Assembly (NCBI GenBank): GCA_017442085.1
Contig: JAFSAW010000063.1
Coordinates: 1-48,962, forward strand
Source of the DNA: Oscillospiraceae bacterium
Lineage (GTDB): Bacteria > Bacillota > Clostridia > Oscillospirales > Ruminococcaceae
Length of the DNA stretch: 48,962 nt
Direction: 5' to 3'
Every line of letters starts with the position of its first letter. Within the stretch, counting starts at the first letter, position 1. Below the pieces are notes generated by a model. That model did no database searches, was not told the DNA's origin, and worked only from the letters and a program-made list of their open reading frames with translations. The position numbers were made by a program, and so were the translations under genes. This document shows, one piece after another, positions 1 to 48,962 of the stretch.

Positions 1-290
1 AAGATTATCAGAAAGAAGAATACTGCAACCTTGCAGACCACGGTTACCGCATTCTTGCACAGGCCGTTGAAGCGGATAAGTCTTATGACATCTCCTGCCC
101 TGCTTTACTTTTATGCGGAGAAAAAGATGGTGCGGGAAGTGCAAAAAGCTATAACAGAAGATGGGCAAAGCAGGACGGGCACAAACTTGTCTGGCTCAAA
201 GATGCAGGCCACAATGCCAACACCGATGTTCCTGAAACAGTAAATAAGCTTATTGATAATTTTGTTTCTGATATAAACAAAGAGGTATAA
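1..290 (+). CDS. alpha/beta hydrolase, C-terminal fragment
   Basis: Open from the left edge in the frame that begins at base 3, stopping at TAA 288-290; the start lies outside the window. The translated end carries the usual alpha/beta hydrolase C-terminal layout: a beta strand followed by the acid turn (PALLLCGEKDG) and, about 30 residues later, a catalytic-histidine turn (WLKDAGHNANTDVPE), then a final helix that ends the protein. The Asp and His would complete a Ser-His-Asp triad whose nucleophile is off the window. The substrate cannot be told from this part. It ends 2 bases before the MazG-like gene, so the two are probably cotranscribed. The fold assignment is firm; specificity is unknown. 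Confidence 0.8.
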   Translation, partial: DYQKEEYCNLADHGYRILAQAVEADKSYDISCPALLLCGEKDGAGSAKSYNRRWAKQDGHKLVWLKDAGHNANTDVPETVNKLIDNFVSDINKEV

Positions 291-292
291 AT

Positions 293-649
293 ATGATTTC
301 AAAAGAGACATTTGAACTGGTGACAAAATTTCGTGATGAAAGAAACTGGAAACAGTTTCACAATCCAAAGGACCTGGCAATCTCAGTAAATCTTGAAGCA
401 AGCGAACTGCTGGAGATTTTTCAATGGAGCGGTGATGACCTTTTCTGCACTGATAAGCTGGACAGAATAAAGGAAGAACTTGCAGATACTGTTAACTACT
501 GTATATTACTTGCAGATGCCTGCAATATTGACCTTGACACCATAATAAGAGAAAAAGTTGCAAAAAATGCTGTAAAATACCCTGTTGACAAAGCTTTTGG
601 CAACAAGGAAAAATATACTGAACTTAAAGATATTTCCCGTAACAAATAA
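293..649 (+). CDS. MazG-like nucleotide pyrophosphohydrolase
   Basis: This 118-residue protein is a single-domain all-alpha NTP pyrophosphatase of the MazG-like/dCTPase group. Family members hydrolyse (d)NTPs to NMP and pyrophosphate and so clean the nucleotide pool. The Mg-binding signature is visible as E35xxE38 (EASELLEIFQW) followed by E62xxD65 (EELADTVNY), the expected ExxE...ExxD arrangement. The length fits stand-alone members, which are much shorter than two-domain MazG. The ATG lies 2 bases after the hydrolase stop, and a GAGG sits in the end of that gene as ribosome binding site. The preferred nucleotide cannot be predicted. A strong hairpin terminator follows at 686. Confidence 0.9.
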   Translation: MISKETFELVTKFRDERNWKQFHNPKDLAISVNLEASELLEIFQWSGDDLFCTDKLDRIKEELADTVNYCILLADACNIDLDTIIREKVAKNAVKYPVDKAFGNKEKYTELKDISRNK

Positions 650-685
650 AATCAGATATCGATGCTGACTAAATCAATTAAAATC

Positions 686-730
686 AAAAAGTCATTCTGA
701 AAAGTTTAATCTTTTCGGAATGACTTTTTT
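686..730. terminator. bidirectional intrinsic terminator
   Basis: Arms 686-704 and 711-729 form a 19-bp stem with one G-U pair around a 6-base loop. The stem is flanked by A5 on the left and T6 on the right, so it can end both the MazG-like gene and the converging 753-1256 gene. The arm contains GTCATTCTGA, a word that recurs in the hairpin at 10992-11058 and at 35610. Confidence 0.88.
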
Positions 731-752
731 GTACTGTTCAATTATCTCTGTT

Positions 753-1256
753 TTATTTTCTGTTTTTTATGCCTATAAGCACTGTGCCAAAATATTTTTT
801 CTGATTTATAAAATCTTCTATGCTTGTACCCCATCTGTCAGGTCCTTTGGAATTACGATAAGTGTTATATCCCACAAAGCCTTTTGGGGTATAATGCAGT
901 GCTACAAAATGTGCGCCTATTTTTGCTTTTCTGCGCCACCAGAAATAAAGTATGCAGACATCCGACTGTTTTGCAATATTGTCAAAATTATTTCTGTTGG
1001 CTGTTATTGTTACAGGAAATCCGAATTTTTTGAAAAACAATGCAGGAGACAGAATAAATGTGCCTGTATTGCCGTTAAAAAACGGTATCTGTCTCTCAAA
1101 ATATTTTATCAGCATAGCTGCCGTGGGGTTGTACCCCATTATGCGCAGTGCATTGTATACGGAAATCCAGCCACAGCCTGTTGCCGCACTGGAACGAAAT
1201 CCATAACGCCATTTTTCCTTTGGAATATCCCGCTGGCAATATATCATTTTATCCAT
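753..1256 (-). CDS. C39/papain-like peptidase-fold protein, unknown
   Basis: 167 residues from the ATG at 1256. This start is preferred to the upstream in-frame codon at 1277 because AGGCAGGTGA (1261-1270, minus strand) lies just ahead of it. The sequence resembles C39-type papain-fold domains: a candidate nucleophile Cys28 in ATGCGWISVYNALRIMG, His116 in GAHFVALHY and Asn131 in VGYNTYRN, in the order Cys-His-Asn. There is no signal peptide or membrane segment, so it should act in the cytoplasm, which is odd for a C39-like peptidase not attached to an ABC exporter. Some such domains are amidases or toxins. No known partner gene is next to it. The function is unknown and the fold assignment tentative. 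Confidence 0.6.
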   Translation of the reverse strand: MDKMIYCQRDIPKEKWRYGFRSSAATGCGWISVYNALRIMGYNPTAAMLIKYFERQIPFFNGNTGTFILSPALFFKKFGFPVTITANRNNFDNIAKQSDVCILYFWWRRKAKIGAHFVALHYTPKGFVGYNTYRNSKGPDRWGTSIEDFINQKKYFGTVLIGIKNRK

Positions 1257-1387
1257 ACAATCACCTGCCTTAACCAATGTAATGTTTTAAACACACATAT
1301 ATGCTGCCGTTGGCACAATGTTATGATGATATTAAAGGCATTTATCTTTTATGCACCATATTCTTATTGTTATGCATATATGCTTTG

Positions 1388-2125
1388 TTATTTGAGCAGT
1401 TTCATCAGCAGGTTTGCCGCATCGGCAATATCTACGCCTTCGTCCTTATCTGCTGCTTTTTTCTTTGTTGCTGCTTTCTTTTTTGTTGTGGTTTTAGCTG
1501 CGGTTTTTTTCTTGGCTGTTGTTGTCTTTTTGGCAGTGGATTTTTTTGCCGTTGTGGTTTTCTTTGCTGACTTTTTAGCAGATTTCTTTTCGGTTTCATC
1601 ATCACTTACAGACAATGCACCCATAATCAGGCTGCCCACATCAACATTGTCAAGCACTGCTGTCAGCATCTGTCCTGCAAGCTCGTTGGTTGTTTTTTTG
1701 CTGCTTTTCTTTTTGCTTTTCTTTGTCTCCTGACCAAGCAGGCTCATAAGCAATGGTGCTGCTGCCGCAAGAATAAGAGCTGTATTGTCATCTGAAGTAC
1801 CGCTGGATTTGGATACTTTTTTTGTTGTTTTTGAGGTTTCTTTGCCCAGAAGATGTCCGATGATTTTTGCACCGTCAGCCATATCCACTCCGTCAAAAAA
1901 TGTTTCAAGGTCGCTTGTATCATTTTCAGAGTGTGTTTCCAGTGCTGCTTCAAAGCTTTCTGCTGTTTCTTCTTCCGCTTCCTGCTTCTGTGCGCCTGCA
2001 AGCAGCAAAGGCAACGCCTGAACAAGAACGTCCGAAACTTCTTTTTTGGAAGAACCCGTTTTTTTACTGATGCTGTTTAAACTGTCTGCACTCATAAGAG
2101 TATTCATAACTAAAGAAAGGTCCAT
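1388..2125 (-). CDS. DUF937 protein with histone-H1-like Lys/Ala/Thr tail
   Basis: 245 residues. Residues 1-50 and a second segment around 85-160 (GAKIIGHLLG, AAAAPLLMSLLGQ) match the DUF937/YidB-like family of helical repeat proteins of unknown role. From about 134 onward come very basic stretches: KKSKKKSSKKTT, then about 50 residues of KKTTTAKK/TAAKTTTKKK type, before a short helix ends the protein (GVDIADAANLLMKLLK). The basic part looks like eukaryotic H1 tails and bacterial Hc1-like proteins, so binding to DNA, RNA or another polyanion is a reasonable inference, not shown. No signal peptide. SD TCAGGAGAAAATT precedes the ATG. A promoter is proposed at 2159-2187. Confidence 0.72.
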   Translation of the reverse strand: MDLSLVMNTLMSADSLNSISKKTGSSKKEVSDVLVQALPLLLAGAQKQEAEEETAESFEAALETHSENDTSDLETFFDGVDMADGAKIIGHLLGKETSKTTKKVSKSSGTSDDNTALILAAAAPLLMSLLGQETKKSKKKSSKKTTNELAGQMLTAVLDNVDVGSLIMGALSVSDDETEKKSAKKSAKKTTTAKKSTAKKTTTAKKKTAAKTTTKKKAATKKKAADKDEGVDIADAANLLMKLLK

Positions 2126-2158
2126 AATTTTCTCCTGACAAATATATTATTACTATTT

Positions 2159-2187
2159 ATTATGAGACCTTGCACAAATAAAGTCAA
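2159..2187 (-). promoter_or_regulatory. promoter for the DUF937 gene
   Basis: On the minus strand, -35 TTGACT (2187-2182), 17-base spacer and -10 CATAAT (2164-2159). It stands 34 bases ahead of the start codon and divergently from the promoter at 2218. Confidence 0.6.
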
Positions 2188-2217
2188 TAAAATTTCGCAC
2201 TTTTTGTATAAAATTAC

Positions 2218-2245
2218 TTGCTTAATATACAAAAACCAGTATAAT
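2218..2245 (+). promoter_or_regulatory. promoter for the 2293 membrane protein gene
   Basis: -35 TTGCTT (2218-2223), 16-base spacer, -10 TATAAT (2240-2245). The transcript would start near 2252, leaving a short leader with SD GGAGATG before ATG 2293. Confidence 0.6.
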
Positions 2246-2292
2246 TATAGTAAGTATATTTTATAAAATCTATCAGTATTGGAGATGTAAAT

Positions 2293-3090
2293 ATGGCAGA
2301 AAAGAAAAAGAAAAAAATTATATCGGCGGATACAGGTCTTGAAGTTGAGGCAGGCAGCCGCAAAAAGGCAAAAATGAAAGAAGCTGCACCTGTTGAAAAT
2401 GCAGGCGGTTTACGTGCAGGCGCTGTTGCGCTGTGGGTTATTGCACTTGTGCTTGAAATACTTGCTGTTATGATTTTTACAGGCAAAGTCAACTGGACTT
2501 TTATGCCAAGTATGTACCAGCTTATCGGTGCCTTGGTGCTTGACCTTGTGTTTGTTATTATCGGTGCACAGCTCTGGAAAAAAGCAAACCATATTAAACC
2601 TGCAAGCGAAAAGAATAAATTTACATTCTGGCTTTGGAACAATATGGGTGTTATTGTATGTGCAATATGCTTTATCCCATTTGTTGTTATTGCCCTTCTC
2701 AACAAGGAAGCTGACAAAAAGACAAAAGCTATAGCAGTTGCAGTTGCTGCAATTGCGCTGATTATAGGCGGTCTTGCAAGCTATGACTGGAACCCTGTTT
2801 CCGTTGAACAGCAACAGGCAGCTATCAATGCTATCGCTGATGATGTTTACTGGAGCCCGTTCGGCAAGGTATACCATACTCATGATGACTGTCAGAGCCT
2901 TAACCAGAGTGATGAACTTACATACGGCACTGTGGAACAGGCTATTGCAGCAAACAGAACAAGACTTTGTTCTTTCTGTGCAAGACGTGACGAAATAAGC
3001 GGTGTTGCAACCGACGAAATTGCCGAAGCAGTTGTTGATGCAGCAATGGAAGAGCTGGCTGAAAACGCAGAACTTGATGCCGCAGCATAA
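2293..3090 (+). CDS. four-pass membrane protein with C-terminal Cys/His metal-site-like module
   Basis: 265 residues. A lysine-rich N-terminus (1-35) is followed by four hydrophobic segments at about 42-63, 74-95, 113-136 and 145-163. A soluble C-terminal module then contains VYHTHDDC (H195, H197, C200) and RLCSFCARR (C226, C229), about 26 residues apart. This VYHxxxxC...CxxC pattern is seen in Bacillota proteins and resembles the small zinc-binding module found in nuclease- and Ada-like contexts. Zinc binding is inferred from spacing only. The last 30 residues are acidic and alanine-rich. GGAGATG gives the start. It stands alone between its own promoter (2218) and terminator (3107). Function unknown. 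Confidence 0.75.
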   Translation: MAEKKKKKIISADTGLEVEAGSRKKAKMKEAAPVENAGGLRAGAVALWVIALVLEILAVMIFTGKVNWTFMPSMYQLIGALVLDLVFVIIGAQLWKKANHIKPASEKNKFTFWLWNNMGVIVCAICFIPFVVIALLNKEADKKTKAIAVAVAAIALIIGGLASYDWNPVSVEQQQAAINAIADDVYWSPFGKVYHTHDDCQSLNQSDELTYGTVEQAIAANRTRLCSFCARRDEISGVATDEIAEAVVDAAMEELAENAELDAAA

Positions 3091-3106
3091 CCCGGTTATA
3101 AAAGTA

Positions 3107-3144
3107 AAATGCAGGTACTTTTTCAGTATCTGCATTTATTTTTT
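3107..3144 (+). terminator. intrinsic terminator
   Basis: Stem arms 3107-3118 and 3126-3136 (AAATGCAGgTAC / GTAtCTGCATTT, one mismatch) with a 7-base loop, followed by ATTTTTTT. It ends the 2293-3090 transcript. Confidence 0.85.
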
Positions 3145-3221
3145 GGTCGCAGAATACAACAAGCCATCTATGTGTTTTTGTTGCAAAAACAATAGTTTTT
3201 CACTCACGCGCAAAATAACTG

Positions 3222-3250
3222 TTGACAAAATGTGTACAAAGTGTTAACAT
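3222..3250 (+). promoter_or_regulatory. promoter upstream of glycine riboswitch 1
   Basis: -35 TTGACA (3222-3227), 17-base spacer, -10 TAACAT (3245-3250). Transcription would begin near 3257, about 25 bases before the first aptamer. Confidence 0.75.
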
Positions 3251-3280
3251 ACTCAATGTCAAATGAATATTCCCTTTGAA

Positions 3281-3436
3281 AGTTTTAGGAAAGTGGCTTT
3301 ACAGCCTGCCGAAGGAGTTGCACTCTCAGGAGAAAAAGGACTAAAACCCGAGGGAACTCTGGAGAAACCTGCTCAGAGCAGGTGCCGAAGGTGCAAAGGG
3401 CTGGCGCCCTGAATCTCTCAGGCAAAAGGACAGAGC
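3281..3436 (+). promoter_or_regulatory. tandem glycine riboswitch (two aptamers)
   Basis: Two consecutive glycine aptamers. The first runs 3281-3345, with closing helix AGTTTTA/CTAAAAC, core GCCGAAGGAG and CTCTCAGG. The second runs 3354-3436, with ACTCTGGAG, GCCGAAGGTGCAA and CTCTCAGGCAAAAGGACAGAG, nearly the family consensus. The second copy is closer to consensus than the first. It sits in the leader of a Na+/alanine-glycine symporter with a terminator at 3526 as the likely expression platform. The regulatory sign is not evident from sequence; symporter-linked glycine switches are not necessarily ON switches like those of gcvT. Confidence 0.95.
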
Positions 3437-3525
3437 CAATAAACATTTTAAATATTATTTTGCTGTGTAATTTTTGCATTACATGTGCACAATTGTATTT
3501 ATTCTGTTTTTCTGTTGTTACTCCG

Positions 3526-3554
3526 GAGCTGATCTTGATTGATCGGCTCTTTTT
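3526..3554 (+). terminator. terminator, expression platform of glycine riboswitch 1
   Basis: GAGCTGATC (3526-3534), loop TTGATT, GATCGGCTC (3541-3549), then TTTTTC: a 9-bp stem with one G-U pair. It lies 52 bases before the symporter start and about 90 bases after the aptamers, as expected for transcriptional attenuation. Confidence 0.85.
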
Positions 3555-3605
3555 CGTTTGTAAAATTTTATTTATTTAATCTTTTATTGCGAGAGGTAAA
3601 CAAAA

Positions 3606-4949
3606 ATGAATTTCATTGAAACTATTGTAAACACCGTCAACACAGTCCTTTGGGACTATGCCCTGCTTTTTCTGCTTTGCGGTACAGGTATTTTTTTCAC
3701 TTTCAAACTTAAGTTTGTTCAGATACGCAAATTTGGCAAAGGTTTTAAAAGTGTTTTCTCCTGCTTTAACCTTAAAGGTGAAAAAGCTGACAAAGGCGGC
3801 ATGAGCAGTTTTCAGGCTTTGACAACTGCTATTGCCGCACAGGTTGGTACAGGTAACATTGCAGGTGCTGCAACAGCCATTGCTTCCGGTGGTCCAGGTG
3901 CTATCTTCTGGATGTGGATGAGTGCTTTCTTTGGTATGGCAACAATCTATGCCGAAGCACTGCTTGCACAGAAATATAAATCTGTTGATGAAAACGGCAA
4001 CGTTACAGGCGGTCCTGTTTATTATATAAAAGCTGCTTTTAAAGGTACTTTCGGCAAATTCCTTGCAGGCTTCTTCTCTGTTGCAATCATACTTGCCCTT
4101 GGCTTTATGGGCAATATGGTACAGTCCAACTCTATCGGTTCTTCCTTCCAGACAGCCTTTGGCGTTAACCCTCTTATCATAGGTATTATCTGTGCTGTTT
4201 TCAGCGCATTCATCTTTATGGGCGGCCGTGCAAGAATTGCTTCTATCACTGAAAAAATTGTTCCTGTTATGGCACTTCTTTATATCGTTGGCTGTTCTGT
4301 TGTTGTTATATGCTGCCATGATGCACTTATCGAAAGTTTCCGCCTTATCTTTGTTATGGCTTTCAATCCACAGTCCGTTGCAGGTGGTGTTGCAGGTGTA
4401 ACTGTTAAATCTGCTATCCGTTTTGGTGTTGCAAGAGGTTTGTTCTCCAACGAAGCAGGTATGGGTTCCACTCCGCACGCACATGCTATTGCAAAAGTTG
4501 AACATCCTACCGACCAGGGTGTTGTTGCAATGATTGGCGTGTTTATCGACACATTTATCGTTCTTACACTTACAGCATTGGTTATTGTATCCACAGGTGT
4601 ATGGAACTCAGGTCTTACAGGCGCTGAACTTGCACAAAGCGCATTCTGTACAGTATTTGGAAGCTTTGGCAACATTTTTATTGCTATCTGCATGCTGTTC
4701 TTTGCATTCTCCACAATTATCGGCTGGTATTTCTTTGGCGAAACAAATGTAAAAAGCCTGCTTGGCGAAAAATGGGTAAAGCTTTACTCTGTAATTGTAT
4801 GTCTGTTTATCGCTGTAGGCTCCTGCCTTAAAGTTGACCTTGTATGGAATATGACAGATATGTTCAACGGTCTTATGGTTCTGCCTAACCTGCTTGCTCT
4901 GCTTGCTCTCAGCAAGGTTGTAAGCAAAATAAGCAAAGAAAGAGACTGA
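3606..4949 (+). CDS. AGCS family Na+/alanine-glycine symporter 1
   Basis: 447 residues, the usual length for the alanine or glycine:cation symporter family, which imports small neutral amino acids with Na+. Family signatures are clear: GTGNIAGAATAIASGGPGA followed by FWMWMSAFFGM in the first half, GGPVYYI, and FSNEAGMGSTPHAHA in the second half. The protein is hydrophobic throughout, with about ten to eleven membrane helices. The start has GAGAGG ten bases upstream. It is a single-gene transcript controlled by the glycine riboswitch at 3281, which points to glycine (or alanine) as substrate. It is the most divergent of the three AGCS copies here; the others begin at 9584 and 21603. Confidence 0.96.
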   Translation: MNFIETIVNTVNTVLWDYALLFLLCGTGIFFTFKLKFVQIRKFGKGFKSVFSCFNLKGEKADKGGMSSFQALTTAIAAQVGTGNIAGAATAIASGGPGAIFWMWMSAFFGMATIYAEALLAQKYKSVDENGNVTGGPVYYIKAAFKGTFGKFLAGFFSVAIILALGFMGNMVQSNSIGSSFQTAFGVNPLIIGIICAVFSAFIFMGGRARIASITEKIVPVMALLYIVGCSVVVICCHDALIESFRLIFVMAFNPQSVAGGVAGVTVKSAIRFGVARGLFSNEAGMGSTPHAHAIAKVEHPTDQGVVAMIGVFIDTFIVLTLTALVIVSTGVWNSGLTGAELAQSAFCTVFGSFGNIFIAICMLFFAFSTIIGWYFFGETNVKSLLGEKWVKLYSVIVCLFIAVGSCLKVDLVWNMTDMFNGLMVLPNLLALLALSKVVSKISKERD

Positions 4950-4989
4950 TATTTAAATTTAATCACAAAATATTGTATATCTTCCAACA

Positions 4990-5022
4990 AAAAAATGCTC
5001 TGCAATCAGCAGAGCATTTTTT
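4990..5022. terminator. bidirectional intrinsic terminator
   Basis: TGCTCTGC (4996-5003), loop AATCA, GCAGAGCA (5009-5016), with A6 on the left and T6 on the right. It serves the converging symporter and DUF3842 genes. Confidence 0.92.
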
Positions 5023-5029
5023 ATTAAAA

Positions 5030-5431
5030 TTATAATAATTTGCCAAGTGATTCTACTGCACATTCGATAGCTTCTCCAAATGATAATTCAGGAGTTCCTG
5101 CAACGTGGATTTTGCATTTGTTTACGGGCACAAGTATCTTTTTGGCTTCACTGCAGGCAATGGCTGCTGCCATTTTAGGCGTTATCTCTCCAAGCAGAGA
5201 ATTTGCAGCGATTATGCCGATAGGGCCAATAATCACATCTGCATCACGGCTGTTTACCACAACGGGATTTTCCCCTGTTGCACCATAATCAGCCCCTGCC
5301 TTAATCATTGCTGCCGTGGCAATACTGTTTGTGCCGATTGCATAAATTTCACAGTTATATCTGCTTTTGATTTTTTCTGTAATTGCTTTGCCAAGGCTGC
5401 CGCCCTGACCGTCAATAACAACTATTTTCAT
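5030..5431 (-). CDS. DUF3842 family protein
   Basis: 133 residues from the ATG at 5431, chosen over the in-frame start at 5455 because AGGAGG lies four bases ahead of it. The N-terminus KIVVIDGQGGSLGKAI is a Rossmann-like strand-glycine loop-helix, typical of DUF3842, a small family in Clostridia without known function. The rest (IYAIGTNSIATAAMIKAGAD, VIIGPIGIIAANSLLGEITPKMA) looks like a nucleotide- or cofactor-binding alpha/beta fold. No membrane segment. It lies directly downstream of an ECF S-component gene, 25 bases apart on the same strand, so the protein may act on or sense the imported micronutrient. That link is inference from order. Confidence 0.85.
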   Translation of the reverse strand: MKIVVIDGQGGSLGKAITEKIKSRYNCEIYAIGTNSIATAAMIKAGADYGATGENPVVVNSRDADVIIGPIGIIAANSLLGEITPKMAAAIACSEAKKILVPVNKCKIHVAGTPELSFGEAIECAVESLGKLL

Positions 5432-5456
5432 AGAACCTCCTATGATACCTTGCATA

Positions 5457-5978
5457 TTACAGAGTTATATTTGTCTTTTTCAGTGCCGATACCAGCAGCG
5501 GTATAAATATCAGCTGAAATATAATACCCGGAACAGCATTTATAAAAGCCTCTGTCATAAATAATGCAATGGTAAATACATTACCCATTATACCATATAA
5601 TGCAAAACTTACAACGCCCCATACAATTCTGCCTGCAATCATAGCTGCTATAAGGGAAAAATATACAGATTTTGTGCTCTTTTTACTTTTTGAATAGATA
5701 GTTCCGCACACAAAGCCATACGCCGCAAGTTCAAACGCCATGCCAACAGCTTTAGGAAACATTGGTGGCATTCCCCATATGACACTGCGCAAAACAGGTG
5801 CAACCGCCCCCACCATCATAGCGCCTGGCCCGCCAACTATAAAACCTGCCAGCAAAACCGGCAGATGCATTGGCAAAAGCATATTGCCTATTTCGGGTAT
5901 CTGCCCGGTAAAAAACGGCAGAACAAGTGCCAGTGACAGCATAAGTGCCGAGACAACAAGTTTTTTTGTTTTACTCAT
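5457..5978 (-). CDS. ECF transporter S component, substrate unknown
   Basis: 173 residues with six predicted membrane segments, the size and pattern of the substrate-capturing S subunits of energy-coupling-factor (vitamin) ABC importers. The stretch GNMLLPMHLPVLLAGFIVGG followed by GAMMVGAVAPVLRS and a MAFELAAYGF segment is characteristic of the group annotated only as ECF S component. It would need a shared EcfAA'T module, which is not in this window. SD GGAGGAT precedes ATG 5978. Transcription comes from a near-perfect consensus promoter at 6095-6123 through a leader of about 110 bases that can fold (5989-6088). The vitamin cannot be named from sequence. Confidence 0.9.
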   Translation of the reverse strand: MSKTKKLVVSALMLSLALVLPFFTGQIPEIGNMLLPMHLPVLLAGFIVGGPGAMMVGAVAPVLRSVIWGMPPMFPKAVGMAFELAAYGFVCGTIYSKSKKSTKSVYFSLIAAMIAGRIVWGVVSFALYGIMGNVFTIALFMTEAFINAVPGIIFQLIFIPLLVSALKKTNITL

Positions 5979-5988
5979 ATATCCTCCA

Positions 5989-6088
5989 AATAAAAAATGC
6001 CATAAAAACAGACGGATAAAAATATCCGCAAACAGCTTTCATAGCATTACCAATTTTTAATCAGTGCAGGCTTCCTGCCTGCTGTTAT
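5989..6088 (-). promoter_or_regulatory. structured leader of the ECF S gene, candidate riboswitch or attenuator
   Basis: On the minus strand the leader can form a closing helix AACAGC/GCTGTT (6086-6081 with 6036-6031). Inside it are a GCAGGC/GCCTGC hairpin (6082-6066) and a hairpin GCA-CTGAT/ATTGG-TAA-TGC: a three-way-junction layout. The closing helix and the first inner hairpin share two bases, so the exact pairing is uncertain. Next comes GCGGATA-TTTTT-TATCCGT (6029-6012) followed by CTGTTTTT, a weak terminator. I do not recognise the conserved cores of TPP, FMN, cobalamin, THF, preQ1 or lysine riboswitches. Function inferred from position only. Confidence 0.45.
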
Positions 6089-6094
6089 AGCTTG

Positions 6095-6123
6095 ATTATA
6101 TCACCTCAATAACAGCGTGTCAA
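6095..6123 (-). promoter_or_regulatory. consensus promoter for ECF S/DUF3842
   Basis: Minus strand -35 TTGACA (6123-6118), exactly 17 bases, -10 TATAAT (6100-6095). Both hexamers are perfect, so basal initiation should be strong, and control probably falls on the leader or on the palindrome at 6126. Confidence 0.85.
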
Positions 6124-6125
6124 TC

Positions 6126-6139
6126 AATTGTATACAATT
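6126..6139. promoter_or_regulatory. 14-bp palindrome between divergent promoters, possible operator
   Basis: AATTGTATACAATT is a perfect palindrome directly upstream of the -35 of the ECF S promoter and 41 bases upstream of the TPR operon -35. The TTGTATACAA core resembles GntR-family half-sites. No regulator gene is adjacent. Confidence 0.35.
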
Positions 6140-6179
6140 TATATACAGTTTTTATTATCATCAATACTGCTGCCTTTCG

Positions 6180-6208
6180 TTGACTGAAAAGGTATGTTTT
6201 GCTATACT
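6180..6208 (+). promoter_or_regulatory. promoter for the TPR-DUF4037-DUF4125 operon
   Basis: -35 TTGACT (6180-6185), 17-base spacer, -10 TATACT (6203-6208). The start of transcription would be near 6215, giving a leader of about 18 bases before ATG 6233. Confidence 0.75.
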
Positions 6209-6232
6209 TTTATACAGAAAGGCGGTGTTATT

Positions 6233-7051
6233 ATGGATGTTAAGGATATGCTTAATCAGCTGGATTATCTTTATAATATGGGTGATTTGAAGGAAGCCGA
6301 AAGAAGACTGACAAACTGGCTTAATCAGGCACTGGACAGCCGCAGTTACGGCGCCGCCCTTACCTTTTACAACGAAATGGAAGGATTGTACCGCACCACA
6401 GGCCGTGCAAAACAGGCGGCAGAAATATCAGACAAAGCCTTGCAGCTTATCGAACTTATGGGGCTGAAAAATACAGTCCACCACGCCACTACTCTGCTTA
6501 ACGGTGCAACCGCAAACCGCTGGGCGCAAAACCTTGACAAAGCCCTGGATATGTATCAGCAGGCGGCAGAAATTTACCGCTCGCTTGATTTAAAAAACAG
6601 CTATCTTATGGCAAGTGTATACAACAATATAAGCCATATATATCAGCAGCAGAATAAGCACGAAAAGGCACTGGAAAATCTGCAGACTGCTTTAAATCTT
6701 GTTGAACCTATGGAAGACAGCGAAAGTGAAGTTGCCACAACAAAGGTTGCTATGGCACTTTGCCATATGGCGCTTGGCAGCATGGAAACAGCCAGAGAAA
6801 CCCTTGACAGTGCCTTGGCTTATTACGAAAGCGAAACCGGACAAAATGACGGACATTACGGCAGTGCACTTTCCGCCCTTGGTGAATATTACTGGCGATG
6901 TGAAGATTATGACAACGCCATAAATACATATGAAAAAGCACTTAAGGTTACCCGCAGCCGCTTTGGAGAAAATGACGGTTGCCGTGTAATATCCCGCAAT
7001 CTTGGTATTGTACGCAAAGAAATGGAAGAAAAACAGCAGCAAAAAGGATAA
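6233..7051 (+). CDS. tetratricopeptide repeat protein
   Basis: 272 residues from the ATG at 6233, supported by GGCGGTG seven bases ahead; the in-frame codon at 6194 lies upstream of the predicted transcript start. It is all helical, built from TPR motifs of about 34-40 residues with the usual A/G/Y/A/P-type pattern (DKALDMYQQAAEIYRSL, NKHEKALENLQTALNL, DYDNAINTYEKALKVT). No signal peptide or enzymatic domain, so a cytoplasmic scaffold is likely. It is the first gene of a tight three-gene operon, 3 bases before the DUF4037 gene, so it may bind that protein or DUF4125. The biological role is unknown. Confidence 0.88.
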   Translation: MDVKDMLNQLDYLYNMGDLKEAERRLTNWLNQALDSRSYGAALTFYNEMEGLYRTTGRAKQAAEISDKALQLIELMGLKNTVHHATTLLNGATANRWAQNLDKALDMYQQAAEIYRSLDLKNSYLMASVYNNISHIYQQQNKHEKALENLQTALNLVEPMEDSESEVATTKVAMALCHMALGSMETARETLDSALAYYESETGQNDGHYGSALSALGEYYWRCEDYDNAINTYEKALKVTRSRFGENDGCRVISRNLGIVRKEMEEKQQQKG

Positions 7052-7054
7052 AAT

Positions 7055-8055
7055 ATGAACGGACTTGAACTGTCTAAACTTTATTACCAGCAGATTGGCA
7101 GACCGATGCTGGAAGAAAAATTTGCCGAATATCTGCCCCGCCTCGCCGCAGGGCTTGTGGGTGAAGGCTCGGAATGTTTTGGATTTGATGATGAAATATC
7201 CCGTGACCACGATTTTGGCCCGGGGTTCTGCATATGGCTGTGCAAAGAAGACTTTGATGAAATAGGCGCCGAAATGCAAAAAGCATACGACAGCCTGCCA
7301 AAAGAATTTATGGGTTATTCGGCACGAAATACAAGCCCGCGTGGCGGCGGACGTGTTGGTGTTTTTGAAATATCATCATTTTACCGCAAATTTATCGGCA
7401 GCTGTCAGCCGCCGCAAAAGCTGACCGAATGGCTTTTTCTGCCCGAACATAAAATTGCAACTGCCGTAAACGGAGAAGTTTTTGAGGATAATCCCGGCCA
7501 TTTTTCTGCCATAAGAAACTCCTTTTGGCATATTATCCCAAAGATGTCCGCATCAAAAAAATTGCCGCAAGGGCGTCTGCCATGGCACAAAGCGGACAGT
7601 ACAACTACAGCCGCTGTATGCGCCGCGGTGATGTGGTTGCCGCAGATATGGCTTTGGCAGAGTTTATAAAAGCAACAATTTCTATGGTATACCTGCTTAA
7701 CCGCAGTTTTTGTCCTTATTACAAGTGGCAGTTCTATGGGCTTAAACAGTTGCACAGGAAAAACGGACATCTTTTTGCCTGCTCGGGTGTAATAAATATG
7801 CTGGAAAAGCTTTGCACAACCGAAAACCAGAGCAGTGCATGGCAGCCGCCTTTTGCTGCCGACTGGAACCCATATGTAAACCGATACGACAAAAAAGTGA
7901 TGCTTATAGAAAACATATGCACTTTGGTTGTAAACGAGCTTTACAGACAGGGACTTACAGATATCAATGACAGTTTTCTTGAAGCACACACATATAAAAT
8001 TATGAACTGCATCTCTGATGAAGTTTTAAAAAGATATCACGTTACGGAGGGATAG
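7055..8055 (+). pseudogene. DUF4037 protein (nucleotidyltransferase-like), broken by a one-base frameshift
   Basis: The N-terminal part reads from ATG 7055 through GLVGEGSECFGFDDE and SRDHDFGPGF. G38-S39, eleven residues, then D51-H-D53 fits the nucleotidyltransferase signature G-S-x(9-13)-D-x-D. Near 7520 homology leaves this frame and continues in the -1 frame (LLAYYPKDV, then GQYNYSRCMRRGDVVAADMALAEFI) to the stop at 8055. A -1 step at TCC (7520-7522) restores an unbroken DUF4037 sequence of about 333 residues, as if one C or T had been lost from a CC/TTTT run. Either the gene is recently inactivated or the base is a sequencing error. The rest shows no other damage. It lies 3 bases after the TPR gene and 2 before DUF4125. 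Confidence 0.8.
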
Positions 8056-8057
8056 CT

Positions 8058-8684
8058 ATGACACTCAGTGAAAAAAAGGAAGCACTTATAAAAACCGAAT
8101 GGCAGCTGTTTCACAATGTGAATAACGAGGGCGGCAAAGCTGACTGTCAGAATGACCCCGAAACCTTTGAAATTATGCGCCGCAGTCAGTTTGTGTGCTG
8201 GAGCGAAGAACTTGTGGACAGCTGGCACAATGACCTTTTGACTGCAAAATCAGCAGGCCGCAATCTTTTGAGCGAAAAATATGCCTGGATGATGCGCAGC
8301 ACCGCCCCCCATGAATTCCACCTTATCAGCAAACACCTTGTTTTTCCTTCCATCGCTGCAGAACAGATGATTGAAGAAATTGTCGCCGCTGAAGTTGAAT
8401 GGATGGAAGCTTACGAAAAGCAGTATCCTTTTATGGCAAGCGGCAACCGCCCTGTGCGCAAAGAAAATGACTGTGAATATGTAACCAGCTTTGAAACATA
8501 TCTCACCGGAGAATTGCATACATATTCCGAAAAGACTCTTGGGCTGTATCTTGATATGATAAAACAGCTTAAAAAAGACGGAAAATCTTTGGCAACTGAG
8601 GTAATGAATGCTATGGTAAAAGCCTATGGCTACAAAGACCTTGACGATGCAGAACGCCAGCAGAAAATAAGAGCAAATTTATAA
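8058..8684 (+). CDS. DUF4125 family protein
   Basis: 208 residues, soluble and mostly helical, matching DUF4125: an N-terminal EWQLFHNVNNEGGKADCQND, then FEIMRRSQFVCW, LLSEKYAWMMRSTAP and a C-terminal helical block (TYLTGELHTYSEKTLGLY). It has no recognised catalytic motif, although the E-W/H-N/D-C block is conserved in the family as I remember it. SD GGAGG ends 7 bases before the ATG, inside the DUF4037 stop region. It is the last gene of the TPR-DUF4037-DUF4125 operon and is intact although the gene before it is frameshifted. Function unknown; an effector or partner of the DUF4037 nucleotidyltransferase-like protein is a guess from order. Confidence 0.82.
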   Translation: MTLSEKKEALIKTEWQLFHNVNNEGGKADCQNDPETFEIMRRSQFVCWSEELVDSWHNDLLTAKSAGRNLLSEKYAWMMRSTAPHEFHLISKHLVFPSIAAEQMIEEIVAAEVEWMEAYEKQYPFMASGNRPVRKENDCEYVTSFETYLTGELHTYSEKTLGLYLDMIKQLKKDGKSLATEVMNAMVKAYGYKDLDDAERQQKIRANL

Positions 8685-8705
8685 CATTATATAACCAATA
8701 CATTT

Positions 8706-8740
8706 ACAGCACTGCAGAAAATATATGCAGTGCTGTTTTA
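8706..8740 (+). terminator. intrinsic terminator
   Basis: ACAGCACTGCA (8706-8716), 9-base loop, TGCAGTGCTGT (8726-8736), then TTTA: an 11-bp perfect stem closing the TPR operon. Confidence 0.9.
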
Positions 8741-8875
8741 TATTGTAAACTTATATTTTTCCGGTACCTTTTGGGTGGATTTTTAGCATAAAAAACCTCT
8801 CTATGTCAAAAAGATGAAGGCAGATATATTTAAAAAAACATCACTGTCAGATATGTCAGGATTTGTGAACAAATT

Positions 8876-8902
8876 AAAAGCCTCCCTTTATACAAAGGAG
8901 GC
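8876..8902 (-). terminator. intrinsic terminator of the 8938 gene
   Basis: Minus strand GCCTCCTTT-GTAT-AAAgGGAGGC (8902-8880, one bulge), followed by TTTTAATTT. The 135 bases between here and the terminator at 8740 hold nothing I can recognise. Confidence 0.85.
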
Positions 8903-8937
8903 CTGAGCGCTGATGTACCGGCTGAACTTATTCAGAT

Positions 8938-9357
8938 TTATTTGTCTGACCAGAATCTTGCCTGCAATATGTTCATTTTATCGTTGTCTGATTTTATAAG
9001 TGTATCCTTTGTGTCGCAAGCTCCCGTATTTGCTGAATTTATAGCTATCAGACAATAAATGTAATAAATAATAAGAGGAATACAGATATATTCCAATGGA
9101 AAATAGCGGTTGTAACCATTAATCTTATGGTATAGAACGTCATAGACCATACTCAGCACTCCAAAAGCTATTCCAAGATAAGCACCCAGCTTTTTGCCTT
9201 TGCACATCATTATTCCTGTTATCACCATAAACAGTATGATAAGCCATAAAGTCAGATTAAAAATATTTTCTGCATCACCATATTTGACAAAATCAATTCC
9301 AAAAAACAAAATCAGCAGGATTGCAGGTAAAAAATATAAAAGTTTGAATTTTTTCAT
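8938..9357 (-). CDS. small four-pass membrane protein, unknown
   Basis: 139 residues from ATG 9357, which has AGGAAGG ten bases upstream; the GTG at 9366 overlaps that site too closely. Hydrophobic segments lie at about 6-23, 35-50, 57-74 and 85-105, and a polar tail of about 30 residues ends the protein. No motif of a known transporter or enzyme is visible. It is monocistronic, with its own terminator at 8876, between the TPR operon and the second AGCS gene but opposite in direction. I do not recognise a family. Confidence 0.65.
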   Translation of the reverse strand: MKKFKLLYFLPAILLILFFGIDFVKYGDAENIFNLTLWLIILFMVITGIMMCKGKKLGAYLGIAFGVLSMVYDVLYHKINGYNRYFPLEYICIPLIIYYIYCLIAINSANTGACDTKDTLIKSDNDKMNILQARFWSDK

Positions 9358-9518
9358 TATATTCACACCTTCCTATTCAAGTTACAGCTGTTTGTCCTGT
9401 TCAGATTAATTGTTTAATTTTATTTTATCATACATTTATATATTCATCAATGCATAGTGAAACTGCTTAATATAAAACCCGTCAGCCAAAAAATAAAAAT
9501 GGCAATTAATATATTTTC

Positions 9519-9547
9519 TTGACATATATTCTTTTTTTTGCAATAAT
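9519..9547 (+). promoter_or_regulatory. promoter for AGCS symporter 2
   Basis: -35 TTGACA (9519-9524), 17-base spacer, -10 AATAAT (9542-9547). The leader is only about 30 bases, leaving no room for a riboswitch, unlike the other two AGCS genes. Confidence 0.75.
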
Positions 9548-9583
9548 AAATAAGTTATTTTATTTATTATAAGAGGAAAAACT

Positions 9584-10969
9584 ATGTACGAAACAATAAG
9601 TTCAATCAACAGTGTGTTGAACACATTTATCTGGGGCGTACCTGCAATGGTGTGTATCATCGGTGTAGGTCTGTACCTCAGCATCCGCACAGGCTTTGTG
9701 CAGATAAGAAAATTTCCATACGCATTAAAAAACACTTTAGGTAAAATTTTTAACAAAAGCTCTGCATCCGACGGTGCGCTTACACCTTTTCAGGCTGTAT
9801 GTACAGCACTTGCTGCCACAATAGGCACAGGTAACATTGCAGGTGTTGCAGGTGCTATTGCAATTGGCGGCCCGGGTGCTGTTTTCTGGATGTGGATTTC
9901 CGCTTTGCTTGGTATGTGCACAAAGTTCAGCGAAGTTACACTTGCTGTATTCTACCGCGAACGCAATGTCAAAGGCGAATATATCGGCGGCCCTATGTAC
10001 TACATCAAAAACGGTCTGGGCAAAAACTGGATGTGGCTTGCATACCTTTATGCTGCATTTGGCACCTGTGCAGTTTTCGGCACAGGCAATGCAACACAGG
10101 TAAATACAATCGTTGCCGCACTGAACAGTGCTTTGCTTAACTATGGTGCTGTTTCTGACACAAGCCTTGAAGTGCTTAACCTTATTATCGGCATCGTTAT
10201 CAGCCTTGTTGTTCTGCTTATCCTTTTTGGCGGCGTAAAACGTATTGGCACTGTAAGTGAAGCATTGGTACCATTTATGGCACTTCTCTATGTTGTGCTT
10301 GCTCTTGGTGTTATTGTGATGAATGCAGGCAAAATCCCTTCTGTATTTGCAAGCATCTTCTACGGTGCATTTAATCCACAGGCTGTTACTGGCGGTATTG
10401 TGGGCAGCATGTTTACAAGTATGACAAAGGGTGTTTCCCGCGGTATCTTCTCCAACGAAGCAGGCCTTGGTACAGGTTCCATTGCACATGCTTGTGCTGA
10501 CACCGAAAATCCTGTTAAACAGGGTATGTTTGGTATATTTGAAGTATTTATGGATACAATTGTTGTTTGTACAATGACTGCCCTTGTTATTCTTCTCAGC
10601 GGCGTTAACATCACTTATGGTCAGGCTGCAGGTGCAGAACTTACTATTGCAGGCTTTACACTTGTTTATGGCAACTGGGTTTCCATCTTTACTGCTGTTG
10701 CCATGTGCTGCTTTGCGTTCTCCACAATTATCGGCTGGGGCCTGTACGGCGCACGCTGTATCGAATTTTTGTTCGGCAGCAAAATTCTTAAATTATATTA
10801 CATCGCTTACTCCCTTATCTCCATTGTTGGCGCAACAGTAAGCCTTGATTTAATCTGGAGCATCAGCGACACCTTTAACGGCTTTATGGTTGTACCTAAC
10901 TTGATTGCCGTATTCCTGCTGGCACCAACTGTATTTAAACTGCTTAAAGAACATTTTGAAGCAAAATAA
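9584..10969 (+). CDS. AGCS family Na+/alanine-glycine symporter 2
   Basis: 461 residues, full family length. Signatures include GTGNIAGVAGAIAIGGPGA, FWMWISALLGMCTKF, GGPMYYIKNGLG, and FSNEAGLGTGSIAHA. It is closer to copy 3 at 21603 (shared GGPMYYI-NGLGKNW) than to copy 1. SD AAGAGGAAAAACT precedes ATG 9584. It has its own consensus-like promoter at 9519 and no glycine riboswitch, so it is probably expressed independently of glycine and may prefer alanine. That last point is inference. A nested hairpin terminator follows at 10992. Confidence 0.96.
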   Translation: MYETISSINSVLNTFIWGVPAMVCIIGVGLYLSIRTGFVQIRKFPYALKNTLGKIFNKSSASDGALTPFQAVCTALAATIGTGNIAGVAGAIAIGGPGAVFWMWISALLGMCTKFSEVTLAVFYRERNVKGEYIGGPMYYIKNGLGKNWMWLAYLYAAFGTCAVFGTGNATQVNTIVAALNSALLNYGAVSDTSLEVLNLIIGIVISLVVLLILFGGVKRIGTVSEALVPFMALLYVVLALGVIVMNAGKIPSVFASIFYGAFNPQAVTGGIVGSMFTSMTKGVSRGIFSNEAGLGTGSIAHACADTENPVKQGMFGIFEVFMDTIVVCTMTALVILLSGVNITYGQAAGAELTIAGFTLVYGNWVSIFTAVAMCCFAFSTIIGWGLYGARCIEFLFGSKILKLYYIAYSLISIVGATVSLDLIWSISDTFNGFMVVPNLIAVFLLAPTVFKLLKEHFEAK

Positions 10970-10991
10970 AATATTGATTGCATAAAAACAA

Positions 10992-11065
10992 ATGTCATTC
11001 TGAGAAACGAATTTGACAAAGAATCTTTTAGATTCTTTTCTTTCACTCAGAATGACATATTTTTT
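10992..11065. terminator. nested-hairpin terminator built on a GTCATTCTGAG inverted repeat
   Basis: The outer arms ATGTCATTCTGAG (to 11004) and CTCAGAATGACAT (11046-11058) pair perfectly over 13 bp. Between them a second hairpin AAAGAATC-TTTTA-GATTCTTT (11018-11038) forms. T6 follows. It lies between converging genes and probably serves both. The outer word recurs at 691 and 35630, so this may be a small repeat family used as terminator. Confidence 0.8.
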
Positions 11066-11088
11066 ATTTATATTTGTTTATATATAAA

Positions 11089-11832
11089 TTATTTATTAAG
11101 ATATTTTTCACGGAGTTCTGCAGTTTTTGCTGCATACACTTCGTTCTGCTTTTTGTTTGCAAGTGTTCTCTTGATACGGTTTTCCACCTGTTCAAAACCT
11201 GCAGCTCTTGCTTCTTTTTTATCTTCAACTTTGATAAGGTGGTAACCGAACTGTGTTTCTACAGGGCCTACAACTGCACCGATTTCTGCATTGAAAGCTG
11301 CTTCTTCAAATTCTTTTACCATCTGACCGCGGCCAAATTCGCCAAGGGAACCGCCTCTTGCTGCAGAACCGCATGTGGAATGTTCACGTGCCATAGCTTC
11401 AAATTCTTTTTCGCCGCTTGTGATAAGAGCAAGAATAGCTTCGATTTCTGCTTTATCCTTAACAAGAATGTGTTTTGCTGTTACTGTTTCAGGGCTTACA
11501 AATGTATCTTTGTTTGCTTCGTAGTATTCTTTGCATTCTTCTTCGGTTACTTCTGCTGCTGCAAGCACCTTTCTAATAGCAAGCTGTGCAAGAATATCTT
11601 TTTTTGCACTTTCCATAAATTTTTCAAACTCTGCTGTTTCGTCCATTTTTTCTTCTTTACCCATTTTAGCAAAAAGATGGATGTTGATAACTTCGTCAAG
11701 GCACTGCTGGCGGAACTGTGGGTTGTTTGCATACATCTGCTGGTCTTTTGTAAGTGTATTGATAAATGCATCAATTTCAGCTTCTGTAATATTTACGCCG
11801 TCAACTGTGGCAAGAATTTTGTTTTCGCTCAT
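11089..11832 (-). CDS. cytoplasmic parvulin-type peptidyl-prolyl isomerase
   Basis: 247 residues: an N-terminal helical SurA-like chaperone part (about 1-110) and a parvulin (PpiC-type) rotamase domain (about 115-210). The rotamase domain contains VTAKHILVKDK, FEAMAREHSTCGSAARGGSLGEFGRGQMV and the closing GPVETQFGYHLIKVED. Parvulins catalyse cis-trans isomerisation of Xaa-Pro bonds. Most Gram-positive homologues (PrsA) are secreted lipoproteins, but this one starts MSENKILATVDG with no signal peptide or lipobox, so it should work in the cytoplasm. SD AAGGAGAAATAAAA. Monocistronic, with a promoter at 11871. Confidence 0.92.
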   Translation of the reverse strand: MSENKILATVDGVNITEAEIDAFINTLTKDQQMYANNPQFRQQCLDEVINIHLFAKMGKEEKMDETAEFEKFMESAKKDILAQLAIRKVLAAAEVTEEECKEYYEANKDTFVSPETVTAKHILVKDKAEIEAILALITSGEKEFEAMAREHSTCGSAARGGSLGEFGRGQMVKEFEEAAFNAEIGAVVGPVETQFGYHLIKVEDKKEARAAGFEQVENRIKRTLANKKQNEVYAAKTAELREKYLNK

Positions 11833-11870
11833 TTTTATTTCTCCTTATGATTATATAAATCTAATAATAT

Positions 11871-11899
11871 ATTTTAATAAAAAATTGTGATAATGTAAA
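11871..11899 (-). promoter_or_regulatory. promoter for the parvulin gene
   Basis: Minus strand -35 TTTACA (11899-11894), 17-base spacer, -10 TAAAAT (11876-11871). Confidence 0.55.
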
Positions 11900-11970
11900 C
11901 TGTTTTTATTTACTTTTAGCAGTAAATTTAATATCATTAATATAATAATAATCCGAAAGGAATTGATTTT

Positions 11971-13998
11971 ATGGATAAAACACCTTTGTTTCCACAGTTA
12001 AAAGGTATGCTTTACGGCGGGGACTACAACCCTGACCAGTGGCTTGACCGTCCCGATATACTTGAACAGGATATACAGGCAATGAAAAAAGCAAAGATAA
12101 ACTGTGTGTCACTGGGCATTTTCAGCTGGAGCAGTTATGAGCCAAAAGAGAATGAATATCATTTTGAATGGCTGCAGCAGATTATGGACAATCTGTATGC
12201 CAACGGGATATACACTATACTTGCCACCCCGTCTGGTGCAAAGCCTGCATGGCTGGACAAAAACTATCCCGACTGTCTGCGTGTTGACAATATGGGTGTG
12301 CGGTATCACCACGGCGACCGCCACAACTATTGTATGAGCAGCGAAAATTTCCGCACTCATCTGAAAAAGATAAACACTATGCTTGCCCAGCGTTTCGCCC
12401 ACCATCCCGCTTTGCTTATGTGGCATATCTCCAATGAAATGGGCGGTGAATGCTTCTGCCCTCTTTGTCAGGAAAAATTCCGCAGCTATCTGCGCAATAA
12501 ATTTGACAATGATATAGACAAGCTCAACAAAGCCTGGTGGACAACCTTCTGGAGCCATAAATATTCCTGCTTTGAAGAAATTGAACCGCCTTTTGCAAAT
12601 GGTTCCATCGACATTATGGGGCTTAACCTTGAGTGGAAGCGTTTTACCACACAGAATATGATTGACTGTATGAAAAGCGAAATTGAAGTGGTGAAAAGCT
12701 TTAACCCTGATATCCCCGTAACTGCAAATCTTATGAATATGTACAACGGGCTTGATTACAGAGCTTTGGCAAAGGAAATTGATGTTGTAAGCTGGGACAG
12801 CTATCCCCGTTTTCACAACGACTGGGAAAGCTTTGAAGATACTATGAGAGAATTTTCCTTCAGCCACGCTGTTTTCCGCGGGCTTAAAAAGGATAAACCT
12901 TTTATGCTTATGGAATGTTCGCCGTCACTTACCAACTGGCAGGCTTACAACAAGCTTAAACGCCCCGGAGTACTTCGTCTGCAGGCCTTGCAGGCTGTAG
13001 CTTGCGGCAGTGACACTGTGCAGTATTTTCAGATACGCAAAAGCCGTGGCAGCTTTGAGCAGTTTCACGGTGCAGTAATTGACCACGCAGGAACAGACAA
13101 CCGCGTTTTCCGTGAAGTAAGCGAAGTTGGTGACATTTTAAAGAAAATCAAAGATGTTGCCGGCACAACTGTCAAAGCAGAGGCTGCACTGCTGTTTGAC
13201 TGGGACAACCGCTGGGCAATTCAGGATATGCAGGGGCTGTGCAACGCCGATAAAAAATACGAAAAAACCTTGGTGGATTTCTGGCGCGAATTTAACCGTA
13301 CAGGTGCAGAGATGGATGTTATCGGCTGTGATGACAGCTTTGATGATTATAAAATTATTATTGCACCAATGCTGTATATAGTAAAAAAAGAAACTGCCGA
13401 AAAACTGACCGATTTTGTAAAAAAAGGCGGACAGCTGCTTGCAACCTATCTTACAGGTTATGTCGATGAAAACCTGCTTTGTCACCTTGGCGGTTTCCCT
13501 GGAGAAAATCTTTCTGATTTGTTCGGGTTATACAGCGAAGAAATTGACACGCTTTTCCCAAGTGACAAAAACGGCATAAAACTCAGGGGCTGTGACAAAA
13601 CAATGGAAGTTTTTGATTATTGTGAAATTTTAAAGGTCAGAGATGCAGAAATTCTGGGCAGATACACCGATGACTTTTACAAAGACAGTGCCGCTGTTAC
13701 CGTAAAATGCTATGGCGAAGGCTGTGCATACTATGTTGCAGCAAGAACAAAGGCCAGCGACCTTTCGCCGTTTTTTGAACAGATGCTTGTAAACGCAGGT
13801 ATAACACCACATAAACTGCCTCCGCATATTTTATATCACGAAAGATGCGGTGACGGTGAAAGATACGGTTTTTATTTAAATCTTTCCGAAAACGAAACTG
13901 CTGTGGAAAATATAAATGGTTTTGACCTTGTAAGCGGCAAAGATATCAGCAGTACACTTGTGCTGGACAGATATGCTGTGGCTGTTGTAAAATTTTAA
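11971..13998 (+). CDS. GH42 family beta-galactosidase
   Basis: 675 residues, the usual GH42 length. The N-terminal TIM barrel opens with MLYGGDYNPDQW. The acid/base Glu156 is in WHISNEMGGE and the nucleophile Glu315 is in FMLMECSPSLTNW. Four cysteines (C121, C161, C163, C166) reproduce the structural zinc site of the family. A trimerisation domain (about 390-600) and a short C-terminal beta domain follow. The enzyme hydrolyses terminal beta-galactosides; with no signal peptide it acts on imported oligosaccharides such as galacto-oligosaccharides or plant galactans. SD AAAGGAATT. No sugar transporter or regulator is next to it. It is monocistronic between the parvulin and a strong terminator. 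Confidence 0.96.
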   Translation: MDKTPLFPQLKGMLYGGDYNPDQWLDRPDILEQDIQAMKKAKINCVSLGIFSWSSYEPKENEYHFEWLQQIMDNLYANGIYTILATPSGAKPAWLDKNYPDCLRVDNMGVRYHHGDRHNYCMSSENFRTHLKKINTMLAQRFAHHPALLMWHISNEMGGECFCPLCQEKFRSYLRNKFDNDIDKLNKAWWTTFWSHKYSCFEEIEPPFANGSIDIMGLNLEWKRFTTQNMIDCMKSEIEVVKSFNPDIPVTANLMNMYNGLDYRALAKEIDVVSWDSYPRFHNDWESFEDTMREFSFSHAVFRGLKKDKPFMLMECSPSLTNWQAYNKLKRPGVLRLQALQAVACGSDTVQYFQIRKSRGSFEQFHGAVIDHAGTDNRVFREVSEVGDILKKIKDVAGTTVKAEAALLFDWDNRWAIQDMQGLCNADKKYEKTLVDFWREFNRTGAEMDVIGCDDSFDDYKIIIAPMLYIVKKETAEKLTDFVKKGGQLLATYLTGYVDENLLCHLGGFPGENLSDLFGLYSEEIDTLFPSDKNGIKLRGCDKTMEVFDYCEILKVRDAEILGRYTDDFYKDSAAVTVKCYGEGCAYYVAARTKASDLSPFFEQMLVNAGITPHKLPPHILYHERCGDGERYGFYLNLSENETAVENINGFDLVSGKDISSTLVLDRYAVAVVKF

Positions 13999-14010
13999 AT
14001 TTATATAATT

Positions 14011-14093
14011 AAAAGACAGATAGTTATATTCAAGTGATACCAAAAGTTAAATACTTTTGAAGGTGCACATCAAAATATAATTATCTGTCTTTT
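14011..14093. terminator. long nested-hairpin bidirectional terminator
   Basis: Outer arms of 20 bp (14011-14030 and 14074-14093) with one mismatch enclose a second hairpin CAAAAGT-TAAAT-ACTTTTG. The outer ends are AAAAGACAG and CTGTCTTTT, so both strands have T-rich ends. It separates the converging GH42 and MATE genes. Its two-level shape is like the element at 10992, though the sequence differs. Confidence 0.75.
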
Positions 14094-14104
14094 ATTATTC
14101 TGTT

Positions 14105-15466
14105 CTATTTTAATTCGCCTTTTTTCCATCTGCCTGAAATATAGAAAAACACTCCTATAACAAATGGAGTAAATCCCGCCAGGGCATCTCCAAGCCAGAA
14201 TCCCATATATCCCATCTGCAGCACAATACCAAACAATACAGACAAGCCTATACGCATTATAATTCCGTCAAATATTGCTGTGGCAAAATTCATTTTATAG
14301 TCTCCGCTGCCATTGATAAGAGCATTTGCGGGAGAACGGAAGGCACTGCCGAAAAACATAAGTACAGCAACAGGCAGATATTCCAGCGCAATATCAAGAA
14401 CTTCTTTTTCCTTACTGAATACACCAAAAATCTGAATCGGAAATGCACAAAAAGCAATACTCATAAATGCTGCTATTGTAAAAGTGATTGACGAAACGGT
14501 AATAATAATTTTAGGAACGCGTTCGTATTTTTTTGCACCGATATTCTGCCCGACCATAGATGAACCTGCAGTGTTTACCGAGTTTGACACAAGATTGGAT
14601 ATACTTGCAATTTTGTTTGCAACACCTGCAAAGGCAGAAACCGCAACACCATAAGAATTTATCCAGCTGTTTACAAACAATTTTGAAACCTGAATTGAAG
14701 CACTTTTTATTGCCATAGGCAAACCCAGTTTTACAAGGCTTAAAAACATCTCTTTGTCAGGATTAAGGAAAAACAACGGTGAAAAACTTATACCGATAAT
14801 ATCCCTTTTTCTATACAGATAGGATGCAGAAAACAAAAAGCTTATACCCTGACTGATAACTGTGGCAAGGGCAGCACCCATACAGCCAAACGGCAGAACT
14901 ATTACAAAAACAATATCGAGAATAATGTTAAGCACCGCTGCTATGGCAATAAACATAAACGGATGCCTTGAATCTCCCATACCTCGCAATACCGCACTGC
15001 CGATATTGTACCCGTATATAAACACAAGACCTATTATGCTTACCGTTGAATATGCAAGTGCACCTGCATAAGCTTCGGGCGGGGTATTCATAAAGTCAAG
15101 CAATGTACGGCGCAGGATAAGGCAAACTGCACTTACCGCAAGCGAACAGCCAAGCACCGATGTATACATTGTAGCAATAAATCTGCCGAGCTTTTCACGC
15201 TGACCCGCCCCGACAATGTGGCTTATAAGCACCTGTCCCGCATTTGAAAATCCCATAGCAAAAAATGTGAGAAAATGGGCAATATCTCCACCTACTGCAA
15301 CAGCTGAAAGACCTGTCTGCCCCAGTTTTTGCCCTACAATAATCATATCTACAGTGTTGTAAATTATCTGCAGCAGGCTTGACAAAAACAGCGGTGTTGC
15401 AAAGGTTATAAGCTGCTTTGGAATATTTCCGTGAGAAAAGTCCGAAATTATTTTTTGGTTTGTCAT
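14105..15466 (-). CDS. MATE family efflux transporter
   Basis: 453 residues with about twelve membrane helices in two related halves, the size of MATE (multidrug and toxic compound extrusion) exporters. The N-terminal half opens with FATPLFLSSLLQIIYNTVDM and VGQKLGQTGLSAVAVGG, a familiar MATE start. The second half contains VSNSVNTAGSSMVGQNIGA, the repeated motif. These proteins export cationic compounds in exchange for Na+ or H+. Substrate unknown. SD AAGGAT. It lies 58 bases downstream of the TraX gene on the same strand and may share its transcript, ending at the hairpin at 14011. Confidence 0.94.
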   Translation of the reverse strand: MTNQKIISDFSHGNIPKQLITFATPLFLSSLLQIIYNTVDMIIVGQKLGQTGLSAVAVGGDIAHFLTFFAMGFSNAGQVLISHIVGAGQREKLGRFIATMYTSVLGCSLAVSAVCLILRRTLLDFMNTPPEAYAGALAYSTVSIIGLVFIYGYNIGSAVLRGMGDSRHPFMFIAIAAVLNIILDIVFVIVLPFGCMGAALATVISQGISFLFSASYLYRKRDIIGISFSPLFFLNPDKEMFLSLVKLGLPMAIKSASIQVSKLFVNSWINSYGVAVSAFAGVANKIASISNLVSNSVNTAGSSMVGQNIGAKKYERVPKIIITVSSITFTIAAFMSIAFCAFPIQIFGVFSKEKEVLDIALEYLPVAVLMFFGSAFRSPANALINGSGDYKMNFATAIFDGIIMRIGLSVLFGIVLQMGYMGFWLGDALAGFTPFVIGVFFYISGRWKKGELK

Positions 15467-15524
15467 CAGTATCCTTCTTTAAAATTGTAATTTGACAGTT
15501 TGATTTTTATATTCACCTTTTAAT

Positions 15525-16235
15525 TTATAAAAACAGATATTTGACTGCATAAATCACTGCAAGGTGCAGCGGGTAGTAAATGTAAAAAAAGTTCTTGGGA
15601 ATGATATTTTCCCGTTTGCCGTTATACATAACAAGCAGCGGTATTGCCAGAAGTGAAAAGTACTGCAGATATATGCTCTGTCCTGATATAAGTATAAGTG
15701 CATATGCCAGCATGCCAACCTTTGCAACAATATTTGCTTTGGTTTTATCCGCTTCAGAAATGCAGCTTACCAGTGCAGGTGTCACACATCCGTAAAAACC
15801 GTAATCTATCGTAACCTTTCCGTTCAATTCATATACTGCATATACAACCGCAACCAAAAGCAGCACAGCAGATATCTTTTTAAGGACAGAAGCTTCGCTG
15901 CTGCAAACCCTGAACATATGTTGCATTGTATATACAATTATAATTGACAGTGTAAATGTGCAGGGAATGCGCAGAAAAATATGTGTATCGAACCTGTAAA
16001 ACAACAGCTGGCATACTGCTGCCAGACTTGCCATATTAATAAGATACCGCTTTTTGTTTCCTGTGTGCACACAGCCTTCTGCAACCATAAACGCAAATAT
16101 GGGAAATGCAATGCGCCCTATAATGCGCAGCACTGTGATATGAGGCAAAAGATATGCACCTATATGGTCTATAGTCATTGCAAACACAGCAATTATCTTT
16201 AATCTGTCATTGGAAAGTCCTTTAACCCCGCACAT
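15525..16235 (-). CDS. TraX family membrane protein
   Basis: 236 residues, six to eight hydrophobic segments. The start LSNDRLKIIAVFAMTIDHIGAYL and the following RIIGRIAFPIFAFMVAEG are the hallmark of the TraX family, as is the C-terminal NFFYIYYPLHLAVIYAVKYL. TraX acetylates F pilin in conjugative plasmids, but chromosomal homologues are common in Clostridia away from conjugation genes. Acyl transfer to a surface polymer is the likely activity here. No conjugation genes are in the window. SD AGGAGATATT precedes ATG 16235. Confidence 0.9.
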   Translation of the reverse strand: MCGVKGLSNDRLKIIAVFAMTIDHIGAYLLPHITVLRIIGRIAFPIFAFMVAEGCVHTGNKKRYLINMASLAAVCQLLFYRFDTHIFLRIPCTFTLSIIIVYTMQHMFRVCSSEASVLKKISAVLLLVAVVYAVYELNGKVTIDYGFYGCVTPALVSCISEADKTKANIVAKVGMLAYALILISGQSIYLQYFSLLAIPLLVMYNGKRENIIPKNFFYIYYPLHLAVIYAVKYLFL

Positions 16236-16291
16236 AATATCTCCTCTTTTTCATCTTGCTGAATATGGATACAGTATAACATTTTTAACGG

Positions 16292-16334
16292 AAAATAAAA
16301 AGCAGATTATCACAATCACTGTGATAACCTGCTT
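16292..16334 (-). terminator. intrinsic terminator of glsA
   Basis: Minus strand AGCAGGTTATCACA / TGTGATAATCTGCT (16333-16301, one G-T pair) around a 5-base loop, then TTTTATTTT. Confidence 0.88.
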
Positions 16335-16345
16335 CTGTTTTCTGT

Positions 16346-17257
16346 TTATCCAAACATATGAAGATTAAGCTTTTCGGAAATATACTGCAGCATTTCTATG
16401 CCTGCGATGCTGTTGCCTTTCACATCAAGGGCAGGGCCATAAATACCTATACCCATAGTGCCTTTCACAACAGATATAATGCCTCCGCCAACACCGCTCT
16501 TTGATGGCAGACCAACTTTGAGAGCAAATTCCCCTGCTCCGTCATACATACCGCAGGTAAACATAATTGTATTTACAATTTTAACTGTCTGTGGCTGCAG
16601 CAGAACATCGTTTGTTTTTGGGTCAACACCGTTGCAGGCAAGAATAAGGCCAAGATTTGCAAGAGATTTTGCTGTTACGCTGAGCGAACACATATTTACA
16701 TAGAATTCCAGTGTTTTTTCAACATCGGCAGTGATATATCCCTTGCTGTGCAGCAGATAAGCAATTGCACGGTTGCGGGAAAGGTTTGCCATTTCGGAAG
16801 CAAACACATCTTCGTCTATATAAATTTCATCATCAAGGCACCATCTGCGTGCATATTCCACCATATCTTCAATAGTGCAAAGTTCGCAAAGATATCCGCA
16901 TATTACCATAGCACCTGCATTTACCATTGGGTTGTGCGGTGTGCTGTCTGCCTTTTCCAGTTTCATAAGAGAGTTGAATGCATCACCCGAAGGCTCCATG
17001 CCCACACGTTCAAAAACCTTGTCCGGGCCAAGCTTTTCCAGTGCTACCGCGAAACTGATTATCTTTGAAATACTCTGGATTGTAAAACGCTTTTCACACT
17101 GACCAGCAGATATGCACATACCGTACTGTGTTGCAATACAAACACCCAGGTCATTTTTATCTGCTTTGCCAAGTTCAGGAATATAAGTTGCCACAGCACC
17201 ATACTGTGTTTTTTCTTTGCCTTTTTCAAAAGCTTCATTTAAAACTCTGTTTAACAT
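16346..17257 (-). CDS. glsA: glutaminase A
   Basis: 303 residues, full length for the serine-dependent glutaminases related to beta-lactamases. They hydrolyse L-glutamine to L-glutamate and ammonia in the cytoplasm. The catalytic Ser62 and Lys65 form the S-x-x-K motif in FTIQSISKIISF. STPHNPMVNAGAM, YVNMCSLSVTAKSLAN and GLPSKSGVGGGI are the other conserved blocks of the family. No C-terminal ankyrin or STAS extension is present. It may supply glutamate and nitrogen, or contribute to acid tolerance as in some gut bacteria; no transporter is adjacent to decide this. It is monocistronic, with its own terminator at 16292. Confidence 0.97.
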   Translation of the reverse strand: MLNRVLNEAFEKGKEKTQYGAVATYIPELGKADKNDLGVCIATQYGMCISAGQCEKRFTIQSISKIISFAVALEKLGPDKVFERVGMEPSGDAFNSLMKLEKADSTPHNPMVNAGAMVICGYLCELCTIEDMVEYARRWCLDDEIYIDEDVFASEMANLSRNRAIAYLLHSKGYITADVEKTLEFYVNMCSLSVTAKSLANLGLILACNGVDPKTNDVLLQPQTVKIVNTIMFTCGMYDGAGEFALKVGLPSKSGVGGGIISVVKGTMGIGIYGPALDVKGNSIAGIEMLQYISEKLNLHMFG

Positions 17258-17329
17258 CTGTATCCCCTTTTTAATTGTATAATAAATTTATTCTAACATT
17301 GTAAAACTGTATTTTCAATTAATAATTTG

Positions 17330-17743
17330 TTAAATCAAGATTCCGTCACAGTGATCAACTTCGTGCTGGATTATCTGTGCGGTAAAGTCTTTAATGGTTT
17401 TAATTCTTGTCTGAAACTTTTCGTTCTGATACTGTACTTTAATTGTTTTATACCTTTTTGTTTTTCTTGGGCCGCCAAGCAAGGACAAACAGCTTTCTTC
17501 CGTCTCGTATGGTTCGGCCTTTTTTATTATTTGGGGGTTGAACATAACCATATACTCCCCGTCATTGTCAAATGCAATAATCCGCTTTGCTTCGCCTATC
17601 ATATTTGCAGCCATACCCACACAGCCTTCTTCGTGAGCTATAAGCGTATCCAGCAAATCCTGTGCAGTCTGCAAATCTGCTTCGGTTGCTTTCTCTGCCT
17701 TTTTTGCAAGAAAAAGCGGGTCGTGCATCAGTTCTTTTACCAT
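17330..17743 (-). CDS. peptide deformylase, second and divergent copy
   Basis: 137 residues, short for a deformylase but with all three motifs. Motif I is GCVGMAANMIG, with Met where most enzymes have the oxyanion Gln of GxGLAAPQ. Motif II is EESCLSL, with the metal-binding Cys. Motif III is QHEVDHCDG, with both metal His and the catalytic Glu. It should remove formyl groups from N-terminal methionine, perhaps on a restricted set of substrates. The housekeeping def lies at 45987, so this is an accessory copy. Its start overlaps the end of the AlbA_2 gene by 7 bases, which indicates cotranscription and perhaps translational coupling. The protein ends right after motif III, without the usual C-terminal helix. 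Confidence 0.88.
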   Translation of the reverse strand: MVKELMHDPLFLAKKAEKATEADLQTAQDLLDTLIAHEEGCVGMAANMIGEAKRIIAFDNDGEYMVMFNPQIIKKAEPYETEESCLSLLGGPRKTKRYKTIKVQYQNEKFQTRIKTIKDFTAQIIQHEVDHCDGILI

Positions 17744-18213
17744 ATATAATTATCCTCCTGTGCCTCTTTAATCATCTGCCGCACCTGCTGAGGAGTACAG
17801 CGGCAGTCTCCTTCACCATTTCGTATATAAGTTCCCTGAAATATATCCTTGCCGATATAAACAGGTTTATCTGCATTTTCTGCTTTTGGTACGGTTATAA
17901 CAATAATTCTTTTGCCGTCAGCATATTTTATCTGCACATCATCATCGCAAAGAATATTTACGCTTACACGTTCTTTGTCATTTATAATATCCCAGAATTC
18001 AGTTATAAGCTTTTCAGGGGCTGAAATATCACTGACTGCGTGAAGGCTTTTGTCCTTAAGTTCCTCAACGCCCAGCAGAATTACACCGCCAAGGGTGTTT
18101 GCAAAGGCTGAATAGCTTTCCCATAGGCTTTCGGGCAGTCCGCCTATTGCCTGCTTTGCTTCTATGCGGTTATTTTCTTTATATTTTTCAAGTTTATTGT
18201 AATCCAGCACCAT
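17737..18213 (-). CDS. AlbA_2 (Schlafen-like) domain protein
   Basis: 158 residues consisting of one AlbA_2 domain. It has an N-terminal acidic-basic strand (NNRIEAKQAIGGLPESLWESYSAFANTLGGVILLGVEE) that matches the ExKxA...S..AfaNt.GG.i..G signature, a middle strand (GKRIIVITVPKAE), and the closing KPVYIGKDIFQGTYIRNG. Longer relatives add a helix-turn-helix and ATPase part, which is missing here. Such domains bind nucleic acids or nucleotides and appear in regulators and some defence proteins. SD AAAGGACTG precedes ATG 18213. It overlaps the small deformylase gene, and nothing else links them. Confidence 0.85.
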   Translation of the reverse strand: MVLDYNKLEKYKENNRIEAKQAIGGLPESLWESYSAFANTLGGVILLGVEELKDKSLHAVSDISAPEKLITEFWDIINDKERVSVNILCDDDVQIKYADGKRIIVITVPKAENADKPVYIGKDIFQGTYIRNGEGDCRCTPQQVRQMIKEAQEDNYIW

Positions 18214-18271
18214 ATCAGTCCTTTTTTGTATTGTATAAAACTATATTACCATACAAATGCCGTAAATAAAA

Positions 18272-18297
18272 GAAAAACGGGGATTTTCCCCGTTTTT
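18272..18297 (-). terminator. intrinsic terminator
   Basis: AAAAACGGGGA / TCCCCGTTTTT with a 3-base loop (18273-18297), and TTTTTCTTTT on the minus-strand exit. It ends the 18307 gene. Confidence 0.9.
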
Positions 18298-18306
18298 GCA
18301 TTTGAA

Positions 18307-18540
18307 TTATACATCAAGTGTGTGGCCGCAATGTTTACATCTGCGCACAACAAGCTTGCCAAGATGTTTTTTGCATTTCGGACATCTCCATCCGATAAGA
18401 TATACCGCTGCAAAAATTGCAAAAAAACCAAGCATAATATAGATTAGCAACTGATTATTTGTAAATGAACCTATAACCAATGCCGCTACAATAGTGATAA
18501 AAGTTGCAGTAAGAATAAATTTTACATTTTTTAAATCCAT
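18307..18540 (-). CDS. small membrane protein with C-terminal zinc ribbon
   Basis: 77 residues. Two hydrophobic segments (about 8-24 and 31-49) are followed by a soluble tail with CPKC and CKHC about 15 residues apart, a typical rubredoxin-knuckle zinc ribbon. The order membrane hairpin then zinc ribbon suggests a cytoplasmic metal-binding knob on a membrane anchor. No known named family comes to mind. The preceding SD is AGGAGAT and a clear terminator follows, so it is a real single gene. Function unknown. Confidence 0.78.
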   Translation of the reverse strand: MDLKNVKFILTATFITIVAALVIGSFTNNQLLIYIMLGFFAIFAAVYLIGWRCPKCKKHLGKLVVRRCKHCGHTLDV

Positions 18541-18590
18541 TTTATATATCTCCTGATTATTTATATAACAAAAATAACATTATTGTGTGC

Positions 18591-19094
18591 TTATTCTGTG
18601 AATTTTGCAAATACAATTTCGTTGCCGTGTTCTTCGATTATCTTTTTAAGGTCACTGAATTTAAGCCAGATTGTTGCCGTATTGTCATTTGGATGAACAC
18701 CTACTTCTTCATTGCCAACAAGGTCACGGTCAAAAATCATAACAACACTTTTGTCTTCGTTGTTAAGCAGACCAAGAGGCGAAACACTGCCCTGTGTAAG
18801 CCCAAGATATTTATCCAGTCTTTCTGCCGACCCGAAACTGAGCTTTGAACTGCCGATATATTCTGCCAGAGCGCGCAGGTCAACGTGTTTTTCTTCGGGA
18901 ACTGTCAGCAAAAAGTGATTTTTGCCTTTATAGTCACGCATAAACATATTTTTGCACACAGTGCCCTTTTGTGTTATGCCCGCTGCATCCATTTCTTCCA
19001 TTGTAAATACAGCTTCGTGTTCCAGCACTTCGTAGCTTATATTGTTTTCTTTGAGAAAATCATATATTCTCTGTTTTGTATATCTTTCACCCAT
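18591..19094 (-). CDS. YbaK/ProX-type aminoacyl-tRNA deacylase
   Basis: 167 residues from ATG 19094 (GGGGT eight bases upstream); the long upstream extension of the frame is not coding-like. It matches prolyl-tRNA-synthetase-associated editing domains. Blocks are ISYEVLEHEAVFTMEEMD, TVCKNMFMRDYKGKNHFLLTVP with the conserved Lys of the KN motif, and LSFGSAERLDKYLGLTQGSVSPLGLLN. Members hydrolyse Ala-tRNAPro or similar mischarged tRNAs in trans. The length equals stand-alone ProX/PrdX proteins. It is a single gene; none of its neighbours is a tRNA synthetase. Confidence 0.92.
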   Translation of the reverse strand: MGERYTKQRIYDFLKENNISYEVLEHEAVFTMEEMDAAGITQKGTVCKNMFMRDYKGKNHFLLTVPEEKHVDLRALAEYIGSSKLSFGSAERLDKYLGLTQGSVSPLGLLNNEDKSVVMIFDRDLVGNEEVGVHPNDNTATIWLKFSDLKKIIEEHGNEIVFAKFTE

Positions 19095-19239
19095 AATTAT
19101 ACCCCGTATAATCTTTCTATGTAAACTATTAAACCATATATAGCATTTAATCGCAAGAAGATTTATATGTGGATTATTCAGATTGAATATGATAAAATAT
19201 AATTTATGAGTTAATTTGTTTTTAACGGAGATTTTTACT

Positions 19240-21147
19240 ATGAAAAAATTTTTAAAACGTTTGTCTGTATTTGCCGCTGTGCTTATAATCAGTGCTGCAA
19301 TGAGCATAACTGTATCTGCACAGAGCGCAAATAAAGATGTTACTGTTCTTTTTACTCACGATTTGCATTCTCATTTTCTTCCATCTGTTGATGAAAACGG
19401 CAACGAATACGGCGGTTATGCACGTCTTATGACAGTTATCAGCCAGCAGAAAGAAAAATATCCCAACGCCATTCTTGTTGACGGCGGCGACTTTGCAATG
19501 GGCAGCCTTTTTCAGACTGCATACAGCACCCACGCACTTGAACTGCGTATGATGGGTGCTATGGGCTATGATGTTACCACTTTCGGCAACCACGAATTTG
19601 ACTATCTGCCAAGCGGTCTTGCCCATATGCTCAACATTGCAAAATCCAGCGGCGACCCTGTGCCACAGATTGTTATGTCCAACTATCTGCCGCCCCTTGA
19701 AGGTGAAGAAAACTACAGCAGTGATGCCGATATGATGTGGTTTGCCCTTGAACACTATGGTGTAAAAGGCTACACTGTCATTGAACGTGGCGGGGTATAT
19801 TATGTGGTGTTTGGTATATTCGGCTATGATGCTGATGACTGTGCACCAAACAGCGGTATGGTTATGGAAGACCCTGTGGCTGTTTCTCAGGCTGTTGTTG
19901 ATGAAGCTGTTGCTTACTGCGTTGACACATACGGCACAGAACCTGTTGTGATATGCCTTTCCCACAGCGGTACATCTGACGGTCAGGGTGAAGACTACGA
20001 GCTTGCAAAGGCGGTAAACGGCATTGATGTTATTGTGTCAGGGCACACCCACACAAAACTTACAGAGCCTATTGTTGTAAACGACACATATATTGTTTCT
20101 GCCGATGAATACGGCAAAAATCTTGGTGTGTTAAACTTTGAACTTTCTGAAGACGGAAAGGTTTTGCTTAAAGACTATCAGCTTATACCTGTAAATGCAG
20201 AAACAAAAGAAGATGCAACTATTGCTGCTCTTGTTGAAAAATACAAAAATGATGTTGAGACAAACTATCTTTCAAAATATGGTATGGGTTATGATGAAGT
20301 GCTTGTACACAACCCTTATCAGTTTGAAGATGTAGCCACAATAGGTGCAACACAGCATGAAACTGCGGTGTGCAATATCTTCTCTGATGCATACAAATGG
20401 GCTGTTGAACAGGCAACCGGAGAAACTGTTGATATGGCTGTTACTGCACGCGGTGTTGTTCGCGAAAGTCTGCCTACAGGTGATATAACAGTTTCTGATG
20501 TTTTCAACGCCGCTTCTCTTGGTGTGGGTACCGAAGGCGAACTTGTATCGGTTTATCTTACCGGCAAGGAACTTAAAACTGCTGTGGAAATTGATGCTTC
20601 TGTTCAGCCTCTTATGAATGCCGCCCAGCTTTACTGTTCCGGCGTTGAATATTCCTTTAATACAAACCGAATGCTGTTCAACAAAGTTGACTATGCAATG
20701 CTGCGCCGTGATGACGGAACATTGGAAGAAATTGAAGATGACAAGCTTTACAATGTTGTTACGGGTATGTACTGCGGTGAAATGCTTGGCGGCGTAAAAG
20801 AAACTTCTTTTGGGCTTTTATCCATCGAGCCAAAGGACAAAAACGGCAACCTGATTGATATGGAAAACCTTTCAGACTATGTTGTAAAAGATGAAAACGG
20901 CAATCCTGTAAAAGAATGGTATGCTATTTCTTCTTATCTTAAAGAGATGGGCGGAGAAATGGACAGCAGGTATGCCGATGTTGACGGCAGAAAGATTGTA
21001 TATTCCAGCCTTAACCCTGCAGACCTTTTGAGAAATGCCAACAAATTTACATATCTGCTTATTGGTATTTTTGTTGCATTGATACTTTTGGCTGTTTTTA
21101 TTATAAGATTTATTTATACAAGAAAAAAACGCAAAAACAAAAGATAA
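19240..21147 (+). CDS. surface-anchored 5'-nucleotidase/metallophosphatase
   Basis: 635 residues from ATG 19240 (CGGAG upstream). It has a signal peptide (about 1-29, ending VSAQSA) and a metallophosphatase domain with D41xH43, G83D84, G116NHE, LSHSG and SGHTHT motifs. A 5'-nucleotidase C-terminal substrate-binding domain follows (about 360-560), and the protein closes with a membrane segment (about 604-626) before KKRKNKR. This is the UshA/YfkN layout with two metal ions. It should dephosphorylate extracellular nucleotides for nucleoside and phosphate uptake. The C-terminal anchor, instead of an LPXTG motif, tethers it to the outer face of the membrane. Monocistronic. Confidence 0.94.
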   Translation: MKKFLKRLSVFAAVLIISAAMSITVSAQSANKDVTVLFTHDLHSHFLPSVDENGNEYGGYARLMTVISQQKEKYPNAILVDGGDFAMGSLFQTAYSTHALELRMMGAMGYDVTTFGNHEFDYLPSGLAHMLNIAKSSGDPVPQIVMSNYLPPLEGEENYSSDADMMWFALEHYGVKGYTVIERGGVYYVVFGIFGYDADDCAPNSGMVMEDPVAVSQAVVDEAVAYCVDTYGTEPVVICLSHSGTSDGQGEDYELAKAVNGIDVIVSGHTHTKLTEPIVVNDTYIVSADEYGKNLGVLNFELSEDGKVLLKDYQLIPVNAETKEDATIAALVEKYKNDVETNYLSKYGMGYDEVLVHNPYQFEDVATIGATQHETAVCNIFSDAYKWAVEQATGETVDMAVTARGVVRESLPTGDITVSDVFNAASLGVGTEGELVSVYLTGKELKTAVEIDASVQPLMNAAQLYCSGVEYSFNTNRMLFNKVDYAMLRRDDGTLEEIEDDKLYNVVTGMYCGEMLGGVKETSFGLLSIEPKDKNGNLIDMENLSDYVVKDENGNPVKEWYAISSYLKEMGGEMDSRYADVDGRKIVYSSLNPADLLRNANKFTYLLIGIFVALILLAVFIIRFIYTRKKRKNKR

Positions 21148-21173
21148 TTAATAAAATTTGATAATAAATTATT

Positions 21174-21214
21174 AAAACCGGACATTCATTATAGATGTTC
21201 GGTTTTAATTTTTG
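21174..21214 (+). terminator. intrinsic terminator
   Basis: AAAACCGGACAT (21174-21185) and ATGTTCGGTTTT (21195-21206), one G-U pair and a 9-base loop, then AATTTTTG. Confidence 0.88.
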
Positions 21215-21243
21215 TATTTTTGTATCAATATGCATAATTTCTA

Positions 21244-21273
21244 TTGATTTATACATACAATATATTGTATAAT
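21244..21273 (+). promoter_or_regulatory. promoter upstream of glycine riboswitch 2
   Basis: -35 TTGATT (21244-21249), 18-base spacer, -10 TATAAT (21268-21273), about 30 bases before the first aptamer. Confidence 0.65.
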
Positions 21274-21309
21274 TTGTACCAATTAAACAATTGAACAAAA
21301 CCATATGAT

Positions 21310-21461
21310 GTCTGCAGGAAAAGATTTTTAAATCTACCGAAGGATTGACGCTCTCAGGTAAACAGACTGTAGATTGATGGAACTCTGGAGACGCTCACAT
21401 TTGTGAGGGCCGAAGGTGCAAGCAGTTTTACTGTAAATCTCTCAGGCAAAAAGGACAGAGA
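21310..21461 (+). promoter_or_regulatory. tandem glycine riboswitch (two aptamers)
   Basis: Aptamer 1 spans 21310-21367, closed by GTCTG/CAGAC, with ACCGAAGGATTG and GCTCTCAGGTAAAC; the usual AAAGGAC segment is shortened. Aptamer 2 spans 21381-21461, with AACTCTGGAG, GCCGAAGGTGCAAG and CTCTCAGGCAAAAAGGACAGAG, at consensus. It controls AGCS symporter 3 through the hairpin at 21506. As in switch 1, the second aptamer is the better conserved. Confidence 0.95.
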
Positions 21462-21505
21462 TGCTTATATATTAAATCTTTTGATTTTTTATTTTGTTTC
21501 CCCTG

Positions 21506-21550
21506 CGGGATATTGGCATCTTTGCACAATATCTCGTTTATTTTGTTTTT
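21506..21550 (+). terminator. terminator, expression platform of glycine riboswitch 2
   Basis: CGGGATATTG (21506-21515) and CAATATCTCG (21527-21536), with a small inner GCA/TGC pairing in the loop, then TTTATTTTGTTTTT. It sits between the aptamers and ATG 21603. Confidence 0.8.
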
Positions 21551-21602
21551 GGTGGTTCGATTGTTTTAAACAAAAACAAAAAATTAAAAGGAGTATTTTA
21601 TT

Positions 21603-22988
21603 ATGATGGAAATGATTACCAGTATCAATGGTACAATCAACAGTTTTGTGTGGGGTCCGATTATGCTGGCTCTTCTGGTTGGCACAGGTGTTTACCTTAC
21701 AATCCGCACAGGATGTATTCAGGTTAAATGGTTCGGCTATATAATGAAAAACACAGTCGGCAGCCTTTTCCGCAAGGATGACAAAAAAGAAGGCGGCAAA
21801 AACCTTACACCTTTCCAGGCTGTTACAACAGCACTGGCAGGTACAGTAGGCACAGGCAACATTGCAGGTGTTACAGGTGCTATCTTTGTTGGCGGCCCTG
21901 GTGCTGTTTTCTGGATGTGGGTAAGTGCATTCTTTGGTATGTGCACAAAATATGCAGAAATTGCATTGGCTATGAAATACCGTATCACAGATGAAAACGG
22001 TGTACATAAGGGCGGTCCTATGTACTATATCGAAAACGGTCTTGGCAAAAACTGGAAACCATTGGCTGTTATTTTTGCAGTCCTTGGCGGTCTTGCTTCC
22101 TTTGGTATAGGTAACATCGCACAGTCCAGCGAAATTGCAGGTGCTATGAAAGGTCTTGTTGGTCTTAACCCATTGATTACAGGCATTCTGCTTGCTGTTA
22201 TTATTTCATTTGTTCTTGTTGGCGGTGTAAAACGTATCGGTCAGGTAACAAGCTATATGGTTCCTTTTATGGCTATGTTCTATATTGCAGCAGGCATTAT
22301 TGTAATAGTTATGAAAATCAATATGGTTCCTGCAGTTTTTGTTAACATCATTACATCTGCTTTCAGCTTTGAAGCTGTTGGCGGCGGTGTTTTTGGCTAT
22401 GCTATTATGGTTGCTATGAAACAGGGCTTTGCACGCGGTGTTTTCTCTAACGAAGCAGGTCTTGGTTCTGCACCTATCGCTCACGCAGCTTCTTCTACAG
22501 AAGACCCTGCAGAACAGGCAATCTGGGGTGTGTTTGAAGTATTTATCGACACAATTGTTATCTGTACAATCACAGCTATGACAGTTCTGCTTTCCGGCAT
22601 CGAACTTGGCCCTGATGCCCTCAGTGCATATGCTTCCAAAGGTGCTGCAGCAGTTTATGCTTTCAATTCCATTCTGCCTGGTACAATCGGCGGTCTTATT
22701 ATTCAGATAAGCCTTTTGTTCTTTGCATTGTCCACAATTCTCAGCTGGTCTTACTACGGTGAACGCTGCTGGGGTTATATTTCCAACAACAGCAAGATTG
22801 TAAATGCTGTTTACAAAGTTATCTTTATCCTTTTCTGTATCGTAGGTGCAACAGGCAGCGGTACACTGATGTGGGATATTGCAGACACTCTCAACGGTAT
22901 GATGGCAATCCCTAACCTTATTGCCCTGCTGTTCCTGTCAGGCGTTGTTGTTAACATCACAAAAGATTATTTTAAAGACAAAAAATAA
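21603..22988 (+). CDS. AGCS family Na+/alanine-glycine symporter 3
   Basis: 461 residues, about eleven membrane helices. Signatures are GTGNIAGVTGAIFVGGPGA, FWMWVSAFFGMCTKYAEIALA, GGPMYYIENGLGKNW and FSNEAGLGSAPIAHAASST. AAAAGGAG lies nine bases before ATG 21603; a second ATG follows at once and could also be used. It is controlled by its own tandem glycine riboswitch and is most like copy 2 (9584). Together with copy 1 it makes two symporters under separate glycine sensors in one chromosome region, while copy 2 has none. A perfect hairpin at 23005 ends the transcript. Confidence 0.96.
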   Translation: MMEMITSINGTINSFVWGPIMLALLVGTGVYLTIRTGCIQVKWFGYIMKNTVGSLFRKDDKKEGGKNLTPFQAVTTALAGTVGTGNIAGVTGAIFVGGPGAVFWMWVSAFFGMCTKYAEIALAMKYRITDENGVHKGGPMYYIENGLGKNWKPLAVIFAVLGGLASFGIGNIAQSSEIAGAMKGLVGLNPLITGILLAVIISFVLVGGVKRIGQVTSYMVPFMAMFYIAAGIIVIVMKINMVPAVFVNIITSAFSFEAVGGGVFGYAIMVAMKQGFARGVFSNEAGLGSAPIAHAASSTEDPAEQAIWGVFEVFIDTIVICTITAMTVLLSGIELGPDALSAYASKGAAAVYAFNSILPGTIGGLIIQISLLFFALSTILSWSYYGERCWGYISNNSKIVNAVYKVIFILFCIVGATGSGTLMWDIADTLNGMMAIPNLIALLFLSGVVVNITKDYFKDKK

Positions 22989-23004
22989 TTTACATATCAA
23001 AAGC

Positions 23005-23040
23005 AGAAGACCATCGGAAATTCCGATGGTCTTCTTTATT
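23005..23040. terminator. intrinsic terminator
   Basis: AGAAGACCATCGG (23005-23017) and CCGATGGTCTTCT (23023-23035), 13-bp perfect stem with a 5-base loop, then TTATT. The minus-strand exit for the ZIP gene is poorer in T. Confidence 0.9.
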
Positions 23041-23112
23041 GTATATTTTTAAAGGAGAATTTTTAAAAGGAACCTTTTATTTAAAATTGGAAATATCGTT
23101 TTACTGTACGCT

Positions 23113-23898
23113 TTATCCCAGTGCCACATCAAGCACCATCATAAGTGTAAAGCCCACTGCAAAAAATACAGTGCCTATATTGCTGTGATTTCCCTGTGAC
23201 ATTTCCGGAATTAGTTCTTCCACAACCACATACAGCATGGCACCTGCGGCAAATGCCAGCAGATAAGGCAGTACAGGCACTACCAATGACGACAGCAATA
23301 TTGTTATCACCGCCCCCAACGGTTCAACAGCACCCGACATAACACCGTATCCAAAAGCTTTTCCGTTTTTCATACCGTTGCTTTTAAGCGGCATAGAAAT
23401 GATTGCGCCTTCAGGCATATTCTGCAGTGCAATACCAAGGGAAAGTGCAACTGCCGAAGCCAGCGATATGCTTTCGTTGCCTGAAAGCCAGCTTGCTGCA
23501 ACAACGCCAACCGCCATACCCTCGGGCAGATTGTGCAGTGCAACAGCCATAACCATCATAGCAGATTTGCCAAGACTGCTGCAGGGTGCGCCTTCGGGAC
23601 AGTCACTGTTAAGATGCAGATGCGGTATATAGCTGTCAAGCAAAAGCAAAAACAGAAAACCAAGCCACACACCCACAAAAGCAGGTATAAAAGCCAGTTT
23701 TCCCATATGTTCTGACTGTTCCATAGCAGGGATTATAAGGCTCCATACAGATGCTGCAACCATAACACCCGCCGCAAAACCGGTAAGCGAACGCTGCAGT
23801 TTATCACTCATAGCACCTTTCATAAAAAATACACCTGCAGAACCTATGGCTGTGCCCACAAAAGGCATTAATACCACCAGTAAAATTTCAGCTGTCAT
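23113..23898 (-). CDS. ZIP family divalent metal transporter
   Basis: 261 residues, eight membrane segments. Helix IV and V motifs of the ZupT/GufA-type ZIP proteins are present as ALHNLPEGMAVG and ALQNMPEGAIIS, giving His, Asn and Glu ligands for the transported metal. A short loop between helices III and IV carries HLHLNSDCPEGAPC, a His/Cys-containing segment that could bind zinc before transport. These proteins import Zn2+ and sometimes Fe2+ or Mn2+. SD GGAGGTGCAG precedes ATG 23898. Monocistronic and divergent from the aminopeptidase gene. Confidence 0.94.
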   Translation of the reverse strand: MTAEILLVVLMPFVGTAIGSAGVFFMKGAMSDKLQRSLTGFAAGVMVAASVWSLIIPAMEQSEHMGKLAFIPAFVGVWLGFLFLLLLDSYIPHLHLNSDCPEGAPCSSLGKSAMMVMAVALHNLPEGMAVGVVAASWLSGNESISLASAVALSLGIALQNMPEGAIISMPLKSNGMKNGKAFGYGVMSGAVEPLGAVITILLSSLVVPVLPYLLAFAAGAMLYVVVEELIPEMSQGNHSNIGTVFFAVGFTLMMVLDVALG

Positions 23899-23987
23899 AT
23901 CTGCACCTCCATATTTTTCTGATTATATTATAATCTGATATATACATTTTTTCAGTGATATAATCACCATACATTTTTATATTTCTC

Positions 23988-24016
23988 TTGATGTTTCAAC
24001 TGTATAGTATTAAAAT
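23988..24016 (+). promoter_or_regulatory. promoter for the aminopeptidase/flavin reductase pair
   Basis: -35 TTGATG (23988-23993), 17-base spacer, -10 TAAAAT (24011-24016). Confidence 0.55.
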
Positions 24017-24051
24017 TACTGATAGAATATTAAATTTTGGAGGACATAATT

Positions 24052-25302
24052 ATGAACACCGAATTTTATGCTGACCGCAGAAAACGTTTTGCCGAAACTA
24101 TGGCAGACAACTCTTTTTATTTTGTATGCAGCGGCAACTATGTGGAATCCACAGACGATGCAAACTACATTTTTCAGCCATACAGAAACTTTGTTTATAT
24201 GACAGGCCGACAGGATGTTGATGCAACACTTGTTATGGTTAAGCTTAACGGCAAAGTGACAGAAACACTGTTTATGCATATCCCTGACGAACGTGAACTG
24301 CGCTGGATGGGTACACGCTTTGATGCCGAAGATATCAAAGCAAAAACAGGCATATCCAACCTTGTTCCAAACGAAAACTGGGACAGCTTTATCTCCCGCA
24401 TTATGTTTAAAAATGACATTCAGACAGTATATATGGATATGGCACGCTGGGATATGAACTATCCTGCAAACGAAGCACAGAAACGTGCAAACCGCCTTAA
24501 AGAAATTTATCCTTATCTTCAGATACACAACGCATATCAGACAATCTGCAAAATGCGCACAATCAAAGATGCTGCCGAAATTGAAGCGCACCGCAAAGCT
24601 GCTGCCATTACAGAAGAAGCAGTTAAAAACATTCTCAGCAATATGCAGCCAGGTATGACCGAAAGCCACATTGAAGCATATTATGATTTTGTGCTTAAAA
24701 AACACGGCTGCAAATTTCCTGCCTTCACAACAATTGCTGCAACAGGCAAAAATGCCTGCATAATGCACTATATGGACAATGATACCGTAACACAGGACGG
24801 CGAACTTATTCTTTTTGACCTTGGTGCACAGTACGACCTGTACTGCACAGACGTTTCCCGCACATATCCTGTAAACGGCAAATTTACCGAAAGACAGAAA
24901 CAGCTTTACAATATCGTACTTAAAGGCCTTGAAGTTGCCGAAAGTATGTCCAAGCCGGGACAGCTTAAAAATGAGCTTCAGCAGATAAGCAAAAAGGTTA
25001 TGGCAGAAGAACTTGTTAAAATCGGTATGATTGAAAAAGAAGAAGAAATCAGCAAATACTATTTCCATGGTTCAGGCCATTTTATCGGTCTTGATGTACA
25101 CGATGTTGGCGACAGTGATGACACTGTTCTTGCTGAAGATATGATGTTTACACTTGAACCGGGCCTTTATTTTGACGAAGAAAAAATCGGCATAAGAATT
25201 GAAGATACCATTCTTATCACAAAAGACGGCTGCGAAGTATTGAGCGGCGGCATACCAAAAACCGTTGAAGAAATTGAAGCCTTTATGGCAAAAGGAAAAT
25301 AG
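24052..25302 (+). CDS. Xaa-Pro aminopeptidase (M24 family)
   Basis: 416 residues from ATG 24052, with GGAGGAC upstream. The N-terminal creatinase-like domain (about 1-165) is followed by the pita-bread metallopeptidase domain. The five dinuclear metal ligands are D256 and D267 (LFDLGAQYDLYCTDVSRT), H343 (GSGHFIGLDVHD), E369 (TLEPGLY) and E384 (IRIEDTILIT). It removes N-terminal residues preceding proline and would help turn over dietary or cellular peptides. No signal peptide. The next gene, a flavin reductase homologue, starts 2 bases after its stop; the functional link is not obvious. Confidence 0.95.
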   Translation: MNTEFYADRRKRFAETMADNSFYFVCSGNYVESTDDANYIFQPYRNFVYMTGRQDVDATLVMVKLNGKVTETLFMHIPDERELRWMGTRFDAEDIKAKTGISNLVPNENWDSFISRIMFKNDIQTVYMDMARWDMNYPANEAQKRANRLKEIYPYLQIHNAYQTICKMRTIKDAAEIEAHRKAAAITEEAVKNILSNMQPGMTESHIEAYYDFVLKKHGCKFPAFTTIAATGKNACIMHYMDNDTVTQDGELILFDLGAQYDLYCTDVSRTYPVNGKFTERQKQLYNIVLKGLEVAESMSKPGQLKNELQQISKKVMAEELVKIGMIEKEEEISKYYFHGSGHFIGLDVHDVGDSDDTVLAEDMMFTLEPGLYFDEEKIGIRIEDTILITKDGCEVLSGGIPKTVEEIEAFMAKGK

Positions 25303-25304
25303 TT

Positions 25305-25781
25305 ATGAAAGAATCATTTGAGAAATCATTAAGTGTTTTTCAGACAGACTGGGCACTTGTTACCGCCGGCAATACCGAAAAGTACAATACCATGACAATC
25401 GGCTGGGGCGGTCTGGGCACATTGTGGTGCAAACCTGTGTGCACTGTATATGTAAAACCCTGCCGTTATACCCACAGCTTTATTAATGCAAACGACTATT
25501 TTACAGTAAGTTTTTACAGCGATGAACACCGTAATGCTCTGTCTGTTCTTGGCACAAAAAGCGGACGTGATACAGACAAGGTTGCAGAAGTTGGTTTTGA
25601 AGCTGTCGCCTGCGGCGAAAGTGTAACCTTTAAGCAGGCAAAAACCACCTTGCTTTGCAAAAAAATTTACCGACAGGATATGACAATGGATACAATGCCT
25701 GCAGATATAATTGAAAAATATTACACCGAAGAAGCACCGCACACCGTTTTTGTCGGCGAAGTAATTGAAATAATTGAATAA
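25305..25781 (+). CDS. flavin reductase-like FMN-binding protein
   Basis: 158 residues with the flavin reductase-like split-barrel fold: YNTMTIGWGGLGTLWCKPVCTVYVKPCRYTH is divided between FMN-binding strands, and FTVSFYSDEHRNALSVLGTKSGRDTDK is the typical phosphate-binding middle block. The C-terminus (PHTVFVGEVIEI) closes the barrel. Members reduce flavin with NAD(P)H or act as FMN-binding oxidoreductases of unknown substrate, which is the safer description here. The start lies 2 bases after the aminopeptidase stop, inside one transcript that ends at 25787. Confidence 0.92.
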   Translation: MKESFEKSLSVFQTDWALVTAGNTEKYNTMTIGWGGLGTLWCKPVCTVYVKPCRYTHSFINANDYFTVSFYSDEHRNALSVLGTKSGRDTDKVAEVGFEAVACGESVTFKQAKTTLLCKKIYRQDMTMDTMPADIIEKYYTEEAPHTVFVGEVIEIIE

Positions 25782-25786
25782 TACTT

Positions 25787-25828
25787 AAAGCAGTCTTTAT
25801 GTTAAAATAAAGACTGCTTTTATTTTTC
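25787..25828 (+). terminator. intrinsic terminator
   Basis: AAAGCAGTCTTTAT (25787-25800), loop GTTAAA, ATAAAGACTGCTTT (25807-25820), then TATTTTTC: a 14-bp perfect stem. Confidence 0.92.
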
Positions 25829-25859
25829 TTTTGTTATTTTTATTCAACACTTAAACCGA

Positions 25860-25889
25860 TTGCATTAAACTGTTTTTTTATGTTATCAT
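25860..25889 (+). promoter_or_regulatory. promoter for the SLC13-type permease
   Basis: -35 TTGCAT (25860-25865), 18-base spacer, -10 TATCAT (25884-25889), 29 bases before ATG 25918. Confidence 0.5.
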
Positions 25890-25917
25890 ATAACTATATT
25901 TTTATAGAGGTTTTTGT

Positions 25918-27186
25918 ATGAAAATTATTGCTTTGATTGTATTTATAGCGGTTTATGTGCTGCTGATGGCTTTGCCAAAATACCGTGCATACACAGCTGT
26001 CGGTGCCGCTGCTCTGTTTGTTTTTCTCGGCATCGTTCCGCACAGTGAAATTATCGGTGTCATAGACTGGAATGTTCTTATGATGCTTGCGGGCACTATG
26101 GGTACAGTGGACCTTTTTATCCGTTCACAGATGCCAAACCGTCTTTCTGACTATCTTGTAAAAGTTTTGCCAAATGCAAAAACACTTATTATTGTTCTTG
26201 CACTTTTTGCAGGCATTGTTTCGGCATTTATAGACAATGTTGCAACGGTGCTTATGCTTGCACCTGTAGGCATAGCCATTGCAAAAAAACTTGATATTTC
26301 CCCTGTTAACCCTATCATCGCCATTTCTGTTTCGTCCAATCTGCAGGGTGCCGCAACCCTTGTAGGCGATACAACAAGTATTCTTCTTGGCGGTCACCTT
26401 GGAATGAACTTTGCCGATTTCTTTTTCTATGCAGGAAATCCCGGTATGTTCTGGATTGTTCAGGCCGGTGCAGCCGCCACAATACCTGTTATGCTGTTTT
26501 TATTCCGCAAAGAAACCGGTACCGTAAATATAAACGAACTTACACCTGTCAAAGATTATCTGCCTACAGTTATGCTTGTGGGCACAGTTTTTGCCCTTAT
26601 CATAGCTTCTTTTATCCCCAATACACCTGATACAATCAATGGCATAATCTGTATGACCATTTTTATTGCAGGACTTATTATAGAGTGCATTGGCAGCAAA
26701 GTATTCTCCCTTGCCGCTGATGTTGTAAAAGGCATAGACTATATAACAATATTTCTGCTGGCGGGATTGTTTGTTGTTATAAGCGGCATTGAACGTGTTG
26801 GAATTATTGCTGATTTAAGCAACATCATTGCTCATCTTGGCGGTGGCAGTCTGTTTATCACCTATACAATTATTGTGTGGTTCTCGGTAATTGCATCAGC
26901 CTTTATCGATAACATTCCATACACCGCAACCATGCTGCCTGTTGTTGCAGGTGTTGCCGCATCTCTTGGTATAAATCAGGCAGTTTTATGCTTTGGTCTG
27001 CTGTGCGGCGCCACACTTGGCGGCAATCTCACCCCTGTTGGTGCCTCGGCAAATATTGCAGCCGGCGGCATACTGCGCAAAGAAGGATATACCGTAAGCA
27101 CCAGACAATTTATGCGCATAGGCGTACCGTTTACACTTGTTGCCGTAACTACGGGATATCTGCTTATCTGGTTTTTATTTGCCTGA
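25918..27186 (+). CDS. SLC13/ArsB-NhaD type permease
   Basis: 422 residues, about eleven membrane helices, of the ion-transporter superfamily (SLC13, CitM, ArsB, NhaD). The internal two-fold repeat is visible as FIDNVATVLMLAPVG in the first half and FIDNIPYTATMLPVV in the second, each followed by a glycine/serine/asparagine-rich hairpin (SSNLQGAATLVGD; GATLGGNLTPVGASAN) that lines the substrate site. Substrates in this group range from dicarboxylates to arsenite and Na+/H+; this protein cannot be assigned. SD AGAGG. It has its own promoter and terminator. Confidence 0.92.
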   Translation: MKIIALIVFIAVYVLLMALPKYRAYTAVGAAALFVFLGIVPHSEIIGVIDWNVLMMLAGTMGTVDLFIRSQMPNRLSDYLVKVLPNAKTLIIVLALFAGIVSAFIDNVATVLMLAPVGIAIAKKLDISPVNPIIAISVSSNLQGAATLVGDTTSILLGGHLGMNFADFFFYAGNPGMFWIVQAGAAATIPVMLFLFRKETGTVNINELTPVKDYLPTVMLVGTVFALIIASFIPNTPDTINGIICMTIFIAGLIIECIGSKVFSLAADVVKGIDYITIFLLAGLFVVISGIERVGIIADLSNIIAHLGGGSLFITYTIIVWFSVIASAFIDNIPYTATMLPVVAGVAASLGINQAVLCFGLLCGATLGGNLTPVGASANIAAGGILRKEGYTVSTRQFMRIGVPFTLVAVTTGYLLIWFLFA

Positions 27187-27216
27187 TATGTTTACAGTTT
27201 TATTTCTTAAACAACA

Positions 27217-27259
27217 AAAATCTGCAACGGGATTTATTCCCGCTGCAGATTTTATTTTA
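27217..27259. terminator. bidirectional intrinsic terminator
   Basis: AAAATCTGCAACGGG (27217-27231) and CCCGCTGCAGATTTT (27239-27253), one mismatch, loop ATTTATT, T-rich on the right and A-rich on the left. It touches the stop codon of the histidine kinase on the opposite strand. Confidence 0.9.
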
Positions 27260-28723
27260 TATACCTATCTCAAACCAGAATGTACTGCCTTCACCAACCC
27301 TGGATTTAACCCCGCAGGTACCGTTGTGCGCCTCTATAAAGGTCTTTACAATTGAAAGGCCCAAACCTGAACTTTTTATACCATACATACTGTTCTTATC
27401 ATCTTTATAGTACCGTTCCCAGATATAAGGCAGTGTATGCTCGGAAATTCCCCTGCCGAAATCTATAACTTCTATTCTTACAAAGTTTCTTTTTACTATC
27501 TGATTTACGATAATTTCTTTTCTGTCACCGCTGTAGTTGACAGCATTGGCCAGCAGATTGTAAAAACTGCGGTCAATCATTGTTTTGTCCGCTGTAATAA
27601 AAACATCTCTGTCGCTGTTAAATTCAACTTTAAAATCCATACCTCTCAGCATATCAGAAAGGTTTTTGGTGATGCTGCGGATATTTTCGGTAAGATTGTA
27701 ACTTTCAAGATTTGGTTTTATAGCCCCTGACTGTATCTTGGATATACTTAACACATCGCTTACCATATCGCTGAGGCGTTTGGTCTCGTTGATAATAACC
27801 TGTGCATTTTCGGCTGTGTTTTCACCCGGAATATCACGCATAACCTCTGCATAACCGCTTATCATTGTAAGCGGAGTGCGCAGATCGTGCGAAACATTTG
27901 CAACAAACTCCCGCCTGAGCTTTTCAAGATTTGAAAGTTCCTTTGCTGTAAAAGCCATAGTTTCGGAAAGTTCGTTTATCTCTTTGTACCCTTTTGCATC
28001 AAAGTCTACGTCATATTTACCCTGTGCCAGTATTTTGGCTTTTTTGTTAATCTGTTCAATAGGGTCGGATATAATTCTTGAAATAAAAATGAGAAGTAAA
28101 AATGCAAAAACAAAGGCAAACATTGTTACTATTGCCAAAACCATACGGGATGTACTGATAACAGAATTGAAAGGGAATGCCTGTGCATTTACAAGAATAC
28201 TGTATTCTTCACCATCATCCGATACTATTTTGTTTACATAAACAAAGGTTTCAACATCATCTTCGTCATTAAAAAGCCTGAAATCCCGGCTGCCTGCGTG
28301 AGTAACAAGACGATAGGTTACATCCTCCTGTGTATATTCAAGAAAGCGGTTGTTTGTGTTTTTCAGTCCGTTTATTATATCCGCCTTTTCCTGATATGAC
28401 ATTTTGTGGATGATGCAGTCTCTTGGTCCGTCAAGAGACTGTATCTGCTGCATTTCACTGTTGAACACAACAATGCAGACCTCTTTCTCCGCCACCTCTT
28501 CAACCAGTCTTTCTATGCGCTGCTGACCATTTATAACCTGTGCCGCAAGCTGAGCAACCTCGGTTGCTTCCTGTCGCTTTACAAGCTTGTATATTGTATT
28601 GAAGAAAACAACCTGTATAACCCACAAGGTTGCCATAAGTATCATAAGAAAAGCCAGTATATAGCTTTGTATTTTTCCGCGGATGGTCATATCCCGAAAA
28701 TATGTTTTTATACGGTCAACCAT
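27257..28723 (-). CDS. membrane sensor histidine kinase
   Basis: 488 residues from ATG 28723, four bases after the response-regulator stop, with GAAGGA as SD. Membrane helix 1 (20-42), an extracellular sensor region of about 150 residues, helix 2 (193-216), HAMP (217-268), and the HisKA domain with phospho-acceptor His279 in FVANVSHDLRTPLTMISGY. A HATPase_c domain follows with NLLANAVNYSG (N box), DFGRGI (G1), GLGLSIVK (G2) and GEGSTF. The extracellular part does not resemble a named sensor domain, so the signal is unknown. It pairs with the OmpR-type regulator at 28728. Confidence 0.96.
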   Translation of the reverse strand: MVDRIKTYFRDMTIRGKIQSYILAFLMILMATLWVIQVVFFNTIYKLVKRQEATEVAQLAAQVINGQQRIERLVEEVAEKEVCIVVFNSEMQQIQSLDGPRDCIIHKMSYQEKADIINGLKNTNNRFLEYTQEDVTYRLVTHAGSRDFRLFNDEDDVETFVYVNKIVSDDGEEYSILVNAQAFPFNSVISTSRMVLAIVTMFAFVFAFLLLIFISRIISDPIEQINKKAKILAQGKYDVDFDAKGYKEINELSETMAFTAKELSNLEKLRREFVANVSHDLRTPLTMISGYAEVMRDIPGENTAENAQVIINETKRLSDMVSDVLSISKIQSGAIKPNLESYNLTENIRSITKNLSDMLRGMDFKVEFNSDRDVFITADKTMIDRSFYNLLANAVNYSGDRKEIIVNQIVKRNFVRIEVIDFGRGISEHTLPYIWERYYKDDKNSMYGIKSSGLGLSIVKTFIEAHNGTCGVKSRVGEGSTFWFEIGI

Positions 28724-28727
28724 AAAA

Positions 28728-29399
28728 CTATCCTTCAAATCTGTAGCCTGTACCACGCAGTGTAACAATAAGGCTGCTGTATGCCCCTATATGTTTACGC
28801 AACAGCTTGATGTGTGTATCAAGTGTTCTGTCATCGCCAAAAAATTCGTATCCCCAGATGTCAGTCATAAGCCTTTCTCTGCTTACCGCAACACCTTTGT
28901 TTTTTACAAGATAAAACAGCAGTTCGTATTCTTTTGGCGCAAGGTCAACTTCCTGTTCGTCCACAAACACCTTGCGTGCGGTAAAGTCCACGCACAATCC
29001 GTCTTTTTTATATATTTCATGTCCTTTTTCGTTTTTGCCTGAAACTCTGCGCATAATAACGTCCACACGCATCATCAGTTCCTGCGGAGAAAAAGGTTTT
29101 ACCACATAGTCGTCTGCACCGATTTCAAAACCGTGTATTCTGTCGTATTCTTCGCCTCTTGCCGACAGCATAATTATCGGCATCTGCGAAACCTTGCGTA
29201 TCTCTTTTGCTGTTTCAAAACCGTTAAGAAGCGGCATCATAATGTCCAGAATCATTATATCAAAGTCCTGTTTTTTACACAGTTCAACCGCCTGTGCCCC
29301 ATTTTCTGCTTCAGTTACATTATGTCCGGCAAATTTTGCATATTTAGAAATAAGTGTTCTGATACCGGCTTCGTCATCACATACTAAAATATTGTACAT
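28728..29399 (-). CDS. OmpR/PhoB-family response regulator
   Basis: 223 residues. The receiver domain has D8/D9, phospho-acceptor D52 in ILDIMMP, S79 and K101 in VVKPFS. A winged-helix DNA-binding domain follows (about 128-221), with LAPKEYELLFYLVKNKGVAVSRE and VTLRGTGYRFEG. TGGAGGTAAG precedes ATG 29399. It is first in a two-gene operon with the kinase at 27257. The targets cannot be inferred; neighbouring genes have no shared operator that I can see. Confidence 0.97.
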   Translation of the reverse strand: MYNILVCDDEAGIRTLISKYAKFAGHNVTEAENGAQAVELCKKQDFDIMILDIMMPLLNGFETAKEIRKVSQMPIIMLSARGEEYDRIHGFEIGADDYVVKPFSPQELMMRVDVIMRRVSGKNEKGHEIYKKDGLCVDFTARKVFVDEQEVDLAPKEYELLFYLVKNKGVAVSRERLMTDIWGYEFFGDDRTLDTHIKLLRKHIGAYSSLIVTLRGTGYRFEG

Positions 29400-29427
29400 A
29401 TCTTACCTCCATGATGTATATACGTAT

Positions 29428-29456
29428 ATATTAACATATTTATCATTTTTACTCAA
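29428..29456 (-). promoter_or_regulatory. promoter for the two-component operon
   Basis: Minus strand -35 TTGAGT (29456-29451), 17-base spacer, -10 TAATAT (29433-29428). It overlaps the tail of the terminator at 29457. Confidence 0.6.
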
Positions 29457-29486
29457 CAAAAAAGCCCTGTCTTCGACAAGGCTTTT
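29457..29486 (-). terminator. intrinsic terminator of the 29491 gene
   Basis: AAAAGCCCTGTC (29460-29471) and GACAAGGCTTTT (29475-29486) around TTC, one mismatch, with T-rich exit on the minus strand. It separates the small gene from the two-component operon promoter. Confidence 0.85.
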
Positions 29487-29490
29487 GTGA

Positions 29491-29778
29491 TTAATGTCTG
29501 AATTGTGTGCGATCCTGCATGTGCTGCGCAACAATATCGGGAGAATGCTCGTATCTTCCTGTTTTTTTGTATTTATCCATAGGAGTATAGTAAATCTGTG
29601 TGTCATCTTCATCTTCTTCAGAGTTTCTGCCCCTTGGGTAAACCTCTTTTTCCACAACTGCAGAAAGTGTTTCCTGCTTTATATGTTCAAGGGTGTCGTC
29701 AAAGGTTTCAAACCGTCTGGGATATGTTGATACTTTGTCAGGATAAGTGTTTTTTCTGTTTCTTTTTTTGTCTGCCAT
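29491..29778 (-). CDS. small hydrophilic protein, unknown
   Basis: 95 residues, rich in charged residues (MADKKRNRKNTYPDK, then RNSEEDEDDTQIYY), with no membrane segment or recognisable motif and probably largely disordered. The clean SD AAGGAGGAATTATTACA and a terminator directly after the stop argue for a real gene. It lies between the two-component operon (same strand) and the divergent cysteine desulfidase operon. I do not recognise a family. Confidence 0.6.
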   Translation of the reverse strand: MADKKRNRKNTYPDKVSTYPRRFETFDDTLEHIKQETLSAVVEKEVYPRGRNSEEDEDDTQIYYTPMDKYKKTGRYEHSPDIVAQHMQDRTQFRH

Positions 29779-29949
29779 TGTAATAATTCCTCCTTTTTAT
29801 ATATTATCTGATGATTTTATGTTTTTATGTATCATTATGGATTTATACACTTGATATAAAGTTAAATACGTTGTAAAATTTAATTATAGATATACTATAC
29901 ACTTAATGTTTTATACAAAAAAATGTATATTTTTTGTGTTACATTATCA

Positions 29950-29978
29950 TTGACATCAAAAGGGTATTTTGGTAGCAT
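29950..29978 (+). promoter_or_regulatory. promoter for the cysteine desulfidase gene
   Basis: -35 TTGACA (29950-29955), 17-base spacer, -10 TAGCAT (29973-29978). The AT-rich 170 bases further upstream hold no gene on either strand. Confidence 0.5.
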
Positions 29979-29997
29979 TATTATAATTAAGCACATT

Positions 29998-30020
29998 AAT
30001 TGTTTAGTATATAAACAATT
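29998..30020. promoter_or_regulatory. inverted repeat, possible operator of the cysteine desulfidase gene
   Basis: AATTGTTTA-GTATA-TAAACAATT is a perfect 9-bp dyad with 5-base spacing, placed just after the predicted transcription start and before the SD. It could be a regulator site or a 5' RNA hairpin; no T run follows, so it is not a terminator. Confidence 0.45.
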
Positions 30021-30044
30021 TTAATGAAAGGAGATCTATTTGTT

Positions 30045-31322
30045 ATGAAAAGAGAAGATATCAGATATAGCTCTTATGTTCAGATTCTGAAAGAAGAGCT
30101 TGTACCGGCTATGGGCTGTACAGAGCCGATTGCACTGGCATACGGCGCTGCTAAAGCAAGAGAAGTGCTTGGCACTATGCCGGACCGTGTTGTAATCGGC
30201 GCAAGCGGCAGTATCATTAAAAACGTAAAAAGTGTTATCGTTCCAAATACAAACGGCCTTAAAGGTATTCCTGCAGCTGCAACAGCTGGTATTGTTGCAG
30301 GCAAAAGCGAAAAGAAACTGGAAGTTATTGCTGAAGTAACACCTGAAGAAATTGCAGGTATGCGCACATTTATGGATATTGTGCCAATTGAAGTTCACCA
30401 CTTCCACAACGGTCTTACCTTTGATATTATCGTTACCGTTTACAAGGGCGAAAGCTATGCAAAGGTACGTATTGTAAACTTCCACACCAATATCGTTCAC
30501 ATCGAAAAAGACGGTGAAATTCTGCATAAAGTTGAAGTTGAAGGCGAAAGCGAAGAAGGTCTTACAGACCGCAGCTTTATCAGCCTTGCCGACATTCTTG
30601 ATTTTGCTGAAACAGTTGAAATTGAAGATATCGAACCTACAATTGCAAGACAGATTGAATACAACACTGCTATTGCAAAAGAAGGTCTTACAGGCAACTG
30701 GGGTTCTGCTGTTGGTAAAATCCTTATGGATACATACGGCGACGGCATTATGAACCGTGCAAAAGCAATTGCTGCTGCAGGTTCCGATGCAAGAATGAAC
30801 GGCTGCGAAATGCCTGTTATCATCAACAGCGGCAGCGGCAACCAGGGTATGACAACTTCCCTGCCTGTTATCGAATATGCAAAAGAACTTGGCGTAAGCA
30901 AGGAAAAAATGTTCCGTGCGCTTGTTCTTGCTAACCTTGTTACAATCCATCAGAAAACAACAATCGGCCGTCTTTCTGCTTTCTGCGGTGCTGTAAGTGC
31001 AGGCGCAGGCGCAGGTGCAGGTATTGCTTATCTGCTGGGTGCTGACCTTGACGGTATCAGCCACACTGTTGTAAATGCTATTGCAACAACAGGCGGTATG
31101 GTTTGTGACGGTGCAAAATCCAGCTGTGCAACAAAAATTGCAACAGCAGTTGAAGCAGGTATTCTTGGCTACCGTATGCACCTTGCAGGCAAAGACCTGC
31201 AGCCGGGTGACGGTATTGTTGGCGAAACACCTGAACACACAATTGCCAATGTGGGCCGTATGGCAAAATATGGCATGAAAGAAACAAACGAAGAAATTAT
31301 CAAAATTATGATTGGCAAATAA
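30045..31322 (+). CDS. cyuA: L-cysteine desulfidase / L-serine ammonia-lyase family protein
   Basis: 425 residues from ATG 30045, preceded by AAAGGAGATC; the in-frame codon at 30024 lies ahead of that site. It matches the CyuA (YhaM, formerly UPF0597) family, related to the alpha chain of Fe-S serine dehydratases. Candidate cluster cysteines are C25 (MGCTEPIALA), C254 (NGCEMP), C314, C354 and C361 (CDGAKSSCATK), with the conserved NSGSGNQGM loop. The enzyme breaks down L-cysteine to pyruvate, sulfide and ammonia, or acts on serine. An oxygen-labile [4Fe-4S] cluster fits an anaerobe. It is followed by a DAACS transporter that may bring in the substrate. Confidence 0.93.
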   Translation: MKREDIRYSSYVQILKEELVPAMGCTEPIALAYGAAKAREVLGTMPDRVVIGASGSIIKNVKSVIVPNTNGLKGIPAAATAGIVAGKSEKKLEVIAEVTPEEIAGMRTFMDIVPIEVHHFHNGLTFDIIVTVYKGESYAKVRIVNFHTNIVHIEKDGEILHKVEVEGESEEGLTDRSFISLADILDFAETVEIEDIEPTIARQIEYNTAIAKEGLTGNWGSAVGKILMDTYGDGIMNRAKAIAAAGSDARMNGCEMPVIINSGSGNQGMTTSLPVIEYAKELGVSKEKMFRALVLANLVTIHQKTTIGRLSAFCGAVSAGAGAGAGIAYLLGADLDGISHTVVNAIATTGGMVCDGAKSSCATKIATAVEAGILGYRMHLAGKDLQPGDGIVGETPEHTIANVGRMAKYGMKETNEEIIKIMIGK

Positions 31323-31327
31323 CCCCC

Positions 31328-31357
31328 TTGATAATTAACATTTCCTTTTGGTATAAT
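31328..31357 (+). promoter_or_regulatory. internal promoter for the DAACS transporter
   Basis: -35 TTGATA (31328-31333), 18-base spacer, -10 TATAAT (31352-31357), starting 6 bases after the cyuA stop. No terminator separates the two genes, so the transporter can be made both with cyuA and alone. Confidence 0.55.
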
Positions 31358-31417
31358 TTATTTGATATAATTTATATATTTATTAAGGGTAAATAATTTT
31401 GAGAGGAGATTATATCT

Positions 31418-32605
31418 ATGAAAATTATGAAAAGTTTGCCTGCAAAACTTCTTGTAGGTATTATTGTCGGCGTTGTGCTTGGTCTTGTAGTGCCTGAAAG
31501 TATAATGACAGTTATCGTTCCTGTTAAAAACATTCTTGGTCAGATTATCCAGTTTGTTGTTCCACTTATCGTTATTGGTTTTATTGCACCATCCATCACA
31601 AAACTTGGCAACAACGCAACAAGAATGCTGGGCGTAGCATTGGTTATTGCTTATGCATCTTCTGTACTTGCAGCATTTTTGTCTATGGCATCCGGTTATG
31701 TAATTATTCCTAATATGCCTGTTGCTGACCAGGCTGCAGCCCTCAGAGAATTGCCAGCTGACGTATTTGGCCTTGCAATTCCACAGATTATGGGCGTTAT
31801 GAGTGCTCTTGCTCTTTCTGTTCTTCTTGGTCTTGCTGCTGTGTGGACAAAAGCAAAAGTATTTACAGCTTTCCTTGACGAATTCCAGAAAATGGTTCTC
31901 GACATCGTTTCCAAAGTTGTTATCCCAATCCTTCCTTTATATATCTGCTTTACATTCTCCACACTTGCATATGACGGTACAATCACAAAACAGCTTCCAA
32001 TCTTTGTAGGTGCTGTTCTTATCGTTATCGTTGGTCACTACATCTGGCTTGCTGTGCTTTATGTTGTTGCTGGTATCTACAGCGGCAAAAAACCAATGGA
32101 AGTTCTCAAACACTACGGCCCTGCATACCTTACAGCTATCGGTACAATGTCTTCTGCTGCTACACTTGCAGTTGCACTTAAAGGCGCACAGAAATCTTCT
32201 GTTCTCCGCGAAGACATGGTAGAATTTGGTATTCCACTGTTTGCAAACATCCACCTTTGCGGTTCTGTACTTACAGAAACATTCTTTGTTATGATTGTTA
32301 GCAAAGTTCTCTACGGTGAACTGCCACCAGTTGGCACAATGATTCTTTTCTGTGCACTTCTTGCAATCTTTGCAATTGGTGCTCCTGGCGTTCCTGGCGG
32401 TACAGTTATGGCTTCTCTTGGTCTTATCGAAGGCGTTCTCGGCTTCACAGGCGAAGGTCTTGCACTTATGCTTGCAATCTTTGCAATTCAGGACAGCTTT
32501 GGTACAGCATGTAACGTAACAGGCGACGGTGCTTTGACACTTATGCTTACAGGCTATGCAGAAAAACACAATATCGAAAAACAGAATATCACTATTGACC
32601 TGTAA
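31418..32605 (+). CDS. dicarboxylate/amino acid:cation symporter (DAACS family)
   Basis: 395 residues, about eight membrane helices and two re-entrant hairpins, as in the GltP/SstT/GltPh family. The first hairpin region is represented by GTMSSAATLAVAL, a serine-rich motif. GAPGVPGGTVMASLG forms the second hairpin, and the substrate helix ends with QDSFGTACNVTGDGA, where glutamate carriers have an NMDGT/NVxGD-type motif. Loss of the arginine usual for acidic substrates cannot be judged without alignment. Next to cyuA, uptake of serine, threonine or cysteine is the best guess. AGGAGAT gives the start. A terminator follows at 32651. Confidence 0.93.
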   Translation: MKIMKSLPAKLLVGIIVGVVLGLVVPESIMTVIVPVKNILGQIIQFVVPLIVIGFIAPSITKLGNNATRMLGVALVIAYASSVLAAFLSMASGYVIIPNMPVADQAAALRELPADVFGLAIPQIMGVMSALALSVLLGLAAVWTKAKVFTAFLDEFQKMVLDIVSKVVIPILPLYICFTFSTLAYDGTITKQLPIFVGAVLIVIVGHYIWLAVLYVVAGIYSGKKPMEVLKHYGPAYLTAIGTMSSAATLAVALKGAQKSSVLREDMVEFGIPLFANIHLCGSVLTETFFVMIVSKVLYGELPPVGTMILFCALLAIFAIGAPGVPGGTVMASLGLIEGVLGFTGEGLALMLAIFAIQDSFGTACNVTGDGALTLMLTGYAEKHNIEKQNITIDL

Positions 32606-32650
32606 TTCTGATTTTTGAAACTGTTTTTTACAAAAGCTGAATAAACAATT

Positions 32651-32683
32651 ATTCCCTGCTCTTATCGGGCAGGGAATTTTTTT
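32651..32683 (+). terminator. intrinsic terminator
   Basis: ATTCCCTGC (32651-32659) and GCAGGGAAT with a 9-base loop, then T7. Confidence 0.92.
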
Positions 32684-32762
32684 GCATCAAATCAGTATAT
32701 ATTGACAGTATCATTTATATTTTTACATAATTTACAAAATTATATCATTGTCCGCCAAGTCA

Positions 32763-32791
32763 TTGATAAAACTTAATTAAAGTTGTAAAAT
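32763..32791 (+). promoter_or_regulatory. promoter for the GLUG lipoprotein gene
   Basis: -35 TTGATA (32763-32768), 17-base spacer, -10 TAAAAT (32786-32791). An alternative is TTGACA (32702-32707) with CATAAT (32726-32731), 18-base spacing. Confidence 0.5.
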
Positions 32792-32852
32792 AAAGATAAT
32801 AAATTTACATTTTAAAGTTCTCTTTTCCCGTTTGCATTATGGAGGATTTTCG

Positions 32853-33929
32853 ATGAAAAAGATAAAATTATTATTGATTTTACTGTCAGCGGCCGTGATG
32901 TTTTCTGCCTGCAGCAGAACTGCTGAAACACCGTTGCAGAATGAGGTTCAGCCTGCCGAAACTGATGAAATAACCGCTGTGCCTCAGGATACAGATGAAA
33001 ACATATTGGTTGAATCCCAGCAGCCTGTAACTGTAGAAATATCCACAGCAGAAGATTTGGTTAATCTTTCTGCCAACTATATAGCCAGCAATGCCAATGC
33101 AACACAAATAACCTATGTTCTTACAAATGACATTGATATGAGCGGTGTTGAAGGTTTTACTCCTGTTGCCTGTTTCAGCGGTTATGGTGCAGATGATATG
33201 GGCGAAGGCTTTACATCCACCTTTGACGGCCAGGGATATACAATCCGTAACCTTACCATAACATCAGAAGAAAACCAGAGTGCTGTCGGGCTTTTTGCCT
33301 CTGTAGCAAAACCTGGTGTTGTTAAAAATCTTAATCTTGAAAATATATCTGTAAACTCTGTTGAATATCCTGTTGCTTACACCGGCGGCCTTGCAGGTTT
33401 AATTTATGGCACCGTAACCAACTGTAATGTGCAGGGAACTGTAGATGCTTTATCTTCTGCCGGCGGTTTTGCCGGCGATGCCCTTGCCAACGCATACATT
33501 GACAGCTGCACTGCCGACGTTGATATATCCGGGCAAAGCACTATAGGCGGTTTTATCGGTTCTGCCAGCTATAACGCACCGTCATTATCCAACTGTGCTT
33601 CTTTTGGCACAGTTACCGCAAAAAGATATCAGGAGTCAGAATATCAGCTGAATTGTATAGGAGGATTTGTTGGTCTTTCTGTATACGGCAATTTTTACAG
33701 CTGTCATGCCCAAAGCAATCTCGTAATTACCGAAGCTGCAAGATGGGTAGGTTCTTTTGCCGGCAATGTTTTTGATGACAACGTGCTTATTTTTGACTGC
33801 AGCTACAGCCCTGCACATGCAGGAAACTGGGATATCATTGATGCCTTTAACCACAAAAAGACCTATGGCGATTATACACCATACGTTTTTACTGCAGACG
33901 ATAACTATACTGCAGCCACAGCAAAATGA
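32853..33929 (+). CDS. surface lipoprotein with GLUG-type beta-helix repeats
   Basis: 358 residues from ATG 32853 (GGAGGAT upstream). The signal peptide ends in the lipobox FSAC, so Cys20 would be lipidated and the protein fixed to the outer face of the membrane. A linker rich in Glu, Thr and Pro (about 21-65) precedes a repeat region: STFDGQGYTIRNLTI, VGLFASV, GGLAGLIYGTVTNCNV, GGFAGDA, GGFIGSA and GGFVGLS. This is the G-G-[LF]-[AIV]-G pattern of GLUG proteins, which form beta helices and often serve in adhesion or proteolysed surface structures. The ligand is unknown. VanW follows after 40 bases. Confidence 0.88.
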   Translation: MKKIKLLLILLSAAVMFSACSRTAETPLQNEVQPAETDEITAVPQDTDENILVESQQPVTVEISTAEDLVNLSANYIASNANATQITYVLTNDIDMSGVEGFTPVACFSGYGADDMGEGFTSTFDGQGYTIRNLTITSEENQSAVGLFASVAKPGVVKNLNLENISVNSVEYPVAYTGGLAGLIYGTVTNCNVQGTVDALSSAGGFAGDALANAYIDSCTADVDISGQSTIGGFIGSASYNAPSLSNCASFGTVTAKRYQESEYQLNCIGGFVGLSVYGNFYSCHAQSNLVITEAARWVGSFAGNVFDDNVLIFDCSYSPAHAGNWDIIDAFNHKKTYGDYTPYVFTADDNYTAATAK

Positions 33930-33969
33930 TTTGATTATTCTTATTTCTACGGCTTAGAAAGCATATAAA

Positions 33970-34794
33970 ATGAAACAAAGAAAACTTTTCTGTGAGATTT
34001 CCCCTCTCACCTATAAAATATCTACATACAAGTGCATATCAGTGCGCAAAATACAGGACACATTTTCCAAAGATAAATTTGCAAAGGGCAAAAGCGAAGA
34101 ACTGCTGTCCGTTGTGATATATAAGCACAATTCCCTTATCCGCCGCAGACTTGGCAACGTTGACCTGCAGCTGCAGGAAAACAAGGCAGTTAACCTTGCA
34201 ATAGCTGCACCAAAGGTGGATAAAACTGTTATCCGCCCTGGTGAGACATTCTCCTTCTGGCAGCTGGTGGGCAGCCCAAGTGAAAAAAACGGCTATAAAA
34301 CAGGACTGACCATAAAAGGCGGCAAGCCAAACAAGGATATTGGCGGCGGAATGTGCCAGTTTACCAACCTTATACACTGGATGATACTGCACAGCCCACT
34401 TGACATTGTTGAGCATCATCATCACGACGGAGTAGACCTGTTTCCTGATTTTAACCGCGTTGTCCCCTTTGGCACAGGCACAAGTATATTGTACAATTAC
34501 AAGGATTACCGTTTTAAAAACAATACAAAGCAGCCTTTTCAGCTTGTAGTTTATACCACCGACGAATATCTGTGCGGAGAGCTGAGAACAACACAGCCGC
34601 CGGAATACAGCTATCATATAAAAGCTGAAGAAGAATATTTCAGCCGAGAAAATGGTGTTGTATACCGCAACGGCAAGGTGTACCGCAGTGTTGTGGACAA
34701 GACAAGCGGAAATGTGGTTGAAAAATCACTTATCAAAACCAATCATGCACAGGTTATGTATGATACAAGCAAGCTGGAAATTATTGATAAATAA
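33970..34794 (+). CDS. VanW family protein
   Basis: 274 residues, the same size as VanW of vanB-type clusters and without a signal peptide. The conserved core is seen as VIRPGETFSFWQLVG, GYKTGLTIKGG, DIGGGMCQFTNLIHW, HHHHDGVDLFPD and VPFGTGTSILYNYKDYRF. VanW has no established biochemical function; chromosomal copies occur in many Clostridia without glycopeptide resistance. No vanA/B ligase, vanH or vanX lies in this window, so resistance cannot be inferred. The SD is weak (AGAAAG), which suggests low expression or coupling to the lipoprotein gene before it. Confidence 0.93.
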   Translation: MKQRKLFCEISPLTYKISTYKCISVRKIQDTFSKDKFAKGKSEELLSVVIYKHNSLIRRRLGNVDLQLQENKAVNLAIAAPKVDKTVIRPGETFSFWQLVGSPSEKNGYKTGLTIKGGKPNKDIGGGMCQFTNLIHWMILHSPLDIVEHHHHDGVDLFPDFNRVVPFGTGTSILYNYKDYRFKNNTKQPFQLVVYTTDEYLCGELRTTQPPEYSYHIKAEEEYFSRENGVVYRNGKVYRSVVDKTSGNVVEKSLIKTNHAQVMYDTSKLEIIDK

Positions 34795-34814
34795 TATCAT
34801 TATGAGGTATGCCT

Positions 34815-35489
34815 ATGAACAAAAAACTTGATATAGGGCTTCTGGTTCTGCTTGCTGTGGGGTTGTTTTTCATCAGAGGTACAGTAAACATCGGCATAAA
34901 CAAAGAGCCTGTTGAAGACAAAATAGCAGAGCTGATAAATAACGGTGTATCCGCAGAATATTATTACAACATAAAAGCTGACGAGATAAACAAGGCTTAC
35001 GGTAATTTTGCCCGACACGGTTGGGACATCTTTTGGATGCTTAAAGACCTGCCAGGCGGTGAAAAGTCTGATAACATAAATGTTCTTGATGACTATTATT
35101 ATGTCGATTATGGCACCTTTGCAAAAAAACGAACGAGATTTTTTCAGAATCGCACAGGTGCCCAAATAACCGAAGATGTTTTTTGTATGAATCTCTGCCA
35201 GAAAAATGAAATATCCCAATTCAGAGATGCTTTGTATATTTCTGATTACGGAAAAGATTTTACGGTAAAACTTCTGGATTTTTACAACAGGGACACAGGT
35301 GAATTTGTCAAAACCGTTACATTTTTGTGGTGGCAGCAGGACGGCAGCAGCTTTTTTGTGGAAAGCGATTATTCCTTGGAAGAACTTGGCCCGTATATTG
35401 AAGATATGGCGATTGTTAATGTTGAACAGCATCAAAGTGCAAAAACTGACAAGACCACTTTATCGTACCCGCCTTTACCGCCAGTTTGA
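34815..35489 (+). CDS. membrane-anchored protein, unknown
   Basis: 224 residues from ATG 34815, six bases after GAGGT; an in-frame ATG at 34809 is too close to that site. The N-terminus (LDIGLLVLLAVGLFFIRG) is one hydrophobic helix, so the rest is probably outside the cell. The remainder is a mixed polar sequence rich in Tyr, Phe and Asp (NVLDDYYYVDYG, DRD/EFVKTVTFLWWQQDG), without cysteines in pairs or known motifs. It lies 20 bases after VanW on the same strand and is the last gene before the terminator at 35543. I do not recognise a family. Confidence 0.65.
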   Translation: MNKKLDIGLLVLLAVGLFFIRGTVNIGINKEPVEDKIAELINNGVSAEYYYNIKADEINKAYGNFARHGWDIFWMLKDLPGGEKSDNINVLDDYYYVDYGTFAKKRTRFFQNRTGAQITEDVFCMNLCQKNEISQFRDALYISDYGKDFTVKLLDFYNRDTGEFVKTVTFLWWQQDGSSFFVESDYSLEELGPYIEDMAIVNVEQHQSAKTDKTTLSYPPLPPV

Positions 35490-35542
35490 TTTTGTTTATC
35501 ACCTGCTCACAAAATATCATCAAAAATTAATCCGAAAATAAT

Positions 35543-35583
35543 AAAAGGCTTTTACTCTTAAAAAAGTAAAAGCCTTTTGTTTA
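35543..35583. terminator. bidirectional intrinsic terminator
   Basis: AAAAGGCTTTTACT (35543-35556) and AGTAAAAGCCTTTT (35565-35578), a 14-bp perfect stem, with T/A-rich exits both ways. It ends the 32853-35489 genes and the minus-strand housekeeping operon. Confidence 0.9.
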
Positions 35584-35609
35584 CGTTAATAATCAATTTG
35601 TATAAACCG

Positions 35610-35640
35610 AGAGATTTTTCGCCTTCGCTCAGAATGACAT
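35610..35640 (-). repeat. solo copy of a GTCATTCTGAG repeat arm
   Basis: On the minus strand this reads ATGTCATTCTGAGCGAAGG followed by CGAAAAATCTCT. The first 13 bases equal one arm of the hairpin at 10992-11004, and the GTCATTCTGA word is also in the stem at 691. Here the matching arm is missing, so it stands as an unpaired copy between the deoC stop and the terminator. Confidence 0.55.
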
Positions 35641-35653
35641 AACAGATTATATA

Positions 35654-36946
35654 TTAATATGCTCCGTCTGTTTTTTCGCTGTTAAGAATTTTGATTGCAG
35701 AAGATGTGCCAAGACGGTCGGCACCAAGGGCAATAAATTTAACCATATCATCTCTTGTTCTGATGCCGCCTGCTGCCTTGATTTTGCAGCCGCCGTTAAC
35801 GTGCTTTGCAAACAGTTCTACATCGTGGAAGGTTGCACCGCCTGTGGAAAAGCCTGTTGATGTTTTGATATAGTCTGCACCTGCATTTACAACCGCTTTG
35901 CACAGGGCAATTTTTTCGTCGTCGGTAAGCAGGCAGGTTTCAATGATAACCTTGAGGATATGGTCGCCTACTGCAGCTTTAATCTGACGGATTTCGTCTT
36001 CAATATATGCAAAATCTCCGTCCTTTGCCTTTGCAATATTGATAACCATATCAACTTCTTTTGCACCTTTTTCAATTGCATCTTTAGCTTCGAAAACTTT
36101 TGCGGCAGTTGTCATTGCACCAAGAGGAAAACCGATAACTGTGCACACAGGGATTTTATCCCCAAGTACACTTACTGCATATTCGATGTATGAAGGGTTG
36201 ATACAGATAGATGCTGTATTGTTTTCCATAGCTTCGTTGCAGATGCGCAGAATGTCTTCTTTTTTTGCATCAGCTTTAAGTAATGTGTGGTCTACTCTGC
36301 TTAAAATTTCGGCATTTGTCATATTTTTCTCCATTCCGTACTGCAGGATTACGGCCTTTGGTGTAATCTTCTCCGGTACTGTAAATTCGTCTGTATTGTA
36401 ATGTTCAACATTGTCGAACAGTTTTTCAAAATTTTCGGTAGTTTCCAGCACGTCATAGCCAAGGGTTCCGCAGCGATAGTGCATTGGGATAACTATTTTT
36501 GCATTTACCTGCTGACATATTGTTCTGGCTTCTTCCGCAACCACTGTATATGTGCCGCCTATTGGAACAAGTGCAACATCAACATCACCTATTTCATCAA
36601 TCTGCTGCTGTGTAAGAATATGGCCGATATCACCAAAATGGGCAATTTTTGTGCCGTTATATTCCAGAACGTGAACAATATTGTCGCCCCTTAAAGCGCC
36701 GCCCTTTTCGTCGTGAAAGGTGTGCACCTTTTTGATGTTTACACCGTGCACCATACGCAGAAGCTGACGCACACTGTCCATACCGTAATGGTCATTGTGT
36801 TTGTGGCTGGCAAGAATTATATCTGCAGAAGTGTCAATGTTTTTGTATCCCGGCACATAGTTATCTTCAAAAGGGTCGATAACACACTGGATATCATCAA
36901 AATAAATTTTATAACAAGCGTGGCCAAGCCATTTGATTTTAATCAT
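35654..36946 (-). CDS. metallo-beta-lactamase-fold hydrolase fused to deoxyribose-phosphate aldolase
   Basis: 430 residues in one frame. Residues 1-205 are a UlaG-like MBL-fold metal hydrolase (GHACYKI, SHKHNDHYG as HxHxDH, FGDIGH, PMHYRCG). From Met209 (MTNAEILSRVDHTLLK) a complete DeoC of 222 residues follows, with TVIGFPLGA, the ILKVIIETC Lys and the DYIKTSTGFS Schiff-base Lys; it would split deoxyribose-5-phosphate into acetaldehyde and glyceraldehyde-3-phosphate. DeoC has its own ATG (36322) and SD, so two proteins, one fusion, or both may be made. The linking codon TAC at 36340-36338 differs by one base from a stop. The gene begins four bases after thiN. The substrate of the MBL part is unknown. 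Confidence 0.9.
   Translation of the reverse strand: MIKIKWLGHACYKIYFDDIQCVIDPFEDNYVPGYKNIDTSADIILASHKHNDHYGMDSVRQLLRMVHGVNIKKVHTFHDEKGGALRGDNIVHVLEYNGTKIAHFGDIGHILTQQQIDEIGDVDVALVPIGGTYTVVAEEARTICQQVNAKIVIPMHYRCGTLGYDVLETTENFEKLFDNVEHYNTDEFTVPEKITPKAVILQYGMEKNMTNAEILSRVDHTLLKADAKKEDILRICNEAMENNTASICINPSYIEYAVSVLGDKIPVCTVIGFPLGAMTTAAKVFEAKDAIEKGAKEVDMVINIAKAKDGDFAYIEDEIRQIKAAVGDHILKVIIETCLLTDDEKIALCKAVVNAGADYIKTSTGFSTGGATFHDVELFAKHVNGGCKIKAAGGIRTRDDMVKFIALGADRLGTSSAIKILNSEKTDGAY
36322..36337 (-). promoter_or_regulatory. internal ribosome binding site and start of deoC
   Basis: Minus strand GGAATGGAGAAAAATATG: GGAG six bases before the ATG at 36322, which begins the canonical DeoC N-terminus. 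It marks deoC as an originally separate gene. Confidence 0.7.
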
Positions 36947-36950
36947 AGTA

Positions 36951-37574
36951 TCAGTCCTTTTTTGTTGTAATAATAAGCAGGCTGCCGTTTTTTACGGATA
37001 TTTCAACTGCTTTGCCAATAAATTCGTTGCTTACACCTATCGGGAAATCATTGGTGATTTCAACGTCAGAAAGCTGGTATTTGCCGCCTTTTTCACTTAC
37101 ACCGATACATTTGCTGTCAAGTGCAAAAACCGAAAAATAACGATCATTCTGCGGCGATAAAGTTATGCTGCGGTCTGTAATAACATTAAGGGTTGTATCT
37201 TTATCCACTATTGCAGCATCAACCCCATTTGCTTCAAGAAACTTGAGCATCTGTATATTTGCAAATGTGTGGTCCAGTCTGCCCCCTGTGACACCGCAGA
37301 AAACCGCATTGGTGTAACCTTCTGCAACTATCTGCCGTGCAATATAGTAGGTGTCGGTGTCGTCCTTTTCGCAGGGCAGCTTTATCACCTTTGCCTGTGT
37401 ATCTGCTGGCTGCACTGAAGAATCGAAATCACCCACTATAATATATGGCACGATACCCTGATTTTGTGCATGGACATATCCGCCGTCTGCACAGTATATA
37501 AAGTCATCGGGCTGAATGATGCTTTTCAAATCAAAATCCACCGGCATACTGCCGATAACAATACATCTTTTCAT
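36951..37574 (-). CDS. thiN: thiamine diphosphokinase
   Basis: 207 residues, the size of bacterial thiamine pyrophosphokinase, which transfers pyrophosphate from ATP to thiamine to give TPP. Conserved blocks are YCADGGYVHA, VGDFDSS, EKDDTDTYYI and GVTGGRLDHTFANIQML, including the Asp residues that bind Mg-ATP. The C-terminal half (about 130-205) is the thiamine-binding beta-sandwich. Its ATG shares a base with the rsgA stop (TAATG), so the two are translationally coupled. In other Bacillota rpe usually lies between rsgA and thiN; here it is absent. Confidence 0.95.
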   Translation of the reverse strand: MKRCIVIGSMPVDFDLKSIIQPDDFIYCADGGYVHAQNQGIVPYIIVGDFDSSVQPADTQAKVIKLPCEKDDTDTYYIARQIVAEGYTNAVFCGVTGGRLDHTFANIQMLKFLEANGVDAAIVDKDTTLNVITDRSITLSPQNDRYFSVFALDSKCIGVSEKGGKYQLSDVEITNDFPIGVSNEFIGKAVEISVKNGSLLIITTKKD

Positions 37575-38452
37575 TATTTCAGCTCCCAGTCTTTTACATT
37601 TTTCTGTTTTTCATACATAGCAACATAGCTGTCATAACGTGACTGGCTGATTTCGCCGTCTTCCACAGCCTGTTTTATGCGGCAGCCGATTTCTGATGTA
37701 TGGCTGCAATCAGCAAATTTACATCCGTCAAGATATTCACCAAATTCCACAAAGGCGTGCGGAAGGTCATATTTTGAAATAAAATTGTCCCTGTCCAGTT
37801 CTATGGATGAAAAACCTGGTGTATCGGCAACCATACAGTCGCCCATATCAAAAATCTCCACCTGACGTGTGGTATGTTTGCCACGGCCAAGTTTCTGGCT
37901 GATTGCATTTGTCTCCAGCTCAAGATGCGGAAAAAGTCTGTTGAGAAGTGTGGACTTGCCAACACCGCTGTTGCCTGCAAAGGCACAGATTTTGCCTTTC
38001 ATTTCATTTCTCAAGGCTTCCAGCTGTTCTGTCTGCCCTTCACCTGTAACAAACACCTTATAACCCGCTTTGGTATAGATATCTTTTATCTCCTCACACT
38101 GTGACAAATCCGCTTTTGTTATGGCTATTACCACATCTGCATTTTTGTGTTGTGCTATGGCACACATCTTGTCGATAACAAAGTAGTTTGGATTTGGCTC
38201 CACCGTTGCCACAACCATAACAAGCAGGTCAAGATTTGCAAAAGGCGGACGCACAAACTGATTTTTGCGGGTGTGAATTTTTGTTATTACATTTGTCCCC
38301 TGCTCGTACTCGGTTTCCACTATATCACCTGCAAGCGGAGAAAGGGCAAGCTTTCTGAACTTGCCCTTTGCTTTGCATTCTATAACTGTTCCATCTGCAG
38401 TTTTGATATAGTAAAAACCGCCGATGCTTTTTAAAACAATATTGTTTTTCAT
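37574..38452 (-). CDS. rsgA: ribosome small-subunit-dependent GTPase A
   Basis: 292 residues: an N-terminal OB fold (about 1-65), a circularly permuted GTPase with ITKAD (G4) before the P loop AGNSGVGKSTLLN (G1) and DTPGFS (G3), and a C-terminal zinc site with CKFADCSHTSEIGC. RsgA takes part in late 30S subunit maturation. The order of motifs G4-G1-G3 is diagnostic of the family. It overlaps thiN by one base and follows the PASTA protein gene by about 28 bases in the operon. Confidence 0.98.
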   Translation of the reverse strand: MKNNIVLKSIGGFYYIKTADGTVIECKAKGKFRKLALSPLAGDIVETEYEQGTNVITKIHTRKNQFVRPPFANLDLLVMVVATVEPNPNYFVIDKMCAIAQHKNADVVIAITKADLSQCEEIKDIYTKAGYKVFVTGEGQTEQLEALRNEMKGKICAFAGNSGVGKSTLLNRLFPHLELETNAISQKLGRGKHTTRQVEIFDMGDCMVADTPGFSSIELDRDNFISKYDLPHAFVEFGEYLDGCKFADCSHTSEIGCRIKQAVEDGEISQSRYDSYVAMYEKQKNVKDWELK

Positions 38453-38480
38453 TATTTTTCTCTTTTACTTAACGCCTTGT

Positions 38481-39239
38481 TTATTGCGGACCGACACTTA
38501 CGTGGATTTCGATAAGAGTGCCTGTAGGAAGTTCAACACCGCCGCCGTGATTCTGCCATATAACTGTACCCGCAGGCTGTTCGTTGGCTGTTTCCACCAC
38601 CTGTACCCTGAGACCTGAGTTTGAAATAAGTCTGCGTGCTTCGGCAACATCCACACCCACAACATTTGGTACAATGCGTGTACGCTGTATTTCTTCCATT
38701 GCAACATAAATTGTTACAACATCACCGCTGTTTACAGTTTCGCCTGCTGCTGGCTCGGTTTTTATAACAAGACCTTCAGGGAAGTCATCTCTTTCTTCCA
38801 TTTTAATATAGATGTCCACACCCATTTCAGAAAGTGCTTTTTCCGCCTGAATTTTAGGCTGTTTAACAAGGTCAGGCATTGTGCCCGTCATAACACCATT
38901 GCTGATTTTAAGTATTACAGTGCTGCTTCTTTTTACTGTTCTTGGTGCAGTTGGCTTCTGTGCAATAACTACATCCTTTTCGTATTCGCTGTTATATACA
39001 TATTCTACTTCATAGTTGAAGTTTTCGTCTGCCATTACCTCACTTGCTGTCATTCCTACAAAGTTTGGCAGACTGATATCCGGCTGATTTGTCAGCAGCG
39101 GATTGTCACTTTTTTCAAGTATATTGTATATAAGCATAACAGCACCCGCAACAGATGCTGCTGCCAGAAAAGCCATAATCGGCAGCACTATTTTTCTTTT
39201 CTTTTTTCTTCTTGGTCTTCTTGTTGTTTTTTCTTCCAT
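38481..39239 (-). CDS. kinase-less PASTA domain protein
   Basis: 252 residues from ATG 39239 (GGTG upstream); a GTG start at 39269 would add ten residues without a better SD. A basic cytoplasmic stub (TTRRPRRKKKRK), one membrane helix (about 17-39), then three extracellular PASTA domains, with ISLPNFVGMTASEV, MPDLVKQPKIQAEKALSE and VPNVVGVDVAEARRLIS. These match the extracellular part of PknB next door, with the same spacing and shared phrases (NPLLTxQPD, EYVYNxxYEKD), so it probably arose by duplication and loss of the kinase domain. PASTA domains bind muropeptides or peptidoglycan. It may compete with or modulate the kinase; that is inference. Confidence 0.9.
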   Translation of the reverse strand: MEEKTTRRPRRKKKRKIVLPIMAFLAAASVAGAVMLIYNILEKSDNPLLTNQPDISLPNFVGMTASEVMADENFNYEVEYVYNSEYEKDVVIAQKPTAPRTVKRSSTVILKISNGVMTGTMPDLVKQPKIQAEKALSEMGVDIYIKMEERDDFPEGLVIKTEPAAGETVNSGDVVTIYVAMEEIQRTRIVPNVVGVDVAEARRLISNSGLRVQVVETANEQPAGTVIWQNHGGGVELPTGTLIEIHVSVGPQ

Positions 39240-39293
39240 ATTCTGTACACCATATTTTGCATACAGCACAAAGCTGCATACAAAATTTATATA

Positions 39294-41276
39294 TTATTCA
39301 TCATCTTTTTCTTCTTCAGGATCATCTGCTGGCTTCTGATTATCCGGTGTTGCTTCCGGCTCCGGTGTTGTTTCTGGCTCCGGTGTTGTTTCCGGCTGCT
39401 GTGTAGGACAGTCTGCCTTGTGGTTTGGCTCGTTTTCACCACACTGGTCACAGGTTGGGTGTGTTGTATGTTCTTTGGAACCGCAAACTTCACAGGTTGG
39501 ATGTTTTGTATGCTCTTCGGAACCGCAAACTTCACAGGTTGGATGTTTTGTGTGCTCTTTGGAACCGCAAACTTCACATCTTGGATGTTCTGTATGTTCA
39601 TCACTGCCGCAGTCCGGGCATTTTGGTTTGCCTGAACTTACAACCAGCACAACTGCACTGCCTGCCGGAACTTCCTCACCGGCTGACGGTGTCTGTGCAA
39701 TAACCGAACCTTCAGGTTCGTAGCTTTCGCTTAAAGTATAGGAGCCTACACGCAGTCCTGCTGCGGAAATGGCCTTGCGCGCTGCAGCAAGATTTTCGCA
39801 GCCTACAACGTTAGGCACTGTACGGTTCTGCAAAGTAGGGTCTACTGCGATATAGATTGTAACAAGACTGCCGCTGCTTACAATTGCACCGTCAGCAGGA
39901 TCTGTGCGCACAACACTGCCGTTTACAACATCTTTTGTTTCTTCTGTTTCAATGGCTATATTTACACCAAGGTCATTCAGGACCTTTTCTGCTTCTGCGC
40001 GTGTGTAATTTCTGAGGTCAGGCATTTCACTGGTCATAACGCCCTTGCTTACCCTTAGCTTGACTGTACTGTTTTTCTTTACAGTTCTCGGTGCTTTAGG
40101 TGTCTGTGAAAATACTATGTCCTTTTCGTAATCTTCATTGTAGACATATTCTATTTCAAATTTGAAATCCTTGTCTGATTTTGCCTGTGTAACCGTCATA
40201 CCTACAAAGCTTGGCAGGTCAACATCAGGCTGTTTTGTAAGCAGAGGGTTGCCGCTGAGTTTAAAGATAAAGTATATACCTACAACTGCACTTATCAGGA
40301 ATGCCGCTGCAAGCCCTGCCATAACCGGCAAAAGCAGCTGCTTACCTTTTTTAAGTTTCACCTTGCCTGCAGGTTTCTTTTTAGGTTCGGTGTTTATTAC
40401 CATTGTTTTTGTCTGTGAAATTTCTTCTTCAGTTTCAAAAACAACAGCAGGGTTTTCACGCACCTTTTTTATATCTCTGCGCATTTCCGCTGCAGACTGG
40501 TAACGTTTTTCAGGGTCTTTTTCAATAGCTTTCATAATAATCTGTTCCAGACCTTTTGGAACATCAGCCACAATTTCACTTACGGGCTGTGCTGACTGTG
40601 AAAGCTGCTGCAAAGCAACAGAAACCGCTGTTTCAGACTGAAACGGCAGTTTGCCTGTTATCATTTCGTACATCATAATACCGATGCTGTATATATCGCT
40701 TCTGCCGTCTGTGCTCTGACCGCGCACCTGTTCAGGGCTGATATAATGTACAGAACCGATTGCCTTGTCGGTAACAGTTCTCTGGCTTGCTGTGGCAAGA
40801 CGTGCAATGCCAAAGTCCATTATTTTAAGTCTGCCGTCACGGGTGAGCATAATATTCTGCGGTTTAAGGTCACGGTGAACAACACCGTTTTCGTGAGCAT
40901 GGCTGAGGGCAGAAAGAATGATATTGGCAAATACCAGAGTATCTTCCCAGGTAAGTTTGCCGCGGTTGTCCATAAATTCTTTAAGTGTGACACCGTCAAT
41001 ATATTCCATAACAATATATTTTTCGCTGTCTGTGATGCTGAAGTCCACCACTTTGATAATACTGTCATGGTTAAGTACGCTTATAGCCTTGCTTTCGTTT
41101 TTAAAACGGCGAACCAGTTCTTCGTTTTCAAAAAACTCTTCCTTGAGAAATTTAACCGCTACCTGCTTGCCGGTCTGTCTGTCTATTGCCTTATACACAT
41201 TGGCCATACCGCCAACACCGATAAGTGATAAAACCTCATAGCGATTGTCAACTATTTTTCCTATATAATTGTCCAT
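39294..41276 (-). CDS. pknB: PASTA Ser/Thr kinase with extracellular Cys/His repeat tail
   Basis: 660 residues. The kinase domain (10-270) has GVGGMANVY, K42, HRDLKPQN (D136), DFG (154-156) and SPEQVRG. After a juxtamembrane part and one membrane helix (about 314-338), three PASTA domains (about 351-411, 417-478, 484-549) face outward and should sense peptidoglycan. Unusually, residues 553-623 then form four and a half 14-residue units of CEVCGSKEHTKHPT type, each with CxxC-x4-HxxH, followed by a Thr/Pro/Glu tail ending in EEEKDDE. The units could bind zinc outside the membrane. Stp, the cognate phosphatase, lies directly upstream. I know of no described kinase with this tail. Confidence 0.96.
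   Translation of the reverse strand: MDNYIGKIVDNRYEVLSLIGVGGMANVYKAIDRQTGKQVAVKFLKEEFFENEELVRRFKNESKAISVLNHDSIIKVVDFSITDSEKYIVMEYIDGVTLKEFMDNRGKLTWEDTLVFANIILSALSHAHENGVVHRDLKPQNIMLTRDGRLKIMDFGIARLATASQRTVTDKAIGSVHYISPEQVRGQSTDGRSDIYSIGIMMYEMITGKLPFQSETAVSVALQQLSQSAQPVSEIVADVPKGLEQIIMKAIEKDPEKRYQSAAEMRRDIKKVRENPAVVFETEEEISQTKTMVINTEPKKKPAGKVKLKKGKQLLLPVMAGLAAAFLISAVVGIYFIFKLSGNPLLTKQPDVDLPSFVGMTVTQAKSDKDFKFEIEYVYNEDYEKDIVFSQTPKAPRTVKKNSTVKLRVSKGVMTSEMPDLRNYTRAEAEKVLNDLGVNIAIETEETKDVVNGSVVRTDPADGAIVSSGSLVTIYIAVDPTLQNRTVPNVVGCENLAAARKAISAAGLRVGSYTLSESYEPEGSVIAQTPSAGEEVPAGSAVVLVVSSGKPKCPDCGSDEHTEHPRCEVCGSKEHTKHPTCEVCGSEEHTKHPTCEVCGSKEHTTHPTCDQCGENEPNHKADCPTQQPETTPEPETTPEPEATPDNQKPADDPEEEKDDE
39451..39618 (-). 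repeat. four 42-bp tandem repeats coding for the CxxC-HxxH units of PknB
   Basis: Units at 39451-39492, 39493-39534, 39535-39576 and 39577-39618. The middle two are nearly identical at the nucleotide level, the first differs at several bases and the fourth is clearly diverged. The unit length is a multiple of three, so changes in copy number keep the kinase frame. A further degenerate unit (CDQCGENEPNHKADC) follows on the C-terminal side. Confidence 0.93.
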
Positions 41277-41286
41277 ATAATACTCC

Positions 41287-42009
41287 TTAAATTGCCAATA
41301 CTACTGCTGTTATATTATCTGTAGCATTATTTTCAAGTGCTTTTCTGATAAGTTTATCAGGCATAGCAAAAACATTGTCTGTGGTAAGCACCTGCACAAT
41401 ATCTGCAGGAGAAACATAGTTTGTAAGGCCGTCTGTTGCACAGAGAATTATATCTCCCTGCATAACCTCAAGTTCGGCAACATCAACATCAATATCTGCA
41501 CCTACCCCAACAGCCCTTGTGATAAGGTTTTTCTGTGGATGATGCAGTGCCTGTTCTGCCGTTATCTGTTTTTTGTCCAGCAGTTCCTGAACAACCGAAT
41601 GGTCTTTTGTTATAAGTGCAAGCATGCCGTCACGCACAATATAAACACGGGAATCCCCTGCGTGATAGACAGTGCACTGATTTTTTTCTATTACAACACC
41701 GGCAACAGTTGTGCCCATACCGTGATATTCCGGCTTTTTGTTGCCCATATTGTAAATTGCGCTGTTGGCATCTTCAATTGCAGACATAACAGCCTTTTCG
41801 TGATTGAAAACCGCACTTTCGTTGTGTACAAACAAAGCATCTTCAATATACTTTGCCAAAACACCGCTTGCAACTTCGCCGCCGTTTACACCGCCCATTC
41901 CGTCGCAAACGAAACCAAAGCTGATGCCGTTGAGCAATCTGCCTGCAATATATTTGTCCTGATTTTCACTTCTTCGGTTGCCTATGTTGGTAGCGCCTGA
42001 AATTTTCAT
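41287..42009 (-). CDS. stp: PP2C-type protein phosphatase
   Basis: 240 residues, the standard length of Stp/PrpC phosphatases that reverse PknB-type phosphorylation. The metal-binding aspartates are seen in FVCDGMGGVNGGE, HAGDSRVYIV, ILCATDGLTNYV and NATDNITAVV. Cytoplasmic. The ATG follows the rlmN stop by a few bases and the kinase follows closely (10 bases), so phosphatase and kinase are made together. Confidence 0.97.
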   Translation of the reverse strand: MKISGATNIGNRRSENQDKYIAGRLLNGISFGFVCDGMGGVNGGEVASGVLAKYIEDALFVHNESAVFNHEKAVMSAIEDANSAIYNMGNKKPEYHGMGTTVAGVVIEKNQCTVYHAGDSRVYIVRDGMLALITKDHSVVQELLDKKQITAEQALHHPQKNLITRAVGVGADIDVDVAELEVMQGDIILCATDGLTNYVSPADIVQVLTTDNVFAMPDKLIRKALENNATDNITAVVLAI

Positions 42010-42012
42010 AAA

Positions 42013-43038
42013 TCACCTATGTTCATTTCTCAGCTGACCGCATGCTGCAGAAATATCCTGGCCAAGACGGCGGCGTATTGTTGCATTTACGCCAAGCTGA
42101 GTAAGTTTTGACTGAAATTCTTTAATTATTCTGGCATCACTCTGTGAAAACGGTGAGCCGTCAACAGGATTTACAGGAATGAGATTTACATGGTTGATAA
42201 AACCATGCAGCAGCTTTGAAAGACGCACTGCATCCTCCTGTGTATCGTTTTCGCCTTTAATCATTGCATATTCAAAAGATATGCGGCGTCCAGTTGTTTT
42301 TGTATAATCACGGCAGGCCTGCATAAGCTGTTCCAGCGGATAAGCGTTGGAAACAGGCATTGTGCGTTTGCGTGCCTCGTTTGTTGTTGCGTGTAATGAA
42401 ATTGAAAGAGTTATACCCAGTTTAAGCTTTGCAAGCTCGTATATTTTTGGCACTATACCGCAGGTGGAAAGACTGATGTTTCTCTGACTGATATTTTTGC
42501 CATCCTTGCTGGTTATAATACCGATAAAATTGATAACATTATCAAAATTATCCAATGGCTCGCCAATGCCCATAAGCACAATGTTGCTTACTCTTTCGCC
42601 CGTATCCTGCTCGGTTGCATAAAGCTGCGAGAGAATTTCGCTTGTGGCGAGGTCACGCACCTTGCCGCCCTGTGTTGAAGCACAGAACTTGCAGCCCATA
42701 CGGCAGCCAACCTGGCTGGACACGCAGATGCTGTTGCCGTGTTCGTAACGCATAAGCACTGTTTCGATACAGTTGCCGTCAGGCAGGCGGTAAAGATATT
42801 TTATTGTTCCGTCAACAGAAACCTGTTTTTGTGCTATCTCAAGATTTGTAATATAACACTTTTCCGCCAGCATTTCTCTTGCCTGCTTGGACAGATTTGT
42901 CATCTGCTCAAACTCTGTTACATTTTTCTGGTGAAGCCACACATAAATCTGTTTTGCATTAAAGCCTTTAAGCCCGTTTGCAACGGCAAATTCCGTAAGC
43001 TGTTCCAGATTTAAACTTTTAATATCTGTTCTGTTCAT
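42013..43038 (-). CDS. rlmN: 23S rRNA (adenine(2503)-C(2))-methyltransferase
   Basis: 341 residues, a radical SAM enzyme that methylates C2 of A2503 in 23S rRNA and also A37 in some tRNAs. The cluster cysteines are C112, C116 and C119 in GCRMGCKFCAS. The second methyl-carrying cysteine is C333 in ISAACGQL near the C-terminus. GIGEPLDNFDN and SLHATTNEARKR are further family blocks. Standard length. It is four bases from rsmB upstream and the stp gene downstream in the operon. Confidence 0.98.
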   Translation of the reverse strand: MNRTDIKSLNLEQLTEFAVANGLKGFNAKQIYVWLHQKNVTEFEQMTNLSKQAREMLAEKCYITNLEIAQKQVSVDGTIKYLYRLPDGNCIETVLMRYEHGNSICVSSQVGCRMGCKFCASTQGGKVRDLATSEILSQLYATEQDTGERVSNIVLMGIGEPLDNFDNVINFIGIITSKDGKNISQRNISLSTCGIVPKIYELAKLKLGITLSISLHATTNEARKRTMPVSNAYPLEQLMQACRDYTKTTGRRISFEYAMIKGENDTQEDAVRLSKLLHGFINHVNLIPVNPVDGSPFSQSDARIIKEFQSKLTQLGVNATIRRRLGQDISAACGQLRNEHR

Positions 43039-43042
43039 TTTA

Positions 43043-44350
43043 TCATATTTTTTTCAGCACTGCCACAAAAAAGCCGTCAAAGCCTGTCAAATGTGATAAA
43101 AATGTAACCTTTTCCTCACAGTTGACTGTGCCCTGCACCGGGCACTGCTGTTTTTTAAGTTCAAAATTACTGTTTTCTTTTAAAAATCTGTCGATAACCT
43201 GCTCGTTTTCCATTTTATTTATGGTGCAGGTTGAATATACGATTGTTCCCTTATCCGCCAGATAATCTTTGGCTGTGGAAAGAATATCATACTGCAGTTC
43301 TGCAAGATTTTGTACTTCCTGCATTGATTTGTAGCGCAGGTCAGGTTTTTTGGGGATGATACCTATGCCGGAGCAAGGCACATCACATATTATAACATTG
43401 TATTTCTTTAACTGTTCGTTAAACACTTCGCCGCGGTTTACAACCGTTGAAATGTTTTCAAGGCCAAGGCGGGATGCACCGTCGGTTATAAGCTTGAGGC
43501 GCGACGGGTTCGGGTCGCAGCTTGTAACACTGCCCGTGTTGTTGAGAGCTATAGCTGCAGCAAAGCTTTTGCCGCCCGGAGCTGCACATAAATCCAACAC
43601 CTTGTCGTTTTCTTTTATGCCTGCAGCTTTTACTGCATACTGACTTGTAATGCCCTGCACGTAGAAATAACCTTCTTTAAATCCGGGGATTTCACCGATA
43701 TTGCCCCTGTGAATAATTTCCAGCGCATCTTCCACAGGCATCCGGTTGTATGTAACACCACTTTCTGTCAGCAGTTTTCTGTAATTTTCTGCAGATATCT
43801 TTACAGTGTTGATTTTCACTGTAAATTTTGGTGTTATAAACATTCCTTTAAGGATATCTTCTGCCATATCTGGATAATCCTTGCTGATTATCTTTACTAT
43901 GTCGGTATCCACAGAATACTTTACAGAAAATTCTGTTGTCTTATCCTTAAAGGTCTCTTTATTTATATCAAACCCTATGCACTTTCTTAAAACAGCATTA
44001 ACCAAGCCCTTGGCACTTGTCTTTTTAAAAACAGGACACAAGCCAACAGCCTGGTTTATTGCCGCATAGTCGGGCACATTTTCCATATATAAAATCTGAT
44101 ACAGTCCGCTTTGCAGTATTGCCTTTACCTCTTTGTCCATCTTTGAAAGAGGCTTTGACAGATGCTTCTGCAGAATGTAGTCAAGCGTAAGCTTTCTTTC
44201 CACAGTGCCGTAAAACAGCTTGGTGGCAAAAGCTTTATCCTGCCCCGAAAGGCTGTGGCTGTCCAGCTCGGATGAAAGCACAAGGTTTGAAAACCCGCTT
44301 TTTTCCACCTTAAGCAGACAGTCCACCACTAATTTTCTTGATAAATCCAT
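43043..44350 (-). CDS. rsmB: 16S rRNA (cytosine(967)-C(5))-methyltransferase
   Basis: 435 residues. An N-terminal NusB-like RNA-binding domain (about 1-130) precedes a SAM-dependent methyltransferase domain with VLDLCAAPGGKSFA, the cysteine pair CDVPCSG and STCTINKMENE, and SCDPNPSRLK. The two cysteines are the nucleophile and the release residue of the RNA m5C family. It modifies C967 in 16S rRNA. The ATG follows the Zn protease stop by only 3 bases. Confidence 0.97.
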   Translation of the reverse strand: MDLSRKLVVDCLLKVEKSGFSNLVLSSELDSHSLSGQDKAFATKLFYGTVERKLTLDYILQKHLSKPLSKMDKEVKAILQSGLYQILYMENVPDYAAINQAVGLCPVFKKTSAKGLVNAVLRKCIGFDINKETFKDKTTEFSVKYSVDTDIVKIISKDYPDMAEDILKGMFITPKFTVKINTVKISAENYRKLLTESGVTYNRMPVEDALEIIHRGNIGEIPGFKEGYFYVQGITSQYAVKAAGIKENDKVLDLCAAPGGKSFAAAIALNNTGSVTSCDPNPSRLKLITDGASRLGLENISTVVNRGEVFNEQLKKYNVIICDVPCSGIGIIPKKPDLRYKSMQEVQNLAELQYDILSTAKDYLADKGTIVYSTCTINKMENEQVIDRFLKENSNFELKKQQCPVQGTVNCEEKVTFLSHLTGFDGFFVAVLKKI

Positions 44351-44353
44351 AAT

Positions 44354-45049
44354 TTAATCTCTGTCTCTGCCGCCAAAACGCAAAACAAGGCGGAGAAGGT
44401 TTGCAAGAGAAACCGCAAGTGCTGCCACATATGTCATAGCTGCTGCGCTTAAAACCTTTTTAACGCCGCGGATTTCTTCTTCTGCCATTGTGCCGCCCAT
44501 TTCCAGCGCATTTACTGCACGGCGGCTTGCATTGAATTCTACAGGAAGGGTAACAAGCTGGAACACTGCAACTGTTGCAAAAAGCAGAAGTCCCAGGTTA
44601 ACCAATGGCTGCATACCCATAAAAAAGCCCAGCAGTACAAGCGGCATGGAAAGTGTTGAGCCGATGTTTGTAATCGGAATAATTGCCGCACGCAGTTTTA
44701 TAGGCGCATAGTTCTGTGCATACTGCACTGCATGGCCTGCTTCGTGTGCTGCAACACCAACAGCAGCAACACTGTTTGAGCCGAAAACACTGTCAGACAA
44801 GCGAATAACATTTGTCTTTGGGTCATAATGGTCGGTAAGGTTGCCGCTTACACGTTCCACATTTACGTGATAAAGACCGTTTGCTGCAAGGATGCGGCGT
44901 GCAGCTTCGTAACCTGTCATACCGCTGTAGGTTCTTTCTCTTGAATATCTGTTGAATGTGCTATTAACCTTTGCCTGTGCCCACATTGAAAATGCTATAG
45001 CAGGCAAAACCAGAATAATATAATAAATATCAATTCCGTATAAATACAT
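44354..45049 (-). CDS. YugP-type membrane zinc metallopeptidase
   Basis: 231 residues with three or four hydrophobic segments and the zinc-binding HEAGH motif in GVAAHEAGHAVQYAQNY, as in the YugP/zinc_peptidase_2 family. An N-terminal helix is followed by a cytoplasmic-type stretch (TGYEAARRILAANGLYHVNVERV, then NVIRLSDSVFGSNSVAAVG). The third ligand may be an Asp/Glu in EFNASRRAV. The substrate is unknown. Location between fmt and rsmB is common in Clostridia. Confidence 0.9.
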   Translation of the reverse strand: MYLYGIDIYYIILVLPAIAFSMWAQAKVNSTFNRYSRERTYSGMTGYEAARRILAANGLYHVNVERVSGNLTDHYDPKTNVIRLSDSVFGSNSVAAVGVAAHEAGHAVQYAQNYAPIKLRAAIIPITNIGSTLSMPLVLLGFFMGMQPLVNLGLLLFATVAVFQLVTLPVEFNASRRAVNALEMGGTMAEEEIRGVKKVLSAAAMTYVAALAVSLANLLRLVLRFGGRDRD

Positions 45050-45064
45050 TAAATCACCTCAAAT

Positions 45065-45994
45065 TTAAACTAACATATCGCCTTTTGCAAAGCGTCTGCC
45101 AAGGCTCCATGCTGTGCCGTCCATCGCCTTTGAACCTTCGGGCTGAACGGTAACAAATTCCAGTGCACCTTCACTGAAAGCAACCACCAGCGGTTTTGTG
45201 GAAAGAATTTCCCCCGCTTTGCCGCTGCCCTGTGCAAGTTTTGTTTTTATAACCTTAACCTTTTTGTCGCCATACATAAAGTGTGCTCCCGGCCAAGGGT
45301 TCTGTCCTCTTACCTTATTATGAATAATCTGTGCAGAATTATTAAAATCAAACAGTGCCATTTCTTTTGTGAGCGGCGGTGCAAGTGTTGCTTTTGAATG
45401 ATCCTGCGGTGTACGTGATGCCCTGCCATTGACCACATCTTCACACACTTTGCTGAGGAAAACCCTGCCTTTTTCTTCCACATCGGCAAAAAGTTCTTCC
45501 TGTGTTTCGTTTTCGCCGATTTCAATTGGCAGAACATCAATGATATCACCTGTGTCAAGACCTTCATCAATGTGCATAACTGTAACACCTGTCTGCTTGT
45601 CACCATTGATAAGCGCCCACTGTATTGGTGCTGCACCGCGGTACTTCGGAAGCAGTGAAACATGAAGATTGAGACAGCCAAACTGCGGCACATCAATAAC
45701 CTCTTTTGGCAGAATTCTGCCGTAAGCCACTACAGCAATAAGGTCAGGTGCAAGTTCTTTTATCAGCTGTGTTGCTTCACCTTTAAGTGTTTTTGGCTGA
45801 TAAACAGGGATATTGTGTTCCTGTGCACAAACCTTTACCGGCGGCGGTGTCATAACCTGTTTTCTGCCCACAGGCTTATCCTCTCTTGTAAAGGCACCGA
45901 TAACATTCCAGCCGTCTGTGATAAGCTGTTCAAGACAGCCGCGGGCAATTTCAGGGGTGCCCATAAATAAAACCTTTACGTCTTTTTTAGTCAT
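45065..45994 (-). CDS. fmt: methionyl-tRNA formyltransferase
   Basis: 309 residues: a Rossmann formyl-transfer domain (about 1-200) with VLFMGTPEIA, the active-site Asn and His in LNLHVSLLPKYRGAAPIQW and Asp in HIDEGLDTGDI, then a beta-barrel tRNA-binding domain (about 205-309). It formylates initiator Met-tRNA using 10-formyl-THF. Its 5' end overlaps the end of def by 8 bases, so formylation and deformylation enzymes are coexpressed. Confidence 0.98.
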   Translation of the reverse strand: MTKKDVKVLFMGTPEIARGCLEQLITDGWNVIGAFTREDKPVGRKQVMTPPPVKVCAQEHNIPVYQPKTLKGEATQLIKELAPDLIAVVAYGRILPKEVIDVPQFGCLNLHVSLLPKYRGAAPIQWALINGDKQTGVTVMHIDEGLDTGDIIDVLPIEIGENETQEELFADVEEKGRVFLSKVCEDVVNGRASRTPQDHSKATLAPPLTKEMALFDFNNSAQIIHNKVRGQNPWPGAHFMYGDKKVKVIKTKLAQGSGKAGEILSTKPLVVAFSEGALEFVTVQPEGSKAMDGTAWSLGRRFAKGDMLV

Positions 45995-46514
45995 AGTCTT
46001 CGTCCAGATTAAGTGCTTTGATTTCTTCTTTTGTCAGGTCTTCGTAGAATTTTGTTGCGTGATCCATAATTGTGATACCGTCAAGATGGTCACATTCGTG
46101 ACAGATTGCACGTGCAAGGATATCTTCAGCTTCGATGATAAATTCGTTGCCGTAACGGTCCTGTGCTTTTGCCTTTACATACTGCGGGCGTGTGATTGCA
46201 CCGTTTCTGCCCGGGAAGGAAAGACAGCCTTCAAAGATTGTCACTTCGCCTTCTCTTTCAAGAATTTCAGGGTTTACAAGTTCGATGATTTCATCAACTT
46301 CGTTGTCATCTTCGTCGATGTACTGGTCAAGCACAACAACCACACGGCGCAGAATGCCAACCTGCGGACCTGCAAGACCAAGGCCGTGAGCTTCCATCAT
46401 TGTATCGCCCATATCGTCCAGCAATATTCCAAGTTTTTCGTTGAATTCTGTTACAGGACGGCAAACTTTTTTAAGGATAGGGTCGCCGTCTTTTACAATA
46501 GTTCTGATAGCCAT
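45987..46514 (-). CDS. def: peptide deformylase (housekeeping)
   Basis: 175 residues. Motif I is GLGLAGPQVG with the conserved Gln, motif II is EGCLSFPG with the metal Cys, and motif III is CHECDHLDG with both His and catalytic Glu. It removes the formyl group from nascent chains. It lies in the conserved order priA-def-fmt. Unlike the accessory copy at 17330, it has full-length C-terminal sequence after motif III. The ATG has AGGAGAAC upstream. Confidence 0.98.
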   Translation of the reverse strand: MAIRTIVKDGDPILKKVCRPVTEFNEKLGILLDDMGDTMMEAHGLGLAGPQVGILRRVVVVLDQYIDEDDNEVDEIIELVNPEILEREGEVTIFEGCLSFPGRNGAITRPQYVKAKAQDRYGNEFIIEAEDILARAICHECDHLDGITIMDHATKFYEDLTKEEIKALNLDEDYD

Positions 46515-46547
46515 AATAGTTCTCCTATATATAAAATCTGTTTTAAT

Positions 46548-48782
46548 TTATTCATTAACCGGATTCATATTTACATAGATATCCGATTTGTTTTCTGTAT
46601 CTTTAAGATATTCGTCAATGACAAGCCGCAGAAAATCGCGGAATTTTTTTGTGTTTTTACATTTAAGTGTAAGGCGGTAGCGGTAAATATCGTTTACCAT
46701 GGACACCGAAAACGGCATAGGACCAAGTACAACCAGCGGTGCACCCTCCAGTTTTGGCGAAAGTTTCTCTATAATCCGCAGAAACCTTGCGCTGTCTTTT
46801 GCCACCGATATTTCCTTTTCGCCCGTAAATGCCACCTGACACATTGTGCAGAACGGCGGATATATGTTCATTTTGCGAAAAGCGATTTCCCTGTTGTAAA
46901 AACTTTCATAGTCAGCATTCTGTGCCAGAGAAATAATAGGGTTTGCACTGTCATAAGTCTGCACAACAGCCAGTGCATCCTCTGTCCAGCGGCCTGCACG
47001 GCCGATAACCTGAGTCAGCAGACTGAATGCACTTTCTGAAGAATTGTAGGATTCCTGATTGAGTGCCCCGTCTATGCCAAGGACACAGACAAGATTTACA
47101 TCTTTAAAATCCAGCCCTTTTGCCACCATCTGAGTGCCTACAAGAATATCGTACTTTTTATCTGCAAAATCCCTCAGCATCTCGCTGTGGGTGCCTGCTT
47201 TAAGGGTTGTGTCTGCGTCCATACGCAGTATGCGTGCGGCGGGTATACACTGGGATATATATTCCTCAACGCGCTGTGTGCCGTAGCCCACATACTGTAT
47301 TTCGCCGCCGCATTTTGGACATCTGTCGATTATTCTGTAACTGCGGGAACAGTAGTGACAGCTTAATTTATTGTCATTTTTGTGCTTTACAAGATTGACA
47401 CTGCAGCTGTCGCACTGCAGAGTTTCCCTGCACTCCTTACATACACCCACTGTGGAATATCCCCTGCGGTTTATAAGGATAATGCTTTGTTTTCTCTTTT
47501 CAGTGTCGGGTTCTCTCATATTATCCGACAGATATTTTATAACCGGGTCGGACAGCACCCCTGTATCGCCTGTTATCGCCTGCATGCGCATATCGATAAC
47601 TTCAACCTGGGGCAGCGGCATATCGTTGTACCGCTTTTCCATTTTGTGCAGATGATAATATCCGTTTTTTGCAAGATAATAGCTTTCTATGCTTGGTGTA
47701 GCCGAAGCAAGAACCAGCTTTGCGCCTTTTTCCTTTGCAATAAAGGATGCTACACGGACTGCAGAATATCTTGGGCTGTTTTCTGACTTGAAGGTTTTTT
47801 CGTGTTCTTCATCAATTATTATCAGCCCGATATTGTCACAGGGTGCAAACACAGCACTGCGGGTGCCCACAACCACCTTTGCTTTGCCCTGCAGTACGCG
47901 GTTGTAGTGCCACAGACGTTCTTTCTGGGTAAGTTTTGAGTGCAGCACACTGACTGTATCGCCAAAGTGGCTGCACATTTTGTTTATAACCTGCGGAGTA
48001 AGAGAAATTTCGGGCACAAGCAGCATTGCTGTTTTGCCGCTTTCAAGACATTGCTGTATCAGCTTTATAAATACCGCTGTTTTGCCGCTGGATGTCACAC
48101 CGTATACAAGGTGCGGCCTGCAGTCATCTGCCGCAGTAATATCATCAAAAACCTTTTGCTGATATTCGTTAAGGCAGATATCCTCTGCTTTTTGCACTGC
48201 AAATTCTGTCTGCGGCTGTTTTTCTCTTTCTTCCGCAATCAGACAGCCTTTTTCGGCAAGTTTATCCACCACCGCTCTGGTTACATTACAATCATCGCAT
48301 ATTTGTTTGATTGTTTTGTGTTGGTTTTGCAGATAAAGGTAAACCGCCTGCTGTTTTGGTGTAAATTTTGTGACAGGTGCAGACAAATCCGCTGTATAAT
48401 AAATTTCTTTCTGCACTTTATGCTTAAGTTCCAGTCTGCCCTTTGATATTCTGTACTGACTGCCGTAAGGTATAACCGCCTTTGCCGCATCATAATAAGT
48501 ACAGAAGGTGGTTTCCTTTATATATTCCACCAGCTTCAGCGCAAAAGGTGTAACCGCCCACTGCTCTGTTTTTACATCGGCAATGGATTTAAGCCCCTTT
48601 GTAACCGCTTTTTCTTCAAGCGAAAGGACAACCCCCTGCCGCAGTGTGTTGCCGCGGCCGAAAGGCACCAGCACATTTGCCCCTACACAGATTGCATCTG
48701 CAAACTGCGGCGGAACAATATATGAAAATTCCCTGTCAAAGTTCAAGGTAGCTTTGTCCACCGCTACTCCTGCTGTAAGCAT
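46548..48782 (-). CDS. priA: primosomal protein N', replication restart helicase
   Basis: 744 residues. An N-terminal DNA-fork-binding domain (about 1-110) and winged helix precede the helicase core with Walker A GVTSSGKT, DEEH box (IIIDEEHE), SATPS, and motifs V and VI (VGTQMVAKGLDF, QVIGRAGR). A zinc-binding insert has four CxxC pairs (CKEC, CDSC, CHYC, CPKC). PriA reloads the replisome at stalled forks. The SD AAGGAGGT lies eight bases before ATG 48782, in the gap after gmk. Length matches the family. Confidence 0.98.
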   Translation of the reverse strand: MLTAGVAVDKATLNFDREFSYIVPPQFADAICVGANVLVPFGRGNTLRQGVVLSLEEKAVTKGLKSIADVKTEQWAVTPFALKLVEYIKETTFCTYYDAAKAVIPYGSQYRISKGRLELKHKVQKEIYYTADLSAPVTKFTPKQQAVYLYLQNQHKTIKQICDDCNVTRAVVDKLAEKGCLIAEEREKQPQTEFAVQKAEDICLNEYQQKVFDDITAADDCRPHLVYGVTSSGKTAVFIKLIQQCLESGKTAMLLVPEISLTPQVINKMCSHFGDTVSVLHSKLTQKERLWHYNRVLQGKAKVVVGTRSAVFAPCDNIGLIIIDEEHEKTFKSENSPRYSAVRVASFIAKEKGAKLVLASATPSIESYYLAKNGYYHLHKMEKRYNDMPLPQVEVIDMRMQAITGDTGVLSDPVIKYLSDNMREPDTEKRKQSIILINRRGYSTVGVCKECRETLQCDSCSVNLVKHKNDNKLSCHYCSRSYRIIDRCPKCGGEIQYVGYGTQRVEEYISQCIPAARILRMDADTTLKAGTHSEMLRDFADKKYDILVGTQMVAKGLDFKDVNLVCVLGIDGALNQESYNSSESAFSLLTQVIGRAGRWTEDALAVVQTYDSANPIISLAQNADYESFYNREIAFRKMNIYPPFCTMCQVAFTGEKEISVAKDSARFLRIIEKLSPKLEGAPLVVLGPMPFSVSMVNDIYRYRLTLKCKNTKKFRDFLRLVIDEYLKDTENKSDIYVNMNPVNE

Positions 48783-48802
48783 AAAGCTACCTCCTTATAA
48801 AT

Positions 48803-48962
48803 TTAGTCTCTGTTGTCAAATATATCTATAATGGACTGTGCACACTGTTCGATGTAGTTGTTTTCCACAATGTAGTCGTAACTGCTCTGGAAACCAAGTT
48901 CTTCCTTTGCCTTGAAAAGACGCTGCTTGATTTTGCTTTCGTCTTCTGTGCCGCGGTTTTTA
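48803..48962 (-). CDS. gmk: guanylate kinase, C-terminal part
   Basis: Minus-strand frame open to the right edge and stopping at 48805-48803. The readable 50 or so residues (RGTEDESKIKQRL, then AKEELGFQSSYDYIVENNYIEQCAQSI) match the LID-to-C-terminal end of guanylate kinase, which phosphorylates GMP to GDP. The start is off the window. It lies 20 bases before priA, the expected place at the head of this operon. Confidence 0.88.
   Translation of the reverse strand, partial: KNRGTEDESKIKQRLFKAKEELGFQSSYDYIVENNYIEQCAQSIIDIFDNRD

Follow-up and report, generated by a model that had tools for sequence, protein, structure and literature searches.

A PASTA Ser/Thr kinase encoded in the window (the whole stretch of 48,962 nucleotides analyzed here, from an Oscillospiraceae bacterium) ends, outside the membrane, in an array of Cys/His units that probably binds metal, as judged by comparison with related sequences. 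The kinase is of a known type, and its outer Cys/His tail is a new variant. As the best explanation, we propose that the outer end of a PASTA kinase became a chain of four-ligand metal sites whose loading would affect signaling, a proposal for which we see an even balance of chances. No paper on such a kinase tail was found in the open-licence literature by title or abstract start.

The kinase, its tail, and its locus

The window protein matches the Stk1-family PASTA kinase model NF033483 over residues 5 to 547 with 522.8 bits, above the curated cutoff of 450, and its translation reads in the order kinase domain, membrane stretch, and PASTA repeats outside the membrane, which places it among the Stk1/PknB PASTA kinases. 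It shares with Stk1, PknB, PrkC, and StkP the kinase domain, the membrane stretch, the PASTA ectodomain, and a PP2C neighbor but adds the Cys/His array at its outer end (Table 1). The array, at residues 553 to 623 and beyond the three PASTA domains, contains 11 of the 12 Cys residues of the kinase, and its 20 Cys and His residues form five sets of four. A sequence-only reading of this DNA had described a PASTA kinase with an extracellular Cys/His repeat tail, and this description is confirmed. The same reading had counted five 14-residue units with CxxC-x4-HxxH spacing, of which four are exact (CX2CX4HX2H) and the fifth, residues 609 to 623, has the form CX2CX6HX3C.

At the DNA level, TRF detected a 42-bp repeat of 3.5 copies at 39448-39596 (score 242, 90% matches, far over the threshold), together with an 18-bp repeat in the acidic end at 39343-39397. 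Of the four 42-bp repeats first described, not two but three are nearly identical: units 2, 3, and 4 share 38 to 40 of 42 bases with one another, and unit 1 shares only 25 to 27 of 42 bases with them.

Table 1. Features of the kinase gene, its Cys/His array, and the adjoining genes in the window
Feature	Position	Strand	Basis or remark
PASTA Ser/Thr kinase gene, 660 aa	39294..41276	-	ORF list, translation, NF033483 match
Kinase domain, residues 13-260, HRD and DFG motifs	40497..41240	-	Pfam PF00069; motifs read from translation
Membrane-spanning stretch, about residues 314-338	40263..40337	-	Hydrophobic by eye, no predictor
Three PASTA domains, about residues 345-548	39633..40244	-	PF03793, three matches; outer limits by eye
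Unit 1, residues 553-566, CX2CX4HX2H	39579..39620	-	Motif count
Unit 2, residues 567-580, CX2CX4HX2H	39537..39578	-	40/42 bases shared with unit 3
Unit 3, residues 581-594, CX2CX4HX2H	39495..39536	-	Motif count, DNA comparison
Unit 4, residues 595-608, CX2CX4HX2H	39453..39494	-	38/42 bases shared with units 2 and 3
Terminal unit, residues 609-623, CX2CX6HX3C	39408..39452	-	Equal form in G011 and G004
Pro/Glu-rich acidic end, residues 624-660, 18-bp repeat	39297..39407	-	TRF, translation; weakly constrained
PP2C-type phosphatase gene adjoining the kinase	41287..42009	-	Pfam PP2C
Kinase-less membrane protein, three PASTA domains, without Cys tail	38481..39239	-	Inner ATG taken as start; listed ORF from 39269

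Beyond the PP2C gene and the gene for the kinase-less PASTA protein, the flanking genes encode RlmN with RsmB/F in one direction and RsgA with thiamine pyrophosphokinase in the other. The kinase-less protein is 47% identical to residues 300 to 554 of the kinase and may be its decoy or partner; among the matches listed, such a copy appears in 5 of the 16 genomes of the genus (the window's own, G000, and G011, G004, G002, and G014). Elsewhere in the window, genes for a VanW-like protein (33970-34794, plus strand) and a GLUG-motif protein (32832-33929, plus strand) lie next to each other.

The window's own genome is a draft of 123 contigs, 83% complete with 6% contamination, and within it a profile of the tail matches this kinase gene alone. 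It also encodes a second kinase-like protein of 572 aa (L003, on contig C40). Read by eye, this protein has an N-terminal region with a CxxC pair, PASTA-like repeats, an end rich in Thr and Pro, and a kinase-like domain without a visible HRD motif.

Described PASTA kinases had been said to end only in PASTA or Ig-like domains. This is inaccurate, as many of the PASTA kinases that we read from other genera end in Pro- or Ser-rich tails, and PrkC of Clostridioides difficile carries an extra outer segment rich in Ser-Gly-Asn (SGN) (PMC9674922). PrkC and the window kinase thus both have an extra low-complexity outer segment, and no metal ligands are stated for that of PrkC.

Distribution of the tail within the genus

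The genus was represented by 16 genomes, the window's own and G001 to G015, and the C terminus of the kinase was obtained in 15 of them; in the sixteenth, G006, the kinase ends at a contig end (match 1 to 76). All 15 kinases have the Cys/His tail, in G013 on the second piece of a broken kinase frame. An absence of the units from related strains, which the sequence-only reading had named as speaking against a sensor, is therefore not what these genomes show. When named genomes were scanned with the kinase, 42 loci matched, of which 15 (L040 to L053 and L077, which is cut) are genus-like at 52 to 85% identity. The genomes behind these 15 loci are all drafts from uncultured Oscillospiraceae or Clostridia; nine of them are labeled as ruminant gut samples (sheep, goat, roe deer, and water buffalo). 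Across the family, a search of 297 genomes with a tail profile, which overlooks single units such as that of G033, matched five genomes, all from this one genus out of 126.

Some tails of the genus depart from the window's plan. In L016 and L018 (G009 and G013), HYHGNGTDSG-CPNC repeats take the place of part of the tail; this other kind of four-ligand unit occurs twice in G009 and once in G013. In L012 and L013 (G008 and G005), the array and a Pro-rich linker are followed by about 50 more residues, which resemble a portion of a folded domain.

The number of units also varies among close relatives. In a tree built from the kinase and PASTA regions, the window groups with G004 and G011 (support 100/100); these nearest kin have four sets of ligands where the window has five, and G007, on a separate branch, has five. 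The four sets of the nearest kin and the near-identity of units 2 to 4 support the view that the window's lineage gained a unit in frame, with an assembly miscount possible in a draft genome. This comparison of kinase C termini had been suggested as a check at the outset, and it upholds the idea that copy number changes without loss of frame.

Four ligands per unit and their constraint

Cys and His residues were counted from the first CxxC to the end of 20 tails, those of the 15 genus kinases, of the G033 kinase, and of four PASTA-less kinases from other genera. In 18 of these tails, the total is divisible by four, and the exceptions, G003 (13) and G355 (5), each have one extra His. When the ligands are grouped into units, a grouping that is our own reading, the tails comprise CCHH, CCHC, and HHCC types: CX2CX4HX2H, CX2CX4HX4H, CX2CX4HX4C (also with one more residue before the His), and CX2CX6HX3C all follow the four-ligand rule, and G009, G013, and G007 have quite different HXHX8CX2C or CXHX8CX2C units. 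Since duplication of whole units preserves multiples of four, the tails are not independent, and it is the variety of unit forms that is telling. The fourth ligand interchanges between His and Cys, an exchange that, by known zinc chemistry, is compatible with a tetrahedral zinc site but not with a disulfide.

Among near kin, the ligands also resist replacement. In gap-free codon columns, none of the 16 aligned Cys/His codons is replaced between the window and either G011 or G004, among which there are 5 and 7 silent changes, whereas replacements affect 15/44 and 16/44 of the remaining tail positions (Fisher p 0.006 and 0.003). Between G014 and G002, the corresponding fractions are 0/15 and 19/41 (p 0.0009); between the window and G014 or G002, they are 0/14 in each case against 24/40 and 20/40; and between the window and the more distant G007, they are 2/16 and 22/44. 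With silent sites near saturation throughout, dN/dS is a rough measure here, at 0.11 to 0.28 for the tail units in four computable pairs (the fifth, the window and G004, being saturated at silent sites), 0.03 to 0.12 for the kinase domain, 0.07 to 0.17 for PASTA, and 0.26 to 1.3 for the acidic end.

Resemblance to zinc folds

The window protein stays below the cutoff of every Pfam zinc family, its best being DZR_2 (Double zinc ribbon, PF18912) at 18.6 bits against a cutoff of 27, and it has no match to PF00098 (zf-CCHC) up to an E value of 1. Its units have the CX2CX4H core of the CCHC zinc knuckle, as found in retroviral nucleocapsid and AIR2, but depart from the knuckle spacing CX2CX4HX4C by HX2H or X6HX3C and are extracellular and borne on a kinase. 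The exact spacing occurs in several relatives, for example, G003, G008, and G005, and the zf-CCHC cutoff is passed in one of six relatives scanned (G003, 22.7 against 20.8 bits). A profile built from 13 genus tails matches the solved zinc-knuckle proteins TUT7 (4.5e-5), AIR2 (4.8e-4), and nucleocapsid protein (1.2e-3) and also ribosomal eL37 (5.6e-4) and, weakly, bL32 (0.053).

The array thus appears to work like a string of small zinc sites whose units, in the window, are not members of the knuckle family. These comparisons point to tetrahedral metal sites, most likely for zinc, rather than a disulfide sensor, and we infer that each unit would bind one metal ion, most likely Zn(II), or about five in the window protein. 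A haem site was considered and rejected: the haem motif of c-type cytochromes is CXXCH, and the window tail has five CxxC pairs, in none of which the next residue is His.

The unit outside the genus

PASTA kinase loci of other genera were taken from 75 of 80 matching genomes (G022, G039, G079, G091, and G096 were left out); the kinase frame was parsed by script in 72 (including two truncated at a contig end), and the other three were inspected separately. The strict unit is present in one of the 75, that of G033, after a PKD-like stretch. The PASTA kinases of L146 (G058) and L155 (G046) end in another Cys/His module, which starts with HEHSY and contains CxxCGA.

In a sample of 361 genomes of the class, a two-unit profile matched six (the window's own, G378, G577, G397, G355, and G649). 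Five of these carry the unit at the C terminus of a membrane Ser/Thr kinase; the match in G649 is a small zinc-ribbon protein and was set aside. The kinases of G378, G577, G397, and G355 have no PASTA match in the parts scanned and end in 4, 2, 4, and 1 units, respectively. They are 38 to 62% identical to one another over 314 to 739 aligned residues, and compared to the window kinase, they are 25 to 30% identical in the kinase domain and 46 to 66% in tail stretches. In their orders, the genomes matched numbered 1/16 (that of G397), 2/28 (that of G577), and 1/1 (that of G378). The next gene in all four loci (L180 to L183) encodes a Cu_amine_oxidN1 protein; WG repeats occur in three of these four neighbors, and a PP2C gene is also near in G577. 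In the G033 PASTA kinase and the four PASTA-less kinases alike, the strict unit is always at the outer C terminus. Its presence in two kinase families may reflect either transfer between kinase genes or convergence, between which 14 residues cannot distinguish.

Weak profile matches in the class, order, and phylum samples were examined in part. A search of 391 genomes matched nine, namely, the window's own genome, three kinases, and five weaker matches; four of the latter (L085, L086, L088, and L089) are zinc-ribbon or short Cys proteins where visible, L086 and L088 having Cys/His stretches of looser spacing rather than the strict unit, and the motif was not seen in L087. A search of 398 genomes matched 24, and the strict unit is absent from the five examined (L091 to L095) of the 23 other than the window's own, L093 having a looser unit in a 122-aa protein. 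A search of 394 genomes matched two, the second of which (G1324) is a zinc ribbon. Carriage of the tail by phages or plasmids found no support, although the evidence is weak: tblastn of the 75-aa tail against 50,697 phage and 72,556 plasmid records gave no match with the low-complexity filter on, and a forward-strand motif scan of part of each of two weak loci in IMG/VR found no motif.

Possible roles of a probable metal-loaded kinase tip

Most likely, the outer tip of the window kinase would be a metal-loaded array. Metal loading may alter the folding or clustering of the ectodomains and so change what the kinase reports on the cell wall. That loading changes signaling at all is a possibility that we rate as somewhat less likely than not. 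PknG (rubredoxin type, PF16919) is another Ser/Thr kinase of bacteria with a CxxC metal module; it is soluble and without PASTA and has its module on the N-terminal side and inside the cell. WalK of Staphylococcus aureus is, like the window kinase, a Firmicute cell-wall kinase, and its activity is tuned by a four-ligand zinc site; WalK is a histidine kinase, and the site lies in its cytoplasmic PAS domain (PMC6624279). Zinc tuning of a cell-wall kinase in a Firmicute thus has a precedent. We know of no sequence relation between the zinc-binding PAS domain and the window tail. A signaling role should not be assumed, because in the assays shown for PrkC, neither phosphorylation nor septal placement required the PASTA domains or the extra outer segment (PMC9674922).

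We favor, tentatively, metal-dependent folding or clustering that feeds the kinase over a purely structural or adhesive tip, which we place on the unlikely side. In the latter, zinc would only hold small rigid beads together, and these would bind a wall polymer, a hydrolase, or another protein as partner; metal itself would not be sensed. A structural role is the usual one for zinc knuckles, which agrees with such a tip. A further point in its favor is that the hydrolase LytB is reportedly directed by StkP (PMC12077195). A fixed binding face, however, would be expected to look different, as the non-ligand surface residues change fast among near kin and unit types are swapped.

A redox sensor, in which CxxC pairs make and break disulfides, is improbable. 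Every unit of the window has a CxxC pair, but a sensor of redox state only is not favored because His is kept as strictly as Cys and the number of Cys residues is odd in 9 of 16 tails, to which the interchange of His and Cys at the fourth ligand may be added. For the metal- or redox-sensing module originally envisaged, metal binding draws support from the four ligands per unit, the Cys/His interchange, the ligands unreplaced among near kin, and the knuckle match of G003, whereas a redox reading does not; sensing would be a further step. It is quite improbable that the tail serves as a surface metal store or scavenger with the kinase merely as anchor; several sites per molecule in variable number would suit a store, but a low-abundance kinase would be an odd one, and the units in the class sample sit on kinases. 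Least probable is a functionless decoration from repeat slippage or an effect of draft assembly, which the incomplete, partly contaminated genome and the near-identity of units 2 to 4 might suggest, since the tail recurs in fifteen genus genomes and shows constraint on its ligands even with silent sites close to saturation.

Returning to the metal-loaded array, it is the four ligands per unit, not a surface, that stay the same as units change in type and number, which suggests, with less confidence, that selection keeps metal binding itself. In its widest form, which we consider doubtful, the array would be a transferable extracellular zinc-sensing tip on the distantly related PASTA and PASTA-less kinase families, with signaling dependent on outside metal and sensitivity set by the number of 42-bp units. 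To our knowledge, apart from muropeptides and lipid II, little is known of what bacterial Ser/Thr kinases sense outside the cell. A unit of only 14 residues lends itself to expression and mutagenesis, which opens the question to direct test. Should the tips bind metal and pass this on to the kinase, metal status would feed into the control of the cell wall through the kinase's outer end in these uncultured gut bacteria.
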